DNA of 64,000 nucleotides, taken from positions 66,671 to 130,670 of the forward strand of contig JACQAP010000013.1 in assembly GCA_016194905.1 (NCBI GenBank), given 5' to 3'. A model generated the notes under the pieces. That model worked only from the letters and a program-made list of their open reading frames with translations, was not told the DNA's origin and made no database searches. Both the position numbers and the translations under genes were made by a program. The stretch's first letter is position 1, and each line of letters opens with the position of its first letter. Positions 1-64,000 of the stretch are shown here, piece by piece. The stretch comes from Betaproteobacteria bacterium. Lineage in GTDB: Bacteria > Pseudomonadota > Gammaproteobacteria > Burkholderiales > JACQAP01.

Positions 1-531
1 TCATGGGTCACCCGGCAACATGCGATGTATGCGGCCGTGCGCGACCTGGACAAACCCTGCATCGTCGCGTTCAACGGCGTGGCGGCCGGCGCCGGATTTC
101 AGATCGCCCTGTGCGCCGACCTGCGCGTCGGCTACCCGGAGATGAAACTTGGCCAGCCGGAGATCAAGGCCGGCCTTGCCAGCATCGTCGGCTCGTATCT
201 GATGACCATGCATCTCGGGCTGTCAAAGAACATCGAACTGTCGCTGACGGGGGAGTTGATCTCGGGGGAAATTGCCCACGACATCGGGATCCTCAACCAC
301 CTCGTGCCACGCGAAGAAGTCATGGCCAAGTCCCTGGCGCTCGCCGCCGAGATATCGAAACTCGCGCCGACCGCGCTTCGGCTCACCAAGCAAAGCTTCC
401 GCACGCTGACCCAGGCCGGTTTCGACGCCGCACTGGAAGCGGCAAAAGTGGCGCAGAAGGAAGCCTACGCCAGCGGCGAACCGCAGGAGGCGATGCGAAA
501 GTTTCTCGAAGCCCGGAAATCAAAGCGCTGA
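1..531 (+). CDS. Enoyl-CoA hydratase/isomerase family protein (5' end outside window)
   Basis: The reading frame is open from the first base and the N-terminus lies upstream of the window. The visible 176 residues are the C-terminal two thirds of a crotonase-fold protein. The segment AFNGVAAGAGFQIALCADLRV is the oxyanion-hole and CoA-binding region typical of enoyl-CoA hydratases, followed by the usual helical trimerisation tail ending in a basic stretch. Family members hydrate or isomerise acyl-CoA esters in fatty-acid or aromatic-acid degradation in the cytoplasm. Substrate cannot be told from this fragment. A Bug receptor follows on the same strand after a repeat-bearing gap, so co-transcription is uncertain. 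Confidence 0.9.
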   Translation, partial: SWVTRQHAMYAAVRDLDKPCIVAFNGVAAGAGFQIALCADLRVGYPEMKLGQPEIKAGLASIVGSYLMTMHLGLSKNIELSLTGELISGEIAHDIGILNHLVPREEVMAKSLALAAEISKLAPTALRLTKQSFRTLTQAGFDAALEAAKVAQKEAYASGEPQEAMRKFLEARKSKR

Positions 532-547
532 AACTCATTGAACACGA

Positions 548-581
548 ATACCCTCGCGATAGCGTGGAGTACCCTTTTAGG
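548..581 (+). repeat. ATACCC/GGAGTACCC hairpin repeat, copy 1
   Basis: These 34 bases are identical to 22443-22476. The element reads ATACCCT, a short inverted repeat (CGC GATA GCG), then GGAGTACCC and TTTTAGG. A third, diverged copy on the minus strand at 6204-6245 keeps both flanks but has a longer central hairpin. It lies between two genes and is followed by purine-rich repeats, so it looks like an intergenic repeat and not coding DNA. Confidence 0.75.
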
Positions 582-762
582 GTCACGAAGGAAAACAGGA
601 AGGGACTCGAGGGAAACCAGCGGCACCGGAAACGAGAGAAAGAACGTAGCGATGCGATTCCACCCGACACGCAGTTCCTCACCATTGATCTGGATCCCAC
701 ACAACGGCGTAAGGTTCGATGCGACGGCGAGTTTATTTACGTATCTTTCTTTATTTCGATTT

Positions 763-791
763 ACCTTCGTGTTCCTTCGTGTCCTTCGTGT
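763..791 (+). repeat. CTTCGTGT tandem repeat at the 5' end of the Bug gene
   Basis: Three tandem 9-base-like units of the form CCTTCGTGT occur here. The same family appears elsewhere in this window in intergenic spaces (22913-22945, 53734-53835). Here it lies within, or just before, the coding start of the Bug receptor, so either the annotated leader is repeat-derived or the true gene begins nearby. Confidence 0.6.
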
Positions 792-1746
792 TGAGCATTT
801 CTTCTTTCTCTTTGTCCTCTATGGCGCAACGAATTTCGCCTTTGCCGACACCTATCCCAACAAGCCGATCCGCATCATCGTCCCCTACCCGCCCGGCGGC
901 TTCAATGACACCCTGGCGCGCACGCTTGGACTGAAGCTGACCGAAAAATGGGGACAACCGGTCATCGTGGACAACCGTCCGGGAGGCGGCACTACGATCG
1001 GCACCAATCTCGCCGCGAAATCCGCGCCGGATGGCTACACGCTGCTGATCGTCTCCTTCGCCTTCGCCGTCAATCCCGCGCTGTATGCTTCCCTGCCCTA
1101 CGATACGGGCAAAGACTTCGTGCCGATCGTGTTTGCGGCCCGCACGCCGAATCTGCTGGTCGTCAATTCCGAATTGCCGGTGAAGTCGGTAATGGAACTG
1201 ATCGCTCTCGCGAAATCAGAACCAGGAAAGTTGAATTACGCATCCGCTGGCAACGGCTCGTCGAATCATCTGTCGATGGAGTTGTTCAAGAGCCTGACCG
1301 GGGTGGACATCGTTCACGTCCCCTACAAAGGCAGTGCCCCGGCCGTGACCGATCTGATCGGCGGCCAAGTCGACCTGATGTTCGATAACGTCCCGAACGT
1401 GCTGCAACAGGTGAAGGCAGGCAAGCTGCGCGGGCTTGCGGTATCGAGCAAGGAACGTTCGCCCTTCATCAAGGAACTGCCGACCGTCGCGGAATCCGGT
1501 GTAGCTGGATTCGATGTATCAGTATGGTTCGGCGTCGTCGCGCCGGCCGGAACGCCGCAATCCATCGTCGCGAAACTCAGCGCGGAGATCAACAGCATCC
1601 TCAAGATCGCCGAGGTGAAGCAGGCGTTCAACAACCAGGGAGTCGAACCCTTGGGAGGGACGCCTCGGGAATTTTCCTCATTCCTCGTTGCGCAAACGAC
1701 GAAATGGGCAAAGGTCGTCAAGGATTCAGGAGCCAAAGCGGAATGA
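769..1746 (+). CDS. Bug-family tripartite tricarboxylate transporter substrate-binding protein
   Basis: Periplasmic solute receptor of the Bug/TctC family, which captures carboxylates or related small organics for a TctAB-type membrane unit. The mature part starts near DTYPNKPIRIIVPYPPGG, the conserved family opening, and the motifs DNRPGGGTTIG and PYKGSAPAVTDLIGGQVDLMF are typical. From the GTG at 769 the protein has 325 residues, the normal family length, with a hydrophobic leader rich in Phe ending in AFA. An ATG at 652 in the same frame would add 39 residues. The start is therefore uncertain, and the first codons lie inside a CTTCGTGT repeat. No TctA or TctB gene is in the window, so this is an orphan receptor. 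Confidence 0.88.
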   Translation: MFLRVLRVEHFFFLFVLYGATNFAFADTYPNKPIRIIVPYPPGGFNDTLARTLGLKLTEKWGQPVIVDNRPGGGTTIGTNLAAKSAPDGYTLLIVSFAFAVNPALYASLPYDTGKDFVPIVFAARTPNLLVVNSELPVKSVMELIALAKSEPGKLNYASAGNGSSNHLSMELFKSLTGVDIVHVPYKGSAPAVTDLIGGQVDLMFDNVPNVLQQVKAGKLRGLAVSSKERSPFIKELPTVAESGVAGFDVSVWFGVVAPAGTPQSIVAKLSAEINSILKIAEVKQAFNNQGVEPLGGTPREFSSFLVAQTTKWAKVVKDSGAKAE

Positions 1747-1796
1747 GCCGGGTAAAAAGAACCTGTTTTACGTCGCAAACCAGTTCAGGAGGGTAA

Positions 1797-2132
1797 ATGC
1801 TGAAATCCATGATCACGAGCACGTTCGATCTGCCTGGCCATGACATCGCGAAAAATATCGGAATCGTGCGCGGCATCACGGTCAGATCGCGTTCGATCGT
1901 CGGCAATTTCTTCGGGGCGCTGCAATCGCTGTTCGGCGGCAATATCACGATCTATACCAATCTTTGCGAGCAAGCCCGCACCGAGGCTTTCGATCTCATG
2001 TGCGAGCATGCGCAACAGCTCGGAGCCAACGCCATTGTCGCCGTGCGCTACGACGCGACCGAAGTCATGGCGGGTCTTACGGAAGTCTTGTGCTACGGCA
2101 CCGCGGTCGTCGCGTCACCCAAACGCCCCTGA
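1797..2132 (+). CDS. YbjQ family (UPF0145) protein
   Basis: A 111-residue cytoplasmic protein of the YbjQ/UPF0145 (DUF74) family, a small beta-rich fold that forms oligomers and is sometimes called a heavy-metal-binding domain, though no firm function is known. Family features visible are the N-terminal [13 protein letters not shown], then the helix with [22 protein letters not shown] and a glycine-bearing last strand (VLCYGTAVV). Length matches the family. It starts at an ATG 50 bases after the Bug gene, with GGAGGGTAA just upstream as a good ribosome binding site, so it could be read from the same message. Confidence 0.88.
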
Positions 2133-2222
2133 ACTCCGCTCTTTCGTGCAGGATTCGTCATCTGAGTCAGCCTGCGTCAGCGTAGGCTACACTTTCGAAT
2201 CAATCGTTCGCGAGGACTTCCA

Positions 2223-3038
2223 ATGACGACACCCGGACTTCCGGCTTTCTACATTTCGCATGGCGGCGGGCCATGGCCATGGATAGAAGGCCGGATGCGC
2301 GATACCCACCGTAAGCTCGAGGCAGCACTGCAACAACTACCACAACTTGTGGGCGTGACGCCGAAAGCCGTGTTGATGATATCGGCGCACTGGGAGGAAG
2401 CAGACTTCACCGTGATGAGCCACCCCAGTCCTCCAATGATTTACGACTACACCGGCTTTCCAGAGAACACGTATCAGATCCAGTACGCCGCGCCCGGCGC
2501 GCCGAAACTAGCGGAGCAAGTGCATGGTCTGCTCCAAAGCGCGGGTATCGCCGCACGGCTCGATCCGGCGCGAGGCTTCGACCACGGAACATTCGTACCG
2601 ATGGCCGTGATCTATCCCGATGCCAGCGTTCCAGTCGTGCAATTATCCCTCAAGCGCGGACTCGATCCGCAAGACCACCTGGCCGCCGGGCGCGCCCTGG
2701 CAACGCTTCGTAACCAAAGCGTACTCATCGTCGGGAGCGGGTCGAGCTACCACAATCTCAGGATGCTCGGCCCGGAAGCGAAAGTTCCCTCCGCTGCGTT
2801 CGACGATTGGCTTCAGCGCACGCTCGAAGGGACGCATTTCGAGGAGCGCGCCGCCGCGTTGGCCTCCTGGGAAGCCGCGCCCTCGGCGCGCGTGGCGCAT
2901 CCCCGGGAAGAACATCTGCTGCCGCTGATGGTAGCCGTCGGCGCGGACGAGCGGGACGTCGCCACACGTTTCTATCACGAGAACACCTTTTTCGGCAGCG
3001 GCAGCGTATCGAGTTTCATGTTTACCAAAGGCTCTTGA
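2223..3038 (+). CDS. Class III extradiol dioxygenase family protein (DODA/YgiD type)
   Basis: A 271-residue protein of the LigB/4,5-DOPA-extradiol dioxygenase superfamily. Metal-ligand positions are visible: H14 in YISHGGGP, H59 in ISAHWEE, and the later histidines in GFDHGTFVPM and SGSSYHNL. The family uses a non-haem divalent metal (Fe or Zn) to cleave or open catecholic rings. Bacterial members such as YgiD act on DOPA in vitro, but the natural substrate is often unknown. The ATG follows a weak ribosome-binding region in a 90-base gap after the YbjQ gene. Substrate here is not predictable from context. Confidence 0.87.
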   Translation: MTTPGLPAFYISHGGGPWPWIEGRMRDTHRKLEAALQQLPQLVGVTPKAVLMISAHWEEADFTVMSHPSPPMIYDYTGFPENTYQIQYAAPGAPKLAEQVHGLLQSAGIAARLDPARGFDHGTFVPMAVIYPDASVPVVQLSLKRGLDPQDHLAAGRALATLRNQSVLIVGSGSSYHNLRMLGPEAKVPSAAFDDWLQRTLEGTHFEERAAALASWEAAPSARVAHPREEHLLPLMVAVGADERDVATRFYHENTFFGSGSVSSFMFTKGS

Positions 3039-3174
3039 ATTCCATCTTTACTCCGCGCCCCTCTTTTTCGCCCGACGCCTTTAAGTTAAATCACCTGGAG
3101 CAAATCAGGTTCTGGCTTCCACTTTGTTCTCGGTATTCATGAGGTAGTGAAAATCCCGGAGTAGGATTGCATAA

Positions 3175-3191
3175 GGCGATCGTCGATCGCC
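3175..3191. repeat. 17-base palindrome GGCGATCG-T-CGATCGCC
   Basis: Perfect eight-base arms around one central base, in the 334-base gap 3039-3372 that marks the change from GC-rich housekeeping DNA to AT-richer accessory DNA. Besides this palindrome and the inverted repeat at 3290-3332, I see no gene, tRNA or clear promoter in the gap. Confidence 0.5.
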
Positions 3192-3289
3192 ATTTTGTTC
3201 TGCACCGCGGAGAGGGATGACAGTTTGCAATCGGGGCGGAGACGGTCTAAATTGGATCGGCATGCCGATTGCATTGAATCTAAATAATT

Positions 3290-3332
3290 AGACCTCCTAA
3301 GTGACAGGTTATAAAGTCTTTTAGGGAGGTCT
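3290..3332. repeat. Inverted repeat AGACCTCC..TAA / TTA..GGGAGGTCT
   Basis: Left arm 3290-3300 and right arm 3321-3332 pair over 11 bases with one bulge, separated by about 20 AT-rich bases. It ends 40 bases before the start of the accessory gene at 3373. It could be an operator, the 5' leader hairpin of that gene, or the end of a mobile segment; the sequence alone does not decide. Confidence 0.45.
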
Positions 3333-3372
3333 ACTTCACGTTTTCACCACTCCGAGGATCCGCACTTTGCAG

Positions 3373-4248
3373 ATGAAGAACCTCTTGTTCGCTCTCGGAA
3401 TTACGGTCGTCGCAGCACTAGCTGCGATCGGCGCTGGATCCGTTTCATGGGTGTTTTGGGAGGCGTGGCAAGGGTCCGACCGAGAAGCATTTCGTGCGCT
3501 GCTGGGCGCGTTCTCTGGAGCGTTCTTCGCGTTCTTGTTCGTTCGTTTCGGCGAAGGCCTCAAGCGAATTTATGAGCGCAAGGAGAAGCACCACACGTCA
3601 CTGGTCCGGTTGCAGCACTACTTCAACGACTGCCTCAACATCACTGGAGACAACATCTTTATCGTCGTCAATTTCTTGAGTGTTTTCGATGAAAAGCGGC
3701 TTCAATCGAATGACCTACCGATCTTCATCAATCGATTTCACGAGTATCCAATAGATCGGGAATTAGTTATTGGGTTAACAAACCTCGATTTTGCCAACGA
3801 CGTCTATACCCTCAACGTTGAACTTCGAAAATTGAACGACTCCTTAGTCACTATCGACCGGTCGTACGCGCGAATCGCGGAAGCATTTATATCTAAGAAG
3901 ATCGATCCGGCGATGTATGTCGCTAACATTCGCCATTCTCGGGGGCGATATGTGGAGATGCGAGAGTTCCTTCTACAAGAGAAACTGGACCTCATTCGTT
4001 TATTCGCGAGTTCTAACCTTTTAACCAAGGACGCTCCATTCCTTGTTCGAGTAATTCGTGTGCTGACGAAATCCAGCTATTCCAGCAGGTTCAAGACGGA
4101 CCTACCTACTGAAGTGAAGAGGGTTTCTGCGGAGATCGATGCAGGTGCTAAGAACAGTCGGTTAAGAATCGAAGAAGTTCAAGCACGTGCGGCCCAACCC
4201 GCCGCTTTAGGGGACGTTCCGCCCAAGGGCGTCCCGCCCTCGATCTAA
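3373..4248 (+). CDS. Hypothetical membrane protein with two N-terminal TM helices
   Basis: Not recognised. The 291-residue product has two predicted membrane helices (about residues 3-25 and 38-58) joined by a short acidic loop. A roughly 230-residue charged, mostly helical cytoplasmic region follows, and a proline-rich end. ATG 3373 is preferred to a TTG six bases upstream. Base composition is visibly poorer in GC than the genes before 3 kb, a sign of acquisition. The layout (membrane anchor plus soluble helical region) resembles small effector proteins in conflict systems, but no family motif supports that. An attC-like site overlaps its 3' end, so it may be the first of several integron cassettes. 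Confidence 0.7.
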   Translation: MKNLLFALGITVVAALAAIGAGSVSWVFWEAWQGSDREAFRALLGAFSGAFFAFLFVRFGEGLKRIYERKEKHHTSLVRLQHYFNDCLNITGDNIFIVVNFLSVFDEKRLQSNDLPIFINRFHEYPIDRELVIGLTNLDFANDVYTLNVELRKLNDSLVTIDRSYARIAEAFISKKIDPAMYVANIRHSRGRYVEMREFLLQEKLDLIRLFASSNLLTKDAPFLVRVIRVLTKSSYSSRFKTDLPTEVKRVSAEIDAGAKNSRLRIEEVQARAAQPAALGDVPPKGVPPSI

Positions 4249-4258
4249 TTGGTTGGAC
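4192..4258 (+). other. attC-like integron recombination site 1 (candidate)
   Basis: A 67-base segment begins with GCCCAAC (fits RYYYAAC) at 4192-4198 and ends with GTTGGAC (fits GTTRRRY) at 4252-4258. The two cores are complementary at six of seven bases. The middle folds on itself: GGGACG at 4211-4216 pairs with CGTCCC at 4230-4235. It overlaps the stop of the preceding gene and ends 18 bases before the next ATG, as in integron cassettes. No integrase gene is in the window. Confidence 0.4.
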
Positions 4259-4276
4259 AACTCGTGACGTCGAGAA

Positions 4277-4939
4277 ATGAGCACGAAAGAGATTCCCCCC
4301 GGAACTGCGCTTGTTAGGACTGTCGCAAGCCGCGAACTCGGAGATATCGCGTTCGATTCGGCCGAGGTTGCTCTCGACAGCGTTTTAACCGAAGGGGTCC
4401 TCAGAGAGCTTCCCGTCGTCGGCATACTTGTTAAGCTTGCGAAGGCGGGCCAATCAGTTGCGGAAGAACTCTTCCTGAGGAAACTTCTTCGTTTCCTGCT
4501 CGAGCTTAGGAAAGTTCCCGTCGAAGAAAGAGCGAAGCTCTTGGCGAGACACCCTGACGGTACGGAAGAACAGAGTGGTCTGGGTGAAAATCTGTTGTTG
4601 GCGCTGGAACGCCTCGACAATATACATAAGCCAGCCCTGCTAGCACGCTTTTTCGCAGCGTATATTCGGGAGCAAGTGGACTATTCAACCTTCTCTCGCC
4701 TTGCCCAAGCACTGCAGCGCCTCAACTTTTCGCTGATACCGCACGTGCGTTGGTTCTATACGCGCGAAGGTCCGATGATGGACATTACTGAGGACATTGA
4801 GCACGAACTCAGTTTGGCCGGATTACTAACGGTGAGTTTGGAGGGCTCTGGGTCGGTCGGCGGGGGTGCAGGTTATCGCTATTCTCCAATCGGGAAGCTT
4901 TTTCTCGAAATAGGATATGGTGTACATGTCCGTCAATGA
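4277..4939 (+). CDS. Hypothetical protein, possible integron gene cassette
   Basis: A 220-residue soluble protein I do not recognise. The N-terminal half has a hydrophobic, amphipathic helical stretch (VLRELPVVGILVKLAKAGQS). It is followed by a charged region and a small C-terminal part with YRYSPIGKLFLEIGYG, which resembles a winged-helix ending. This arrangement is loosely reminiscent of Abi-alpha/DUF4393-type proteins, but I cannot confirm membership. It starts 18 bases after one attC-like core, and its stop codon is three bases before the next. That is the exact layout of a single-gene integron cassette. Base composition is lower in GC than the core genome here. Confidence 0.65.
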   Translation: MSTKEIPPGTALVRTVASRELGDIAFDSAEVALDSVLTEGVLRELPVVGILVKLAKAGQSVAEELFLRKLLRFLLELRKVPVEERAKLLARHPDGTEEQSGLGENLLLALERLDNIHKPALLARFFAAYIREQVDYSTFSRLAQALQRLNFSLIPHVRWFYTREGPMMDITEDIEHELSLAGLLTVSLEGSGSVGGGAGYRYSPIGKLFLEIGYGVHVRQ

Positions 4940-4942
4940 GTG

Positions 4943-5010
4943 GTCCAACAAGTGCGCCAACCGGACACGCAAACAGCGGCGCTACACTTGCTTTTGCATG
5001 CGAGTTAGGC
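4943..5010 (+). other. attC-like integron recombination site 2 (candidate)
   Basis: A 68-base segment with GTCCAAC (RYYYAAC) at 4943-4949 and GTTAGGC (GTTRRRY) at 5004-5010, which can pair with each other (two G-T type mismatches). It follows the stop of the upstream gene by three bases. Size and position match attC sites, though the inner L boxes are weak. Together with site 1 it brackets the gene at 4277-4939. Confidence 0.45.
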
Positions 5011-5053
5011 CCAAGTGTTATGTCTCCTCCATCGGCCGATAAGCGCTTAACGA

Positions 5054-6103
5054 ATGAACCAGCTCCTGGCAGCACTGCCCGGGTACTATGATGCAATTGT
5101 CGAAGACCTCGCGCGCGCGGACTGGCTGGTTCACAACTTCCGCAAACCGAATCCAGAAGGTCTCTACAATCCTGCAAACTACCTCCACAACAGGGAATTC
5201 GACGAAACCGAATACCGAGCCCTAATCGACCTCAACGTACTTCAGTTCATTGTCAATTGTCTGAAAAAGGGCAAACCGCACCAGAACTACCGAACCGCTT
5301 GCGCCCTTCTCGTTTTTTGTCGCCTGAGTGACATCCAGATAGAGCCGGCCCTGGCAGTCTATGAAAGGATCAACTACAACGCTGAGAACCTGGAGGAGGC
5401 ACTCACAGAGGTCCAACTATTGCGATCGCTCGACAACGCAGATGTAGACTACCTAGCGCAGTATGCTCTGGGCGTCGTGGATAACCTTCTAGACATTGAT
5501 CGTGTGCACGTCGAGCGAGAATCGCTGGCCGCAGGGCTTACACAATATAGGAGGTTGACACACTGGGACTCAGTTTACCTATTAGTTCTCGGGGCGATAT
5601 CGGTGTACTGGGACGCCCACATCCCACAAAATCGGAAACTAGAAAATTATGTAGAGTGGATGTTGCGTGAGTACCGCTTATCGTTGCCGTGTGTAGTCTA
5701 CGCAGTACGTCTTTTCGGCCAGAATCCCATGCCGAAGATGATGAAGTTCCGTCCAGACCGGCCCGAACACTTGAGACGTATCGCAGTTTTCAATATGACG
5801 TGGGACCTGTTTCACGTCGATCACTACTTCAAAATCTGGACTAATCCGCAAGAGAAATGGGAGGCGCTCTTCTTTACGCACGACCGAGTGTTGAAATCGG
5901 TAATGCGATTGGCTATCTCCGTTCAATATGCTGGCACCTTGGATCCAGTTCTTCAGTACCTCAGTGAACGACAGGCTGCAGCCTTGCGCTCGCTCATCGA
6001 CACTCGCAGTGAGCGAACTGACCGTGTGTACGGTACGGATGCATGGACCCCTGAGCACAGATCTCGTGGTATCGCAGCAATCGAGGCTGCGCTGTTTCAA
6101 TGA
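5054..6103 (+). CDS. Hypothetical protein (349 aa)
   Basis: Not recognised. A soluble 349-residue protein of mixed composition with no signal peptide and no membrane helix. Acidic motifs are spread along it: ALIDLNVLQFIV near residue 60, LLDIDRVHVERE near 150 and VFNMTWDLFHVDHYF near 260. Their spacing faintly recalls PIN-like nucleases, where separated aspartates bind metal, but the similarity is too weak to name a function. The ATG lies 43 bases after the second attC-like site. No third attC-like site follows its stop, so if this was a cassette array it has decayed or ended here. Codon use is AT-richer than the flanks. Confidence 0.65.
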   Translation: MNQLLAALPGYYDAIVEDLARADWLVHNFRKPNPEGLYNPANYLHNREFDETEYRALIDLNVLQFIVNCLKKGKPHQNYRTACALLVFCRLSDIQIEPALAVYERINYNAENLEEALTEVQLLRSLDNADVDYLAQYALGVVDNLLDIDRVHVERESLAAGLTQYRRLTHWDSVYLLVLGAISVYWDAHIPQNRKLENYVEWMLREYRLSLPCVVYAVRLFGQNPMPKMMKFRPDRPEHLRRIAVFNMTWDLFHVDHYFKIWTNPQEKWEALFFTHDRVLKSVMRLAISVQYAGTLDPVLQYLSERQAAALRSLIDTRSERTDRVYGTDAWTPEHRSRGIAAIEAALFQ

Positions 6104-6164
6104 CCGCGGACCAAGTGAAACATAACAGAATCTTTCCTCTGCAAACAAGTATCAGCTCATCAGT

Positions 6165-6245
6165 TCTTTTTCCTCCGCGCCCTCTCTTGCTTTTCCTCTG
6201 CGTCCTAAACGGGTACTCCGACGTGCCAGGCGGCACGTAGGGTAT
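6165..6245 (-). repeat. GGAGTACCC hairpin repeat copy 3 with adjoining purine-rich repeats
   Basis: Read on the minus strand, 6245-6204 gives ATACCCT, a hairpin with ACGTGCC and GGCACGT arms, then GGAGTACCC and TTTAGG. This matches the ends of the elements at 548 and 22443 but has a different centre. Purine-rich repeats of the type GCAGAGGAAAAGC continue to about 6165. It interrupts the block shared with 10139-10240. Confidence 0.6.
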
Positions 6246-6280
6246 CTGCGTCAACGCTCCGGTCCCTGGCCGGCTAACAG

Positions 6281-6705
6281 TCACCAGGTATATCGAACCG
6301 TATAGCGCACCACCGCCTCCCCATCGGCAGCGACCGTCACCGGAAAGTGAATCGTGCGCGAGTCCTGTTTCTCGTACGACTGGTTCATCTGCGTGATCTT
6401 CCAGTTCGTCCAGCGGTAGAGGTTTTCCTTTACGATCACCCGCACCGGTTCGTCCTTGCGGTTGTGGATCTTGACCTCGATCTCCTCGGTCATGGTGTTA
6501 CGGTTGGTGTCGACTTTGAAATCCACCTGGCGACGCTCGCCCACAACGTCGAAGGCGCTGCCGAGTTTGAGCTGCACGGTTTCGTTCTTCGGCGTGTGAT
6601 CGATGCGATCTTCCCCGATGAACTCCAGGCTGCCATCCGCGCTGTCGAGCTTGGCTACTCTTATCCGACCCGACGGCAGTGGCACGCCCATGCCGTCCGC
6701 GGTGG
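6281..6705 (-). pseudogene. Truncated DUF4139 gene copy (3' end only)
   Basis: About 425 bases match the last quarter of the intact DUF4139 gene at 10224-11738, protein-to-protein nearly identical from DGMGVPLPSGR to the common end VRYTW. Upstream of about 6705 the similarity stops abruptly within the codons after GMGVPLPSGR's DG, and the frame then runs into unrelated sequence. About three quarters of the gene is missing, so it should not give a working protein. The downstream flank is also shared with the intact copy (CTGCGTCAACGCT, CCCTGGCC). This copy and the intact one flank the caspase operon. Confidence 0.85.
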
Positions 6706-6890
6706 CAGCCGCTTCCTTGCCCCATGCACCTTGCGTACAGGAATTGGGGCAGCGTTCGTGATTTATTACCCGGATCAAGATTGTCCCTTGACTCCACCGC
6801 GCTGGATGCGCCACTATTTAAGCCCTCAAGGGAAAATGGCAAATAATCTGGTTAGCCTAACCGTCGCGCGAAAATCCTTTTGACGACTTT

Positions 6891-7931
6891 ATGTGCCTGT
6901 CCTCCATTCGAAGATCGCTCTTTACGTGTTCAACGTTTGCGAACTTGATTGTAACAATCTCAATTTCGATGGTCAGTACGCTTCCGAATTCCGCATTCGC
7001 ATACGATCATAGGATTGCCTTGCTGATTGGGCTCGGAAAATATGAAAGTGGAGCAAGCAAAGGTTTATTTAGAGATCTCCCTGTTGCCGCCAACGACCTA
7101 GAGGCAGTCGCCAATGCGCTTGAGAGACTCGGGTTCGATCAGATCGAGATTTATTCGGATCTAATGCCGCCAATCGGTTCGCGGTTTGATTTTCGTAGCC
7201 TATTAATTCCCGGCGATAGTCCATCCTTGCCTATCAACTCGCTGCATGTGGATAGACTAATTAATGACAGGCTCATTGCTCTCGAGGAAACAGAGGAGAA
7301 CGATTTATTACTAATCTACTTTACCGGTCACGGTGGAATCTTCGGGAAGGCTGACCGAGTGTTAGCTGTACCAGACAGTCGGGTCAGCACCCCGAATTCC
7401 TTCGTCCAAGTAAAGCACATACTCAACATCATGGCCGACAGGGCCAATTCTACTGACAAATTTCTTGTCGTCGATGCCTGCGCCGATCAACTGAAAAATA
7501 GCGCTGAACTGCAAGGAACAAAGACGGATGAGGAACTACCGGATTACTTGTATTCAAGCAAGCTTGGTGAAATGTCATTCTTCGATCGGCATCTGGGGAT
7601 AAGCGTGTTTACGCACTATTTTGTCGAAGCGCTTGTGCGAGCTGACGAATTAGGGATTGGAGACGTAACAGGGAAGATCGAGTCACATGATATAAAGAAT
7701 TATGTTCGTCGCTACGTGCCATTGCATACAGATATGGAACAAAAGAAACCGCAACGGCCCAAGAACGTACCACTTGTCCAACACCCTTTAGGTTCGGGCA
7801 GCCAGAACTTAGTTTTGACGCAATATAAAGTTGGTACAAAATCGCCACTACCAGACTCAGAAGCGACAGCTGCTCAAAGAGAAATCTACCTGCGAAGCAT
7901 ACAAGAAACGTACTACGGAGACGCCAAATGA
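6891..7931 (+). CDS. Exported caspase-like (peptidase C14) protein
   Basis: A 346-residue caspase/metacaspase-fold cysteine protease. The catalytic dyad is clear: H147 in IYFTGHGG and C197 in FLVVDACAD, each after a hydrophobic strand as in family C14. The start of the fold, HRIALLIGLGKY at residue 40, follows a hydrophobic leader ending in NSAFA, so it is probably secreted to the periplasm. No ribosome binding site is obvious before ATG 6891. The stop overlaps the next ATG (ATGA), and two more exported proteins follow, so the three are one operon. No adaptor or sensor domain is fused. DNA is AT-richer than the flanks. Function is unknown; bacterial caspases occur in both signalling and defence. 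Confidence 0.85.
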   Translation: MCLSSIRRSLFTCSTFANLIVTISISMVSTLPNSAFAYDHRIALLIGLGKYESGASKGLFRDLPVAANDLEAVANALERLGFDQIEIYSDLMPPIGSRFDFRSLLIPGDSPSLPINSLHVDRLINDRLIALEETEENDLLLIYFTGHGGIFGKADRVLAVPDSRVSTPNSFVQVKHILNIMADRANSTDKFLVVDACADQLKNSAELQGTKTDEELPDYLYSSKLGEMSFFDRHLGISVFTHYFVEALVRADELGIGDVTGKIESHDIKNYVRRYVPLHTDMEQKKPQRPKNVPLVQHPLGSGSQNLVLTQYKVGTKSPLPDSEATAAQREIYLRSIQETYYGDAK

Positions 7932-8902
7932 ACATTGCCGGCATCACGAGTAGGCTAAGCTTAATCTGTCTTGGGGCCCTAGTCTGTGCGGTCCCGGCCT
8001 ATGTATCGGCGCAGAGCAAATCCGAAGACACGACGATTTCTCCTATATCGATGTCAGCGAATATTCCAGGCCTGGAAATTTCCCCAAATACCATCGAGCG
8101 CTGGGCGACTCAGGCAGAACTTAGTCTTCAGCAAGTTGAGAAGATGGGACTACGTCCCGGATATTATGACGAGATGGGAATTCGCAAACTTCGGAAAATT
8201 GGAGGTGATCAAGACCTTCGTCGATTTATTGAGTATTTTGACCTAGAATTTGGTAAGACTATCGACAACGTCAGCCTAGGGACTTGGGAGCGAGTGTCGA
8301 CGCTAGACGCCTTTATCGAAGATGCCGTGACCTTTGGAGACTTTGATTCAAGGCGCGAGGCAGATCTTCGCAATTCACTGCGAGACGCGGCCAACGAGAA
8401 AATAGACGATGAAACCCGGATCAAAGCGCGCTCCGTCGCTTACCGAATACTTTCCGACGCGCGCCTGGCTGCTGTGCGAAAATCCCGTGGCTACCGGCTG
8501 TTAGCGGACGTGCTAAAACGGGAACTAGAAGGCCGTGAATTCGTGAAAAACATTGGAATGATCGTCGAAATCAGAACATCTGCAAAACAACCAACGATAT
8601 CACCCGTATCCTTAGTCACTATGGAATGCGAGTCGTCGGATTCTGCGAATCGCGATCTCCCGACGTTAGTATTCACGCAACGGAAGCGTGATTGCAACGA
8701 GTTCGGCATTTGTCGCGTCGAGTCTATCGCCGAGGTTAGCAAGGGGCCTAGCTACAAGACGGTTTTTGAAGCGTTACAGATCGACGGTCGTAAGTATCTC
8801 GATGGATGCTCGCTTATTACAAAGATGTTAATAGACGGAGTGGAGATCACTAGGACACTTCCGGGATTATTCATTTCCCATACTGCGCCGCTGGTTCGAT
8901 GA
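7928..8902 (+). CDS. Exported hypothetical protein of the caspase operon
   Basis: Not recognised. A 324-residue protein with a signal peptide (hydrophobic run about residues 8-28, ending AYVSA). The body is charged and helical to about residue 210, with no known motif. The C-terminal third is beta-like and carries five cysteines (in MECESS, KRDCNEFGICRVE, DGCSL), which could form disulfides in the periplasm. It overlaps the caspase gene by ATGA and the following gene by ATGA, so translation of the three is coupled. It may be a substrate, inhibitor or partner of the caspase, but that is only inferred from position. Confidence 0.72.
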   Translation: MNIAGITSRLSLICLGALVCAVPAYVSAQSKSEDTTISPISMSANIPGLEISPNTIERWATQAELSLQQVEKMGLRPGYYDEMGIRKLRKIGGDQDLRRFIEYFDLEFGKTIDNVSLGTWERVSTLDAFIEDAVTFGDFDSRREADLRNSLRDAANEKIDDETRIKARSVAYRILSDARLAAVRKSRGYRLLADVLKRELEGREFVKNIGMIVEIRTSAKQPTISPVSLVTMECESSDSANRDLPTLVFTQRKRDCNEFGICRVESIAEVSKGPSYKTVFEALQIDGRKYLDGCSLITKMLIDGVEITRTLPGLFISHTAPLVR

Positions 8903-9918
8903 AACAATCGATACTGATTCTTTCTGCGATCGGTATTTTTCTGTTTGATGGAGCAATAGAAGCGGCGGCGGAACCTATAACCGAGACCTCAATCTGGAAA
9001 GTGAAGCTCCTGCCAGATGGAACCGGGAAATTCAAAGTCGAAGGGCCCTTTGCGATCGGAGATCCAGTACACGAAACCCTGACACTCAAAGCGCTTATTG
9101 ACGGCGGCATACTTAAACAAACCACCAAGCGGAAGGATCATGATGCTGCACAGTTTATTCGTGGTGCATTCTGGAACGATGATCCCTGCGCGCAGCTCTT
9201 TGAAGAGAACGAATTTAGTCCACTAAAACCTTCATTCGGTATTGTTTGGTATTTAGACTTTAACGATGCAAAGCAGGCCACAAGTCAGGGCACAGATTTT
9301 CAAAATCTTAAATGTCCACTTCTCGGAAGAAGTCATTTTGGCGATCTTCAGTTCCTTCACGGAATGGCTGACCGGAATGGAGTGAAAGCGACCGAAACAG
9401 CTGAACGCGTACTAGCTTGGGCCAGTGTTTCCTACAGAATTGCGATTGGTGAAATTGATGCGCACAAACCGCTAGAGACAGATGCGACGGCAAAAGCCTT
9501 ACTGAATTCAATTGCTAATCAGAATGCATTGAGTTTGATGCGCGCTAAGACAGCGACCGATACCCAAGCTCGCGCTCTAGGTAGCTTTTTACACATGATT
9601 CAGGATTCCTATGCTCACGGCCACGTAACTCGGGCGACCGCATACGAGCCTCGCTTAGGCGCCATTACGCAATTTCTTTCTTACGTTGACCAGAACTCGG
9701 ATAAGCACGCCCATGACGATTCATGGCGTGATGGAACCAACGATCTTGAACGAACACTTAACATTCCGGGCGCCCGGGATGCTCTTTCTATCAGCACCGA
9801 AATTGTGAAGCTCTACAAATCGCGAGCGAGTTGGGCCAATGTCGAGGAATACCTGAGAAACGGGCCGCTGTACGTGATGCCTGACGCTCAAGATTCGGGC
9901 CCGGGCAATTATCAGTGA
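8899..9918 (+). CDS. Exported zinc phospholipase C / P1-nuclease-like protein
   Basis: A 339-residue protein with a signal peptide (cleavage near residue 24, EAAAE). Candidate metal ligands follow the pattern of the phospholipase C/S1-P1 nuclease fold: H58 in PVHETL, WNDDP at 92-96, H146, D149 and H154 in HFGDLQFLH, then FLHMIQDSYAHGH with H232, D236, H240 and H242, and a HAHDD at 270-274. Such enzymes are trinuclear-zinc phosphodiesterases acting on phospholipids or nucleic acids. The match is at the level of motif and helical layout, so the substrate is open. It is the last gene of the overlapping caspase operon. About 300 bases without a gene follow before the DUF4139 gene. Confidence 0.7.
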   Translation: MKQSILILSAIGIFLFDGAIEAAAEPITETSIWKVKLLPDGTGKFKVEGPFAIGDPVHETLTLKALIDGGILKQTTKRKDHDAAQFIRGAFWNDDPCAQLFEENEFSPLKPSFGIVWYLDFNDAKQATSQGTDFQNLKCPLLGRSHFGDLQFLHGMADRNGVKATETAERVLAWASVSYRIAIGEIDAHKPLETDATAKALLNSIANQNALSLMRAKTATDTQARALGSFLHMIQDSYAHGHVTRATAYEPRLGAITQFLSYVDQNSDKHAHDDSWRDGTNDLERTLNIPGARDALSISTEIVKLYKSRASWANVEEYLRNGPLYVMPDAQDSGPGNYQ

Positions 9919-10223
9919 ACCGACGAAAAAGTGAACTTTCCTAGTAATACGATGGCCGCAGTCCAAAGTTTCTAATTGGTTGCTTCAGTAAAGTGGGCGC
10001 ACCCCTCAAGGGTCCCCCATAAGGTGGTATTAAACAGAAGGTATTGGAATGAATCGACGTTCCTGAATGCCGGACTTCGGCCGGCCCGTCTATGTTCGGC
10101 AGTCAATACCTCACGATCCGCAACTAACTCAAATGCTACCCTTATGCTTTCCTGTGCGTCCTTTCTTTTCCCTTGCGAACTTTGCGTCAACGCTCTTAGT
10201 GCCGGCCCCTGGCCAGCTACCCA
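9919..10223. other. Gene-free space after the caspase operon
   Basis: This 305-base stretch separates the caspase operon from the convergent DUF4139 gene. It holds CCCCTCAAGGG-type short palindromes near 9998, a GGTATT/AATACC pair about 60 bases apart, and from about 10139 a block also found downstream of the truncated DUF4139 copy (CTTTCCTGTGCGTCC, TTTGCGTCAACGCT). No gene or strong terminator was seen. Confidence 0.5.
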
Positions 10224-10640
10224 TTACCACGTATACCGAACCGTATAGTGCACCACCGCTTCCCCGTCCGCCGCGACAGTGATAGGAAAGTGAATCGTGC
10301 GCGAATCCTGCTTCTCATAAGCCTGGTTCGCCTGCGTAATCTTCCAGTTAGTCCAGCGGTAGAGGTTTTCCTTGACGATTACCCGCACCGGTTCGTCCTT
10401 CCGGTTGCGGATCTTGACCTCGATCTCCTCGGTCATGGTATTGCGGTTCGAGTCGACCTTGAAATCGACCTGCCGGCGCTCGCCCACTACATCGAAGGCG
10501 CTGCCGAGTTTCAGTTGTACCGTTTCATTCTTCGGCGTGTGATCGATGCGATCTTCCCCGATGAACTCCAGGCTGCCATCCGCGCCGTCGAGCTTGGCGA
10601 CGCGCACCCGGCCGGATGGCAGCGGCACGCCCATGCCGTC
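10183..10640. repeat. Direct-repeat partner of 6245-6705 (DUF4139 3' end and flank)
   Basis: This block, covering the 3' end of the intact DUF4139 gene and its downstream flank, is repeated in the same orientation at about 6245-6705. The two copies differ by scattered, mostly synonymous substitutions, so the duplication is not recent. Together they bracket the caspase operon. Confidence 0.75.
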
Positions 10641-11738
10641 TTCGGTGCGATTCTTGAACGACAAATAGGTGTCGACTTTCTTGTTGCCGGTAATGCCGTA
10701 GTTGCGGTCGGTCATCGGCCCGCCGCCATACCATTGCCCGGCCTGGCCGTAGTACACGAGCGTCTTTTCGCAGGCCACTCCCGCCACCTTGGGAAACAAT
10801 TCGATCTGCTTGGTGGAATTGTCCGGTAGCGAACTCGGTCGCCCCAGGGTATAGAGGTGATACTCGAAGAAGGATTTTTCTTCGAATCCGCGCGCCTCGT
10901 CGGCCATCTCGCTCCGCATCGCCTTTGCCGCCATCGGCACCGCCTGCCCGGTGTGTTCGGCCCGATGCACGTCACCTGCGACGAGTTTTATTTTCGCGTC
11001 GGGATAACTGCCGCCCGATTGATTGAGGATGCTGACCCAGGCGCCGATGTCCACCTTGCAGGAGTTGGCATCCTTGCCTTCGGCAAAGGTCAGGTTGTAG
11101 TCCGCCCACCAGGTGATGCCGGTGGTTTGATAAGCAACGCGTGTCTTGTGCGTTCCGGCCTTGCCGGCAATCACGTCCCATACCAGAGTCGGCCGTGTAA
11201 TCAGTCCGCCGGGAAGTGAAGGCAGTTTCACGCCGGCATTGTAAGGCAGCGTGCGCACCGACCCGTCCGCCTCCCGGATGACCATGCCGCCCTGAGTCGA
11301 GAGCAGCTTGCCTTCCAGCGTCTCGATCCGGTTGCCGACCATGCGCTCGACCGCGATGTCGCGATCGATGAAGCGCGTCAGCAGCTTTTCCGGACTCACC
11401 AGGTCGAACTGAAAGTTCTGCTCCATCACGCGCGTGCCAATGGGGTCGGTCAGCGAGGAAAACGACACGGTGGTCGGGTCGATGAACCCGGCGACATCGG
11501 TGAAGCGAACCGTATTGCGGCCGGGGTTCAGCGCGATTTCGCGCTCGTGACGAACGGTCGCGTAGCCGGGTAGACTGTTGCCGCCACCTCCGTTTCGATA
11601 CTGGTCCGGCGATATCGAGCCCGGCGTCATGGTGCTGTAGATCGTAATGGCGTGGGTCCCTTCGTCCGCGGCAAAGGCGGCGAGCGAAGCGGTCAGAGTC
11701 AGCATGGCAAACGGGGCGCGCAGACGGCGGGAAAACAT
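10224..11738 (-). CDS. DUF4139 domain-containing exported protein
   Basis: A 504-residue protein with a signal peptide (MFSRRLRAPFAML.., cleavage near SLAAFA). The N-terminal part, EREIALNPGRNTVRFTDVAGFIDPTTVSF, and the beta-rich C-terminal domain, WTNWKITQANQAYEKQDSRT, fit the DUF4139 family of secreted or periplasmic beta proteins, whose function is unknown. ATG 11738 is chosen because the signal peptide begins there; an in-frame ATG at 11810 would add 24 non-hydrophobic residues. The 3' quarter is duplicated at 6281-6705. It is convergent with the caspase operon. Confidence 0.85.
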   Translation of the reverse strand: MFSRRLRAPFAMLTLTASLAAFAADEGTHAITIYSTMTPGSISPDQYRNGGGGNSLPGYATVRHEREIALNPGRNTVRFTDVAGFIDPTTVSFSSLTDPIGTRVMEQNFQFDLVSPEKLLTRFIDRDIAVERMVGNRIETLEGKLLSTQGGMVIREADGSVRTLPYNAGVKLPSLPGGLITRPTLVWDVIAGKAGTHKTRVAYQTTGITWWADYNLTFAEGKDANSCKVDIGAWVSILNQSGGSYPDAKIKLVAGDVHRAEHTGQAVPMAAKAMRSEMADEARGFEEKSFFEYHLYTLGRPSSLPDNSTKQIELFPKVAGVACEKTLVYYGQAGQWYGGGPMTDRNYGITGNKKVDTYLSFKNRTEDGMGVPLPSGRVRVAKLDGADGSLEFIGEDRIDHTPKNETVQLKLGSAFDVVGERRQVDFKVDSNRNTMTEEIEVKIRNRKDEPVRVIVKENLYRWTNWKITQANQAYEKQDSRTIHFPITVAADGEAVVHYTVRYTW

Positions 11739-11885
11739 GAGCGTTCCTTTCCGGTTGAGTGGGTTGCCCTCCTGTAAACGGGCGTTGTCCGGAAACGGGG
11801 TTAAGCGCAAAGCGAAATCCGGCGAAATCCTTCGACTGTCCGCCCGCTGGTATGACTGTTTTATTGGATTGCTTCAGCGCACGGG

Positions 11886-12164
11886 ATGAATAGACGAACG
11901 CTCCAACTTCTTTGCGCTTCCGGGCTGGCTGGGCTGCCGCTTGCCGCGGCAGCCCATTTGCTGGACGGGTCGCCCGACCCTTTGCCGCGCTGGGTTCCGA
12001 TCGCCGGCCTGATCATCGCCGGGGTCATGGGCGGCGCCGTGGGTTTCGCCATCAGCAAGCACCGCCAGTCGATGGAACAACAAAAGAAACAGAGGTTGCA
12101 GCGCGCCGCGGAGGCCAGCGGTTCGCCGGCAACGGGTTCGCCGCCCCCTGAATCCGCGCCCTGA
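11886..12164 (+). CDS. Small hypothetical membrane protein
   Basis: A 92-residue protein with two hydrophobic segments (about residues 6-24 and 37-56). A basic, glutamine-rich stretch (SKHRQSMEQQKKQRLQR) and a Pro/Ser tail follow. The first segment could be a signal peptide or a membrane helix. No family recognised. It sits alone between the divergent DUF4139 gene and glnS, about 115 bases upstream of glnS. Confidence 0.6.
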   Translation: MNRRTLQLLCASGLAGLPLAAAAHLLDGSPDPLPRWVPIAGLIIAGVMGGAVGFAISKHRQSMEQQKKQRLQRAAEASGSPATGSPPPESAP

Positions 12165-12278
12165 ACGCCAGTTTCCGCCCACGAAAGGCTTTCGAGGCAT
12201 TAAGATTGCGATTGCTTCGATAACGGCAACGGCCCCGATATTGCAACGGCCTCGTTCTCAATCATTCCGTCAGCCAGC

Positions 12279-14060
12279 GTGAACAAACCTGCAACCGGCG
12301 ATAAGGCGCACCCGCACTCCGTCGCCCAAGTCACCAATTTCATCCGCAACATCATCGAAGCCGATCTCGCGCGGGGGAAAAACGCTGCGCGCAGGTGGGA
12401 CGGCAAGCCCGGCCCGGCGTCGGCCCACGCTTCCGCGTCCGCCGATCCCGCGAAAATCCGCACGCGCTTCCCGCCCGAACCCAACGGCTATCTGCACTAT
12501 GGGCACGCCAAGTCGATCTGCCTGAACTTCGGCGTGGCACTGCTGTACGGCGGATGCTGCCACATGCGCTTCGACGATACCAACCCGGTCACCGAGGACA
12601 CGGAGTACGTCGACTCGATCCTGGACGCGGTGAAATGGCTGGGGTTCGACTGGGGCCCGCATCTTTATTACGCGTCGGACTATTTCGATACGCTTTATGA
12701 ATTTGCGGAAGCCTTCATCCAGCATGATCTGGCCTATGTCGACAGCCTGTCCGCGGACGAGATGCGCGATTACCGCGGCACCCTGACCGAAGCCGGCAAG
12801 TCCAGTCCCTACCGCAACCGTTCACGCGAAGAGAACCTGGACCTGTTCCATCGAATGAAGGCCGGCGAATTTCCGGACGGCGCGCACGTGCTGCGGCTGA
12901 AGATCGACATGAGCTCACCGAACATCAACCTGCGCGATCCGGTGATCTACCGCATCCGCCACGCGCACCACCATCGCACCGGCGACAAATGGTGCGTATA
13001 TCCGATGTACGACTACACGCATTGCATCTCCGACGCGCTGGAGAACATCACGCATTCGCTGTGTACGCTCGAATTCGAAGACCATCGTCCGCTGTATGAC
13101 TGGGTACTGGAAAAGCTGGCGGGGTTCGGCTTGCTCGCGCGACCGCTGCCGCAGCAGTACGAATTCGCCCGCCTGAATCTGTCCTATGTCGTGCTCTCGA
13201 AGCGCAAGCTGATCCAGCTCGTCGAGGAAAAACACGTCGACGGCTGGGACGACCCGCGCATGCCGACGCTGGTCGGCGCGCGCCGTCGCGGCTTCATGCC
13301 GGAAGGTTTCCGCCTGTTCACCGAGCGCATCGGCGTGTCGAAATCCGACTCGTGGATCGATATGAGCGTGCTGGAAGACTGCATGCGCGAAACGCTGAAC
13401 GAGAGCGCGCCACGGCGCATCGCGGTGCTCGATCCGATCAGGCTCGTGATCGACAACTACCCCGCCGACAAGGAAGAGGTATGCGAAGCACCCAACCATC
13501 CGCAGAAGCCGGATTGGGGCAGGCGCGCGCTGCCGTTCTCGCGCGAACTGTGGATCGAGCGCGAGGACTATATGGACGTGCCGAGCAAAGGCTACTTTCG
13601 GCTGTTTCCCGGCAACCAGGTGCGGTTGCGCTACGGTTTCGTGTTGAAGTGCATCGGCGCCGACAAGGATGCAGGCGGCAATGTCACGGCGGTGCATTGC
13701 GAGATGTTTCCCGATTCCAAGTCCGGCACACCGGGCGCGGATACTTACAAGGTAAAAGGCAACATCCACTGGGTGTCCGCGCGCCACGCGTACAAAGCCG
13801 ACGTGCGGCTCTATGACCGGTTGTTCGCGGTCCCGCACCCCGGGTCGGAGCGCGATTTCCTCGAAGACCTGAATCCGGGTTCGAAGAAACTCATTCACGC
13901 CTATTGCGAACCCGCCCTGAAAGACGCGAAACCGGAAGAGCGTTTCCAGTTCGAACGTCACGGTTATTTCTGCGCGGACCGCAGCGACTCCAGGGCCGGC
14001 GCTCCGGTGTTCAATCGCACCGTCACGCTACGCGATTCATGGGGGAAACCGTCGACCTGA
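12279..14060 (+). CDS. glnS: Glutaminyl-tRNA synthetase
   Basis: Class I aminoacyl-tRNA synthetase that charges tRNA-Gln with glutamine in the cytoplasm. The HIGH-type motif is [15 protein letters not shown] with HYGH at 73-76, and the KMSKS-type motif is VLSKR at 305-309, both in the GlnRS form. The family-typical FDDTNP motif follows the first. The C-terminal beta-barrel anticodon domain continues to the end at 593 residues, slightly above E. coli length owing to an N-terminal extension of about 60 residues. The start used is GTG 12279, with no strong ribosome binding site. The end overlaps the next gene by 22 bases. Confidence 0.95.
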
Positions 14061-14878
14061 GCCCTTCTCCACGCAATGGGGAGGGCCGGCGCCGGGCTTG
14101 GCGGCCCGGCGTTGCAATCTGGCTCTCGGCCGGATTTCACATTTCGGCATTGATCACGCTGATCGCGCGGCCGCAGTGGTGGCCGTCTATCCTGACGGCA
14201 GTTGTGCTCAATCACGTCTTGCTCGCCTTGATCGGACTGTGGCCGAGGAGCCGTCTATTGGGTGCCAACATGCTGCGCCTGCCCGACGCCGCGGCGAGTC
14301 GGAAGGAAATCGCGCTGACGTTCGACGACGGACCGGACCCGGACGTGACCCCGAAGGTGCTGGATATTCTGGATTCGTATCATGCGAAGGCCAGCTTCTT
14401 CGTCGTCGGCGACAAGGCTGCGGCTCACCCCGATCTGATTCGTGAAATCGTGAAGCGCGGACACAGCATCGAAAACCACAGCCGGAAGCATTCGGGCTTC
14501 TTCGGATTTTTCGCATGGAGGGCACTCAGGGAGGACATCGGCACGGCACAGGAGATCATCGCCGCAATCACCGGACGACCGCCCGCGTTCTTCCGCTCTC
14601 CGATGGGGATACGCAGTCCCATGCTCGATCCGGTGATCGCGCGATTGGGATTGCGCTACATCACCTGGACACGGCGCGGTTTCGACACGGTCGCCGGCGA
14701 TCCCACGGTCGTGCTGAATCGCCTTACCCGGAAACTATCGGCGGGCGACATCTTGCTGCTCCACGACCGCCGGACCCGCGCTCAGCGGGCCATCGTTCTC
14801 GAGGTCCTGCCCGCATTGCTGGACAGAATTGCCACCGCGGGACTGAAGCCGGTTTCGTTGCCGTTGGCTATGCAGTGA
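14039..14878 (+). CDS. Polysaccharide deacetylase family protein
   Basis: A 279-residue NodB-homology deacetylase, carbohydrate esterase family 4. Two hydrophobic segments (about 28-43 and 50-68) anchor the N-terminus in the membrane. The catalytic domain begins with TFDDGPD (D96 catalytic base, D97 metal ligand), and the metal histidines are H147 and H151 in HSRKH. Later motifs FFRSPMG and ILLLHD also match. Such enzymes remove N- or O-acetyl groups from cell-envelope polysaccharide. ATG 14039 overlaps the glnS end, suggesting coupling. An upstream in-frame start would lie deep in glnS. Confidence 0.88.
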
Positions 14879-14899
14879 TGCTAAATCCGGCAGTTCATT

Positions 14900-15126
14900 C
14901 ACCGCTAAGGACGCCAGGGACGCAAAGGAAGGCGATAGGCGTGTCTGACCGAACTCACCCAAAGGGCTAAGGCGCTGATAAATCCATGCACTTGTTTTCC
15001 TTGGGCACTGTCGACACGGCGTTGGCGTAGCCATCCGGGGCGGGAGGCGGTGCTTCGGCGCACTTCCCGCAATCGGCCGACTACGTCGGTAACGTGTCCG
15101 TGTGCCGCTTTGCGTCCTTGGCGGTG
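14900..15126. repeat. Inverted pair of GGACGCAAAGG-type tandem repeats
   Basis: Purine-rich units on the plus strand at 14900-14930 (ACCGCTAAGG ACGCCAGGG ACGCAAAGG) are answered by the complementary form at 15108-15126 (CTTTGCGTCCTTGGCGGTG). They are terminal inverted repeats around about 180 bases with no gene. Similar pairs lie at 23961-24128, 53734-53835 and 56617-56837. Confidence 0.65.
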
Positions 15127-15143
15127 CAACTGTTTTTTCTAGG

Positions 15144-15869
15144 ATGATGCATCCGGAAATCGGCGCGCTGATCGAAGCTGCGTCCAGACCTTATCTTGCA
15201 GCCGGGCGCTACGCCTATTATTTTGTTCGCGGCAAGCTCACGCACGATCCGGTATTCATCGCGCTGCTGCGTTCGGGGTGCATCCCCGATCGGGCGCGGG
15301 TACTGGATCTCGGTTGCGGACACGCGGTCCTCTCTTCGCTGCTGCTGGCGGCGCGCGAAAGATTCGAAGCCGGACTCTGGCCTCCCGGATGGGTTGCACC
15401 GCCATTGGGGTTGCGACTGCTCGGCATCGAATCGGAACGCAGGACGGCGCAGCGGGCACAGATCACGCTGGAGAATCGCGCGACCATCCGCACCGCCGAC
15501 TTGCGCGATGTGCCGCTACCGGACGCGGACGTCGTCGTTCTGATCGACATTTTGCATTACCTGGAGACGGACGCTCAGGTTTCCTTGCTCGAACGAGTCG
15601 CGCAATCACTGCGCGGTGGCGGGCTCCTGATCCTGCGGGTGGCCGACATTTCCGCGGGCTGGCGGTTTCACGTCGGGAAGGCCGCCGATCGTTTCGGTTC
15701 GCTGCTGACTGCGCGAGCCATGCCGAGGCATTATCACAGGCGCATCGACGAATGGTTGCATCTGCTCGACAGTTTGGGTTTCGAACCGGGCGTCGAGCCG
15801 AATGCCGCGGGCCAATCATTCGCCAACGTGCTGGTTTGGGCGGCAGCGCCGGCGATTGGGCAGGCTTGA
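15144..15869 (+). CDS. Class I SAM-dependent methyltransferase
   Basis: A 241-residue methyltransferase with the S-adenosylmethionine-binding motif VLDLGCGHA at residues 53-61. Acidic residues follow the second strand (LLGIES), and a later VVVLIDILHYLE strand corresponds to motif IV. The N-terminal helical part (ASRPYLAAGRYAYYFVRGKL) is hydrophobic but probably not a membrane anchor. Two adjacent ATGs (15144 and 15147) are possible starts. Substrate unknown; it shares the strand with the deacetylase upstream and a zinc-ribbon membrane protein downstream, without overlap. Confidence 0.82.
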   Translation: MMHPEIGALIEAASRPYLAAGRYAYYFVRGKLTHDPVFIALLRSGCIPDRARVLDLGCGHAVLSSLLLAARERFEAGLWPPGWVAPPLGLRLLGIESERRTAQRAQITLENRATIRTADLRDVPLPDADVVVLIDILHYLETDAQVSLLERVAQSLRGGGLLILRVADISAGWRFHVGKAADRFGSLLTARAMPRHYHRRIDEWLHLLDSLGFEPGVEPNAAGQSFANVLVWAAAPAIGQA

Positions 15870-15930
15870 GAACGTGCCGCCGACGCCGCACAATGGGACC
15901 TTCACGTCCCGACTTACCGGAACCTTTCAC

Positions 15931-16281
15931 GTGGACCAAGCCCGGTTATCGTCCTTCGAGCAGCGCCGCACGGAAATCTGGCGGGTAAACCGGCGCATGG
16001 TATTCGGCTGCTTCGCGGCAATCGCGCTCCTGGCAATTGTGGTGAGCGTCCTGAACATGCCGGTGCAACTGTCCTGGACGGCGGCGATGGTGACCGCCGG
16101 ACTGGTCGCGGTGACCATCATCCGCGTTGTACGGGCGCTGAATGCGCTCTATCGTTGTCCGAATTGCGGCGTGCTGCCCTACCAGACGCTGAACGAATAC
16201 AAGTGCGGCGGGCTCGGCCCGACCCGGGCGAATTTCATGAGTCCGCGCGCTTGTCCGCACTGTGGGACGCGCATCCGATAA
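15931..16281 (+). CDS. Hypothetical membrane protein with zinc-ribbon cysteines
   Basis: A roughly 116-residue protein with two membrane helices (about residues 22-42 and 46-64 counted from GTG 15931). A soluble tail follows with two CxxC pairs, YRCPNCG and RACPHCG, about 34 residues apart, a zinc-ribbon arrangement. The start is uncertain; GTG 15874 or ATG 15997 in the same frame are also possible. No family recognised beyond the zinc-ribbon pattern. Confidence 0.62.
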   Translation: MDQARLSSFEQRRTEIWRVNRRMVFGCFAAIALLAIVVSVLNMPVQLSWTAAMVTAGLVAVTIIRVVRALNALYRCPNCGVLPYQTLNEYKCGGLGPTRANFMSPRACPHCGTRIR

Positions 16282-16299
16282 ATCCCCGCTCTCGCCCTG

Positions 16300-16348
16300 C
16301 CCTAGACCCTATCCCCTATCCCCTAACCCCTAGCCCCTAGCCCCTAAA
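16300..16348 (+). repeat. Seven tandem CCCTAnC heptamers
   Basis: Seven consecutive 7-base units: CCCTAGA, CCCTATC, CCCTATC, CCCTAAC, CCCTAGC, CCCTAGC, CCCTAAA. They fill the space between the zinc-ribbon gene and the ThDP enzyme gene and end four bases before its ATG. They resemble the short tandemly repeated heptamers known from cyanobacteria and found in some proteobacteria. A ribosome binding site is absent, so the array may affect initiation of the downstream gene. Confidence 0.8.
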
Positions 16349-16351
16349 ACG

Positions 16352-18034
16352 ATGGATCGCTCCCCGCTTCCCCCGACTCTCACCGGCCGCACCGCTTTCA
16401 CGAAACTGCTTGCACAGGAAGGCGTGACCCATTTGTTCGGCAATCCCGGCACCACCGAACTCGCCATCATGGAGGCGATGTCGCAACAATCGGCGATCAA
16501 CTATGTACTCGGCCTGCAGGAATCGGTGGTGGTTGGCATGGCAGATGGTTATGCCCGCGCTTCGAACAAACTGGCCGCCTGTAACGTGCACGTAGCGCCC
16601 GGTCTGGGCAATGCGATGGGCGCGCTCTACAACGCGAAGTTCTACGGCTCGCCGGTACTGATCACTGCGGGCCAGCAGGAGCAGGGTCACGGACTGATGG
16701 AACCGATGCTCTACGACCCGCTGGTGCCGATCGCTCAGCCGATGGTGAAGTGGGCGGTCGACGTCGCGCGCGTGCAGGATCTGCCCCGCATCGTCCATCG
16801 CGCCGCGAAAGTGGCGCTGACGCCTCCGACCGGACCGGTGTTCATCAGCCTGCCGGGCGACATCCTCGACGCGGAAGCGCCGCTCGACCTCGGCCATCCG
16901 ACTCGCGTGGATGCCGAAGTGCGGCCATCCGATAGTGCGCTCGAACGATTGGCGAATCGCCTGCTCTCCGCGCGAAATCCGGTGCTGATCGCCGGCCACG
17001 AACTGGCTACCCGCGATGCGTTGCAGGAAGCAGCACAGCTTGCGGAAACACTGGGCGTGGCCGTGTGGCAGCAGACCGTGCCCTACGCCGCACACTTCCT
17101 GTCCGAGCACCCCGCCTTCGTCGGCCAGCTCACGCGCAGCCAGACGCAGGTGCGCGGCTGGCTGCAACCTCACGACCTGCTCGTTTGTCTCGGCGCGGAC
17201 GTGTTGCGCATGTCGGTGCACAACCCGATCGACGCATTGCCCGATGGCATGCCGATCGTGCAGATTTCCGAACGCGACTGGGAACTTGGCAAGAATTACC
17301 CAACCGAGATCGCGATCAGAGCCGACGTAAAAGAAACCCTGCGCGCACTCAATGCAGTGCTGCGTTCGCGCATGACGGCCGCCCAGAAATCCACTGCTTC
17401 GGCACGGCTCGCCGAAATCGCGAAAAACAACTGGAGCGTGAAGCGCGCGAAGGCGTGCGAGGAAACATCGAAACTCGAAAACATCCGACCGATGGATCCG
17501 AAAGTGCTAATGATGCGGCTCTCGGAAGCCGTGCCGAAGAATGCCGTCGTAGTCGAGGAAGGATTGACCTCGACGTTCCAGTTGCTCAACTACCTGCCGC
17601 TGCGCGATCACCAGGGTTTTTACGGTCTGGCGTCGGGCGGCATCGGTTTCGCCATGGCCGGAGCGGTCGGCATCAGCATCGCGCTGCCCGATCGCCCGGT
17701 GGTCGCCATCGTCGGCGACGGCAGTGCGATGTACACCATCCAAGCACTCTGGACCGCCGCGCATCTCAAGCTGCCGATCACCTATGTAATCCCCAACAAC
17801 CGCAGCTACCGCATCCTGAAGGAGCGACTGGTTTCCTTCCGCAAGACGGACAAGTTTGTCGGCATGGACATGGACGATCCGCCAATCGACTTCGTGATGC
17901 TCGCGCAATCGATGGGCGTGCCGGCGCGACGCATCACCGATCCGCAGGATGTCGGTCCCGCATTGCGCGAGTCCATGCAAAGCGGTGGTCCGAGGTTGCT
18001 GGATGTGACGGTCGCGAATGGCTTCGGTGCGTGA
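16352..18034 (+). CDS. Thiamine-diphosphate enzyme (benzoylformate decarboxylase-like)
   Basis: A 560-residue ThDP-dependent enzyme of the acetolactate synthase / pyruvate decarboxylase superfamily. The N-terminal PYR domain has VTHLFGNPGTTE and the activating glutamate at E57 in LGLQES. The central domain lacks the obvious FAD site of acetolactate synthase. The PP domain carries G455-D-G-S with N about 27 residues later (VIPNNRSY), the Mg-ThDP motif. GNPGTTE and the overall pattern are closest to benzoylformate decarboxylase-type enzymes that decarboxylate aryl or alkyl 2-oxoacids. The exact substrate is not provable here. Start ATG directly after the heptamer array. Confidence 0.85.
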   Translation: MDRSPLPPTLTGRTAFTKLLAQEGVTHLFGNPGTTELAIMEAMSQQSAINYVLGLQESVVVGMADGYARASNKLAACNVHVAPGLGNAMGALYNAKFYGSPVLITAGQQEQGHGLMEPMLYDPLVPIAQPMVKWAVDVARVQDLPRIVHRAAKVALTPPTGPVFISLPGDILDAEAPLDLGHPTRVDAEVRPSDSALERLANRLLSARNPVLIAGHELATRDALQEAAQLAETLGVAVWQQTVPYAAHFLSEHPAFVGQLTRSQTQVRGWLQPHDLLVCLGADVLRMSVHNPIDALPDGMPIVQISERDWELGKNYPTEIAIRADVKETLRALNAVLRSRMTAAQKSTASARLAEIAKNNWSVKRAKACEETSKLENIRPMDPKVLMMRLSEAVPKNAVVVEEGLTSTFQLLNYLPLRDHQGFYGLASGGIGFAMAGAVGISIALPDRPVVAIVGDGSAMYTIQALWTAAHLKLPITYVIPNNRSYRILKERLVSFRKTDKFVGMDMDDPPIDFVMLAQSMGVPARRITDPQDVGPALRESMQSGGPRLLDVTVANGFGA

Positions 18035-18353
18035 CAAAGCATCGGGTGCGGATACTGACAAGTTGCGCTTACAGGATCAAAGACGAATCAACCGGTCGGT
18101 GCACACGTGTTTCCGGACTGGCTGCCTTTGATCGTAATATGTGCAATAGAAGATGTTAACGAGATAATGTGTATTCCTAAGCCCCTGTGTTACTTGAACG
18201 GGGCTATGGCTTTGCTGGTCGAGCCAAAGGACGAGCTTCTTGTCCTGCTGGCGCCGGTTTTATATTCTTGACTAAGTGTCTTAATACCTCCATGGCCGTG
18301 TTTCGCCTCACGCGTGCAGTTTAAAAGCGAGTTAGACACCCCCGAGATAGCAA
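18035..18353. other. Gene-free leader of the defence island
   Basis: A 319-base AT-richer space between the ThDP gene and the P-loop ATPase gene, where base composition changes. It holds short hairpins such as AGGACGAGCTTCTTGTCCT near 18226 and TTGACT near 18266 that could be a -35 box, but no convincing promoter pair, tRNA or repeat boundary was found. Confidence 0.4.
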
Positions 18354-19850
18354 ATGAATAAGCACGAAATCCTGCGCTCAATGACGTTTGGTCAACGAGT
18401 GGCTGAAGAAGAAACTGACGTCCTGGCAACCTACTTTGTCGAGACCGACCATTGGCAACGACTCTATGGCGGCGAAATTGACGTCGTATACGGACCGAAG
18501 GGCTCTGGCAAGAGCGCGTTGTACTCACTACTTTTATCCAAGAATACTGAGCTTTTCGATAGAAACATTGTTCTCGTCGCGGGCGAAAACCCAAGAGGCG
18601 CCACAGCATTTCGCGATCTTGCAACTGACCCTCCCGCTAGCGAACGTGAATTTGTGGGGTTGTGGAAACTCTATATTGCCGCATTACTGCATAGCGGTCT
18701 TGCTGAGTACGGAATTCGGAACGACTTCACCAATCAGCTCGAAGTGACTCTTGCTCGGGAAGGCTTAGTTAAGGGAAGCCTGTCCCTTAGCGGCCTACTA
18801 CGTGCCGTCGTAGACTATGCGCGACGAGCGCTCCGGCCGCAGGCCATTGAAGGTGACTTGGAACTTGACCCCATTACCCAACTGCCAAAGGGCTTTAAGG
18901 GCAAGATCATATTTTCGGAACCAGGCCGGCAAGAATCTGACCCCGAACTCCGGTCCGTTGATCGGCTTCTCGAATTGGCAAACAACGCGCTGGCGAAGTC
19001 CAATTTTCAGTCCTGGATTCTTCTTGACCGCCTCGACGTCGCGTTCGCGGAAGAAAGCAATTTAGAAAACAATGCCCTCCGAGCGCTCTTCCGTGTATAT
19101 CTAGATCTTCTTGCCCTTTCGAATGTAAAGCTAAAGATTTTTCTCCGAACAGATATTTGGACGCGGATCACTAGCGCTCAGGGATTTCGCGAGGCAAGTC
19201 ACATCACTCGGCACGTCACAATAAGCTGGAATCGTGGCTCGCTCTTAAATCTTGTATTACGCAGGGCGCTTCACAATGCTTCGATTCGGGACGCGTACGG
19301 AATAAGTCAAGACCTTCCACGACAGAGCGTCGACGCACAAGAGAAGTTTTTCTATCGAATGTGTCCCGAGCAAGTCGACGTCGGCCCGAACAAGTCAAAT
19401 ACGTTCGACTGGTTGCTTACGCGGACGCGCGATGGAACAAAGGAAAATGCTCCTCGTGAGCTCGTTCATTTTCTCAATTCGCTACGTGAGGTTCAGGTGA
19501 AGCGTTTTGAAATAGGGCAGGATGAACCAGAAGGCGAGCAGCTTTTCGCTCGGCCTTCTTTCAAAGATGCATTACCTGAGGTCTCCAAAGTTCGACTTGA
19601 ACAAACCCTCTACGCGGAGTATCCAGGTCAGAAAGATTGGATCGAGAAGCTTCGAACTGCGAAGACACTCCAGACTCCTGAGACTTTGGCCGGAATCTGG
19701 GGCATCTCTTCAGAAGAAGCATCGCAACAAGCTAGCGAGCTCGCAAATATTGGTTTCTTTGAGGCTAGGGGTACACGGCAGTCGCCTGAATACTGGGTAC
19801 CTTTCATATATCGCGACGCTCTGGACTTGGTGCAGGGCGCAGCCGAATGA
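18354..19850 (+). CDS. P-loop ATPase, Sll1717 family
   Basis: A 498-residue STAND/AAA-like P-loop ATPase. The N-terminal signature FGQRVAEEETDVLATYFVET is characteristic of the Sll1717 family. Walker A is GPKGSGKS (47-54), and Walker B is WILLDRLD with D225 and D228. The C-terminal part ends in a probable winged helix (TPETLAGIWGISSEEASQQASEL). Members are scattered and often lie in defence islands; the biochemical role is not established. Here it stands 270 bases upstream of a retron, on the same strand, with a strong hairpin in between. It is therefore a neighbour and not a proven retron component. AT-rich codon use suggests transfer. Confidence 0.82.
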   Translation: MNKHEILRSMTFGQRVAEEETDVLATYFVETDHWQRLYGGEIDVVYGPKGSGKSALYSLLLSKNTELFDRNIVLVAGENPRGATAFRDLATDPPASEREFVGLWKLYIAALLHSGLAEYGIRNDFTNQLEVTLAREGLVKGSLSLSGLLRAVVDYARRALRPQAIEGDLELDPITQLPKGFKGKIIFSEPGRQESDPELRSVDRLLELANNALAKSNFQSWILLDRLDVAFAEESNLENNALRALFRVYLDLLALSNVKLKIFLRTDIWTRITSAQGFREASHITRHVTISWNRGSLLNLVLRRALHNASIRDAYGISQDLPRQSVDAQEKFFYRMCPEQVDVGPNKSNTFDWLLTRTRDGTKENAPRELVHFLNSLREVQVKRFEIGQDEPEGEQLFARPSFKDALPEVSKVRLEQTLYAEYPGQKDWIEKLRTAKTLQTPETLAGIWGISSEEASQQASELANIGFFEARGTRQSPEYWVPFIYRDALDLVQGAAE

Positions 19851-19882
19851 GCGGATGGTTAATAATATCTTGACGGAACAAA

Positions 19883-19937
19883 GCATGCCCTTTGCACTGT
19901 CATGACCAGAGGGCCCTCTGGCGCATTGACGGCATGC
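19883..19937 (+). other. Long nested hairpin between ATPase and retron RNA
   Basis: Nested inverted repeats: GCATGCC (19883-19889) with GGCATGC (19931-19937), GTCA (19899-19902) with TGAC (19927-19930), and a perfect 16-base palindrome CCAGAGGGCCCTCTGG (19906-19921) at the centre. No U-run follows, so it is not a standard terminator. It may end ATPase transcripts, or be a 5' element of the retron transcript, or a protein-binding site. Confidence 0.6.
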
Positions 19938-19961
19938 TCTAATGCCCATTAATATTAATGA

Positions 19962-20123
19962 GTCTCTTAGTTGGGCTTGTTCGGTTTTTAATTCGAATAA
20001 TGCTCTTGGCCCGGTGTACCGCCAGGCCGAATTATATTGCGCGAGACTCTTTGGGCAGGTTTCCCAGCCCGAGAGCTCCTCGCTCTCGGGCTGGGAAACC
20101 TGCCCACGCTCTGAGTAAGAGAC
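19962..20123 (+). ncRNA. Retron msr-msd non-coding RNA
   Basis: Predicted template RNA of the retron. Outer repeats a1 (GTCTCTTA, 19962-19969) and a2 (TAAGAGAC, 20116-20123) are exactly complementary over eight bases. Directly after a1 comes a guanosine (TTAG, 19970), where retrons place the 2'-OH branching G. The msr part has small hairpins (TTCG...CGAA near 19980-19997, CGGTGTACCG near 20012). The msd part is a perfect 24-bp stem, 20053-20076 with 20082-20105, closed by a 5-base loop (TCCTC). Position just upstream of the effector and RT genes is that of Ec86-type retrons. RNA ends and branch site are predictions. Confidence 0.82.
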
Positions 20124-20127
20124 AAAC

Positions 20128-21057
20128 GTGACACCCCAACTCTCCCATCCTAGCAGTAAGACGCTGATGGGGGAGTTGGTTTCTCTATTTCAATCTAAAC
20201 GCATTTTTACCCGCAGAGATCGGCGCTTAATATTCCTTTGTGGCGGCCCCGTCGATTCAGGCAGACAATCATTCCGAAAGAAGCTTCTCAAATACGCACA
20301 AACGTCTCTACATGATTTTCGCTTCTTTCTTGCCGAAGATGCAGCCCGAGATATCTTTGCTCACGGGCATCCATTTTTTGTAAACATTGCCGAGTTTGAA
20401 ACTCTCATCAGCGCCCTAGCTGATTGCGTAGTCGTTATTCCGGAAAGTCCAGGGTCAATTGCCGAACTAGGCTATTTCTCCGCATACAAATTGATCAGAG
20501 ACAAGACTCTCGTTGTCAATGATCTGAAATTTCAAGGTGACCAATCCTTCCTCAACCTTGGTCCCATCGATCTCGTAAACCGTCATTCTGTGTACCGTGG
20601 GGCCCTTCATTTCGATTTGAAAGCGAAAGCCCCCAATTTCCGAGCGATTGTTAAGCAGTTAAGGCGATACGAACTCGAAATACGAGGGCATTTTGAATTC
20701 AAGAAATATCGTCAGCTACCGATCCCCCATCGACTCTTCGTAGTCTTCGAATTGATCTATCTATTTGGCCAAATCAGTCACGAAGCCCTAGAGCTGGCAA
20801 TTGGTTTCGTATTTCAAGGAGGAAGATCCTTAAGCAGCAAGCAAAAGCGAGAGTTACGGCAACTTTTATCAATTCTCTGTGCGGGACAGTATGTCCAGCG
20901 TATCGAACATGGCTTCTTGTTGATGCCCGTGCCTAAAGTTAAGCCCTTTTTGGATATAGATGAATCTCTCAGGGACTCCCTGCGAGTCAAGATATCCGAT
21001 TTTGTGCTACGGACTTCGACCCAAGATAGGGCTCAGCGCAAGGAGAACTCAACATGA
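20128..21057 (+). CDS. Retron Ec86/St85-type effector (NDT-fold N-glycosidase-like)
   Basis: A 309-residue protein matching the effector of type II-A retrons. FLCGG at 36-40 and PESPGSIAELGYF at 105-117 are the nucleotide-binding and catalytic-glutamate motifs of the nucleoside 2-deoxyribosyltransferase-like domain, shared with the Ec86 effector. The C-terminal 100 residues are a probable winged-helix domain. In this family the effector is held inactive by RT plus msDNA and becomes toxic when phage disturb the complex. GTG 20128 is used, five bases after a2; ATG 20167 in frame is an alternative. The stop overlaps the RT start (ATGA). Confidence 0.85.
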   Translation: MTPQLSHPSSKTLMGELVSLFQSKRIFTRRDRRLIFLCGGPVDSGRQSFRKKLLKYAQTSLHDFRFFLAEDAARDIFAHGHPFFVNIAEFETLISALADCVVVIPESPGSIAELGYFSAYKLIRDKTLVVNDLKFQGDQSFLNLGPIDLVNRHSVYRGALHFDLKAKAPNFRAIVKQLRRYELEIRGHFEFKKYRQLPIPHRLFVVFELIYLFGQISHEALELAIGFVFQGGRSLSSKQKRELRQLLSILCAGQYVQRIEHGFLLMPVPKVKPFLDIDESLRDSLRVKISDFVLRTSTQDRAQRKENST

Positions 21058-22007
21058 TTCTGCGAAGCATGGCAGCAGACATGCGAGTTCCCGTGGCTTA
21101 TATTGAATTGATAGCTACGACCGCCAGTCATCGATACAAGATTTACCGAATTCGAAAGCGCACCGGGGGAACTCGGGAGATTTCACATCCTTCGAAGGAG
21201 CTTAAGGGCCTACAAAGATGGCTTGTGCTTCACGTGTTCTCACAATTGCCGATTCACGATTCGGTTTATTCGTATCGAAACGGACTTAGTATTCGCGATC
21301 ACGCCGAGGTACATAAGAGGAACAACTACCTCGTTCGGATAGACTTCAAGGATTTCTTCCCCTCCATTACCGCAAAGGACGTGGCTCGTCTCCTGCTCGC
21401 GAATCGTCAGAATCTCCCACTGACCATCACGGCGGCAGACTTGAAGGCCATTTGCTGGATCGCCTGCCGTAATGGTCGCTTAACGATTGGAGCACCTTCG
21501 TCCCCTGTTATATCTAATGCTGTGCTTTATCCGCTCGACGAATATTGGTTTAACACCTGCGAGCAACGAGGAATTTCTTATTCTCGTTATGCAGATGACA
21601 TTTACCTGTCAACTAACGCGCCGAATGTTTTGGCCACAATATACAAAGAAATACGCAAAGACCTCGAAGAGCGCGAATGGCCGAAATTGCAAATTAACCA
21701 GAGAAAAGTTGTCTTTACTTCCCGTAAACACAATCGAAACGTTACTGGCCTGATCCTCACGTCGGATCGACGTGTTTCGATCGGGCACAAGAAAAAAAGA
21801 TGGCTCCGATCACAGGTGTTCAAATTTATGGAGGGTCAACTACCTGCGGAGCAGGTCTCCTATCTTCGTGGATATTTATCGTTTGCCAAATCGGTAGAAC
21901 CAAGTTTTCTCACTAGACTCAGAAAAAAGTACGGCGCTAGCGTGATTCATCAAATCGCCAACATTCAACCGATGCAGCTCAAATTGGTTAAGGTACGAAA
22001 GAAGTGA
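21054..22007 (+). CDS. Retron reverse transcriptase
   Basis: A 317-residue RT that makes msDNA from the msr-msd RNA. Conserved blocks in order: HAEVH at 83-87 (retron NAxxH-type motif, with H in place of N), DFKDFF at 97-102, GAPSSP at 146-151, the active-site YADD at 179-182 and VTG at 230-232, the retron-specific msr-recognition motif. A basic thumb region follows. Length is normal for retron RTs. A good ribosome binding site (AAGGAGA) precedes the ATG, which overlaps the effector stop by four bases. There is no maturase or integrase domain and no variable-repeat pair, so it is not a group II intron or DGR enzyme. Confidence 0.95.
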   Translation: MILRSMAADMRVPVAYIELIATTASHRYKIYRIRKRTGGTREISHPSKELKGLQRWLVLHVFSQLPIHDSVYSYRNGLSIRDHAEVHKRNNYLVRIDFKDFFPSITAKDVARLLLANRQNLPLTITAADLKAICWIACRNGRLTIGAPSSPVISNAVLYPLDEYWFNTCEQRGISYSRYADDIYLSTNAPNVLATIYKEIRKDLEEREWPKLQINQRKVVFTSRKHNRNVTGLILTSDRRVSIGHKKKRWLRSQVFKFMEGQLPAEQVSYLRGYLSFAKSVEPSFLTRLRKKYGASVIHQIANIQPMQLKLVKVRKK

Positions 22008-22186
22008 TTTCCAGATTCGTCCCGATCGGGGGTCGCCTAGCAAAGAGGTATCCGAGGAGATCTGGGATGTCCAGATTCGTTAGGATTGGGGACCCGTCAG
22101 TTCAGCGGCACCCCGAGCGACCAAGAGGTCCCAGATTTGACGGGGTTGGGAAGCGAAATAGGGTTCGTGCGCCTCAAGGGAGTTGA
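22004..22186 (+). CDS. Small basic ORF of 20-residue repeats overlapping the RT stop
   Basis: A 60-residue frame starting with GTG that overlaps the RT stop as GTGA. It consists of two full 60-base units and a partial third: SRFVPIGGRLAKRYPRRSGM, SRFVRIGDPSVQRHPERPRG, PRFDGVGKR and a tail. Between units several codons differ at third positions or by conservative changes (KRYPRR against QRHPER), which hints at selection on protein. It could equally be a decaying DNA repeat at the retron's 3' edge. No known family. The product would be very basic and might bind nucleic acid. Confidence 0.4.
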   Translation: MISRFVPIGGRLAKRYPRRSGMSRFVRIGDPSVQRHPERPRGPRFDGVGKRNRVRAPQGS

Positions 22187-22529
22187 ATATTCTCCAGCCA
22201 GTGCCCAGATTCATCCTGCCGGCACGCCCTAGCGCATTAGAGATATCGACCAGTGCCCAGATAATTATCCCCTCTGGCAAGCCAAAAAAACCGCGTCGCC
22301 AAAACACTCTGGTCGCTCCGACTTCAAAACGCTGAAAACAGCGTGACGACATTCGCGAATTTCGGCGTGCTTTGAGGTTCGACAAGCGCTCACCGCAGAG
22401 GATTCTTCACAATACCCCCTTGAGGGGTACGTGGGGACGCGGATACCCTCGCGATAGCGTGGAGTACCCTTTTAGGAAAAAGAAGTTGAATGCTCCACCC
22501 AACGCCCGCCTTGCGCGGGCGTTGTGATT
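22187..22529. other. Gene-free space downstream of the retron
   Basis: AT-richer DNA with CCAGTGCCCAGAT repeated at about 22198 and 22250. A CCCCTTGAGGGG palindrome near 22425 follows, then the hairpin repeat at 22443-22476 and a GC-rich hairpin at 22501-22523. No gene seen; it probably is the edge of the acquired island. Confidence 0.45.
22443..22476 (+). repeat. ATACCC/GGAGTACCC hairpin repeat, copy 2
   Basis: Identical over 34 bases to 548-581. It ends in TTTTAGG followed by purines (AAAAAGAAG), as in the other copies. It lies at the 3' edge of the retron island, just before the antitoxin remnant. Confidence 0.75.
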
Positions 22530-22530
22530 T
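22501..22530 (+). terminator. GC hairpin ACGCCCGC/GCGGGCGT, possible terminator
   Basis: ACGCCCGC and GCGGGCGT (22502-22521) form an 8-bp stem with a 4-base loop. It is followed by TGTGATTTT, a weak T-run on the plus strand. It could end transcripts from the retron side. Confidence 0.45.
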
Positions 22531-22610
22531 TAGCGGACGATCTTCGCAATCGTTGCTCTGAGCGTCTGCTGATCGTGTTGATTGAGTCTGCCGAAGCTAT
22601 AGCTGGTCGT
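22530..22610 (-). pseudogene. Possible C-terminal remnant of a PemK/MazF-like toxin
   Basis: On the minus strand, in a frame different from the antitoxin and overlapping its end, 26 codons read YSFGRLNQHDQQTLRATIAKIVR then TAA. This looks like the last helix of a PemK/MazF toxin (GxL...D...L...I.KIV). The rest of such a toxin is absent, so if real it is a deletion remnant. The evidence is short and circumstantial. Confidence 0.3.
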
Positions 22611-22800
22611 AGGCGGCATCGTCTTCGTTGTCCCAGACACGTCCGAAGGCGGCTTCCGAGGACTTCATCGCTGCGCGGGTGAGTCCACGTGCATCGTCCC
22701 GGCTTTGCAGGAAATCCACAAAGTCCTCCACCTCCGCAATGCGCTCCGGCGGCAGTCGTTTGAGTTTCTCGATGAGTGCTTGTTCATGCTGGCTGGTCAT
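22597..22800 (-). CDS. Antitoxin-like protein of a type II toxin-antitoxin pair
   Basis: A 67-residue protein beginning MTSQHEQALIEKLKRLPPER and IAEVEDFVDFLQSR, the N-terminal helix pattern of DUF2281/VapB-like antitoxins. The end, FGRVWDNEDDAAYDQL, is the typical antitoxin tail that normally precedes a PemK/MazF or similar toxin gene. ATG 22800 is chosen for its spacing to GGGG; ATG 22806 is also possible. No intact toxin follows, only a possible fragment, so it appears to be an orphan antitoxin. Confidence 0.68.
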   Translation of the reverse strand: MTSQHEQALIEKLKRLPPERIAEVEDFVDFLQSRDDARGLTRAAMKSSEAAFGRVWDNEDDAAYDQL

Positions 22801-22912
22801 ATTCATTCCCCTTCAATTGCCCCGAATTATCTACTTGTTTCGTTTGTTCTACAAAGGCCTGCGCATACCGACGTGATCCCCGATTTTAGTAGCGTTATGA
22901 TTTGGAGTCCGA

Positions 22913-22945
22913 TTCTCTCTTCGTGTCTTCGTGCCTTAAGGTGAA
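22913..22945 (+). repeat. CTTCGTGT-type repeat
   Basis: CTCTTCGTGTCTTCGTGCCTTAAGGTG, two or three degenerate copies of the CTTCGTG unit found also at 763-791 and 53795-53835. It lies upstream of the antitoxin gene in DNA with no gene. A TGACAG-TGT-CTGTCA palindrome at 23021-23035 is the only other structure noted before 23061. Confidence 0.5.
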
Positions 22946-23060
22946 ACACTCAAGGGAACACTTGGAGCTGAAGCTGTCGTGGTGATGCTTTCCGTGAAGA
23001 GCAACAACTCGTCATCTGACTGACAGTGTCTGTCATGTGAATTGTCGGTTTACTTCAAAA

Positions 23061-23840
23061 TTACGGCTTCTTTGCTTTGTCAATATAAGGATCCACCAGG
23101 GCAGCCCGCGAGCGGATCGTCTTTCTCGCCTCTTCAGCCACTTCCTCCAGGTGCTGATGCACCAGGTTCACACCCTAGATCGCCATCATCTTGAAGTACT
23201 TGATGCCGGCCTCACTGCTGGCGAAGCGCATGGTGTTCTCGTATTTGGTGAGATCGTAGATCGGCGCGAAGTGGCTCTTCGCCTCGTAAGTCGCGACCTG
23301 TAGCTCGCGCATCTCCTGCTCCGAGCCCGGCACGCCGTATTTCAGCCGATCGGTGAAAGTGTAGGTCTGCAACGTCAGCTCGCCGACGAACCATTCGATG
23401 ACACGCCGTTGCAGTTCGCCGCCTTCGCTGCGGAAGTGCACTGCGATCTCGTCGGCCTCTTCGCCATTGAAAATGGTTGCGACCTGTTCCGACCAGGCTT
23501 CCTGCACCCAGAAGCCGCTGGCGACCTTGCGCTGGATCAGCGCGTCCGTGCCCTGCATCAAGTCGCGTTCGGCGCCCTGCCATTGCGGCGCATCCAGGTT
23601 CCAGGTTTTTCTGTCCAGCCCGGCAGCCTTACCCTTTTCCGCAAGCAGGTCGCGCGCCGCGGTCAGGGCAGCCTGCTTGACGTAAACGCGGCCGATATAG
23701 ACCGGCAGCGCCACATCGTGAGCCTCGACGAGCCGCGACACGGCGTCGCGCTTCAGTTCCTCTACGCTTTGATCTTCGGCAAGGGCGACCGACACAAAAA
23801 AACCCGCGACGACAGCCGCGGGCCAGATATTCCACTTCAC
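23061..23840 (-). pseudogene. Exported hypothetical protein with in-frame TAG near its C-terminus
   Basis: The frame from ATG 23840 encodes a signal peptide (ending SVALA) and 221 residues up to a TAG at 23177-23175. After the TAG the same frame continues 37 codons (GVNLVHQHLEEVAEEARKT..., DPYIDKAKK) to TAA at 23063-23061. That continuation aligns with the C-terminus of the paralogue at 60229-61023, where a CAG glutamine codon stands in place of the TAG. The gene therefore most likely lost its last 38 residues by a C-to-T change, or the TAG is read through. The family is unrecognised: a periplasmic helical protein with GEEADEIAVHF and YTFTDRL motifs. Confidence 0.75.
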
Positions 23841-23960
23841 TTCAATCTCCTTGGTAAGTTACCGGTAGCGTGTTGGATCCCGATCTGCAGGATACCCTCA
23901 AAGCGCTCACCCAAGAGGATGCATCCGCTTTGTGAAGGTAGTCTCGTCAAGAAAAATATT

Positions 23961-24128
23961 CACCGCAATGGACGCCAAGGACGCAAAGGAAAAACAGAAA
24001 CGAGGAAAAATATGCGGGAGTGAAAAGTAGGCCCGGTGCCAAATTGACCACCAATCGCAGGTTTTATTACTCCCGATTGTTTTTCTGCCTTTGCATTTCC
24101 TTGGCGTCCTTGGCGTCCTTTGCGGTGA
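23961..24128. repeat. Inverted pair of GGACGCCAAGG-type tandem repeats
   Basis: Plus-strand units at 23961-23992 (CACCGCAATGG ACGCCAAGG ACGCAAAGG) face their complement at 24081-24128 (TTTGCATTTCC TTGGCGTCC TTGGCGTCC TTTGCGGTG). About 90 bases lie between. The 302-base space 23841-24142 holds only this pair. It ends 14 bases after the dhaK stop and so could act as a transcript-end hairpin for the operon. Confidence 0.7.
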
Positions 24129-24142
24129 GTGCTTATCGGTCT

Positions 24143-25132
24143 TCAAACTCCCCAGCGTAGTGCGGCAGTATGCACCGGGGCATCCCAAAGGCGCTTGAGT
24201 TCGGTGTCGAGCATCGTCACGGTCACCGATCCGCCCGCCATTTCGAGAGAGGTCACGTAGTTCCCGACCAGCGATCGCGCCACGCGAACGCCGGCCTTGG
24301 CGAGAAGGCCGTGTGCGGCGTGATACATGATGTACAACTCCATCAGCGGCGTGCCGCCGAAGCCGTTCACGAGCAGGATCGCTTCCCCGTGCGCGGCGGC
24401 GCCGAGATCGCCGAGGATGGCGTCGACCATTTCCTGAACGATCGCGTCCGCGGGTTTGAGTTTCACCCGGCGACGGCCGGGTTCGCCGTGAATGCCGACG
24501 CCCATTTCCATTTCGTCCTCGCCGAGTTCGAACGTCGGCTTGCCGGCGGCCGGGACGGTGCAACTGGTTAGCGCCACACCCATCGAACGCGTCCGCGCAT
24601 TGACTTTTTCGCCGAGGACCTTCAGCGCGCCGAGATCACGGCCCTCCTCGGCGGCCGCGCCGATCATTTTCTCGACGATCAACGTTCCGGCCACCCCGCG
24701 CCGGCCGGTCGTATAGGTGGAGTTGTCCACGGCGACGTCGTCGTTGGTGATGACGGTTTCCACGCGGCCCCCGGACATTTCCCTCGCCATGTCGAAGTTC
24801 ATCACATCGCCCTCGTAATTCTTGACGATGAACAACACGCCCGCGCCGGTTTCCACGGCCTCGCTTGCGGCGAGCATCTGATCCGGCGTCGGCGAAGTGA
24901 ACACCTGTCCCGGACAGGCGGCATCGAGCATGCCGCGTCCGACAAAACCGGTATGCAGCGGCTCATGACCGGACCCGCCGCCGGAAATCAGTCCAACTTT
25001 TCCTTTCTTGAGACTGGCGCGGCGCACGAACTTGGCCTCTCCGCCAAGCATGACGATATCGGCGTGCGCTGCGCAGAACCCGACCAGGCTCTGCTCGAGG
25101 ATGCTGTCGACGCTGTTGATCAGCTTCTTCAT
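24143..25132 (-). CDS. dhaK: Dihydroxyacetone kinase subunit DhaK
   Basis: A 329-residue substrate-binding subunit of the PTS-dependent dihydroxyacetone kinase. Substrate is held covalently by H215 in GVGIHGEPG; GGGSGHEP at 51-58 and D109 in YEGDV form the active-site pocket. In this pathway DhaM-phosphate passes phosphate to ADP on DhaL, which phosphorylates the ketose on DhaK. ATG 25132 (MKKLINSV) is chosen by family alignment and an AGGAGAG site just upstream; an earlier in-frame start would overlap the regulator gene. It is the last gene of the operon, which is unusual because dhaK commonly precedes dhaL. Confidence 0.93.
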   Translation of the reverse strand: MKKLINSVDSILEQSLVGFCAAHADIVMLGGEAKFVRRASLKKGKVGLISGGGSGHEPLHTGFVGRGMLDAACPGQVFTSPTPDQMLAASEAVETGAGVLFIVKNYEGDVMNFDMAREMSGGRVETVITNDDVAVDNSTYTTGRRGVAGTLIVEKMIGAAAEEGRDLGALKVLGEKVNARTRSMGVALTSCTVPAAGKPTFELGEDEMEMGVGIHGEPGRRRVKLKPADAIVQEMVDAILGDLGAAAHGEAILLVNGFGGTPLMELYIMYHAAHGLLAKAGVRVARSLVGNYVTSLEMAGGSVTVTMLDTELKRLWDAPVHTAALRWGV

Positions 25133-25173
25133 CTTCTCTCCTTCCTGTCCAAGGACTGCGTGCGCCTTGCCCT

Positions 25174-25593
25174 TCACGACTCCCGCAGCACGCGTGCAAT
25201 CTTTTCGGCAAATTCCGTGACGATCGTTTCCAGTTGTTTGTTCCTGCGTTCATCGCCGAGGTCGGGCAAAGTCAGCGCGACCCGGTGCACCCGATGGTGT
25301 CCTTTCAGCAACTGCAGACGGCGATGATGGGCATCGCGGTACGCGGTCAGGAACTGCTCCTTCTCGCGCGGGGAAAAGTGGCAGATCTCGAAAATGGCGT
25401 CGACGTGCTGCGCCGGGATCGGTGTCGGATAGGCGGGATTGGAGATCTGCGATATGAAGCTGCGGTTCTTGCCCAGCGCTTCCGCGAGGCGCTGCCGCAT
25501 TCCCGAAGGCCGGCTGTCGAGGACCTTCTGCAGCATGCGCTTGTACGCGACCACATGCTCCAGTGCCACATCGGCTTTTGCGTTGCGACTCAT
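25174..25593 (-). CDS. HTH transcriptional regulator within the Dha operon
   Basis: A 139-residue protein with a Cro/XRE-like helix-turn-helix at about residues 33-52 (RLAEALGKNRSFISQISNP). A further helical part (FSPREKEQFLTAYRDAHHRRL) follows, and a C-terminal helix. It lies between the enzyme I and dhaK genes and may sense the state of the pathway. The palindromic GTTTAGTGA boxes near 34.3 kb are possible targets, but there is no direct link. The family of short regulators inside Dha/ABC operons is not well characterised as far as I know. Confidence 0.72.
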   Translation of the reverse strand: MSRNAKADVALEHVVAYKRMLQKVLDSRPSGMRQRLAEALGKNRSFISQISNPAYPTPIPAQHVDAIFEICHFSPREKEQFLTAYRDAHHRRLQLLKGHHRVHRVALTLPDLGDERRNKQLETIVTEFAEKIARVLRES

Positions 25594-25603
25594 CTTTGCA
25601 GCC

Positions 25604-27190
25604 TCAGCACTTTGCGATGGCCGCCTTGACGGCGGCCAACGCCGCGGGCGCCACCGACAGCGTGCGCAGCCCGCAATCCAGCAGCGCCGGTAGGTGCCGC
25701 GGATCGCTTGCCAGGTCGCCGCACAGGCTCACTTCCCGCCCTTCCCGGTTTCCATGTTCGCAGATGGCACGAATCACGCGCAGAAATCCGGTGCCGGGCA
25801 GCGCCACCGAGGTCAGTTCGGGTTCATCGCGACTCGCCGCGGACAGATACTGGATCAGGTCGTTGCTGCCGATGGAGTAAAAGGCCGCTTCGAATTCTTC
25901 GACGGCGAGCGCGGCCGCCGGCACCTCGACCATCATTCCCAGCGGCGGGGTCGCGGCCGGCGTGCCTTCCGAAATCAATTCCGCCACTGCCTGGGCCAGC
26001 ATTGCGCGGCAGCGCTCGAGTTCCTCCGGCAGCGTGATCATCGGGATCATCACTTTCAGGTTTGCGCCGACCGCCGCACGCGCCAGTGCCCGCAACTGCA
26101 CGCTCAACACCTGCGGATGGCGCAGAGACAGGCGTACGCCGCGCACACCCAGGAAAGGATTGGATTCGCGCTCGCGCGTCAGGCCCGGAATCGGTTTGTC
26201 GCCGCCCGCGTCCAGCGTGCGGATGGTGACCGGCTTGCCGGCCGCCCATTCCACGAGGCGGCGATAGACGCGGTACTGTTCCTCCTCGTCCGGCAGGCGG
26301 TCGCGGCCGTGAAACAGGAATTCGGTGCGCACCAGGCCGATGCCGTCCACATGGGCGGGATTCAGAGTCTCGACGTCATCGGGTCCCGCGACGTTGATCA
26401 TGACGCGCACCCGCTCGCCGGAACCGGTGCGGGCTTCCTTCTCGAGATACCGGGCATCGGCAACCTGTTGCAATGCATATGTCGTGCGCTGGCGATCGAA
26501 AGCCTGGCGCGTAGTCGGATCCGGGTCGAGAATCAGCAGTCCGTTCTGCGCATCGAGCAGGGCCTGCGAATGGCCGGCGAGCTTCGCCGAGTCCACCCCC
26601 ACCAGCATCGGTACGCCGCGCGCGCGCGCCAGGATGGCGACGTGGCTGGTAGCGCCGGCCCGATGCAATACCAGTCCGCCATTGCTCCAGTCCGTTGCCA
26701 GAAAGCGCGACGGCGCCAGGTCGTCCGCCACCACGATCGCGCCCCGCGGAATGGCTTCGACGAGTTTGCCGGCCAGTCGGCTCAGCACGCGTTCGCACAG
26801 ATCGCGCAAATCCGCGGTGCGGGCGCGGAAATACTCGCTGTCGGAAGACCGGTAATCCTCGATCTGCAGATCCATGGCCGCGCGCCAGGCCGCATCCGCG
26901 GCTTCGCCCGCGTCGATCGCCGCATAGGCCGGATTGGTGAGTTCCTCGTCCTCCAGCAGCGCGATCTGAAACGCGACGATGCCCTCCTCGTCCGCGTTGC
27001 CGGTCCTGGCGACGAGTGCGACCAATTCTTCCTGCGCGGCCGCGATCGCCACAGCCAGAGCGTCCCGTTCCTCGGCAAGGGACCCGCGCGAGCGCGCCAC
27101 TTGCGTGACCCCGGCCAACCGGACCAACGGTCCGACCGCCAGACCCGGTGCCACCGGCGTACCCGTCAGCAAGACCATTGCCGTCCCCAT
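25604..27190 (-). CDS. PTS enzyme I-like phosphoenolpyruvate-protein phosphotransferase
   Basis: A 528-residue enzyme I. It starts the phosphate relay: phosphoenolpyruvate phosphorylates its active-site histidine, which hands phosphate to HPr. The phosphohistidine is H183 in GATSHVAILAR. The PEP-binding C-terminal barrel has GIGLVRTEFLF and IGSNDLIQYLSA. Slightly shorter than E. coli EI but complete. It follows HPr by two bases in an operon with DhaM and no sugar-specific PTS permease, so it is probably a dedicated EI for the Dha kinase. Confidence 0.9.
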   Translation of the reverse strand: MGTAMVLLTGTPVAPGLAVGPLVRLAGVTQVARSRGSLAEERDALAVAIAAAQEELVALVARTGNADEEGIVAFQIALLEDEELTNPAYAAIDAGEAADAAWRAAMDLQIEDYRSSDSEYFRARTADLRDLCERVLSRLAGKLVEAIPRGAIVVADDLAPSRFLATDWSNGGLVLHRAGATSHVAILARARGVPMLVGVDSAKLAGHSQALLDAQNGLLILDPDPTTRQAFDRQRTTYALQQVADARYLEKEARTGSGERVRVMINVAGPDDVETLNPAHVDGIGLVRTEFLFHGRDRLPDEEEQYRVYRRLVEWAAGKPVTIRTLDAGGDKPIPGLTRERESNPFLGVRGVRLSLRHPQVLSVQLRALARAAVGANLKVMIPMITLPEELERCRAMLAQAVAELISEGTPAATPPLGMMVEVPAAALAVEEFEAAFYSIGSNDLIQYLSAASRDEPELTSVALPGTGFLRVIRAICEHGNREGREVSLCGDLASDPRHLPALLDCGLRTLSVAPAALAAVKAAIAKC

Positions 27191-27191
27191 C

Positions 27192-27476
27192 TCAGGATTC
27201 GGTTTCGAAATCGCGCTCGACCAGCGCGATCAGCGCGCTCACCGCGGCTTGTGCATCCGTGCCTTCCGCGCGGAAATGCAGGAGTGCGTCCTTGGGCGTT
27301 TTGGTCTTCATTACCTTGACGATGCTCTTCACGTCCGTCCACGGTCCTTGGTCCGACGGTCCGAACTCGATCCTGGAACTGAAGCTTTTCGCCAACTGCG
27401 TGAGCCTGACCGATGGCCGCGCATGCAGCCCGACTTCGTGCAGCACGCGCACCACCCCTTTTGCACTCTGCGTCAT
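27192..27476 (-). CDS. HPr-family phosphocarrier protein
   Basis: A 94-residue HPr. The phosphorylated histidine is H18 in VGLHARPS. The regulatory serine region is replaced by DVKSIVKVM, with a serine at the usual position. It carries phosphate from the enzyme I encoded next to the DhaM protein encoded just upstream. Spacing to both neighbours is under 15 bases. Confidence 0.9.
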   Translation of the reverse strand: MTQSAKGVVRVLHEVGLHARPSVRLTQLAKSFSSRIEFGPSDQGPWTDVKSIVKVMKTKTPKDALLHFRAEGTDAQAAVSALIALVERDFETES

Positions 27477-27487
27477 CTATTGCGGCC

Positions 27488-27880
27488 TTATGCCGGTTTG
27501 AGTTCTTCGGCGGTGCGTCGCACTTCTTCGAGCGACGATCCGGCAGAGGCTTCGGTGGCCGCCATCACCGCACCCTCGACAATCGGGGCGTTGCACACTA
27601 CCACACGGGTTTGCTGCTTGCCCGGCAACAGCTCGATGGCCATTTCGCTGTTGGTTTCCGCGCCGCCAAGATCGACCAGTACCGCAACACCGGCCTCCGA
27701 CCACGCGCGGTTGATCGCCGCGAGAATCTCCTCGACATTGGTGCCCAGCCCGCCGCCCGGCGCACCGCCGCACCATGCCAGCGGCACATCGTCGCCGACC
27801 ATCTGCCTGACCATATCGGCTGCGCCGCGCGCCACATCGGGCGAATGCGACACGATCACGATTCCGACGTTTGCATTCAC
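27488..27880 (-). CDS. dhaM: PTS-dependent dihydroxyacetone kinase phosphotransferase subunit DhaM
   Basis: A 130-residue EIIA-Man-like protein that receives phosphate from HPr and rephosphorylates ADP bound to DhaL. The phosphohistidine is H12 in VIVSHSPDVARG. GTG 27880 is taken as start because it overlaps the dhaL stop as GTGA and has GGAGGG upstream. Here DhaM is a single domain, with EI and HPr as separate genes, while some bacteria fuse all three. Confidence 0.88.
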   Translation of the reverse strand: MNANVGIVIVSHSPDVARGAADMVRQMVGDDVPLAWCGGAPGGGLGTNVEEILAAINRAWSEAGVAVLVDLGGAETNSEMAIELLPGKQQTRVVVCNAPIVEGAVMAATEASAGSSLEEVRRTAEELKPA

Positions 27881-28488
27881 GCCCTGCCCTCCATGACATC
27901 CACCACTGCACATACCATCAGCGCCGCAGAACGCGCGCCCGGGTCCATGTGACCGATGCTACGTTCGCCCAGAAACGAAGCCCGTCCGCGCTGTGCGCGC
28001 ACCGGGATCGTTGCGGTCGCCGCTTCCTGCGCAGCCGAGCACAGACGCGCCGGGAGATCGCCTCCCGTCTCCTGCAGGATCGACAGTACCGGAACCAGCA
28101 CATCGATCATCGTCTTCTGGCCAACGTCCGACTTGCCGCGCGCCTTCACCGCGTCCACGGCCGCGGCGAACGCCTGCGCCAGACCGGCGCGGTCCGCTTG
28201 CACAGGCAACGATTTGCCCAGCGCAATGAACAGCGAGCCGTACAACGGGCCCGACGCGCCTCCCACTTTCATCACCAGCGCCATGCCCACGCCCTTGAGC
28301 GATTCGTCCAACGGCATGGCGGAAAACTTGTCGAGGTCGACGAGTACCGCTTCAAACCCGCGCTTCATGTTCAACCCATGATCGCCGTCGCCGATGGCCT
28401 GATCGAGCGCCACCAGTTCGTCGGTGTGCAGGATGACCCGCTCGGCCACCGTCTTGATCAATCGTCTCTGCAGATCCGGGTCAATCAT
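27877..28488 (-). CDS. dhaL: Dihydroxyacetone kinase ADP-binding subunit DhaL
   Basis: A 203-residue all-helical subunit with tightly bound ADP. The Mg-ADP site is IGDGDHGLNMKRG near residues 32-44 and GGASGPLYGSLF later. ATG 28488 overlaps the stop of the upstream ATPase gene (GTGATGA region); a GTG one codon earlier is also possible. It works with DhaK (far end of operon) and DhaM (next gene). Confidence 0.92.
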   Translation of the reverse strand: MIDPDLQRRLIKTVAERVILHTDELVALDQAIGDGDHGLNMKRGFEAVLVDLDKFSAMPLDESLKGVGMALVMKVGGASGPLYGSLFIALGKSLPVQADRAGLAQAFAAAVDAVKARGKSDVGQKTMIDVLVPVLSILQETGGDLPARLCSAAQEAATATIPVRAQRGRASFLGERSIGHMDPGARSAALMVCAVVDVMEGRA

Positions 28489-29522
28489 CACGCGTGTTTC
28501 CCCTCTTTGGCGTCAATGCGCACGCCGGCACCATTGAAATACAGCGGATCGACCAGCTCCAGCGATACGGCATCGCCCGCCTTCCAGTGCGAGTGCGGAT
28601 CGGCCAGCGTAGTCAGTTTCTGCTCGCCGATTTCAAGATGCAGATGATTCTGGTCGCCCAGATGCTCGACCCAGCGCAGCAGCGCCCGATTGGCCGAACC
28701 GTTGGCGACGCCGATGCGCAACTGCTCGGTGCGAGCGCCGATCATGCGCGCTTCGCGCGGCGCTTGCGGCGCGGGCAGCAAGTCCACCGGGATCAGGTTG
28801 ATCGGCGGCGTGCCGAGTTGCGTGGCCACGTACAGATTGCCCGGCTGCTCGTAAATTTCACGGGGAGTGCCGATCTGCACCAGCCGGCCCTCGGCGATCA
28901 CGCCGATGCGGCTCGCCATCGTCATGGCTTCAATCTGATCGTGAGTCACGTAGAGGATGGTCGCACCCAGTTCGACCTGGATGCGCTTCAACTCGAGCCG
29001 CAACTCCGCGCGCAACTTGGCGTCGAGCGACGACAACGGCTCGTCCATGAGATAGATGGACGGCGCTCGCACCAGTGCGCGTCCGATCGCCACCCGTTGC
29101 ATCTCGCCGCCCGACAGGCGCGTCGCCTTGTTCGCAAGTTTGCTCTCGATATGCAGCAGCGCCGCCACCTCCTGCACGCGCTTGCGGACCTGGTCCTCGG
29201 GCAGCCGCCGCGCGGGGGAGCGCAGCGGAAAGGCCAGATTGTCGAACACCGTCAGATGCGGGTAGAGCGAGTACTGCTGGAACACGAACGCCACGTCGCG
29301 TACGGCGGGCGGCTCAACGCTGACATCCTGCCCGCCGATCTCGACGCGGCCGGCGTCGGGGCGCTCCAGACCCGCCACCATGCGCAACGTGGTGGTCTTG
29401 CCTGCCCCGGTCGGGCCCAGCAGCACGAGGAGTTCGCCGTCGGCGATGTCGAGCGACAAATTGTCGATGGCGGCGACATCGCCGAAGCGCTTCGTCACAC
29501 CGTGCAGGCGCACTTCAGCCAT
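28488..29522 (-). CDS. ABC transporter ATP-binding protein, sugar/polyol type
   Basis: A 344-residue ATPase of the MalK/UgpC class. Walker A is GPTGAGKT (36-43), the signature LSGGEMQRVA, Walker B IYLMDEPLSSLD, followed by a C-terminal MalK-like regulatory OB domain. It is one of two different ATPases in this operon, probably forming a heterodimer under the two permeases. ATG 29522 overlaps the stop of the upstream ATPase gene by eight bases. Confidence 0.92.
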   Translation of the reverse strand: MAEVRLHGVTKRFGDVAAIDNLSLDIADGELLVLLGPTGAGKTTTLRMVAGLERPDAGRVEIGGQDVSVEPPAVRDVAFVFQQYSLYPHLTVFDNLAFPLRSPARRLPEDQVRKRVQEVAALLHIESKLANKATRLSGGEMQRVAIGRALVRAPSIYLMDEPLSSLDAKLRAELRLELKRIQVELGATILYVTHDQIEAMTMASRIGVIAEGRLVQIGTPREIYEQPGNLYVATQLGTPPINLIPVDLLPAPQAPREARMIGARTEQLRIGVANGSANRALLRWVEHLGDQNHLHLEIGEQKLTTLADPHSHWKAGDAVSLELVDPLYFNGAGVRIDAKEGKHA

Positions 29523-30612
29523 GGAGGGCGGCCTCGTGCAGCGCGCTGCGCAACGCGCGCCCGGAAGCAGCGTCGAACAGCGCGAGCCCCTCGGTGTGGA
29601 ATCTGAGTCCGACGTTTTCCCCGAGCCGCACATTGACCGACGCCGGCAGACGCGCCTTGATCTGGCCGTGATGGGTGTCGAGCGTGACGATCTGCGTGGT
29701 GCCGAGGTACTCGGCGCCGAACACATGGCCGCGGATCGGCCCGTCGTCGGCCAGCGTGACGTGCTCCGGGCGGGCGCCGAGCGCGAGAGGCCCTTGCGCG
29801 CCCTCCTCACGCAGCTCGGGCACTCCGACCGTCGCTTCTCCGATGCGAACGCTGCGCTCGCCCCGCCGAACGGTGCCTTCGAAGCGCAGAAAACTCATCG
29901 GCGGCGAGCCAATAAAGTCGGCGACGAACATGCTGGCCGGCTGATCGTAGACCTCCTGCGGCGTACCGATCTGCTCCACCAGGCCCTGATTCATGATGGC
30001 AATGCGGTCCGCCAGGGCCATGGCCTCCAACTGATCGTGGGTCACGTAAACCGTGGTGGCGCCGATGCGGTCGTGAAGCTGGCGCAGTTCGCCGCACATG
30101 AGACGGCGGAATTCCGCGTCGAGCGCGCCGAGCGGCTCGTCCATCAGGAACGCCTTCGGCCTGCGCACGATCGCGCGGCCAAGCGCCACGCGTTGCCTGT
30201 CGCCGCCGGACAGCCCCGAGACGCTGCGCGACAGCAAATGCTCGATGCGCAGCAGGCGCGCGGTCTCTTCCACTCGCTCTTTGGTCTCCGCGCGTGACAC
30301 GCCCTGACTGCGCAGGGGATAAGCGATGTTGCGGCGGACGTTCAGGTGCGGATACAGGGCGAACATCTGGAACACGAAAGCGATGTCGCGCTGTGACGCG
30401 CGCTGGAACGTCACCTCGTCGCCGTCCAGCAGGATGCGCCCGTCGGACGGCAACTCGAGCCCGGCGATCATGCGCAGCGTCGTGGTTTTGCCGCAGCCCG
30501 ACGGACCCAGCATGACGAAGAAGAGGCCGTTGTCGACGGTGAACGTCGAATCCTTGACCGCGGCGAATCCACCGAATTGCTTGCGCAGGTTTTCGACCCG
30601 GATCTGTGCCAT
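29515..30612 (-). CDS. ABC transporter ATP-binding protein, sugar/polyol type
   Basis: A 365-residue MalK/UgpC-class ATPase. Walker A GPSGCGKT (36-43), signature LSGGDRQRVA, Walker B AFLMDEPLGALD, and a full OB-fold regulatory domain. Partner of the ATPase encoded next. It starts four bases after the stop of the small membrane protein. Paired ATPases of this kind are typical of glycerol and polyol importers in proteobacteria. Confidence 0.92.
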   Translation of the reverse strand: MAQIRVENLRKQFGGFAAVKDSTFTVDNGLFFVMLGPSGCGKTTTLRMIAGLELPSDGRILLDGDEVTFQRASQRDIAFVFQMFALYPHLNVRRNIAYPLRSQGVSRAETKERVEETARLLRIEHLLSRSVSGLSGGDRQRVALGRAIVRRPKAFLMDEPLGALDAEFRRLMCGELRQLHDRIGATTVYVTHDQLEAMALADRIAIMNQGLVEQIGTPQEVYDQPASMFVADFIGSPPMSFLRFEGTVRRGERSVRIGEATVGVPELREEGAQGPLALGARPEHVTLADDGPIRGHVFGAEYLGTTQIVTLDTHHGQIKARLPASVNVRLGENVGLRFHTEGLALFDAASGRALRSALHEAALHG

Positions 30613-30616
30613 GTCG

Positions 30617-30820
30617 TCAGTCCGGAAAGTGGCTCACGATCACGAAGCCGAGCGTGCCGGCCAAGATCGTGACGAAGGAGTAACCGTAGAGGCTCAGGGA
30701 GAACGGCTGCATCAGCATGACCACACCGATGCCGATCAGCGCAATGGCGCCCGCCTCCCACGGCCCGCGCCGGAAGAAGCGCCGCTTGGCCGTCGCCGGA
30801 GTGTTCATGGCCGCGCTCAT
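30617..30820 (-). CDS. Small membrane protein of the ABC importer operon
   Basis: A 67-residue protein with two hydrophobic stretches (about 22-38 and 42-62), a basic N-terminus (KRRFFRRGPWE) and an end HFPD. It overlaps the permease stop by four bases (ATGA) and precedes the first ATPase by four bases. Small membrane proteins occur in the same place in glycerol/polyol importers (the GlpU position in rhizobia), but this one is not clearly of that family. Role unknown, perhaps an accessory subunit. Confidence 0.72.
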   Translation of the reverse strand: MSAAMNTPATAKRRFFRRGPWEAGAIALIGIGVVMLMQPFSLSLYGYSFVTILAGTLGFVIVSHFPD

Positions 30821-31770
30821 CGACGCAACGCTCCGAATGTGATCCCGCGCAACAGATGACGCCGCAGCATCACCGTGAACACGACGATCGGAATGAGAAA
30901 CAGCGAGGTGCCCGCCGCGACCGCCGGCCAGTCCTGACCGCCTTCGCCGATGATGATCGGGATGAACGGCGGTGCGGTCTGCGCCTCGCCGGAAGTCAGC
31001 AGCACGGCGAAGGCATATTCGTTCCAGGCAAAGATCAGGCAGAAGATCGCGGTCGCGGCAATGCCCGTGCTGGCCTGTGGCAGCACCACTTTCCAGAAAG
31101 CCTGGAAGCGCGTGTAGCCGTCCACCATCGCAGCCTCTTCATACTCGCGCGGAATCTCGTCGATGAATCCCTTCAGCAGCCACACGGCAAGCGAGACGTT
31201 GACGGCCGTGTAGAGCAGGATCATGCCCAGCCATGTGTCCGACAACCCGAGCTGGCGGTACATGAGATAGATCGGGATGGCCACCGCGATCGGCGGCATC
31301 ATGCGCGTCGACAAGATGAAGAACAGCAAATCGTCGCGCAGCGGCACTCGAAAGCGTGAAAAGGCGTAGGCCGCGAGCACGCCCAGGAATACGGCCAGGA
31401 ACGTCGAGCCGAAGCCGATGATGAGCGAGTTGACATAGCGCTGGCCGAACTTCGACGGACCCGCGATCACCATGCCCTGAGAGCGTACCAGTCTGTCGTA
31501 CCAGCTCGTAGCCGGCGGCAGGCTGTCGATGTACTCCGGCGTCTGCCGGCTGCGCGTGGTGAACAGATTCACATAGCCCTCGAGCGAGGGCTCGAACATG
31601 ACCTTCGGGGGATAGGCGATGGAATCCGTCGGCGTCTTGAACCCGGTCAGCACGATCCACACCAGCGGGACCATGGACAACAGCGCGTAACACACGACGA
31701 TGGCGCCGGCGAACCGCTTCGTCCAAGGCGAAGGTTCGACGACAGAGTGGGCGGCGGTGGGTGCGCTCAT
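30817..31770 (-). CDS. Carbohydrate/polyol ABC transporter permease (MalG type)
   Basis: A 317-residue inner-membrane permease with six predicted helices and the EAA loop EEAAMVDGYTRFQAFWKVVLPQ that contacts the ATPase. ATG 31770 overlaps the stop of the upstream permease by four bases. It forms the channel with the permease encoded at 31767-32729. Confidence 0.92.
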   Translation of the reverse strand: MSAPTAAHSVVEPSPWTKRFAGAIVVCYALLSMVPLVWIVLTGFKTPTDSIAYPPKVMFEPSLEGYVNLFTTRSRQTPEYIDSLPPATSWYDRLVRSQGMVIAGPSKFGQRYVNSLIIGFGSTFLAVFLGVLAAYAFSRFRVPLRDDLLFFILSTRMMPPIAVAIPIYLMYRQLGLSDTWLGMILLYTAVNVSLAVWLLKGFIDEIPREYEEAAMVDGYTRFQAFWKVVLPQASTGIAATAIFCLIFAWNEYAFAVLLTSGEAQTAPPFIPIIIGEGGQDWPAVAAGTSLFLIPIVVFTVMLRRHLLRGITFGALRR

Positions 31771-32729
31771 CGGTTCTTCACCGCGTTGAGGGCCTTGACG
31801 TAGATGTTGGCGGCGCCGAACACCGTCACGAACAGGATGATCGCGAGCGCCGACGAATAGCCGGTGCGCCACTTCTCGAACGCCTCGCGCTTGAGCGTGA
31901 TCGACACCACTTCGGTGGTGGAACCCGGCCCGCCGGAGGTAAGCAGATTCACCATGTCGAACATCTTGAAGTTTTCGATCGCGCGGAACAGCACCGCCAG
32001 CATCAGGAACGGCAGCACCATCGGCAGGGTCACGGTCCAGAACTGGCGCCAGGTCGAGGCGCGATCGACCTCGGCCGCCTCGTAGATGCTGTCGGGAATC
32101 GAGCGCAGACCGGCCAGACAGATGAGCATGACGTAAGGCGTCCACATCCACGCGTCCACCAGCACGATGGCCCAGGGCGCAAGCGGGACATCACCGATCA
32201 TCTGGAACGAACTGGGATCCACGCCGGACACGAGGGCGACGGCATGGTTGAACAGTCCGCTCTGCGGCTGGAACAGGAAGGTCCAGAAAGTCCCGACCAC
32301 CGCGGGGGACAGCATCATCGGCAGAAGAATCACCGTGGTCCACAGGCTGTGGCCGCGGAAGCGTTTGTCGATCAGCAGTGCGAGAGCGAAGCCGAGCAGC
32401 ACCTCGATCCCGATGGACCAGATGACGAAATGCGCCGTCACCTGCATCGAGTGCCAGATATCCGGATCGTCCAGCACGCTGCGATAGTTGTCGAGCCCGA
32501 CCCATTCGGCTCCGCGGCTGGCCCGGTTCGCCTTGAAGTTCGTGAACGAAAGATAGATCGTCCAGATCAATGGAAAAATGTTGACCGCGAGCAAAAGCAG
32601 GATCGCGGGGGAGATGAAGAGCCACGTGATAGTGCGGTCCGACAGGCCGCGCAGTCGACGTCGGATCGAGTCCGGCGTGGCGTGCACCGCACGCTGCGCA
32701 ATCCGGGGGGCTTCGGACGATGCGTTCAT
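31767..32729 (-). CDS. Carbohydrate/polyol ABC transporter permease (MalF/UgpA type)
   Basis: A 320-residue permease with six membrane helices, the first at about residue 35-58 (ITWLFISPAILLLLAVNIFP). The EAA loop is YEAAEVDRASTWRQFWTVTLP. First permease of the operon, 80 bases after the binding protein, with a hairpin in between. A large opposite-strand frame over this gene is judged a shadow. Confidence 0.92.
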   Translation of the reverse strand: MNASSEAPRIAQRAVHATPDSIRRRLRGLSDRTITWLFISPAILLLLAVNIFPLIWTIYLSFTNFKANRASRGAEWVGLDNYRSVLDDPDIWHSMQVTAHFVIWSIGIEVLLGFALALLIDKRFRGHSLWTTVILLPMMLSPAVVGTFWTFLFQPQSGLFNHAVALVSGVDPSSFQMIGDVPLAPWAIVLVDAWMWTPYVMLICLAGLRSIPDSIYEAAEVDRASTWRQFWTVTLPMVLPFLMLAVLFRAIENFKMFDMVNLLTSGGPGSTTEVVSITLKREAFEKWRTGYSSALAIILFVTVFGAANIYVKALNAVKNR

Positions 32730-32771
32730 GTTTTAAGTCTGCGAGAAGCGGCGGGCGTGCCGGTCGATCGG

Positions 32772-32802
32772 CCGGGGCGGCCTCGTAGGCGCCGCCCGCC
32801 GG
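32772..32802 (-). other. GC hairpin between binding protein and permease genes
   Basis: CCGG, GCGGC and their complements (about 32772-32802) form a stem of some 10 pairs with no following T-run, eight bases past the binding-protein stop. Such hairpins between binding-protein and permease genes often protect the upstream mRNA and raise binding-protein output. Confidence 0.5.
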
Positions 32803-32810
32803 ATGAGACT

Positions 32811-34133
32811 TTACTTGAGTTTGCCCTCTTCCTTGAACACCTTCTCCCAGTCGACGATGAGTTGGTCGAGCGCTTCCTTTGCGGTGCCCTTGTCGGCGAC
32901 GACGTAGTCATGCACCCGCTTCTGCATGTCGAGCAGCAATTCCGCATACGCCGGCTCGGCCCAGAAGTCCTGCACCATCTCCATCGACTTCAGGAAGTCC
33001 GGTGCGAATGGTGCGCTCTTCGGGAAGCCCGGGTCCTGCAGCACGGCCTTGTGGCAGGAGTAGCCGCCGAGCGCCCACCACTTCTTCTGCACGTCGGGCT
33101 GTGCGAACCATTTGATGTACTTCAGCGCATCGTCCTTGCGCTCGGAGTAGGAAACCACCGAGATGCCCTGCCCGCCGAGCTGGACGCCCTTGCCCTTGGC
33201 GGACGGGTTGACGAAGAAGCCGATCTTGGCACCGCCGACATTCGGGTCCTTGTACAGGCCGGGGAAGAAGGCGAACCAGTTCATCATCATCGCCACCTGG
33301 CCCGACTTGAAAGCGTCCAGACCTTCTCCCATGTAGGCGTTCGTCATGCCGGGCGCCGTGCAGCACTTGTACAGGGACTTGTAGAACTCCAGCCCCTTGA
33401 TGGCGTCCGGCGAATTCACGAAGCCCTGCATGTGGTAAGGATTCTTCGGATCGTCGTACTTGAATCCATACGGATAGAGCACGTTGGTCACGCCCATCGT
33501 GATCCCTTCCGAACCGCGCTCGGTGAAGATGTAGGCGCCATAAACCTTCTTGCCATCGATTTCTCGACCCTGGAAGAACTCGGCGACCTGCTTGAATTCG
33601 GCCCAGGTCTTCGGCGGAGCGAGATCATGTCCGTTCTTCTTCTTGAATTCCGCCATCAGTTCGGGACGCGAAAACCAGTCCTTGCGATAGGTCCAGCCCA
33701 CCGAGTCGCCCATCGCCGGCAAGGCCCAGTAATTGGGACTGTTCTTGGGCCATTCCGAATAACCCAGCACGGTGGCCGGCATGAAGTCGCTCATCTTGAT
33801 GCCTTCTTTGGCGAAGAAATCGTTGAGCTTGACGTAGTGCCCATTCTCGGCCGCGCCGCCGATCCACTGGCTGTCGCCGATCAGCAGATCGCACAGCTTG
33901 CCCTTGGAGTTCAGCTCGTTGATGAAGCGGTCGGCAAAGCTGGTCCAGGGGACGAACTCGAACTTCATCGCAATGCCGGTCTTGGTGGTGAAGTCCTTCG
34001 ACAACTCGACCAGCGCATTGGCCGGATCCCAGGCCGCCCAGCACAAGGTTAGGTCTTTTGCCGCCGCCGTCCCGGATGCCACGGACGTTGCAAGCATTGC
34101 AATACCGAAAAGCATATTCCGCAGATTGCCCAT
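32811..34133 (-). CDS. ABC transporter substrate-binding protein (sugar/polyol type)
   Basis: A 440-residue periplasmic binding protein with a signal peptide (ending SGTAAAKD) of the extracellular solute-binding family 1. It captures the substrate for the importer encoded downstream. ATG 34133 is chosen because AGGAGG lies eight bases upstream; a GTG codon before it is also in frame. First gene of a 12-gene minus-strand run to 24143. Linkage with the Dha kinase suggests the ligand is a polyol or ketose of three to six carbons, not proven. Confidence 0.92.
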   Translation of the reverse strand: MGNLRNMLFGIAMLATSVASGTAAAKDLTLCWAAWDPANALVELSKDFTTKTGIAMKFEFVPWTSFADRFINELNSKGKLCDLLIGDSQWIGGAAENGHYVKLNDFFAKEGIKMSDFMPATVLGYSEWPKNSPNYWALPAMGDSVGWTYRKDWFSRPELMAEFKKKNGHDLAPPKTWAEFKQVAEFFQGREIDGKKVYGAYIFTERGSEGITMGVTNVLYPYGFKYDDPKNPYHMQGFVNSPDAIKGLEFYKSLYKCCTAPGMTNAYMGEGLDAFKSGQVAMMMNWFAFFPGLYKDPNVGGAKIGFFVNPSAKGKGVQLGGQGISVVSYSERKDDALKYIKWFAQPDVQKKWWALGGYSCHKAVLQDPGFPKSAPFAPDFLKSMEMVQDFWAEPAYAELLLDMQKRVHDYVVADKGTAKEALDQLIVDWEKVFKEEGKLK

Positions 34134-34290
34134 CACTATTACCTCCTCTTCACTGACGTTCGGTTATCCGCGGCCAAGCTGCCGGAGCTGCGTGTCCCGG
34201 AGCGCGACGCGGCTACTCATTCCCTACGGGCACCGAAACGCCGGACATCTCAGGGCGGCGAACTATCGGTGTCTGAACGGGTTCTCGCAT

Positions 34291-34329
34291 GTTTAGTATT
34301 ATTGTTTAGTGATAAGGCTGTCACTAAAC
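34291..34329. promoter_or_regulatory. Candidate operator: GTTTAGTGA inverted repeat
   Basis: GTTTAGTGA (34304-34312) and TCACTAAAC (34321-34329) form a perfect 9-base inverted repeat with an 8-base spacer. GTTTAGT also occurs just before at 34291-34297. The site is in the 492-base space 34134-34625 between the divergent importer operon and the dehydrogenase gene, in a clearly AT-rich patch, so it is a good candidate binding site for a regulator of both. Confidence 0.6.
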
Positions 34330-34468
34330 ATTTTGCCTGTCAACAACCGGAATTTGCAGCTTCGGATTGCTGCGACGCAAAAATATTTTTGCCTCTCGAT
34401 CAGAAAGATAAGCCTCAATTCCGCCAGTGGAGCGGCGCGCCGGCGATGCTGCAAAGCGGTAGTCCGAT

Positions 34469-34477
34469 GTTTAGTGA
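34469..34477 (+). promoter_or_regulatory. Further GTTTAGTGA box
   Basis: A third exact GTTTAGTGA, nearer to the dehydrogenase gene, about 140 bases from the inverted pair. Its spacing suggests either cooperative binding or a separate site for the plus-strand promoter. Nothing else was recognised in this intergenic space. Confidence 0.5.
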
Positions 34478-34625
34478 CGCCAAGCAAAAAAGCCGAGTGG
34501 GCCAAGCGGCGACCGGTTTAAAGTAGCTGACAAAATTAGTGTCAGTGGTTGGTGGTTGAATTCCGACCTTCACCCTTACCGGTCACCGGCAACCAGTCAC
34601 TGCTTTCTCAGGGAGGAGAAAAACA

Positions 34626-35867
34626 ATGAAACTCGGATTCATCGGCGCGGGATTCATCGCTCGATTTCAATCGGTCGCGATCAGCCAGGTGCGCGGGCTC
34701 GAAGTCGCAGGCATTCTCAAGCGGCGCGGCGCAGAGGCGCTCGGCGGCTTCTGCCGCGAGCAGCGGCTTGGCAACGCGAAAATCTACGACAGCATTGCCG
34801 AGCTGGCGAGGAACGTCGATGTCGTCGCGATCTGTGCGCCGAACTACTGTCGCGTCGAAGTCATGGAAGACATTGCCTCAGCGGTAAAGTCAGGCGCAAG
34901 GCTGAAAGGGGTGATCGTCGACAAGCCTCTGGCGCGCAACATGAAGGAAGCCAAGCGCATGGTGGAACTGGCGCGCGAAGCAAGGCTGTTGACCGCCTAC
35001 TTCGAGAACCAGATTTTCATGAAGGCGATCCGGACCCAGCGCGAGCAGTTGCTGCCTGTCGCGCAGACCATGGGTCCACTGACGCTGACCCGCTCGGCCG
35101 AGGAACATGGCGGACCGCACGAACCCTGGTTCTGGGATCCGACCCGCCAGGGTGGCGGCGTACTGCTCGACATGGGGTGCCACAGCATCGCCGTCGGTCG
35201 TCATGTGCTGACCCCACCGGACAAGGATCTTCTGTTCCTGCAGCCGGTGTCCGTCAGCGCGGACCTCGGACTTCTGAAGTGGGGACAGAAGAAGTGGCGT
35301 GACAAGCTGCTGAAAGATCGCGGCGTGGACTATGCCAAGACACCGGCGGAAGATTTTGCGACCGGCATGATCACCTATCGCAATCCGGAAACCGGGCAAA
35401 TCGTCAAAGCCCAGTTCACCGATTCGTGGATGTTCGAGAAGCAAGGCCTGCGCCTGTTCATGGACGGCATGGGGCCGGGCTATGCCTTCGAGATCAACAC
35501 GCTGGTATCGCCGTTGAACGTGTTCATCGGCGACGTCGCGGCCGAAGCCATCGCCAACCAGGAAAGCGCGCTGGAGAAAGCCACGGCGAGTCGCGGCTTG
35601 CTGGCCGTGCAATACAACGAAGCGGACCTGTATGGCTACACGGACGAGAACCAGGACATGCTGGATTCATTCTCCGTCGGACGCAATGCCATGCTGTCCT
35701 GGGAGTACGGCCTCGAAATCCAACGGCTGGTCATGGCGAGTTATCTCTCGGCCGAGCGGGGCAAGACGATCGACCTCACCGACAAAACGATCTTCGCGGA
35801 ACTGGATGCTTATATTCCCGCGATCCAGCAGGGCAGAGGAGCGGCGCAATTGCTACACGCGGGATAG
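34626..35867 (+). CDS. Gfo/Idh/MocA family oxidoreductase
   Basis: A 413-residue NAD(P)-dependent sugar/polyol dehydrogenase. The Rossmann motif is GFIGAGFIA at residues 4-12, and the catalytic lysine motif is VDKPLA in place of the usual EKP. It is divergent from the importer/Dha operon and preceded by AGGGAGGAG. It probably oxidises the imported polyol or a derived sugar, making a ketose for the kinase, an inference from position. Confidence 0.85.
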   Translation: MKLGFIGAGFIARFQSVAISQVRGLEVAGILKRRGAEALGGFCREQRLGNAKIYDSIAELARNVDVVAICAPNYCRVEVMEDIASAVKSGARLKGVIVDKPLARNMKEAKRMVELAREARLLTAYFENQIFMKAIRTQREQLLPVAQTMGPLTLTRSAEEHGGPHEPWFWDPTRQGGGVLLDMGCHSIAVGRHVLTPPDKDLLFLQPVSVSADLGLLKWGQKKWRDKLLKDRGVDYAKTPAEDFATGMITYRNPETGQIVKAQFTDSWMFEKQGLRLFMDGMGPGYAFEINTLVSPLNVFIGDVAAEAIANQESALEKATASRGLLAVQYNEADLYGYTDENQDMLDSFSVGRNAMLSWEYGLEIQRLVMASYLSAERGKTIDLTDKTIFAELDAYIPAIQQGRGAAQLLHAG

Positions 35868-36142
35868 ATGGCTCTTGAACCACTCCTGCAATCTTTTCCA
35901 TCCGTATCGACTGCATCCAGCCCCGGGCCCGCTATTCGAAAAACCGGCACCGCGCCAATGTTTACGAAGCAATCCTTCGAATCGCGTGGCCTGAACGAAA
36001 AATCAGCAATATTGGTGCCTGAGACGATAAATGCCCCCGGGATTCTCTTCAGGTGCAGGTAATGCCGGTCCATGTGCAGCGGGTTGGTTTCGGTTAGAGT
36101 AGAACTTTCTCAATATTTCCCTCTCCCCAGGGAGCAGTTCCA

Positions 36143-36553
36143 ATGAAAACCGCAGCGCTGGCCCTTCTTGGCACCCTGTTGTGGATTTTCCATCCGTCGG
36201 AAACACCGGCTGCAGGGTTCCGGGGCGGCTTCACCGGCGAAGAAATGCTCGGCCATTGCAGAGCGGAAGAAAAAGACCCGGTGAAGGATTTCGGCCGCGG
36301 CATCTGCATAGGCTTCATCGATGGATTCGCCGCGGGACATTACGTCGCGGAGACCTACCATGCCTTCCATCATCGCGAGGAAAAGATCGACGACATCTAC
36401 GGTCACCTTTGCATTCCGGACACCGTGAACCGGGGCCAACTGGTCAGGACGTTCGTGCAGTTTCTGGAGAAGAATCCGGAAAAGCTCAAGCTTCCGGCGG
36501 GACTGGTGCTGGAAGACGCGCTGCGCGACGCGTTTCCCTGTGCCGCAAAGTAG
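36143..36553 (+). CDS. Rap1a/Tai domain protein
   Basis: A 136-residue exported protein with a signal peptide (cleavage about residue 24). The body GICIGFIDGFAAGHYV, LCIPDTVNRGQLVRTFVQFL, NPEKLKLPA and AFPCAA with paired cysteines fits the Rap1a/Tai immunity-protein domain. Named members protect against type VI secretion toxins, but many, like this one, stand alone with no toxin gene next to them. A periplasmic role is likely. Confidence 0.78.
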   Translation: MKTAALALLGTLLWIFHPSETPAAGFRGGFTGEEMLGHCRAEEKDPVKDFGRGICIGFIDGFAAGHYVAETYHAFHHREEKIDDIYGHLCIPDTVNRGQLVRTFVQFLEKNPEKLKLPAGLVLEDALRDAFPCAAK

Positions 36554-36628
36554 CGTCCGAATCTCCCCTCCCGGGGTTGTCAATCCTTGCGGACCCAGAA
36601 TCCAAAACCGGCGGGGACCCTGCAATCC

Positions 36629-37867
36629 ATGCTTCGCCTCGTGCGCAGCGTAGCGGCGCCGCTCCTGTTCGCAGCCGGCTGTAGCTGCGCTTTTTCAGCC
36701 CCTCCGGTGCGGATTGCCCTGCTAACCCCTCTTAGCGGCCCGATGGCGCTGCAGGGAGAATCGGTATCGCGCCAACTGCACGCCGCTGCCGACGATATCA
36801 ACGTCCAGGGCGGTTTGTTCGGCGGCGCGAAGATCGAGATCGTGGATTTCGATGACCAGTTGAGTCCACAGCAAGGCCTGATTGCGCTGCAGTCCGCAAT
36901 CAGCCGGGACATCCGCTTCGTGACCCAGGGGCTGGGGTCGAGCGTAGGGCTCGCGTTGAGCGACGGCGTCGCCAAGCACAATGTCCGCAATCCGGACAGA
37001 CCCGTCCTGTTTCTCAATTACGGCGGACTCGATCCCGAAATGACCAACTCGAAATGTCACTTCTGGCATTTCCGTTTCGATGCGCATACCGACATGCGGG
37101 TCAATGCGCTAGCGGAGTATCTGCGCAAACAGCCCGCGATTCGAAAGGTCTATCTCATCAACCAGGACTACGCCTGGGGTCAGTCCGTCAGCCGCGCCGC
37201 AAAGGAAACCATCGTCATTCGGCGTCCCGACGTTTCCATTGTCGGCGACGATCTTCACCCGCTCGCAAAGGTCAAGGACTTCGCGCCGTATGTGGCCAAA
37301 ATCAAAGCTTCCGGCGCGGATGCGGTGGTCACCGGAAACTGGGGAAGCGATCTGTCCCTCCTGGTCAGGGCCGGCAGGGAGGCCGGCTTGAACGTCCAGT
37401 ATTTTGTGCTCGGCACTGCGCTGAAAGGTCTGCCGACAACCATCGGCCGCGCCGGCGAAGGCAATCTGAAAGTCCTGGTGCCGTGGGTCCGCGATGCGGC
37501 GGATGCGCGTAGCGCGCGATTCGCCGACGACTTCAAGGAAAAATCCGGCGACGACTGGAGTTTCGAGCAGTTCCGGCACATGTTGCGCATGCTGGTCGCG
37601 GCAACGAATCAGGCGCAGTCCGTCGAACCCCTGTCCGTGGCCAGGGCGCTCGAAGGCATGCGCATCGCCGGCGACACCGGCGAACTGTGGATGCGCCCGG
37701 AGGATCACCAGCTGTTCAATCCGATGTTCATCGCGACGCTCGCCCGATCCGGAACAAAGGGCGTGAGTCATGACTGGGAAAACAGCGGCTACGGCTGGCG
37801 AGCCGACGCAACGGTCAACCCCGGAACCTTCGACGTGCCGACAACTTGCAGGATGACAGCCCCCTAG
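36629..37867 (+). CDS. ABC transporter substrate-binding protein (branched-chain amino acid type)
   Basis: A 412-residue LivK-like periplasmic protein with a signal sequence (ATG 36629, cleavage near CAFSA). Motifs VRIALLTPLSGPMALQGES and YLINQDYAWGQSVSR are typical. It is clearly paralogous to the gene at 43298-44533 (ITNW/GNWG and EMW region, TTCRMTAP end). No Liv permease or ATPase lies near, so it is an orphan receptor. It precedes a histidine kinase by 116 bases. Confidence 0.88.
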   Translation: MLRLVRSVAAPLLFAAGCSCAFSAPPVRIALLTPLSGPMALQGESVSRQLHAAADDINVQGGLFGGAKIEIVDFDDQLSPQQGLIALQSAISRDIRFVTQGLGSSVGLALSDGVAKHNVRNPDRPVLFLNYGGLDPEMTNSKCHFWHFRFDAHTDMRVNALAEYLRKQPAIRKVYLINQDYAWGQSVSRAAKETIVIRRPDVSIVGDDLHPLAKVKDFAPYVAKIKASGADAVVTGNWGSDLSLLVRAGREAGLNVQYFVLGTALKGLPTTIGRAGEGNLKVLVPWVRDAADARSARFADDFKEKSGDDWSFEQFRHMLRMLVAATNQAQSVEPLSVARALEGMRIAGDTGELWMRPEDHQLFNPMFIATLARSGTKGVSHDWENSGYGWRADATVNPGTFDVPTTCRMTAP

Positions 37868-37983
37868 CCGGAACTCACGGTCCTTTAACAAGGTTCGCAA
37901 GATCATCGAGCGCAATGGCGTAAAGGTAAAGATCCTCGGGTCGTGCCGTTGCCAAATTGCCCCCCCGGCGGACAACTCAAATC

Positions 37984-39618
37984 ATGGATCGCACGCTGAA
38001 AATCCTGCTGATCGAAGATGCTGAGGCGGATGCCCAGCTTCAGTCCCGCGAACTGAAGCGATCCGGTCTCTCCTTCGACACGCGGCGGGTGCAAACCGAA
38101 TCCGATTTTCTCATGCAACTCGCCGAGTACGGCCCGGACATCATCGTGTCGGATTATTCCATTCCCGGCTTTGGCGGCATGCGCGCGCTGGAGATCGCCA
38201 GGGAGCGCACGCCCGATCTTCCTTTTGTCTTCGTCTCGGGAGCCATGGGCGAAGACAAGGCGGTGGAATTGCTCAAGCGCGGAGCCACCGACTATGTGCT
38301 CAAGACCAACCTTACCCGCCTCGCCTCGGCGTTGACCCGAGCGATCGAGGAAGCCGAAGCAAAACGCGCGCGCCGCAAATCCGAGTTGCGCGTTCTCGAT
38401 CTGGCCAATCTGTACGCCACGCTGTCGGAGGCCAACGCCACCCTGGCGCGCTCGCAGGCGCGCGATCAACTGTTCCAGGACATGTGTCGCATCGCGGTCA
38501 CGCGTGGCGGCTTTCATTTTGCCTGGGTGGGTCTCAGCGACCACGACACCGGCATCCTGCGGCCGGCCGCCACCTATGGCAATGCGGACGGATTTCTCGA
38601 CGGACTGGACATTCCGATTGAGGCGGGCAAACCGGGTGGGCACCAGCCGGCCGCCAGCGCCGCTCGTGAAGGCCGGGCCTGCGTATGCAACGACACGCTG
38701 GAGGATGAGCGCATCGCCGTCTGGCACGAAAGAATGCGCAACTGCTCGATCCGCTCCGCGGCTTCGGTTCCGCTGCTGCTGGAGGGAAAGCCGATCGGTT
38801 CGTTCAGCCTGTACGCGTCGGAGATCAATCATTTCGACGATGAGCGCATGCACCTGTTGAACGAACTCGCCGGCGACATCGCATTCGCTCTCGATCGTTT
38901 CGAACAGGAAATCCGCCGTCGGCGCGCGGAGGCGGAAATCCTGGAAGCGAGGCAGCAGTTGCAGGCATTGTCGACCCGCTTGCTCGAAGTGCAGGAACAG
39001 GAACGTCGCGATATTGCCCGCGAGCTGCATGACGAAATCGGCCAGTCCCTGACGCTGGTAAAGATAAAGCTGCAGATGGCGCTGCGTCGGGGTGGCAACG
39101 ACAAGGGTCTGACCGAGGAATGCGTGGAGATTGCGAGCCAGACACTCGAGCAGGTGCGCACCATGTCGCTGAACCTGCGCCCGCCGGCACTGGATGACCT
39201 TGGCCTGGCGGCGGCGTTGCAGTGGGCGCTGGACCGGCAGGAAGCTGCTACTGGATGGGAAATCGAATTCGCTGCCGATCCGCTACCGGATCGGCTGGCT
39301 ATGGAAACCGAAACTGCGTGCTTCCGCGTCGCACAGGAAGCGCTCACCAACGCAGCCCGACATGCGCAGGCGAAGAAAATTGCAGTACACCTGCGCATTA
39401 TCGGCGGGCATCTTGAACTTGCCGTCAAGGACGACGGATGCGGTTTCGATCAGGAGGCGGTGCGCCACCGTCCGGCCGATCGCTCGAGCCTGGGATTGAT
39501 ATCGATGAAGGAGCGCGCCTCGCTTGCGGGCGGCAGCCTGAACATTCAATCGACAAGCGGCACGGGAACCACAGTGCTGGCGAAATTTCCGTTGCGCTGG
39601 CGCAGCCCGGCCGCATAA
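37984..39618 (+). CDS. Hybrid sensor protein: REC, GAF and NarL-type histidine kinase
   Basis: A 544-residue protein. The N-terminal receiver has the phospho-acceptor D57 in IIVSDYSIPG with E11-D12 upstream and a K in the VLKTN strand. A coiled linker and a GAF sensor (about 160-300) follow. The kinase is of the HisKA_3 type with H349 in ARELHDEIGQS, and an HATPase_c domain with DDGCGFD. There is no membrane helix, so it is cytosolic. No response regulator gene is adjacent. Start ATG 37984 chosen; earlier in-frame codons are not preceded by a site. Confidence 0.85.
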   Translation: MDRTLKILLIEDAEADAQLQSRELKRSGLSFDTRRVQTESDFLMQLAEYGPDIIVSDYSIPGFGGMRALEIARERTPDLPFVFVSGAMGEDKAVELLKRGATDYVLKTNLTRLASALTRAIEEAEAKRARRKSELRVLDLANLYATLSEANATLARSQARDQLFQDMCRIAVTRGGFHFAWVGLSDHDTGILRPAATYGNADGFLDGLDIPIEAGKPGGHQPAASAAREGRACVCNDTLEDERIAVWHERMRNCSIRSAASVPLLLEGKPIGSFSLYASEINHFDDERMHLLNELAGDIAFALDRFEQEIRRRRAEAEILEARQQLQALSTRLLEVQEQERRDIARELHDEIGQSLTLVKIKLQMALRRGGNDKGLTEECVEIASQTLEQVRTMSLNLRPPALDDLGLAAALQWALDRQEAATGWEIEFAADPLPDRLAMETETACFRVAQEALTNAARHAQAKKIAVHLRIIGGHLELAVKDDGCGFDQEAVRHRPADRSSLGLISMKERASLAGGSLNIQSTSGTGTTVLAKFPLRWRSPAA

Positions 39619-39637
39619 GCCGGACAAAACGGACAGA

Positions 39638-40771
39638 CTACTGCACCGGGAAATCCACCCGTTTCATGAACACGATCTTGCCGCCCTCGTTCTTCACGAT
39701 GTTGTAGCCGTGCAGACCATCGCCGTTCTGGTCGAACTCGTAAGTGCCTTCCAGTCCCTTGTAACCCTTGATCGCCAGAATCGCCGAGCGTACCGCCTCC
39801 GGTTCTGTGCTGCCGGCATCGCGGATGGCTTGCGCGAGAACTTGCGTCGCGTCGTAAGACCAGCTGGCGAAGGTGTCGGGATTGAGTCCGTATTTATCGC
39901 GATACTTTTTCATGAACGCGCGCGTCAGGTCGTTTGCGTCGGTGGTGAAATCGGTGATCGCATAGGTACCGTGCAGCGTCTCGCCGGCAAGTTTGAGAGA
40001 AGTCACCGCAATGATCGATGGCGACCCGACCCACGGGATCGTTACCCCAAGCTGCCGGAGTTGGCGCGCAAAGATGCCGACATCGGCCTCGTTCGTCATG
40101 TAAGTTGCGAGGATGTCCGCGTCGGACTTCTTGATCGAAAGCACAACGGCGGTGAAGTCCTGCGAGTTGTTCGTGTACCCCTGGTCCAGTACCGGCGTGA
40201 TGCCCTGGGCGGCCAGCACCGCCGTCAGCGCCTTCGCACCGCCGGAACCGAATGCGTCGGTGGAATGGATGACCGCCCATTTCTTCAACTTGAGGGTGTT
40301 GACGCCGAAATCGGCGATGACGCGCGAGGAATAACTGTCGTTCGGGCGCGCGCGGAATACCCAGCGGTTGTTGACATGCGTAAGGCTGGTATCCGTGCCG
40401 CCGATCATCGTCGGAATGCCGGATTTGGCGATCGTCGGCGACGCGGCCTGGATCTGGGTGCTGCGGATCGGCCCGACGATTCCGGCGATATCGCCGCGGC
40501 CGCCGAGCTTGGAGAATGCAAGCACGGTTCCCGGATTCGAGCTCTGGTTGTCCTCGATCTGCAACTCGATGCGACGTCCCAGGATGCCGCCGGCATTGTT
40601 GATCTCCTCCTGCGCGAGCTTGATGCCGTTGACCGTAAATTCGCCGGCCTGCGCCTGCACGCCGGTGATCTCGTTGACAACGCCGATTTTGATGGGATCG
40701 GCCGCCACGGTTAAGTCGCCGGTGAACATCGCCAGAGCAAGAACCGCGATCATCCTGTCGACTACTTTCAT
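39638..40771 (-). CDS. ABC transporter substrate-binding protein (branched-chain amino acid type)
   Basis: A 377-residue LivK-like receptor with signal peptide (ending DLTVAADPIK). Conserved KIGVVNEITGVQAQAGE, GGDTSLTHVNN-like ligand region and YDATQVL near the C-terminus. ATG 40771 has GGGAGGA upstream. Convergent with the histidine kinase, divergent from the serine hydrolase. No transporter partners nearby. Confidence 0.88.
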   Translation of the reverse strand: MKVVDRMIAVLALAMFTGDLTVAADPIKIGVVNEITGVQAQAGEFTVNGIKLAQEEINNAGGILGRRIELQIEDNQSSNPGTVLAFSKLGGRGDIAGIVGPIRSTQIQAASPTIAKSGIPTMIGGTDTSLTHVNNRWVFRARPNDSYSSRVIADFGVNTLKLKKWAVIHSTDAFGSGGAKALTAVLAAQGITPVLDQGYTNNSQDFTAVVLSIKKSDADILATYMTNEADVGIFARQLRQLGVTIPWVGSPSIIAVTSLKLAGETLHGTYAITDFTTDANDLTRAFMKKYRDKYGLNPDTFASWSYDATQVLAQAIRDAGSTEPEAVRSAILAIKGYKGLEGTYEFDQNGDGLHGYNIVKNEGGKIVFMKRVDFPVQ

Positions 40772-40980
40772 TTCATCCTCCCTTGGCTGACAAAGCACCG
40801 ATCGCCGACCGGTTGCCGTTCATCCTAGCACGATGCAAAAACGTGCGATCACGGCGGTGGATGGCGCACTGCAACCGGTAATGTTGCAATGGTCGAAACG
40901 CTTTTCACGATCGCATTGACACCATCAGGACGCGGCTTTACCGTTCGACTCCTATTTTTCACTGGCATGAGGAACTACCA

Positions 40981-42294
40981 ATGAGCGCAAAGCGCATCGT
41001 GTTCGGCCTTGTATTCAGCATCGTTTTCTTGACGGCCGCCGGATCATGGGCGCAAGGGCTGCCTTCCGCTGCGCCCGAGTCGGTGGGCATGTCGGCGCAG
41101 CGGCTCGCCCGCATCGGCGACGCGTTCAAGAAGGAGATCGATCAGGGTAAATTGCCGAGCGCGGTGTTCCTGGTGGCCCGCAAGGGCAAGCTGGTGTACT
41201 CGGAAGCAATCGGTTTTCAGGACAAGGAGGCCGGCAAGCCGATCGCAAAGGATTCGATCTTCCGCATCTATTCGATGACCAAACCGCTCGTTTCGGTGGC
41301 GGCGATGATGCTGGTCGAGGAAGGCAGGATCCAGCTCACCGATCCGGTCTCGAAATATCTGCCGGTCATGAAATCCCTGAACGTCAGCGTGGCAAAGGCC
41401 GACGCCGAGTTCGCGAAAGTCACCTACGCACAGGTGCCGGCCGATCGCGAGATGACGGTGCAGGATCTGCTGCGCCACACGGCGGGCCTGGCTTACGGCG
41501 AAATCACGCAGAATGCGCCCGTGAAAGAGGCGCTCGGCAAGGCAGGTATCTACAAGAGCGCGATCGATTACGATGCGCGCGACCTGGCGCCGGCGGAAGA
41601 AGTCGAACGCCTTGCCAAAGTACCGCTCGCGCATCAGCCCGGAACGGTCTGGGAATACAGCCTCGCGAGCGACGTGCTCGGCCGGGTCGTCGAGACCGCC
41701 TCAGGAGAGCGCTTGGCGGATTTCCTCGACAAGCGCTTGTTCAAACCGCTGAAGATGAGCGACACCGGCTTCCGGGTGTCACAGGACAAAATCAATCGGC
41801 TGGCGGTGCCGTTGCCCACGGATATCACCAGCGGCAAGCCTAACAATCTGATCGACGTATCGGCTGCGCCGGCCAACGACTCCGGCGGCGCCGGCGGCGT
41901 GTCCACCGCGGCGGATTATCTTCGCTTTTCGCAAATGCTGCTCAATGGCGGGCAACTCGATGGCGCCCGCGTGCTGAGTCGCAGCTCGGTCGCCCTGATG
42001 ACCGCCGATCATCTCGGACCACGCATCGCCGCGCCGGTCACGCCTGGAGAATTGCTGCTCGGCGTGCCGGGTTATACCTTCGGCCTGGGCTTCGCGGTGC
42101 GCCAGGGTCCGGGCGTGGCGGGGGTTCCCGGTTCGGCAGGCGAGTTCATGTGGGCGGGCTATGCCGGAACTTACTTCTGGGTCGATCCGAAAGAAGAGAT
42201 CGTCGCGGTCTACATGACCCAGGCGCCGAGCCCGATCCGCGCCTACTATCGGCGGCTTTTCAAGCAATTGGTCTATGCCGCGATCGCCGATTGA
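40981..42294 (+). CDS. Serine hydrolase, beta-lactamase class C / esterase EstB family
   Basis: A 437-residue exported protein (signal ending GSWAQG). The catalytic serine is S98 in IYSMTKPL (SxxK), and Y226 in WEYSLASD is the general base position. Family members are esterases or beta-lactamase-fold transacylases; with a Y-S-L in place of the class C YxN an esterase is likelier than a true beta-lactamase. Separate promoter region of about 200 bases. Confidence 0.85.
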   Translation: MSAKRIVFGLVFSIVFLTAAGSWAQGLPSAAPESVGMSAQRLARIGDAFKKEIDQGKLPSAVFLVARKGKLVYSEAIGFQDKEAGKPIAKDSIFRIYSMTKPLVSVAAMMLVEEGRIQLTDPVSKYLPVMKSLNVSVAKADAEFAKVTYAQVPADREMTVQDLLRHTAGLAYGEITQNAPVKEALGKAGIYKSAIDYDARDLAPAEEVERLAKVPLAHQPGTVWEYSLASDVLGRVVETASGERLADFLDKRLFKPLKMSDTGFRVSQDKINRLAVPLPTDITSGKPNNLIDVSAAPANDSGGAGGVSTAADYLRFSQMLLNGGQLDGARVLSRSSVALMTADHLGPRIAAPVTPGELLLGVPGYTFGLGFAVRQGPGVAGVPGSAGEFMWAGYAGTYFWVDPKEEIVAVYMTQAPSPIRAYYRRLFKQLVYAAIAD

Positions 42295-42375
42295 GAGAGG
42301 CCGTGAATGCGTGTCCCTGAAGGGATACCGGGCTGGTGCCCATAAATGCCGTGAATGCAAGGAATACGAGTTCCT

Positions 42376-43251
42376 ATGCCAATGCAAGTCAAGAATAGTT
42401 CAGGCTGGCCGTTCGAAATCAGGCCGCTGACGCAGAATCTTGGCGCAGAGATCATCGGCGTCGATCTTGCCGGCGGCGTGGATGACAAGCTATTCGTCGC
42501 GATTTACCAAGCCTTCCTGCGCTACCAAGTCCTGCTGTTCGGAACGCAGGACTTGCCGCCGGGCCGCCAGGTGGAATTTGCCCGGCATTTCGGACAAGTG
42601 CAGATCCACGTCATGAACCAGTATCACGCCGACGGTTATCCGGAACTCTATCGTCTGTCCAATCTGGACGAGAACGGCAATCCGAACGGCCAGCATCCCG
42701 ACAAGGGTACGCTGGCTTGGCACACCGACGGTTCGTGGCAACGCATCACCGGCCAGGCCACCATCATCTATGCCGAAGTCGTCGCCGGCGAAGGTGGCGA
42801 GACGCATTTCTGTGACATGGTCGGCGCCTACGAACGTCTCCCGCCGACGTGGAAACGGCGCATCGAAATACTTCGGGCCGTGCACAACCTCGATTTTTCG
42901 CGCACCCGGCGCCACGGTGAAGAGCGGATGACCGAGGCACAGCGAAACGCGGTGCCCCCGGTCGATCATCCGATCGTGCGCACGCACCCGGATACCGGGC
43001 GCAAATGCCTGTTCCTGGGCGACCATGCCGAGTACGTGCTGGGGATGAATTATGACGACGGACGCGCGCTGATCGAGGAACTCAATGCGCTGGCGATCCA
43101 TGCCGATCTGTCCTACGAGCATCATTGGTCGCCGGGCGAACTCATCGTCTGGGACAATCGCTGTGTTCTGCATCGCGCGACTTCTTACGACCCCGCGGTG
43201 CAGCGGCGGGTGATTCGCAGATGTACGGTACTCGGAGAGACGCCGCGATGA
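42376..43251 (+). CDS. TauD/TfdA family dioxygenase
   Basis: A 291-residue 2-oxoglutarate-dependent Fe(II) oxygenase. The iron facial triad is H116 and D118 in WHTDGSW and H266 in VLHRATSYDP; the following arginines (about residue 274-280) would hold 2-oxoglutarate. Start ATG 42376 chosen for its AAGGAA site; ATG 42355 is possible. The family releases sulfite from taurine or cleaves aryloxyacetates; substrate here unknown. It is followed after 46 bases by a LivK-type receptor, which may bind the same substrate. Confidence 0.88.
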   Translation: MPMQVKNSSGWPFEIRPLTQNLGAEIIGVDLAGGVDDKLFVAIYQAFLRYQVLLFGTQDLPPGRQVEFARHFGQVQIHVMNQYHADGYPELYRLSNLDENGNPNGQHPDKGTLAWHTDGSWQRITGQATIIYAEVVAGEGGETHFCDMVGAYERLPPTWKRRIEILRAVHNLDFSRTRRHGEERMTEAQRNAVPPVDHPIVRTHPDTGRKCLFLGDHAEYVLGMNYDDGRALIEELNALAIHADLSYEHHWSPGELIVWDNRCVLHRATSYDPAVQRRVIRRCTVLGETPR

Positions 43252-43297
43252 AACGGCGGAAAGGTTAGAGGTTAGAGTCGAAAGCCAGGAGGAAATC

Positions 43298-44533
43298 ATG
43301 AATTTCAAATCGACTGTTGCAACCGTCATGGCATGCCTGTGGCTGAGCGCCGCGGCTTATGCCGCCGAACCCATCAAAATCGCCCACATCGACCCCATGA
43401 GCGGGCCTTTCGCACTGATCGGCGAGAGCGTCGGCAGGCACCTCGATGCGGCGGCGGCGGAAATCAATGCCAAGGGGGGCGTACTGGGCGGCACCCGATT
43501 CGAAATCGTGCACTTCGACAACAAATCGAGCCCGCAGGAAAGCGTGCTGCTGCTCAAGCAGATCACGGATTCCGGCATCCGCTATCTGACCCAGGGCGCG
43601 GGCTCCAATGTCGCCCACGCACTCTCGGAAGCCCTGTCGAAACACAATGCCCGCAACCCGGACGGGTCAGTGCTCTATTTCAATTTTGCGGCGCAGGATC
43701 CGGCACTGACCAACGACAAATGCAATTTCTGGCATTTCCGCTTCGATGCGCACGTGGACATGAAGCTCGATGCCATCACCAACTACATCGCCCTCCAGAA
43801 GGACATCAAGCGGGTCTATCTGCTCAACCAGGACTACGCTTTCGGCCAGGCCATCAGCAAGGCGGCTCGCGAGATGCTCGCGAAAAAGCGGCCCGACATC
43901 GAGATCGTCGGCGACGATCTTCACCCACTGGGCAAGATCAAGGACTTCTCGCCCTACATCGCCAAGATCAAGGCCTCGGACGCGCAAGCTGTCATCACCG
44001 GCAACTGGGGCCCCGACTACACGCTGCTGATCAAGTCAAGCAAGGACTCCGGATTGGGCGTGACCTACTACACGCTCAACGCACATAACGCGGGCGCCCC
44101 CACTTCTGTCGGCGCCGCGGGCGCCGACCACGTACGGCAGGTCTTCACCTGGCACGCCAACATAGCCGGCAACAAGATAGAGAAATTCGCCCTGGATTTT
44201 CGCAAGAAATACAATGGCGACTTCTACTACAACACCACCAAGACCGAACTGGAAATGCTGGCCAAGGCGATGAACGACGCCAAATCCATCGATCCGCTGA
44301 AAGTCGCCAAGGCGATCGAAGGCATGAAATACCAAAGCGACACCGGCGAGGTCTGGATGCGCGCCGACGATCATCAGCTCATGCAGCCGATCTACATCGC
44401 CACCTTCACCAAGGCCGGCGGCAAGGACGTAAAGATCGACGCCGAAGGCACCGGCTATGGGTGGAAGACCGACATCCGCATCGAACCGGCCGACACGGTG
44501 ATGCCGACGACGTGCAGGATGGAAAGGCCATAA
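43298..44533 (+). CDS. ABC transporter substrate-binding protein (branched-chain amino acid type)
   Basis: A 411-residue LivK-like protein with signal peptide (ending AAYAA). KIAHIDPMSGPFALIGES, VYLLNQDYAFGQAISK and ITGNWGPDYTLL match the family. Close paralogue of 36629-37867, including the shared C-terminus ending TTCRM. AGGAGG precedes the ATG. It follows the dioxygenase gene closely, so the two may form an operon. No permease nearby. Confidence 0.88.
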   Translation: MNFKSTVATVMACLWLSAAAYAAEPIKIAHIDPMSGPFALIGESVGRHLDAAAAEINAKGGVLGGTRFEIVHFDNKSSPQESVLLLKQITDSGIRYLTQGAGSNVAHALSEALSKHNARNPDGSVLYFNFAAQDPALTNDKCNFWHFRFDAHVDMKLDAITNYIALQKDIKRVYLLNQDYAFGQAISKAAREMLAKKRPDIEIVGDDLHPLGKIKDFSPYIAKIKASDAQAVITGNWGPDYTLLIKSSKDSGLGVTYYTLNAHNAGAPTSVGAAGADHVRQVFTWHANIAGNKIEKFALDFRKKYNGDFYYNTTKTELEMLAKAMNDAKSIDPLKVAKAIEGMKYQSDTGEVWMRADDHQLMQPIYIATFTKAGGKDVKIDAEGTGYGWKTDIRIEPADTVMPTTCRMERP

Positions 44534-44589
44534 CTCCAGGGGTCGGGAACCAGGACAATGCGGGAGGAGCCAAACCAAACCCCGCCTGC

Positions 44590-44620
44590 AAAAAACAACG
44601 GGCACCGATCGGTGCCCGTC
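44590..44620 (-). terminator. Rho-independent terminator of the small minus-strand gene
   Basis: A perfect 20-base palindrome CGGGCACCGATCGGTGCCCG (44599-44618), followed on the minus strand by TTGTTTTTT. It lies just downstream of the gene ending at 44649 and faces the plus-strand receptor gene too. Confidence 0.8.
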
Positions 44621-44648
44621 GATTCGAACGCATACCTGGGCGTCGCGA

Positions 44649-44903
44649 TTACATCTGACCGTATTTCTTCCTGGCCGCATCGACACACTTGGTCTTGTCG
44701 GTGCCGGTCAGGGGCTCGCACTTCTTAAGGGCCGCCAGATATTCCTGGTCGCGCTGGGAAGCGGTTGCGCCACCCGCGGCCGGATCCGCGGGTTGCTGGG
44801 CTTGCGGTTGCTGGCTGTTCTGATCCTTGTCGGCGGCAGCGGCGAATCCGCTCAGCGTCAAAGCCAGGGCAGCAGCGGTCAACATGGTAAGTAGCTTGCT
44901 CAT
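44649..44903 (-). CDS. Small exported hypothetical protein
   Basis: An 84-residue protein with a signal peptide (ending FAAAADK). A Gln/Pro/Ala-rich linker and a short basic tail with two cysteines, KKCEPLTGTDKTKC, follow. Either of two adjacent ATGs may be used; AAGGAG lies just upstream. A strong terminator follows. No family recognised. Confidence 0.68.
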   Translation of the reverse strand: MSKLLTMLTAAALALTLSGFAAAADKDQNSQQPQAQQPADPAAGGATASQRDQEYLAALKKCEPLTGTDKTKCVDAARKKYGQM

Positions 44904-45202
44904 CATCTCTCTCCTTTTTGCATCTTCGAATGTCATCAGGATGCACGACGATTTTCAACTTCGAGAAGCTGCGAAGCGAATGTCGTGAATGCCGAAGTCG
45001 TGGACCACGACACTACTTTAGTCCCGTCCGATGCAATCCGGTTCAAACAAAATGTGTCGCCTGACGGCGACGTTCTCTGATCATCGCAACAATGAACGCA
45101 ACATGACTGACACCGGATCTCTTCGGCTTGAACGCCGGGAATGCAACGAGTTCGAATTTGCAAAGCAGTCCCCACCGAAAAAATATTGCAACAGTTTCCG
45201 GA
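44904..45202. other. Gene-free space with short palindromes
   Basis: About 300 bases without a gene. GTCGTGG-A-CCACGAC (44997-45011) is a perfect palindrome and GTCGCC..GGCGAC (45056-45071) a small hairpin. Either might be an operator or part of a promoter for the small exported protein gene; nothing more was seen. Confidence 0.4.
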
Positions 45203-45727
45203 TCAGCTAAACATCTTCAGCCAGATCCAGCACAGGATCGCTGCGCTGCCCAGATAGACGATCAATCCGGCGGGTTTGGATAACACGATCCCGACATCCG
45301 CTTTCGATGGCACGCAGGAAACCGTGAGGCTCGCCGCAACGTAACTCCAGGCGAGTTCCCGCAACGACAGCGGAGGAATCTGGGCCGAACGGTAATACAC
45401 GAGCCAAATTGCCGCAGGTAGTGCCAGCAATGGCGCGAAGCCCACCCAGAGCGCGTTGTACCAGCGGATATTGGAAAACATCACGTAGCCGAGCGTGGCC
45501 GAGCCGTCGCGATGGAATTTCGGAATCAGTGAAACTTTCACGGGCTTGGCCAGGGTAAGCGTGCCGACCAGAAAATGCAGCAGCTCATGCCCGACGGTGC
45601 CGGGAAGGGAAATCAGGCTGAAAAAGCGCGGCATCCGGCGCAGGTAATGCAGAAGTGCGGCGGTCGCAATCACGACCGCCAGATAGCCGCAAAACGACCA
45701 TCCGATCGACAATCCGCGCCAATTCAT
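45203..45727 (-). CDS. Hypothetical membrane protein with HELLH motif
   Basis: A 174-residue integral membrane protein with about four helices. It carries HELLH at residues 47-51 directly after a glycine-rich turn, an HExxH zinc-metallopeptidase motif. A PSKADV near 140 could supply the third ligand, as in intramembrane peptidases of the M50 type. Length is short for a site-2 protease, so activity is uncertain. Confidence 0.66.
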   Translation of the reverse strand: MNWRGLSIGWSFCGYLAVVIATAALLHYLRRMPRFFSLISLPGTVGHELLHFLVGTLTLAKPVKVSLIPKFHRDGSATLGYVMFSNIRWYNALWVGFAPLLALPAAIWLVYYRSAQIPPLSLRELAWSYVAASLTVSCVPSKADVGIVLSKPAGLIVYLGSAAILCWIWLKMFS

Positions 45728-45785
45728 TCCCGCGGCGGCTGCGTTCGGCGAACGCGCATCGCTTCCCCCGTCTCGAATACTCGCA

Positions 45786-46451
45786 TCACTTCGCTGTTTG
45801 CAGGGACTGGTAAACTAGGTCGATGCGCTTTCGAATCGACTGCAGCGTCGCGGAATCACCGGCCGCTTCAGCGCGTTTGGCTTGAACGTTGAGGTAAGCC
45901 AGCAGCGGCCGGCGATAGCCCTGTGCCGAAGCCGTGTCGACGGCCGTGCCGAGTCCTTCCGGCGACAACTGCGCAAGTCGGAACAAAGCCCCCGCCGCTA
46001 CCAGGCGCGAAACCGGGTCGGCGATCTGTTGCATTGCCTTATTGCGGGCGGCTTCGTCGCGGGCCGAAGCGACAGTGCGATACTGCGATGGCAGCCTCGC
46101 CACATCCTGCGCGCGCCACTGACCGCTGAGGAATGAGCCATAGGCCCGATCATCCGCAGTCGCCTCATTTCGCATCGAATCGAAATCCGCGCATGCACCG
46201 ATATCCAGCGCTGCCGTTGCCAGCGCGCAGCGCACCAGTTCCGCGCGTGCCGCGAGCTCGGGCCTGCCGGTGGCCGCGACGGCGGCTTTCGCGTCCGTAA
46301 AACTGCGCTCCGCCAGCCGCGAATTGCCGTCGAGATATTGCTGCCTGAATCGTTCGAGGGAGGCGTGAGATTGCGATTGCCATTCCGGCGGCATCGGCCC
46401 GCCGGCACATGCCGCCAGCGACAGTACTGTCGAAAGAAGCACGCCCCTCAC
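45786..46451 (-). CDS. Putative lipoprotein of the Mla-like operon
   Basis: A 221-residue protein whose GTG start (46451) overlaps the stop of the MlaD gene as GTGA. The N-terminus is a lipoprotein signal with lipobox LAAC. The mature part is alanine-rich and helical, with repeats resembling tetratricopeptide helices. It could be the outer-membrane partner of the lipid transporter; no MlaA or PqiC motif is evident. Confidence 0.72.
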   Translation of the reverse strand: MRGVLLSTVLSLAACAGGPMPPEWQSQSHASLERFRQQYLDGNSRLAERSFTDAKAAVAATGRPELAARAELVRCALATAALDIGACADFDSMRNEATADDRAYGSFLSGQWRAQDVARLPSQYRTVASARDEAARNKAMQQIADPVSRLVAAGALFRLAQLSPEGLGTAVDTASAQGYRRPLLAYLNVQAKRAEAAGDSATLQSIRKRIDLVYQSLQTAK

Positions 46452-47446
46452 GGCAGCTTGATCTCCGTCTTGCGCGCAAATGGCCACTTGCGGTTGATTT
46501 CGTCGATCAGCCCGTTGACCTTGCGAATGCTGTCGTCCACCTCCACGCGCAGCGCACCAAGATCGGTGGTGGCATCTTTGACATTGGTGGCCGCGCTCTT
46601 GATTTCAGTGGTGCTGGCCTGCGCAATGGCAAGTACGGCATCGGCTTTCTTCAGGCTTTCGCGCGCCTCGGCGAGAATGGTGTTCAACTGCGCTATGGAT
46701 TTTTTCGCCTCGTCCATCACTCCGCCTTGACCGAACATCTTGTCGTCGGTCTTCGCCAGCATGCCGTCCGCGCGGGTAGTCACGCCCTTCAGCGACGCGA
46801 GCAGCGCATTCACGCTGTCAACGGTATCGAGCACCTTTTTAGCCTGCTCCGGACTGCCGGTCACGCCGCCGAGCACGCCGTACTCGCCGGCCATGCGCTC
46901 GGTGACTGATTTCAGATTGGCCAGCGTCTGGTTGAAACCCGAATCGGGTCGGATGATTTCGTCCACGTTCTGCAGGATGCTGTTGGCGCGGGCGATGACC
47001 TGCGGGATATCCTGCGCAGCGTCTTTGCTGATCAGAACACGCTCCGAACCTGCCGGCAGCTCCGGATCCTGCAGCCTGGCGGAAACAGCGCGGATCTTCG
47101 CGCCGCCGAGGAGCTGCTTTTCCAGCGAGAACACGCTGCTGATGCGCAGCCAGCGCGCGTCCTTCTCCTTGATGTGCACTTCGATGCGCACGCGGCCGAG
47201 TTCGTCCAGCGCCATGCTGGAAACCTGGCCGATCGGAAACCCGGAGAACATGATCGGCATTCCCACCACCACCCCTTCCGCGTCCGGGGCGATCAGCGTC
47301 AGCGCCTGGGTGCGCTCGAACACGCCGCGCGCGTAGAGCGAGTAGAGCAACAGCCCAATCGCGATGACCGGGATCAGGGTCAGCACCGCCCCGACCTTGA
47401 CGCCGAGATGCTTTACGCGCGGCTGTTGTACAGAGGGGCGTTCCAT
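46448..47446 (-). CDS. MlaD/MCE-family lipid-transport protein
   Basis: A 332-residue protein with one N-terminal membrane helix (about 18-38) and an MCE domain (residues about 45-120, GVVVGMPIMFSGFPIGQV). A long helical tail rich in Lys/Ala/Asp follows, as in PqiB/YebT-like MCE proteins. MCE proteins form hexameric rings that carry lipids across the periplasm. ATG 47446 overlaps the upstream gene by 34 bases. Confidence 0.85.
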   Translation of the reverse strand: MERPSVQQPRVKHLGVKVGAVLTLIPVIAIGLLLYSLYARGVFERTQALTLIAPDAEGVVVGMPIMFSGFPIGQVSSMALDELGRVRIEVHIKEKDARWLRISSVFSLEKQLLGGAKIRAVSARLQDPELPAGSERVLISKDAAQDIPQVIARANSILQNVDEIIRPDSGFNQTLANLKSVTERMAGEYGVLGGVTGSPEQAKKVLDTVDSVNALLASLKGVTTRADGMLAKTDDKMFGQGGVMDEAKKSIAQLNTILAEARESLKKADAVLAIAQASTTEIKSAATNVKDATTDLGALRVEVDDSIRKVNGLIDEINRKWPFARKTEIKLP

Positions 47447-47895
47447 GCGTAATCCAGGATACAGCACTGCTCGAAGCGGCCTTCGAGCGCGAGTAGCACG
47501 CGATTGAGAAAGAAAGGATAGTTGGTGTCCGGCAGGAGTTGCGCCGGCCGGTCGATCAGGATTATAGGCGGAGACAACACGATCGCTCGCAGTAACTTGG
47601 CGACGAAGCGCTCCTCGTAGGTTAGATCGGGGTCGCGCTGCTCGGCGCAATCGGTATGCCCGACCTGCGTCAGCAGCTTCCATGCAATGTCGTTGGCTTC
47701 GCCGATATAAGTGTTGGTTCGAAACTGCAGCACCACGGTTATGTTCTCGAGCACCGACAGATTGGCGCGCAGTGGCAGACTGTCCGACACCAGCGCGGCC
47801 TGCGGATTGTCCTCGATGTACCGCCGGCGCTCGGCATCTCCCGCCAGCAGCACCACCCGCTTTTTCGCGGCGGATTTTTCGCTTGACTCGTTCAT
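47413..47895 (-). CDS. Degenerate ABC ATPase-like subunit without Walker A
   Basis: A 160-residue protein in the MlaF place of the operon. It resembles only the rear two thirds of an ABC ATPase. A Q-loop region SDSLPLRANLSVLENI, a degenerate signature DLTYEERFVAKLLRA and a Walker B-like IILIDRPA (with the catalytic glutamate replaced by Arg) are visible. There is no GxxGxGKS. It cannot hydrolyse ATP by the usual mechanism, so either it is a structural subunit or another ATPase in the cell drives this transporter. Confidence 0.72.
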   Translation of the reverse strand: MNESSEKSAAKKRVVLLAGDAERRRYIEDNPQAALVSDSLPLRANLSVLENITVVLQFRTNTYIGEANDIAWKLLTQVGHTDCAEQRDPDLTYEERFVAKLLRAIVLSPPIILIDRPAQLLPDTNYPFFLNRVLLALEGRFEQCCILDYAWNAPLYNSRA

Positions 47896-47899
47896 AGGA

Positions 47900-48700
47900 T
47901 CATACGTAGACGATGGCGAGAGCCGCGGCCTCGATCAGCATCAGCGCGAAAAACAGCCGGACCATGCCGCGCAATACCGCGATCGGTGCATAGAACAGTT
48001 TCTGCGGCGTGTTCAGGCCTTCGGAAATCGGGATCACCGTCACGGCGAACCCGAAGGCAAGCGTCTTCGCCCACAGCACGAGGAGCGCCGGCATATCCAG
48101 CACCTTGCCGATCATGCGGGTGAAATCGCTGGTGGTCAGAGTCCAGGGATGGAAATCGACGATCAACAGGTTCGTCAGCCACAGCGCGACGACGATGTTG
48201 ACCGCGGTCAGTGCCAGTACCGATATCGTGCCGCCCACCACGCGCGGCAGCAGTTCGAGGCGCATCGGGTCGATGCCGATGCGCTGCAGGGCATCGAGCT
48301 CGTTCTGAATTTTCATCAGGGCGACCTCGGTATTGATCGCGGCGCCAGTGCGCAGCGCGATGAACAGCGCGGTCATCAGCGGCAGGATCTCGATCACCAG
48401 GATGCGCACGATCAGTTCGAGCGCATATTCGTACAAACCGTACTTGCGCGCAGTCGTGCCGACGATTTCGATGATCAGAAAACTGAACAGCGCCGCGAAC
48501 GCGGCGAAACCGGGCAGGATCTCCCAGGCGGTGAAATAGATCTGCTTCTGGACGACCAGCCGCGTCGCCTTGTTGTACGTGGACGGCGACAGCACACCGA
48601 TGAGAGCGGTCACGGCGAACCGGAATACACGCACCCAGGCATTCAGCCGCTCGGAGAAGCCCTGCCCGCGCAGGGTCAGCCAGGTGTGCAACGCATTCAT
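47900..48700 (-). CDS. MlaE-family lipid ABC transporter permease
   Basis: A 266-residue permease of the MlaE/YrbE family with five or six membrane helices. It has the family block VALMKIQNELDALQRIGIDP and RTGAAINTE before it. ATG 48700 overlaps the stop of the aldolase gene by four bases (ATGA). It works with MCE and ATPase subunits to move lipid between membranes. Confidence 0.88.
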   Translation of the reverse strand: MNALHTWLTLRGQGFSERLNAWVRVFRFAVTALIGVLSPSTYNKATRLVVQKQIYFTAWEILPGFAAFAALFSFLIIEIVGTTARKYGLYEYALELIVRILVIEILPLMTALFIALRTGAAINTEVALMKIQNELDALQRIGIDPMRLELLPRVVGGTISVLALTAVNIVVALWLTNLLIVDFHPWTLTTSDFTRMIGKVLDMPALLVLWAKTLAFGFAVTVIPISEGLNTPQKLFYAPIAVLRGMVRLFFALMLIEAAALAIVYV

Positions 48701-49494
48701 TGCCGCGGCGCTCCACCAAGTCCACGCACGAACTTCGCCTGTTCCTGCGCGGCGCTGTGCAGCAGGCTGATGTCGTTGCCGGCCAGCACCATGCGAAATC
48801 CGAGGCCGAGATAACGCGTGAGCAGTTCCCTGCCGTAGATGCCGCCGAGCGCCGGGATCTTGCCGTGCTTTTTGCACGCGCTCAGCACCGCGTCAAAGGC
48901 GGCTTTCACGCGCTCGTGGTCCAACTGGCCGGGGATGCCCATCTCGAGGCAGAGATCGTTGGTGCCGATGAGAAGAACATCCAGGCCCGGAACGGCGGCG
49001 ATCCGATCGGCGTTTTCGACCGCGCGCGGCGTTTCGATCATCGCGACCACCAGCGTCGCGTTGTCGAGGCCGCCGACCACTTCGTCAACCGGGCGCGAAG
49101 CAAAACCGAAATGCGGATAGGCGCCGCCGATCGAGCGATGTCCCAGCGGCGGAAAGCGGAACGCATCGACCATCGCGCGCGCCTGTTCCGGGGTATCGAC
49201 ATGGGGGATGACGACGCCCAGCGCCCCGCCGTCGAGGCAGCGGGCGCCGAGTGCCAGTTCTCCCGCGGGAACGCGCACGAGCGGTGCGATACCCGCATCC
49301 AGCGCGGCCACCGATATCTGATAAGCAGTCTCGACCGAAGCCGACCCATGCTCCAGATCGATGAACAGCCAGTCGAACCCGGCGGACTTCATCAGGCGCG
49401 CGACCTCCACACCGCGCAGGCCGCGCACGCCCATCCCGATTGCAAGCTCCCCTTTGTCCAGGCGTTCTTTGGCCGGGTTCGTCAGTCGCTGCAT
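48697..49494 (-). CDS. HpcH/HpaI family aldolase
   Basis: A 265-residue class II pyruvate aldolase. FDWLFIDLEHGSAS (metal/acid region), GALGVVIPHVDTPEQAR and MIETPRAVENADRI (Glu metal ligand) are conserved. It cleaves 2-keto-3-deoxy or hydroxy dicarboxylates to pyruvate and an aldehyde. Start ATG 49494. Its translational overlap with the MlaE-like gene is unusual, as the two functions look unrelated. Confidence 0.88.
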   Translation of the reverse strand: MQRLTNPAKERLDKGELAIGMGVRGLRGVEVARLMKSAGFDWLFIDLEHGSASVETAYQISVAALDAGIAPLVRVPAGELALGARCLDGGALGVVIPHVDTPEQARAMVDAFRFPPLGHRSIGGAYPHFGFASRPVDEVVGGLDNATLVVAMIETPRAVENADRIAAVPGLDVLLIGTNDLCLEMGIPGQLDHERVKAAFDAVLSACKKHGKIPALGGIYGRELLTRYLGLGFRMVLAGNDISLLHSAAQEQAKFVRGLGGAPRQ

Positions 49495-49644
49495 TGCCTC
49501 TCCCCATAGTTGCCCCGGGCCGTGTGCCCGGGAGCAAGGATGGCAACGATAGCAGAACAGGCTGGCGGCCGGCATCCCACGCATCAGGGGCGTGGCGGTT
49601 TATTGAATCGCAGGGGGATCTGTAATACAGGGATCTGCTCTGCG

Positions 49645-49890
49645 CTAACCTCCGAACAATCGCCAGCCATGGCCAAAGCAATCGGGGCAAACCTGACTTC
49701 CGAGCCAGCCGGTCCCTTCACAACCCCGACAGAGATCCCAGACGAACGACAAGTCGCTGCGGAAAGTCCCTGCGCACCGCCTGCCGTTCACTGTTTTACT
49801 GCAACGCTGATTGACACTTTGCTTGGGGTCGATCACTGCACGGCAAACGGTACAGACTGCCAAAGGTTTCGGTTTTCTGGGATGCCGCAT
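49645..49890 (-). CDS. Small zinc-finger protein with CxxCxGxG-type motif
   Basis: An 81-residue protein with cysteines in CTVC, RCSK..RRCAG and CRGCEGTGW...CPDCFGHGW. The last pair resembles half a DnaJ-type zinc centre. The long upstream extension in the same frame lies over the oxidoreductase gene and is judged a shadow. No defined family; a small metal-binding protein is likely. Confidence 0.6.
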   Translation of the reverse strand: MRHPRKPKPLAVCTVCRAVIDPKQSVNQRCSKTVNGRRCAGTFRSDLSFVWDLCRGCEGTGWLGSQVCPDCFGHGWRLFGG

Positions 49891-50100
49891 GGATTGCGCT
49901 TCGTCGAGGGTGGTACCTGCCGTTGACCCGGCCTGATGGGTTGTCCCGGTTCCGGGCGGGTACACCACACTACACCGCCTTTCGGGTGGGCGGTCGATTA
50001 CTTCGACAGCAGAAATGCTGCGGATATCCCTGGTTTGTCCGTTCTTCGAGAATGAGCCCCGTCCAAGGTACACTCTCGGGAAATTTCGCACTCGGGAGAG

Positions 50101-51102
50101 ATGATGAAAAAAGTCGTCTGGGGCGTGCTGAGCACGGCGAAGATCGGACTGCAACGCGTGCTGCCCGGAATGCAGAAAAGTGCCTGTTGCGATATTCGGG
50201 CCATCGCATCGCGATCGGCCGATTCGGCACGCAGGGCGGCCAGTGCGCTCGGCATCCCGAAGGCTTACGGAACGTACGAGGAATTGCTGGCTGATCCGGA
50301 AATCGAGGCGATCTACAATCCGCTGCCCAACCATCTGCATGTCCCGCTGACGTTGCAGGCCGCGGCTGCCGGTAAACATGTGTTGTGCGAAAAACCGATC
50401 GCGCTGAACGCGCAGGAGGCACGGCAGTTGCAAGCGGCCGCGGGAAAAGTGCTGATCATGGAGGCCTTCATGGTGCGCTTCCACCCGCAGTGGCTGCGGG
50501 CGCGTGAGCTGGTGCGTAGCGGCGACATCGGACCATTGCGTGCCGTCCAGTTTTTGTTCTGCTATTCCAATTCCGACCCCGCGAACATCCGCAACAAGGC
50601 GGATATCGGCGGCGGCGCACTCTACGACATCGGCTGTTATCCGATCACGGCCGGCCGCTTCTTCTTTGAAGCCGAACCGCAGCGGGGCATTGCGCTGATC
50701 GATCGCGATCCGGATTTCCGTACGGACCGGCTGACCAGTGCGCTGGTGGATTTCGGCTCCGGCCGCCATCTCGACTTCACGGTGTCGACGCAATGCGCGC
50801 CTTATCAGCGCGTGCACTTGTGCGGGACCAAGGGCCGCATCGAAATCCAGATACCGGTGAATGCGCCGCAGGGCGCAAAGACCACCCTGTTCATCGACGA
50901 CGGTTCATCGCTGGCCGGCGCAGGTATTCGCACGGAGATTTTGCCGGAAAGCGACCAGTACATGTTGCAGGGTGAAGCGTTTTCGCGCGCGGTGCGCGGC
51001 GAGATCAGTTTGCCTTACGGCATCGAGAACGCGATCCACGGCATGCGCGTGATCGATGCGCTGTTCCGTTCCGAGCGCAGCCAGCGCTGGGAAGCCGTCT
51101 GA
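50101..51102 (+). CDS. Gfo/Idh/MocA family oxidoreductase
   Basis: A 333-residue NAD(P)-dependent dehydrogenase. Rossmann region VWGVLSTAKIGLQRVLPG, and LCEKPIALNA with the catalytic EKP. A second pattern GALYDIGCY gives the active-site Asp/His region. It starts a plus-strand catabolic run with a cupin, a Bug receptor, a CoA-transferase and acyl-CoA dehydrogenase. Either of two ATG codons may be used. Confidence 0.86.
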   Translation: MMKKVVWGVLSTAKIGLQRVLPGMQKSACCDIRAIASRSADSARRAASALGIPKAYGTYEELLADPEIEAIYNPLPNHLHVPLTLQAAAAGKHVLCEKPIALNAQEARQLQAAAGKVLIMEAFMVRFHPQWLRARELVRSGDIGPLRAVQFLFCYSNSDPANIRNKADIGGGALYDIGCYPITAGRFFFEAEPQRGIALIDRDPDFRTDRLTSALVDFGSGRHLDFTVSTQCAPYQRVHLCGTKGRIEIQIPVNAPQGAKTTLFIDDGSSLAGAGIRTEILPESDQYMLQGEAFSRAVRGEISLPYGIENAIHGMRVIDALFRSERSQRWEAV

Positions 51103-51114
51103 CGGGAGACTCAT

Positions 51115-51504
51115 ATGCCGACTTTCGCGCGCTCGCGCTACTTTGTCCTCGCAACCGATGTGAAGCCCTACAGTCCGGCGAACCACACCGGCACCGTGAA
51201 CCGCCGGCTGATCGGCCAGGAGAATGTCGGCGCCCGGCAGGTCGAAGTCGTGCTGGGGATGATCGAGAAGGGTCGCGGCGCGTTGCCGCACTCGCATCCC
51301 GGGATCGAACAGGTGTGCTACCTCCTTGAGGGCCGGGCTCGCGCCGAGGTCGGCGGGGAGACCTGCGAGATGGAACCCGGCGACTGCTGCTTCTTTCCGC
51401 CGGATATGCCGCATGTCTTTACCGCCATCGGCGATCAGCCCGCGAAAGTGTTGGTGATCTATTCGCCGCCGTACGGCGAAGACCCGGACAAGGTGAGGCG
51501 CTGA
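51115..51504 (+). CDS. Cupin domain protein
   Basis: A 129-residue single cupin. The metal site motif is LPHSHPGIEQVCYLLEGRARAEV (H, H, E) and the second motif PPDMPHVFTA. Small cupins act as isomerases, oxygenases or sensors. It starts 12 bases after the oxidoreductase gene and four bases before the Bug receptor gene. Confidence 0.85.
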   Translation: MPTFARSRYFVLATDVKPYSPANHTGTVNRRLIGQENVGARQVEVVLGMIEKGRGALPHSHPGIEQVCYLLEGRARAEVGGETCEMEPGDCCFFPPDMPHVFTAIGDQPAKVLVIYSPPYGEDPDKVRR

Positions 51505-51507
51505 CCG

Positions 51508-52491
51508 ATGCCGCACGCACGACGGGACATCGGGTCGCGGATCGCCGCGCTGGTTTTCGCAACCTGGGTGGGGTGCATTCCGTCCCTGTTCGCCGCCGAG
51601 AAATATCCTTCCAAGCCGATCCGGCTGGTCATCCCGTTTGCCGCGGGCAGCGCCACCGATGCCGCGGGCCGGATCCTGGCGCAAGCATTGTCGCAACGCC
51701 TCGGGCAAAGCGTGATCGTCGACAATCGCGCCGGCGCCAATGGGCAGATCGCCGCCATGCTGGTTTCGCAAAGCCCGGCCGATGGCTATACGCTGTTCAT
51801 GACCACGAATTCGACGCACAGTGCGAATCCGCATCTTTACAAAAGCCTCCCCTACGATCCGGTCAAGGATTTCGAGCCGATCGCGCGCGTCGGCACGCTT
51901 GCATTCATGCTGGTGGTGAACCCCGATCTGCCGGTCGGCAATACCAGGGAACTCATCGCCTACGCCATCGCGCATCCCGGGCAGCTTTCCTATGGCACGG
52001 CAAGCACTGCTTCGCTCGTCGGCGCGGAAACCATCAACGCGATGGCTCATACGGAACTCGTCGGCGTCGGCTACAAGGCGAGCCCGCAGGCGATTCTCGA
52101 CCTGGTCGCGGGACGGCTGCAGCTCATGGTCGCCGACTTCGCCACCGCGATGCCGCAGGTCAGGACCGGCAAGCTCAGGGTGCTGGCAGTCACGACCGCA
52201 AAACGCTCGGCCCTGCTCCCCGGCGTGCCGCCCATCGCGGAGACGTTGAAGGGTTTCGACATGACCTCATGGAACGGGCTGTTCGCCCCGGCCGGCACAC
52301 CGCAGCCGATCGTGGCTCGGCTGGTGCACGAAACCCTGGCCAGTCTCGCGCAATCCGACGTAAAGGACCGACTCGCCGCGATCGGATTCGAAGTGGACCC
52401 GCTGGATTCGGTTGCGTTCGGCCGCTACGTGCGCGAGCAGCTCGATACCTGGGGTAAACTCATTCGCGCCGCAAAAATCCAACCCGAATAA
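51508..52491 (+). CDS. Bug-family tripartite tricarboxylate transporter substrate-binding protein
   Basis: A 327-residue periplasmic receptor (signal ending SLFAAEKYPSKPIRLV). Conserved FAAGSATDAAGR and VDNRAGANGQIAA motifs. Directly downstream of the cupin gene and 10 bases before the CoA-transferase gene, so it probably imports the acid that the following enzymes activate. No TctAB pair in the window. Confidence 0.9.
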   Translation: MPHARRDIGSRIAALVFATWVGCIPSLFAAEKYPSKPIRLVIPFAAGSATDAAGRILAQALSQRLGQSVIVDNRAGANGQIAAMLVSQSPADGYTLFMTTNSTHSANPHLYKSLPYDPVKDFEPIARVGTLAFMLVVNPDLPVGNTRELIAYAIAHPGQLSYGTASTASLVGAETINAMAHTELVGVGYKASPQAILDLVAGRLQLMVADFATAMPQVRTGKLRVLAVTTAKRSALLPGVPPIAETLKGFDMTSWNGLFAPAGTPQPIVARLVHETLASLAQSDVKDRLAAIGFEVDPLDSVAFGRYVREQLDTWGKLIRAAKIQPE

Positions 52492-52501
52492 CACCACGCA
52501 A

Positions 52502-53689
52502 ATGCCAGGTCCATTGGAAGGGGTGAAGGTTCTCGACCTCACCACCGTCGTCATGGGTCCGTACGCGACCCAGATCCTCGCCGAACTCGGCGCCGACGTC
52601 ATCAAAATCGAATCCCACGAAGGCGATAACATGCGCCATCCCGGTCCGATGAAGAATCCGGGCATGGGCTACATGTTTCTCGGCCTGAACCGCGGCAAGC
52701 GCGGCATCGTGCTCGATCTGAAAAAACCGGAAGGTCGCGCGGCGCTGCTGCGCCTGATTGCGGATGCCGATGTGCTGATCTACAACGTGCGCCCGCAGGC
52801 AATGGCCCGCCTCGGACTTTCCTACGAGGAAGTCGGCAAGCTGAATCCGCGCATCCTTTACGTCGGCGCTTACGGCTATTCGCAGAAAGGTCCGTACGCG
52901 GCAAAGGCGGCTTACGATGATCTGATCCAGGGCATCTCGGGCGTGCCCTGGCTGGTGTCGCAGACCGGCGCGAATCCGAACTACGCGCCGGTGAACCTCG
53001 CCGACCGGCTGACCGGCCTCCACGCGGTCTACACCGTCACCGCGGCGCTGTTCCAGCGCAGCCGCACTGGCCGCGGCCAGTCGATCGAAGTGCCGATGTT
53101 CGAATCCGTCGCGCACTTCGTGCTTGGCGATCATCTCGCCGGATTTTCATGGGATCCGCCGGATGGTGCCGGCGGCTACCAGCGCCTGCTCGCGCGGCGG
53201 CCGTATCCGACCAGCGACGGTTACCTGTGCGTGCTGGTCTACAACGACAGGCAATGGAAGAGTTTCCTCGGCGCCATCGGTCGCCCGGAACTGATGCAGG
53301 ACCCGCGCTACGCCACGCAGGCAAATCGCGCGGCGAATATCCGCGACATCTACGCGTTTCTGGCCGACTTGTTCAGGACGCGCACCACCGCGGAGTGGAT
53401 GGCATTGCTGGAAAGCATCGACATTCCGGTCGCGCGCATGAACTCGATCGAAGACGTGGTGAACGATCCTCACCTTTCGCAGAGCGGATTTTTCGTGACC
53501 GAAGATCATCCAAGCGAAGGGCGGCTCCGCGCGATGCGCACGCCCACGAACTGGTCGGAATCGCAGCCGGGTTCGCCGCGGCACGCGCCGCGACTCGGCG
53601 AACACTCCGCCGAAGTGTTGCGCGAGGCGGGTTACAGCGATGGTGAAATTGCGGAACTGGCAAGAAAGGGCGTCACAAAATTGATGTGA
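52502..53689 (+). CDS. Class III (CaiB/BaiF) CoA-transferase
   Basis: A 395-residue CoA-transferase. The catalytic aspartate is D168 in NLADRLTGLHAV, preceded by the family start LEGVKVLDLTTVVMGPYATQ. Such enzymes transfer CoA from a CoA ester to a free acid by a glutamyl/aspartyl anhydride route. Start ATG 52502; the 90-base upstream in-frame extension lies in the receptor gene. Likely acts before the acyl-CoA dehydrogenase encoded next. Confidence 0.92.
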   Translation: MPGPLEGVKVLDLTTVVMGPYATQILAELGADVIKIESHEGDNMRHPGPMKNPGMGYMFLGLNRGKRGIVLDLKKPEGRAALLRLIADADVLIYNVRPQAMARLGLSYEEVGKLNPRILYVGAYGYSQKGPYAAKAAYDDLIQGISGVPWLVSQTGANPNYAPVNLADRLTGLHAVYTVTAALFQRSRTGRGQSIEVPMFESVAHFVLGDHLAGFSWDPPDGAGGYQRLLARRPYPTSDGYLCVLVYNDRQWKSFLGAIGRPELMQDPRYATQANRAANIRDIYAFLADLFRTRTTAEWMALLESIDIPVARMNSIEDVVNDPHLSQSGFFVTEDHPSEGRLRAMRTPTNWSESQPGSPRHAPRLGEHSAEVLREAGYSDGEIAELARKGVTKLM

Positions 53690-53733
53690 TGGTCAAGTTT
53701 ATGCAACGGAGAAAACTCGAGAACCACAAATCT

Positions 53734-53835
53734 CACCACGAAGAAACGAAGAACACAAAGGAACACGAAGAAATGCGAGATCAGATAGTAGGTTCTCTTC
53801 GTGAATCTTCGTGCTCTTCGTTTCTTCGTGGTGAG
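53734..53835. repeat. Inverted pair of CACGAAG-type tandem repeats
   Basis: Purine-rich units at 53734-53772 (ACCACGAAG AAACGAAG AACACAAAG GAACACGAAG) face pyrimidine-rich complements at 53795-53835 (CTTCGTGAAT CTTCGTGCT CTTCGTTT CTTCGTGGT). About 20 bases lie between, so the transcript would fold into a long hairpin between the CoA-transferase and dehydrogenase genes. Confidence 0.7.
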
Positions 53836-53885
53836 TCTTTCGATTGGAAGCAGCCCCTGTTCAGGGTCCACTAGCCGCCACCTCG

Positions 53886-55046
53886 ATGGATTTTTCTTTT
53901 ACTTCCGAACAACTGGCCATCACAGACGCAATTGCGAAGCTGTGCAGGAAATTTGACGCGCAGTACTGGCTGGAGCGCGACCGCAACGGCGGTTTTCCGG
54001 AGGACTTTTACCGTGCGGTCGCCGAGGCTGGCTGGCTCGGCGTCGCGATGCCGCAGCAGTACGGCGGCGCCGGACTGGGCATCACCGAAGCTGCGCTGAT
54101 GATGCAGGCCATCAGCGAATCGGGTGCCGGCTTTTCCGGCGCGTCGGCCGTGCACATGAACATCTTCGGCCTCAATCCCGTGGTGGTGTTCGGAACCGAA
54201 CAGCAGAAGAGCCGCTGGTTGCCGGCACTGATCCGAGGCGAGCAGAAAGCCTGCTTCGCCGTGACGGAACCCAATGCGGGACTCAATACCGCGAAGATCG
54301 CGACCACGGCGCGCCGCGACGGCGAGCACTATATTCTGCGCGGACAGAAAATCTGGATTTCCACCGCGCAGGTCGCGGACAAGATGCTGGTGCTGGCGCG
54401 CACCGCCGTAACCAGCGGGAAGCCGACCGACGGCCTGTCGCTGTTCTATACCGATCTGGACCGGCGCTTCGTCGAGGCGCGCGAGATCGACAAGATGGGG
54501 CGCAAGGCCGTCGACTCGAACCTGCTGTTCATCGAGGACCTGCCGGTGCCGGCGGACGATCGCGTCGGCGAGGAAGGCAAGGGTTTCGATTACATCCTGC
54601 ACGGGCTGAACCCCGAGCGCATCCTGATCGCAGCCGAAGCGATCGGCCTGGGCCGCGCCGCACTGCGGCGCGCGGTCGCCTATGCGAAGGAGCGCGTGGT
54701 CTTCGATCGGCCGATCGGCCAGAACCAGGCCATCCAGCACCCGTTGGCGCGCTGCTGGATGGAACTGGAAGCCGCGAATCTGATGGTGTTCAAGGCGGCG
54801 TCGCTGCATGACCGCGGTGAACCATGCGGGGCGGAATCGAATGGGGCGAAATATCTGGCCGCGGAAGCCTGCTTCCATTCCTGCGAGCAGGCAATGCTGA
54901 CGCACGGCGGCATGGGCTATGCGAAGGAGTACCACATCGAACGTTACCTGCGGGAAGCGATGATCCCGCGGCTCGCGCCGGTCAGCCCGCAACTCATTCT
55001 CTGTTTCATCGCCGAGAAGGTGCTCGGCCTGCCACGATCTTATTGA
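53886..55046 (+). CDS. Acyl-CoA dehydrogenase family protein
   Basis: A 386-residue FAD-dependent dehydrogenase with the family FAD-binding motif CFAVTEPNAGLNTAKI, the ETF-type C-terminal dimer interface and LTHGGMGYAKEYHIERYLREA at the end. It introduces the 2,3 double bond in an acyl-CoA. Start ATG 53886 (MDFSFTSEQ). It sits between the CoA-transferase and, convergently, a membrane protein gene. Confidence 0.92.
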   Translation: MDFSFTSEQLAITDAIAKLCRKFDAQYWLERDRNGGFPEDFYRAVAEAGWLGVAMPQQYGGAGLGITEAALMMQAISESGAGFSGASAVHMNIFGLNPVVVFGTEQQKSRWLPALIRGEQKACFAVTEPNAGLNTAKIATTARRDGEHYILRGQKIWISTAQVADKMLVLARTAVTSGKPTDGLSLFYTDLDRRFVEAREIDKMGRKAVDSNLLFIEDLPVPADDRVGEEGKGFDYILHGLNPERILIAAEAIGLGRAALRRAVAYAKERVVFDRPIGQNQAIQHPLARCWMELEAANLMVFKAASLHDRGEPCGAESNGAKYLAAEACFHSCEQAMLTHGGMGYAKEYHIERYLREAMIPRLAPVSPQLILCFIAEKVLGLPRSY

Positions 55047-55089
55047 ACGCCCGAGCCCTATTAGACGCCCCGGCCATACTAGAGCGAAA

Positions 55090-55719
55090 TCAGCGGTGAC
55101 CGAGCAGAACGATCGCCGAATTGATGGACAGGATCAATGCCGCGACCGCAAGGATCCAGCCGGCGGTACGCGGAGAGGACTCGAACCAGCGATCGAGCGG
55201 CACGTGCATTTTATCGGCGCCTTTGGCGATCTGCCGCGACGAATACCAGCGGTTTGCGCGCATTTCGAGAGCGCCGAGCGCTCGCGGAAAAAATCCGAGA
55301 ATGATGCCGATCGCTATCGCCAGTACGCTGCCGACGATTAGCAACGTTGCAAGGCTTTGAATGCCCCAGTGTCCGATGACAGAAAAACGCCTGGCGCCAA
55401 ATACCGAAGCCACGGCGGCGGCGTCTACCTTCACCACCAGCATGACTATCGAGAATGTCCCGCCGATGATGAAGAGGGCGCCGAACCAGCGCCGGTACTT
55501 GTAGACGAACGGTTCGATTTCATGCCGCGCTTCCATCGGCTCGAGCTTCTTCCGCGCCGAGACCCAGCGATTCATCGGACCGAACAGACGGAAAACCCGG
55601 ACCCGGAAAACGATCAATCCGATTCCCATGCCGACGCCGAAAATGCCCGAAACCAGAAAGAACAGGAAAACGACCGGAACCAGAAGCTGGTCGACCAGGT
55701 AATTGTTGAGAAGCGGCAT
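55090..55719 (-). CDS. Hypothetical membrane protein
   Basis: A 209-residue protein with four or more membrane helices (MPLLNNYLVDQLLVPVVFLFFLV at the start, others near 75, 115 and 195) and basic loops. No family recognised. Convergent with the acyl-CoA dehydrogenase and divergent from the RraA-like gene. Confidence 0.68.
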   Translation of the reverse strand: MPLLNNYLVDQLLVPVVFLFFLVSGIFGVGMGIGLIVFRVRVFRLFGPMNRWVSARKKLEPMEARHEIEPFVYKYRRWFGALFIIGGTFSIVMLVVKVDAAAVASVFGARRFSVIGHWGIQSLATLLIVGSVLAIAIGIILGFFPRALGALEMRANRWYSSRQIAKGADKMHVPLDRWFESSPRTAGWILAVAALILSINSAIVLLGHR

Positions 55720-55909
55720 GAGGCCTCCACTCTTGAGGGCAAAACCGTTAACCGTCGACATGGTCCTGCCGCGGGCCACTGACCCGGAGGTCGATCTCTC
55801 GGCGCCCGGTCGCGTGCCAAGCGGCAATTCCGCTGGCCGCACTATAAACCAAACTGTTTGTAATAAACTGGCGAGGCCGAATAGCCCGTTTCGTGAGAAT
55901 TCAATCCAA

Positions 55910-56602
55910 ATGGACACACCTTCCCTTTTTGCGCATCTGCGCCGGTTCGACACCCCTACCATCGCCAACGCGCTGGAGATCGCGCAGGGAAAACGCTCCA
56001 CCAGCGGTTTTACGCAGCAAACCTACCTGTGCGCGTTTCCGAAACTGCCGGCCATCGTCGGGTTCGCCAGAACTGCAACCATCCGCTGCTCCACGCCGTA
56101 TGACCCCGCGGTGCGCAGAAAAAACCAGATCGCCTATTACGACTATGTGGCGCAGGGAGAGCAGCCGACGATCGCGGTAATTCAGGACATCGACAGCCAG
56201 CCGGGACTCGGGGCGTTCTGGGGAGAAGTCAATACCCATGTCCATTGGGGACTGGGTTGCGTGGGGTCGCTGACCAACGGATCGATGCGCGACCTCGACG
56301 CGATGCACCCGCAGTTCCAGTGCTTCGCCGCGACGCTGTCGCCCAGTCATGCCTGGGTGCAGGTCGTCGATGTCGGCAAGCCGGTGGAAGTGCTGGGCCT
56401 GGCGGTAGGCAATGGCGACATAGTGCACGCCGACCGGCACGGTGCGATCATCATTCCACGCGACGTACTGGACAAGCTGCCGGCGGCGATCGATCTGATG
56501 GCCCGCCGCGAGAAAGTCATTCTCGACGCCGCGCGCAAACCCGGTTTCGGCGTCGCGGCTCTGCGCGAAGCCTTCGCCGCTTCCGACCAGATCAAGCAGT
56601 AA
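55910..56602 (+). CDS. RraA-like / HMG aldolase-family protein
   Basis: A 230-residue protein of the RraA/4-hydroxy-4-methyl-2-oxoglutarate aldolase family. The metal/oxyanion region is GCVGSLTNGSMRDL with R and D as usual. Members cleave HMG or oxaloacetate, or regulate RNase E. With the catabolic genes beside it an aldolase or decarboxylase role is likelier. ATG 55910 is chosen by the family start (MDTPSLFAHL). Confidence 0.82.
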   Translation: MDTPSLFAHLRRFDTPTIANALEIAQGKRSTSGFTQQTYLCAFPKLPAIVGFARTATIRCSTPYDPAVRRKNQIAYYDYVAQGEQPTIAVIQDIDSQPGLGAFWGEVNTHVHWGLGCVGSLTNGSMRDLDAMHPQFQCFAATLSPSHAWVQVVDVGKPVEVLGLAVGNGDIVHADRHGAIIIPRDVLDKLPAAIDLMARREKVILDAARKPGFGVAALREAFAASDQIKQ

Positions 56603-56616
56603 AGCTGATAGGCGTG

Positions 56617-56837
56617 AACCGCAAAGGCGCGAAGGCGCAAAGGAAGGCGAAAGGAAGGATTTCGGGAGTTGGTCTGCCATCCTTCAGAAATTTGACAGCG
56701 TTTGGAACGACTTCCGTTATGCATTTTCCAATTCTGTCGCCATGACGGACTGACCAGCGATCAACCCACGCACTTCATTAAGTGTCCCCTGCTTTTCTTT
56801 GCGTTTCCTTTGCGCCTTCGCGCCTTTGCGGTTAGTG
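56617..56837. repeat. Inverted pair of GCAAAGGC-type tandem repeats
   Basis: Plus-strand purine-rich units at 56617-56651 (ACCGCAAAGG CGCGAAGG CGCAAAGGAAGG) and their complement at 56791-56837 (TTTGCGTTTCC TTTGCGCC TTCGCGCC TTTGCGGT). The space between, about 140 bases, carries no gene. It lies between the convergent RraA-like and glgP genes. Confidence 0.7.
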
Positions 56838-56857
56838 CCTTGTTAAGGTAGAACCCG

Positions 56858-59386
<2,529 letters not shown>

Positions 59387-59691
59387 CTTTTCTCCATGGA
59401 TGGAATCGCCCTGTATCGCATCGACAGCCGCAAAAAGCGTGCGCACGCGTCGATGCGGTGCGTGGACTTTTGAAGATTGCCGACCAAGGCGAAGTCCGCG
59501 CCGGCGGCGGGTTTGCGGCGAAGAGCCGGAATCACCCCCGGCAATCCGGGGTGGGAGTATGCACCACCGGCGCACAAGGCGTCGGATAGATGCACAGGTA
59601 CGGTGCATTCCTGCGCCAGGGAAACAACCGATGCGGGAGACGATGTAAGGTTGCGAATCCGCCTAAATAAAAAGTGCTGGCCTCGCAAATG
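59387..59691. other. Gene-free space upstream of glgP
   Basis: About 305 bases between the VOC gene end and glgP start, both on the minus strand. GC-rich, with no clear promoter, repeat or RNA. A glgP promoter is presumably here. Confidence 0.4.
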
Positions 59692-60108
59692 TCATTTCGC
59701 GAACAGCATGGCCGGATTTTCGAACGACTTGAACTCGATCGCGTTGCCGCAGGGATCGAGGAAAAACATCGTCGCCTGTTCGCCAGCCTGACCCTTGAAG
59801 CGGATGTGCGGCTCGATGATGAACTCGATGCCGGCCGCTTTGAGCCTGTCGGCGAGTTTCTGCCAGGCATTCATCGGCAGCACCAGTCCGAAGTGACGCA
59901 CCGGTACATTGTCGCCGTCGACCAGGTTGGTGTCCCGAGGGCCGCCATCCGGCGAAAGATGCGCAACGATCTGGTGGCCGTGGAAATCGAAATCGACCCA
60001 CTCCGGGGATGACCGCCCCTCCGGACAGCCGAGCAATCCGCCGTAAAAAGCGCGCGCCTTGTCCAGGCTGGTGACGGGAAACGCGAGGTGGAATGGCATG
60101 ACCGGCAT
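59692..60108 (-). CDS. VOC family protein
   Basis: A 138-residue vicinal-oxygen-chelate fold protein (glyoxalase/dioxygenase-like). Metal ligand positions H in [13 protein letters not shown] in VRHFGLVLP and E in GNAIEFKSF fit. Substrate unknown. Start ATG 60108 preceded by GGGAG. Followed at some distance by the glgP gene on the same strand. Confidence 0.78.
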
Positions 60109-60228
60109 GGTGTTGCTCCCGATAAAAACGCAGGGCGCAGTTTACACGCAGAAACTCGCCGCGAGATCCGCCGGCAGGCAAACATCGAGTACGCCGGCGG
60201 GTCAGTAACCGCACAACTCAGCGGCTCC

Positions 60229-61023
60229 TTATCTGGACTCCGGTTTTCGCCGGCGGTAGGCTTCGACATACGGTTCGACATCGCCCGCCTGCACTGCTTG
60301 CACGGCTTCGGCGGCGGTACGGTCGATGCGCTGGGTGATGACCTCGATGCCCTGGATGGCCAGCATCTTGGTGTACTTGATGCCCGGATCCTCCCCAGCG
60401 AAGCGGATCACATCCGGATAGCGCGTAAAGTCCCGCACCCGGAACGGCTCGCGCGCCCACCAGACCTCCTGCAGATGCGCGATCTCGCGTTCCGCCCCCT
60501 TGATGCGGTAGTCGAGCCGGTCGGTGAAGGTGTAGTTGGCGAGCATGGTTTCGCCGATCAGCAGCAGCTCGACCACGACACGTTGTTAGCCGCCGCCTTC
60601 GGTAGCAAAGTGCGTGGCGATCTCGTCCGCCTCTTCGGCGTTCAGGACGTCGGCGGCCGCGCCGCCCAATCCTTCACGAAACCAGGCCGGGTCTTCGAGC
60701 CTGACGGCGATCAAATCGTCGACAAGTTCCGCGAGTTGTCCTTCCGCGGCCTGCCACTCGGGCGCCGCCGGATTCCAGTCCGGACCCAGCCCCCGGGCGA
60801 GCCCGCGGTCGGCGAGCATCGCGCGGATCGCCTTCAGTCCGGCCTGTTTGATGACCACGCAGCCGATCGCGATCGGAATTTCGGGGTCGTGGCTCGCCGC
60901 CAGCCGGGCAACGGCCTGGCCCTTCGCATCGTCCGCCAGCGCGGGCATCCCGGCCAGGTGCAGGGAAATCATCAACAGCAAGGTCCCCCGGCAAAGACCG
61001 GGTAAAAGCACTCGAATTTTCAT
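60229..61023 (-). pseudogene. Exported hypothetical protein split by an in-frame TAA
   Basis: From ATG 61023 a signal peptide (ending LAGMPALADD) and 145 residues run to a TAA at 60588-60586. The same frame then continues 118 codons to the stop at 60229. It matches the paralogue at 23061-23840 on both sides of the stop (YTFTDRL, GIKYTKMLAI), where that copy has a leucine codon. A single base change (for example TTA to TAA) would explain it. An internal GTG just after the stop could restart translation, but the signal peptide would be lost. Confidence 0.78.
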
Positions 61024-61136
61024 GGCTGCAAAGTTTAACGGCATTTGGCCGACAAGTTCGACTTGCCACGAACGGCCAATATCCGCTTAGAATTGCGCCG
61101 GGTCGCGTCGCAAACAATATTCGGGTTCCAAACCCC

Positions 61137-62987
61137 ATGCCCTGCCACCTTCTGGTCGCCGTTCTGCTCTCGAGTGTCCTGGCGATACCAGTCCAGGCTG
61201 CGATAGCCATCGGCTCCGGTCAGCAGCAGCTTCCGCTGGCGGGCAAGCTGGAGGTCCTCGAGGATCCGTCCCGCAAGCTGACGCGCGAAGACGCGGCCTC
61301 CCCCGAGGCATCATCGCGCTTCCACAAGCTGGAGGTCGCAACCGACCTGAATCTCGGCTATTCCTCTTCCGCCTACTGGCTGCGTTTCTCGGTCCTGCCC
61401 GCGCAGGATGCCCCGAGAAAATGGCTGCTGGAGATCGCTTACCCTTCGCTGGACAGCGTTGAAGTGTTTGCGCCGGATGAATCCGGGGCCTATGTCCGCA
61501 GCGAAGCGGGGGATCATCAGCGTTTCGGTGCGCGCCCGTTCCAGCATCGCAACCTGGTATTTCCGCTGTCGTTCGCATCGGGACAGACGCAGACCATCTA
61601 CACCCGGGTGGTATCGGACGGCAACCTGACGCTTCCGGTAACGTTGTGGACACCGGAGGAATTGCACCGCAGCGACCAACGCACCTACACGCTGCTGGCC
61701 TTGTATTACGGCGCGCTGATTGCGCTGGCGGCCTACAACCTGTTGCTGTATTTCAGTATCCGCGACCGCCGCTATATCGAATACGTGGCATTCGCGCTGT
61801 CGATGGCCGTCGGCCAGGCTTCGCTGAACGGCTTGGCCAATCAGTTTCTGTGGCCGGACTTGCCGGTGTGGGGAAACGCCGTCTTCCCCGCCGGGATGGC
61901 CGCCACCGGTTTTTTCGGCGCCATGTTCACCCGCAGTTTCCTGGAAACGCGGCGCATCGCGCCCGGACTGGACCGGATCATCCTGATCTGGGTGGTTCTG
62001 TTCGCGATCTGCGCTGTCGCGCCGTTCGTGTTGCCCTATCGTTTCGCGGCGGTCATGGTGTCATTGGGCGGCATTACTTTCTCGGCCATTGCGGTCGCGG
62101 CCGGCGTGCTGTGCTGGAAGCGCCGCTGTCCCGGTGCGACTTATTTTCTGGTGGCATGGACGCTGCTGCTGCTGGGCGTGGCGGTGACCGGATTGCGCAA
62201 CTTCGGCTGGCTGCCCACCACCGACCTGACCTCCTACGCTATGCAGATTGGCTCGGCACTGGAAATGCTGCTGTTGTCCTCGGCGCTCGCCAATCGCATC
62301 AACGACATGCGCAGGGAAAAAGAAAAGGCGCAGGCGGAGGCCCTGGGCGCGCACCAAGAAGTCGTCCAGACGATGCAGCGCACTGAGCAGGAGCTTGAAG
62401 GGCGCGTCTCCGCGCGCACGCGCGAACTTGCCGACTCCAATGCGCGCCTGCAGGAAAGCCAGCAGGCGTTGCACCAGCTCGCCTATCACGACAACCTTAC
62501 GGGGCTCGCCAATCGCGCGCTGATGGATGACCGCATTGCGCAAGCCATCGAGCGAGCGCGGCGCAATTTATCGATGGTCGCGATCCTGCTGGTGGACCTG
62601 GATCGATTCAAGCCCATCAACGACTCGTACGGACACGCAATCGGCGATGAGGTACTCAAGTCGATCGCCATGCGTCTGAAGGAATGCGTGCGCAGTTCGG
62701 ATACGGTGGCGCGCATAGGTGGCGACGAATTTGTGGTCGTGCTCGATATCCTGCGCTCGACGGACCACGCCGATCGCGTGGGCGCTTCGATCGCCGCATC
62801 GCTGGCCAAACCCTTCCCTGTCGGCGGCGAGCAGATCATGATCAGCGCCAGCGTCGGTCTCGCGCTTTATCCGGTGCACGGCATGGACGCGCAGTCGCTC
62901 ATCAAGAAAGCCGACCAGGCCATGTACCAGGCCAAGATCGCCAGCCGCGAAAAAAGCCAGGCGGGCGGACGCTCCTTCGCAGCCTAG
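61137..62987 (+). CDS. Diguanylate cyclase with 7TMR-DISM sensor
   Basis: A 616-residue membrane sensor. A signal peptide leads a periplasmic 7TMR-DISM extracellular domain (about 30-180). Seven transmembrane helices (about 185-390), a coiled coil (400-450) and a GGDEF domain follow. The catalytic GGDEF is at 528-532, and the inhibitory RxxD I-site at 519-522 (RSSD). It should make cyclic di-GMP in response to a periplasmic ligand. No EAL domain is present. Confidence 0.92.
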
Positions 62988-63132
62988 TTCCCGGAAAGTT
63001 TTCCCTGCAGTCCGAGCCCCGGTCCGAAGCGGCGCACACGACCCGGCGGGTACCGTGCGGTATCATCTTCCCTCCCGGCAGGTGGTTCGCAGCCCGTCGG
63101 CACTTATCAGAACAATTCGAGGAGATCGGGCA

Positions 63133-63888
63133 ATGGCCATACAAAACAAGGTCGCGATCGTTACCGGTGCCGGCAGCGGCATAGGCAAGGCGGCAGCGCT
63201 GGCGCTTCTGAAAGCGGGATACAGCGTGGCGCTGGCGGGCCGCCGCAACGACGTGCTGGAACAGGCGGTAAAGGAATCCGGCGCTGGATCGCGGGCTCTG
63301 GCGGTGCAGACTGACGTGAGCGACCCCCAATCGGTGAAAGCGCTGTTCGCGAAAGCGAAATCTTCTTTCGGCCGGGTCGACGTGCTGTTCAACAACGCCG
63401 GCGTCAACGCGCCGGGTGTCCCGCTCGAGGAACTGACCTTCGAGCAGTGGAAGAACGTGGTCGACATCAACCTGACCGGCATGTTCCTGTGCATCCAGGA
63501 AGCATTCCGGATCATGAAGGACCAGAATCCGCGCGGCGGTCGCATCATCAACAACGGTTCGATTTCGGCGCACGCGCCGCGCCCGAACTCGGCTCCTTAC
63601 ACCTCGACCAAGCACGGCGTGACCGGGCTGACAAAATCCGCATCCCTCGACGGACGCAAGTACGACATCGCCTGCTCGCAGATCGACATCGGCAACGCGC
63701 TGACCGAAATGGCGGCGAAAATGACCAAGGGTGTGCCGCAGGCCAACGGCGAAATCAAGGTCGAGCCGACGATCGACGTGAACCGCGTCGGCGAAGCCGT
63801 GCTCTACATGGCGAAGCAGCCGCTGGACACCAACATCCAGTTCCTCACCATCATGGCCACCAAGATGCCGTTCGTCGGCCGCGGCTGA
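63133..63888 (+). CDS. SDR-family NAD(P)-dependent oxidoreductase
   Basis: A 251-residue short-chain dehydrogenase. Cofactor motif TGAGSGIG at 11-18, NNAG at about 80, and the catalytic S143-Y156-K160 set (YTSTK). ATG 63133 fits the family start ([12 protein letters not shown]) and has AGGAGATCGGG upstream. Substrate unknown. Confidence 0.92.
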
Positions 63889-63898
63889 CGCGCCGGAC

Positions 63899-64000
63899 TT
63901 GGCCTACCCCGGCTGGTTGTGGATCCCGGTCACCCTGTGGGCGGCCTTTGCGCAGACGTTGCGCAACGCCGCCCAGCGCCAGTTGACGGGCGAACTGGGG
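63899..64000 (+). CDS. EamA/DMT-type transporter, N-terminal fragment
   Basis: The frame runs off the window end. Its 34 visible residues, YPGWLWIPVTLWAAFAQTL and RNAAQRQLTGELG, match the first helix and loop of DMT-superfamily permeases. A TTG at 63899 is the nearest start, but it is not certain. Confidence 0.6.
   Translation, partial: MAYPGWLWIPVTLWAAFAQTLRNAAQRQLTGELG

What the first reader, a model, noticed from the sequence alone, without database searches (positions are those of the whole stretch)
6891..9918. Three-gene exported caspase operon: protease, unknown protein and PLC/P1-like enzyme
All three products have signal peptides, and all junctions are 4-base ATGA overlaps, so they are made together and act outside the cytoplasm. 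The caspase dyad (H147, C197) is intact, and the third protein keeps clusters of His/Asp and WNDDP. A periplasmic caspase possibly activating, or activated by, a lipase or nuclease is not a system I know; it could be defence, contact-killing or self-lysis. This is the best candidate for an undescribed system here.
Basis: partly seen in the sequence, partly recalled or inferred. Interest (0 to 1): 0.8.

Follow-up and report, generated by a model that had tools for sequence, protein, structure and literature searches.

The report
Exported caspase with latent phospholipase-like enzyme
A bacterium carries a three-gene cassette whose exported caspase-type protease probably switches on a dormant membrane-attacking enzyme by trimming its front end, a relative of the protease-triggered cell-death systems bacteria use against viruses but built outside the cytoplasm.

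Summary
The operon is real: 6891-7931 exported caspase (C14, H147/C197 intact), 7928-8902 exported orphan, 8899-9918 exported zinc PLC/P1-like enzyme, two ATGA overlaps. The exact trio was found nowhere else, but the third protein's clade recurs beside peptidases of different families: caspase here; caspase + two subtilases + a gasdermin in a Myxococcales locus; matrixin + subtilase + trypsin in another; a subtilase-like protein lacking its catalytic Ser in a third. The PLC-like protein has an invariant PLC/P1-type ligand set (H58, D94, H146, HxxxDx5H 232-242, HxxxD 270-274). Lone homologues expose an aromatic residue at the signal-peptidase site, as PLC/P1 enzymes need (N-terminal residue binds metal). 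The protease-linked clade does not; it has an aromatic exactly 13 residues before the first His, after Lys in three of four. I infer a zymogen that the caspase cuts (K44|F45) to release a membrane-damaging phospholipase: gasdermin/Canu-like logic, moved to the envelope. Cleavage, lipase activity, P2's role and purpose (self-lysis defence versus secreted weapon) are untested. Fold search and curated Pfam cut-off did not confirm PLC/P1 membership. New variant of a known kind.

The parts
6891..7931 (+). P1: exported caspase-family protease (Peptidase_C14), 346 aa; catalytic H147 (7329-7331) and C197 (7479-7481)
   Evidence: PADLOC 'caspase' profile E 3.8e-5; NCBIfam caspase_w_EACC1 E 8.8e-13, below cut-off
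7928..8902 (+). P2: exported orphan, 324 aa, helical N-terminal part and a C-terminal part with four Cys; proposed partner/regulator of P1 or restraint of P3
   Evidence: no family, no relative in 150 related genomes, plasmids or viral contigs; single-sequence model unusable (pLDDT 37)
8899..9918 (+). P3: exported zinc-dependent PLC/P1-like enzyme, 339 aa, proposed zymogen
   Evidence: model pLDDT 80, pTM 0.80, mostly alpha-helical
9028..9033 (+). K44|F45 of P3: proposed activating cut; F45 lies 13 residues before H58
   Evidence: column K|F here, K|Y in L092 and G018, L|Y in L012; 8 of 63 lone homologues have an aromatic there
9070..9072 (+). H58, first metal-ligand-type residue of P3 (VHE motif)
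   Evidence: invariant in 40 homologues
9592..9624 (+). P3 H232-x3-D236-x5-H242, the PLC/P1 HxxxDxxxxxH motif; further invariant D94, H146, H154, H270, D274
6259..6704 (.). Left copy of a 446-bp direct repeat: truncated 3' end of a DUF4139 gene (ORF 6281-6814, - strand)
   Evidence: 87% identical to 10202-10647; DUF4139 profile, sub-threshold for this fragment
10202..10647 (.). Right copy of the repeat, 3' end of the intact DUF4139 gene (10224-11810, - strand)

Best explanation
A horizontally acquired, fully exported protease-zymogen module. P3 is a zinc-dependent phospholipase-C/P1-like enzyme that is exported with a short N-terminal pro-segment, so that the aromatic N-terminal residue which completes the metal site in this superfamily is not free. 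On an envelope signal the caspase P1, held or helped by its co-translated partner P2, cuts P3 (most likely K44|F45) and the mature enzyme hydrolyses phospholipids of the cell's own envelope, killing or lysing the cell: the logic of gasdermin and Canu systems, placed outside the cytoplasm. Shown: gene structure, caspase dyad, conserved ligand pattern, association of P3's clade with unrelated peptidases and with a gasdermin. Inferred: zymogen state, cut site, lipase activity, trigger, P2's role, and that the target is the producer itself.
For: Operon and dyad. P3's clade recurs with peptidases: Myxococcales L012 caspase/S8/gasdermin/S8/PLC-like; G635/L092 PLC-like/M10-like/S8/trypsin, contiguous and exported; G018/L097 PLC-like + S8-TPR with the same ATGA overlap. 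4 of 6 clade members with visible context, against 2 of 63 lone relatives, have a peptidase within about 1 kb or in the same run of genes. Tree: clade 99/92, window + L012 + L092 + L013 99/85. Lone homologues put F/Y/W at the predicted mature N-terminus: 48 of 66 by a simple automatic rule, most of the rest when the next small-residue site is taken. PMC10576769: in Listeria PC-PLC the N-terminal W1 backbone binds the metal, one extra residue abolishes activity, only W1F is tolerated, and a protease (Mpl) removes the pro-segment. The clade has instead an aromatic 13 residues before H58 (4 of 4 protease-linked members; 8 of 63 lone), preceded by K, K, K or L; bacterial gasdermin caspases cut after Leu or Arg, other distant caspases after Lys/Arg (PMC9612521).
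Against: The exact trio has no second example, so co-function of P2 is unsupported. The G018 S8 domain lacks its catalytic Ser region. PLC/P1 assignment misses the Pfam cut-off, profile-profile comparison is not significant and Foldseek found no PLC/P1 match. W33 is a rival mature N-terminus. The N-terminal region has low model confidence. No known defence gene adjoins the operon.
Confidence: 0.45

Rival explanations
1. Secreted exoenzyme or weapon: the caspase matures a phospholipase that leaves the cell and attacks lipids of other organisms (prey, competitor, host) or scavenges phosphate, as Mpl matures PC-PLC in Listeria. P2 would be a chaperone, secretion partner or self-protection protein.
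For: All three are exported; lone relatives are exported enzymes in many Burkholderiales, and related domains are T6SS (DUF4280, L007), eCIS (L011) and LysM-linked cargo. Two of those loci have small membrane proteins downstream, as immunity proteins would be.
Against: No delivery domain on P3 and no small membrane protein downstream of it; one clade member lies in a gasdermin locus.
Confidence: 0.3
2. The three genes are co-transcribed but P1 does not act on P3; an exported caspase and an independent lipase or nuclease happen to share an operon, and P3 is active on export.
For: P1 and P2 were found with P3 only here; most relatives of P3 are lone.
Against: Overlapping genes; repeated peptidase neighbours of different families in the same small clade; altered N-terminus.
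Confidence: 0.2
3. P3 is an S1/P1-type nuclease or another phosphoesterase, not a phospholipase; the module degrades periplasmic nucleic acid such as entering phage DNA. (This can hold together with the zymogen mechanism.)
For: PLC and P1 families share the same metal ligands; the best local profile match also falls on the P1 HxxxDxxxxxH motif.
Against: The only Pfam family hit by several members (8 of 40) is Zn_dep_PLPC, none hit S1-P1_nuclease; a gasdermin neighbour and membrane-protein neighbours point to membranes.
Confidence: 0.15

Closest known systems
Canu (CanABC) caspase-nuclease antiphage system, PMC12799240
   Same: Three genes in the order caspase, partner, pro-effector; a caspase activates a latent hydrolase; effector relatives pair with several protease families
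   Different: Effector here is PLC/P1-like, not an MBL-fold nuclease; all three are exported; no defence activity shown; Ig-like domain of CanA not looked for by structure
Bacterial gasdermin (bGSDM) operons and CARD-NLR variants with phospholipase effectors, PMC9612521, PMC13236601
   Same: Caspase/subtilase/trypsin next to a membrane-attacking effector; a clade relative of P3 sits inside such a locus (L012); phospholipases are reported as alternative effectors
   Different: No gasdermin, NLR or CARD protein found in the operon; exported; the type of phospholipase in the published systems could not be checked here
Listeria Mpl/PC-PLC zymogen activation, PMC10576769
   Same: Secreted zinc PLC kept latent by an N-terminal pro-segment that a linked protease removes
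   Different: Different protease class, very distant enzyme sequence, no evidence of a role in a host
System 3 of Kaur et al. 2020 (trypsin/S8 + NucA), PMC7159879
   Same: Several peptidases coupled to a hydrolytic effector, predicted proteolytic cascade
   Different: Effector is a NucA nuclease; no caspase-PLC version described in the parts read

Membership tests
Peptidase C14 (caspase family) | Pfam profile above curated cut-off | tested here: met
   44 bits, cut-off 21.4
Peptidase C14 (caspase family) | His/Cys catalytic dyad | tested here: met
   H147 in GHGG, C197 in DAC; activity not tested
Zinc PLC / P1 nuclease superfamily | Pfam PF00882 or PF02265 above cut-off | tested here: not met
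   18.3 bits, cut-off 26.8; 8 of 40 relatives match PF00882 weakly, no S1-P1 hit
Zinc PLC / P1 nuclease superfamily | Ordered metal ligands H ... WxD ... SH ... HxxxDx5H ... HxxxD/E | tested here: met
   invariant in 40 sequences; same order and motif in P1 homologues fetched here
Zinc PLC / P1 nuclease superfamily | PLC/P1 fold or significant profile-profile match | tested here: inconclusive
   Foldseek no hit below E 0.8, superpositions implausible; hhalign not significant, best segment is the HxxxDx5H motif
Zinc PLC / P1 nuclease superfamily | Aromatic mature N-terminus in close family | tested here: met
   48 of 66 lone homologues by automatic rule; P1 homologues show A|W likewise; P3 itself has none at its export-signal site
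Bacterial gasdermin system | A gasdermin gene | tested here: not met
   no gasdermin match for P1-P3 or the three ORFs to the left
Canu | MBL-fold nuclease as third gene | tested here: not met
   no MBL match; different conserved motifs
Canu | Caspase plus partner activating a pro-effector | not testable with these tools
   needs biochemistry; gene order alone fits
Polymorphic/T6SS/eCIS toxin | Delivery domain and downstream immunity gene | tested here: not met
   P3 is a signal peptide plus one domain; next gene is a convergent DUF4139 gene

The most novel reading that the evidence does not exclude
A wholly extracytoplasmic caspase death module in which proteolysis creates the metal-binding N-terminal residue of a PLC/P1-type enzyme, a way of arming a bacterial immune effector that I found no description of, with interchangeable proteases (caspase, subtilase, matrixin, trypsin) and a shared history with gasdermin operons.
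Probability: 0.3. Interest if true: 0.85.

Novelty: new variant of a known kind. Interest (0 to 1): 0.6.

Why it matters
The bacterial caspase systems in the papers read (gasdermin, Canu, CRISPR and Thoeris caspases) act on infections inside the cell. An exported caspase with a latent phospholipase-like effector would extend protease-triggered cell death to the envelope, give a simple sequence rule (free versus masked N-terminal aromatic) for telling armed from constitutive PLC/P1 enzymes, and make a large uncharacterised family of exported enzymes testable.

Tried and rejected
P2 as a conserved partner: no homologue in 150 relatives, plasmids, viral contigs or 63 P3 loci. P2 as a gasdermin: no profile or pairwise match. 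P2 structure from a single sequence: unusable. Phage origin of P3: no phage record; only one distant relative among viral contigs. Fold search of P3 against PDB and viral models: no usable match. Profile-profile test against PF00882 and PF02265 sets: first attempt badly set up, repeat not significant. 'All P3 relatives come with proteases': rejected; only its own clade does, and 2 of 63 lone relatives also have an S8 neighbour. Plasmid caspases as P1 relatives: one weak Enterococcus hit.

Full report
What is there. Three overlapping genes on the + strand (6891-7931, 7928-8902, 8899-9918) are joined by two ATGA overlaps and all start with export signals. P1 is a caspase-family protease above the Pfam cut-off with H147 and C197 in place. 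P2 matches nothing. P3 is a sub-threshold match to zinc-dependent phospholipase C.

Setting. The operon lies in a low-GC stretch (about 0.48 against 0.62 for the neighbouring core) at a spot flanked by a 446-bp direct repeat (6259-6704 and 10202-10647, 87%), the 3' end of a DUF4139 gene. Of three same-genus genomes, G001 and G002 carry the DUF4139 gene and the glutaminyl-tRNA synthetase gene beyond it but no part of 6891-9918 at that place, so the operon was gained here or lost there; G002 also shows repeat remnants at this site. From shared neighbours, G018's genus appears to be Nitrosomonas and the window's order Burkholderiales in the GTDB sense; this is inference.

Relatives of P3. A scan of 85,000 species for the motif SHFG[DK]LQ[FH] gave 63 loci; searches of whole genomes added more. 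Nearly all are lone exported enzymes of Burkholderiales and relatives. Others are cargo domains: behind DUF4280 in a Tenacibaculum T6SS locus, behind an eCIS core domain in Fulvivirga, behind LysM or lysozyme domains. A tree places P3 in a seven-member clade (99/92) with L012, L013, L092, G018, L011 and L093; window, L012, L013 and L092 form a subclade (99/85).

Peptidase neighbours. In that clade four of six members with visible context have peptidase genes in the same gene run: caspase here; caspase, S8, gasdermin, S8, PLC-like in L012 (gasdermin 149.9 bits, cut-off 100; caspase matches PADLOC's caspase model at 3.7e-72); PLC-like, M10-like, S8, trypsin in L092; PLC-like and S8-TPR in G018, though that S8 lacks the Ser motif. 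The S8 protein of L092 also carries a decayed copy of the M10 domain. L013 is cut by a contig end; L011 carries an eCIS core domain with an HELAH motif in the same chain; L093 has no peptidase. Among 63 lone relatives two have an S8 gene near.

Active site and N-terminus. Across 40 homologues H58, E59, W92, D94, P96, H146, H154, H232, D236, H242, R245, H270 and D274 are invariant; order and HxxxDx5H spacing are those of PLC/P1 enzymes (and general knowledge of the family). Eight of 40 members hit Zn_dep_PLPC, no other family recurs. The predicted fold is confident beyond residue 51 and mostly helical, but Foldseek and hhalign gave no significant link, so membership is likely, not proven. In Listeria PC-PLC the mature N-terminal residue W1 binds the metal through its backbone, an added residue kills activity and only Phe replaces Trp (PMC10576769). 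Lone homologues obey this: signal peptidase leaves F, Y or W first (48 of 66 by rule). The protease-linked clade does not; it has instead an aromatic 13 residues before the first His, after K, K, K or L.

Interpretation. The simplest reading is a zymogen: export alone does not free the N-terminal residue, a partner protease does. The caspase P1 is the candidate activator in the window. The gasdermin neighbour in L012, the published Canu caspase-partner-pro-nuclease operon (PMC12799240), and reports of phospholipases replacing gasdermins (PMC13236601) or lying next to them (PMC9612521) favour a cell-death role; the exported location and cargo relatives leave a secreted-weapon role open. P2 sits where CanB sits in Canu, but this is position only.

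Limits. One example of the trio; small clade; no coordinates to check the metal site in space; export signals and cleavage sites judged by simple rules; the key gasdermin papers (Wein 2025, Johnson 2022) were not held, so a published PLC of this very type cannot be excluded. A paper search for caspase, phospholipase, anti-phage, operon and periplasm together found nothing, which is weak evidence of novelty.

Noticed in passing
L012:1430-8888: Myxococcales locus with caspase, two subtilases, a gasdermin (NCBIfam 149.9 bits) and a PLC/P1-like enzyme in one run: a gasdermin operon with a second membrane-directed effector.
   Followed up: partly
L092:2130-8188 (- strand): Contiguous exported PLC-like, matrixin-like, subtilase (with a decayed matrixin-like N-terminal part) and trypsin genes, looking like a protease cascade.
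   Followed up: partly
L011:7407-9487; L095:5561-7942; L007:3810-6446: The same domain as eCIS, LysM and DUF4280/T6SS cargo; in L011 and L095 small membrane proteins follow, possibly immunity proteins.
   Followed up: partly
L014-L070 and L107-L112: A large unnamed family of lone exported PLC/P1-like enzymes in Burkholderiales and relatives with an aromatic residue at the signal-peptidase site.
   Followed up: partly
window 3057-10202: Low-GC accessory stretch absent from the corresponding place in same-genus genome G002, where other genes and DUF4139 3'-end remnants sit: an insertion hot spot.
   Followed up: partly
window 3367-4248, 4277-4939, 5054-6103: Three + strand ORFs without recognised family directly left of the repeat; weak AbiJ_NTD5 hint only for the third.
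   Followed up: partly
L033:5417-7750: Subtilase gene directly upstream (65 bp) of a lone-type PLC homologue in Oxalicibacterium.
   Followed up: partly
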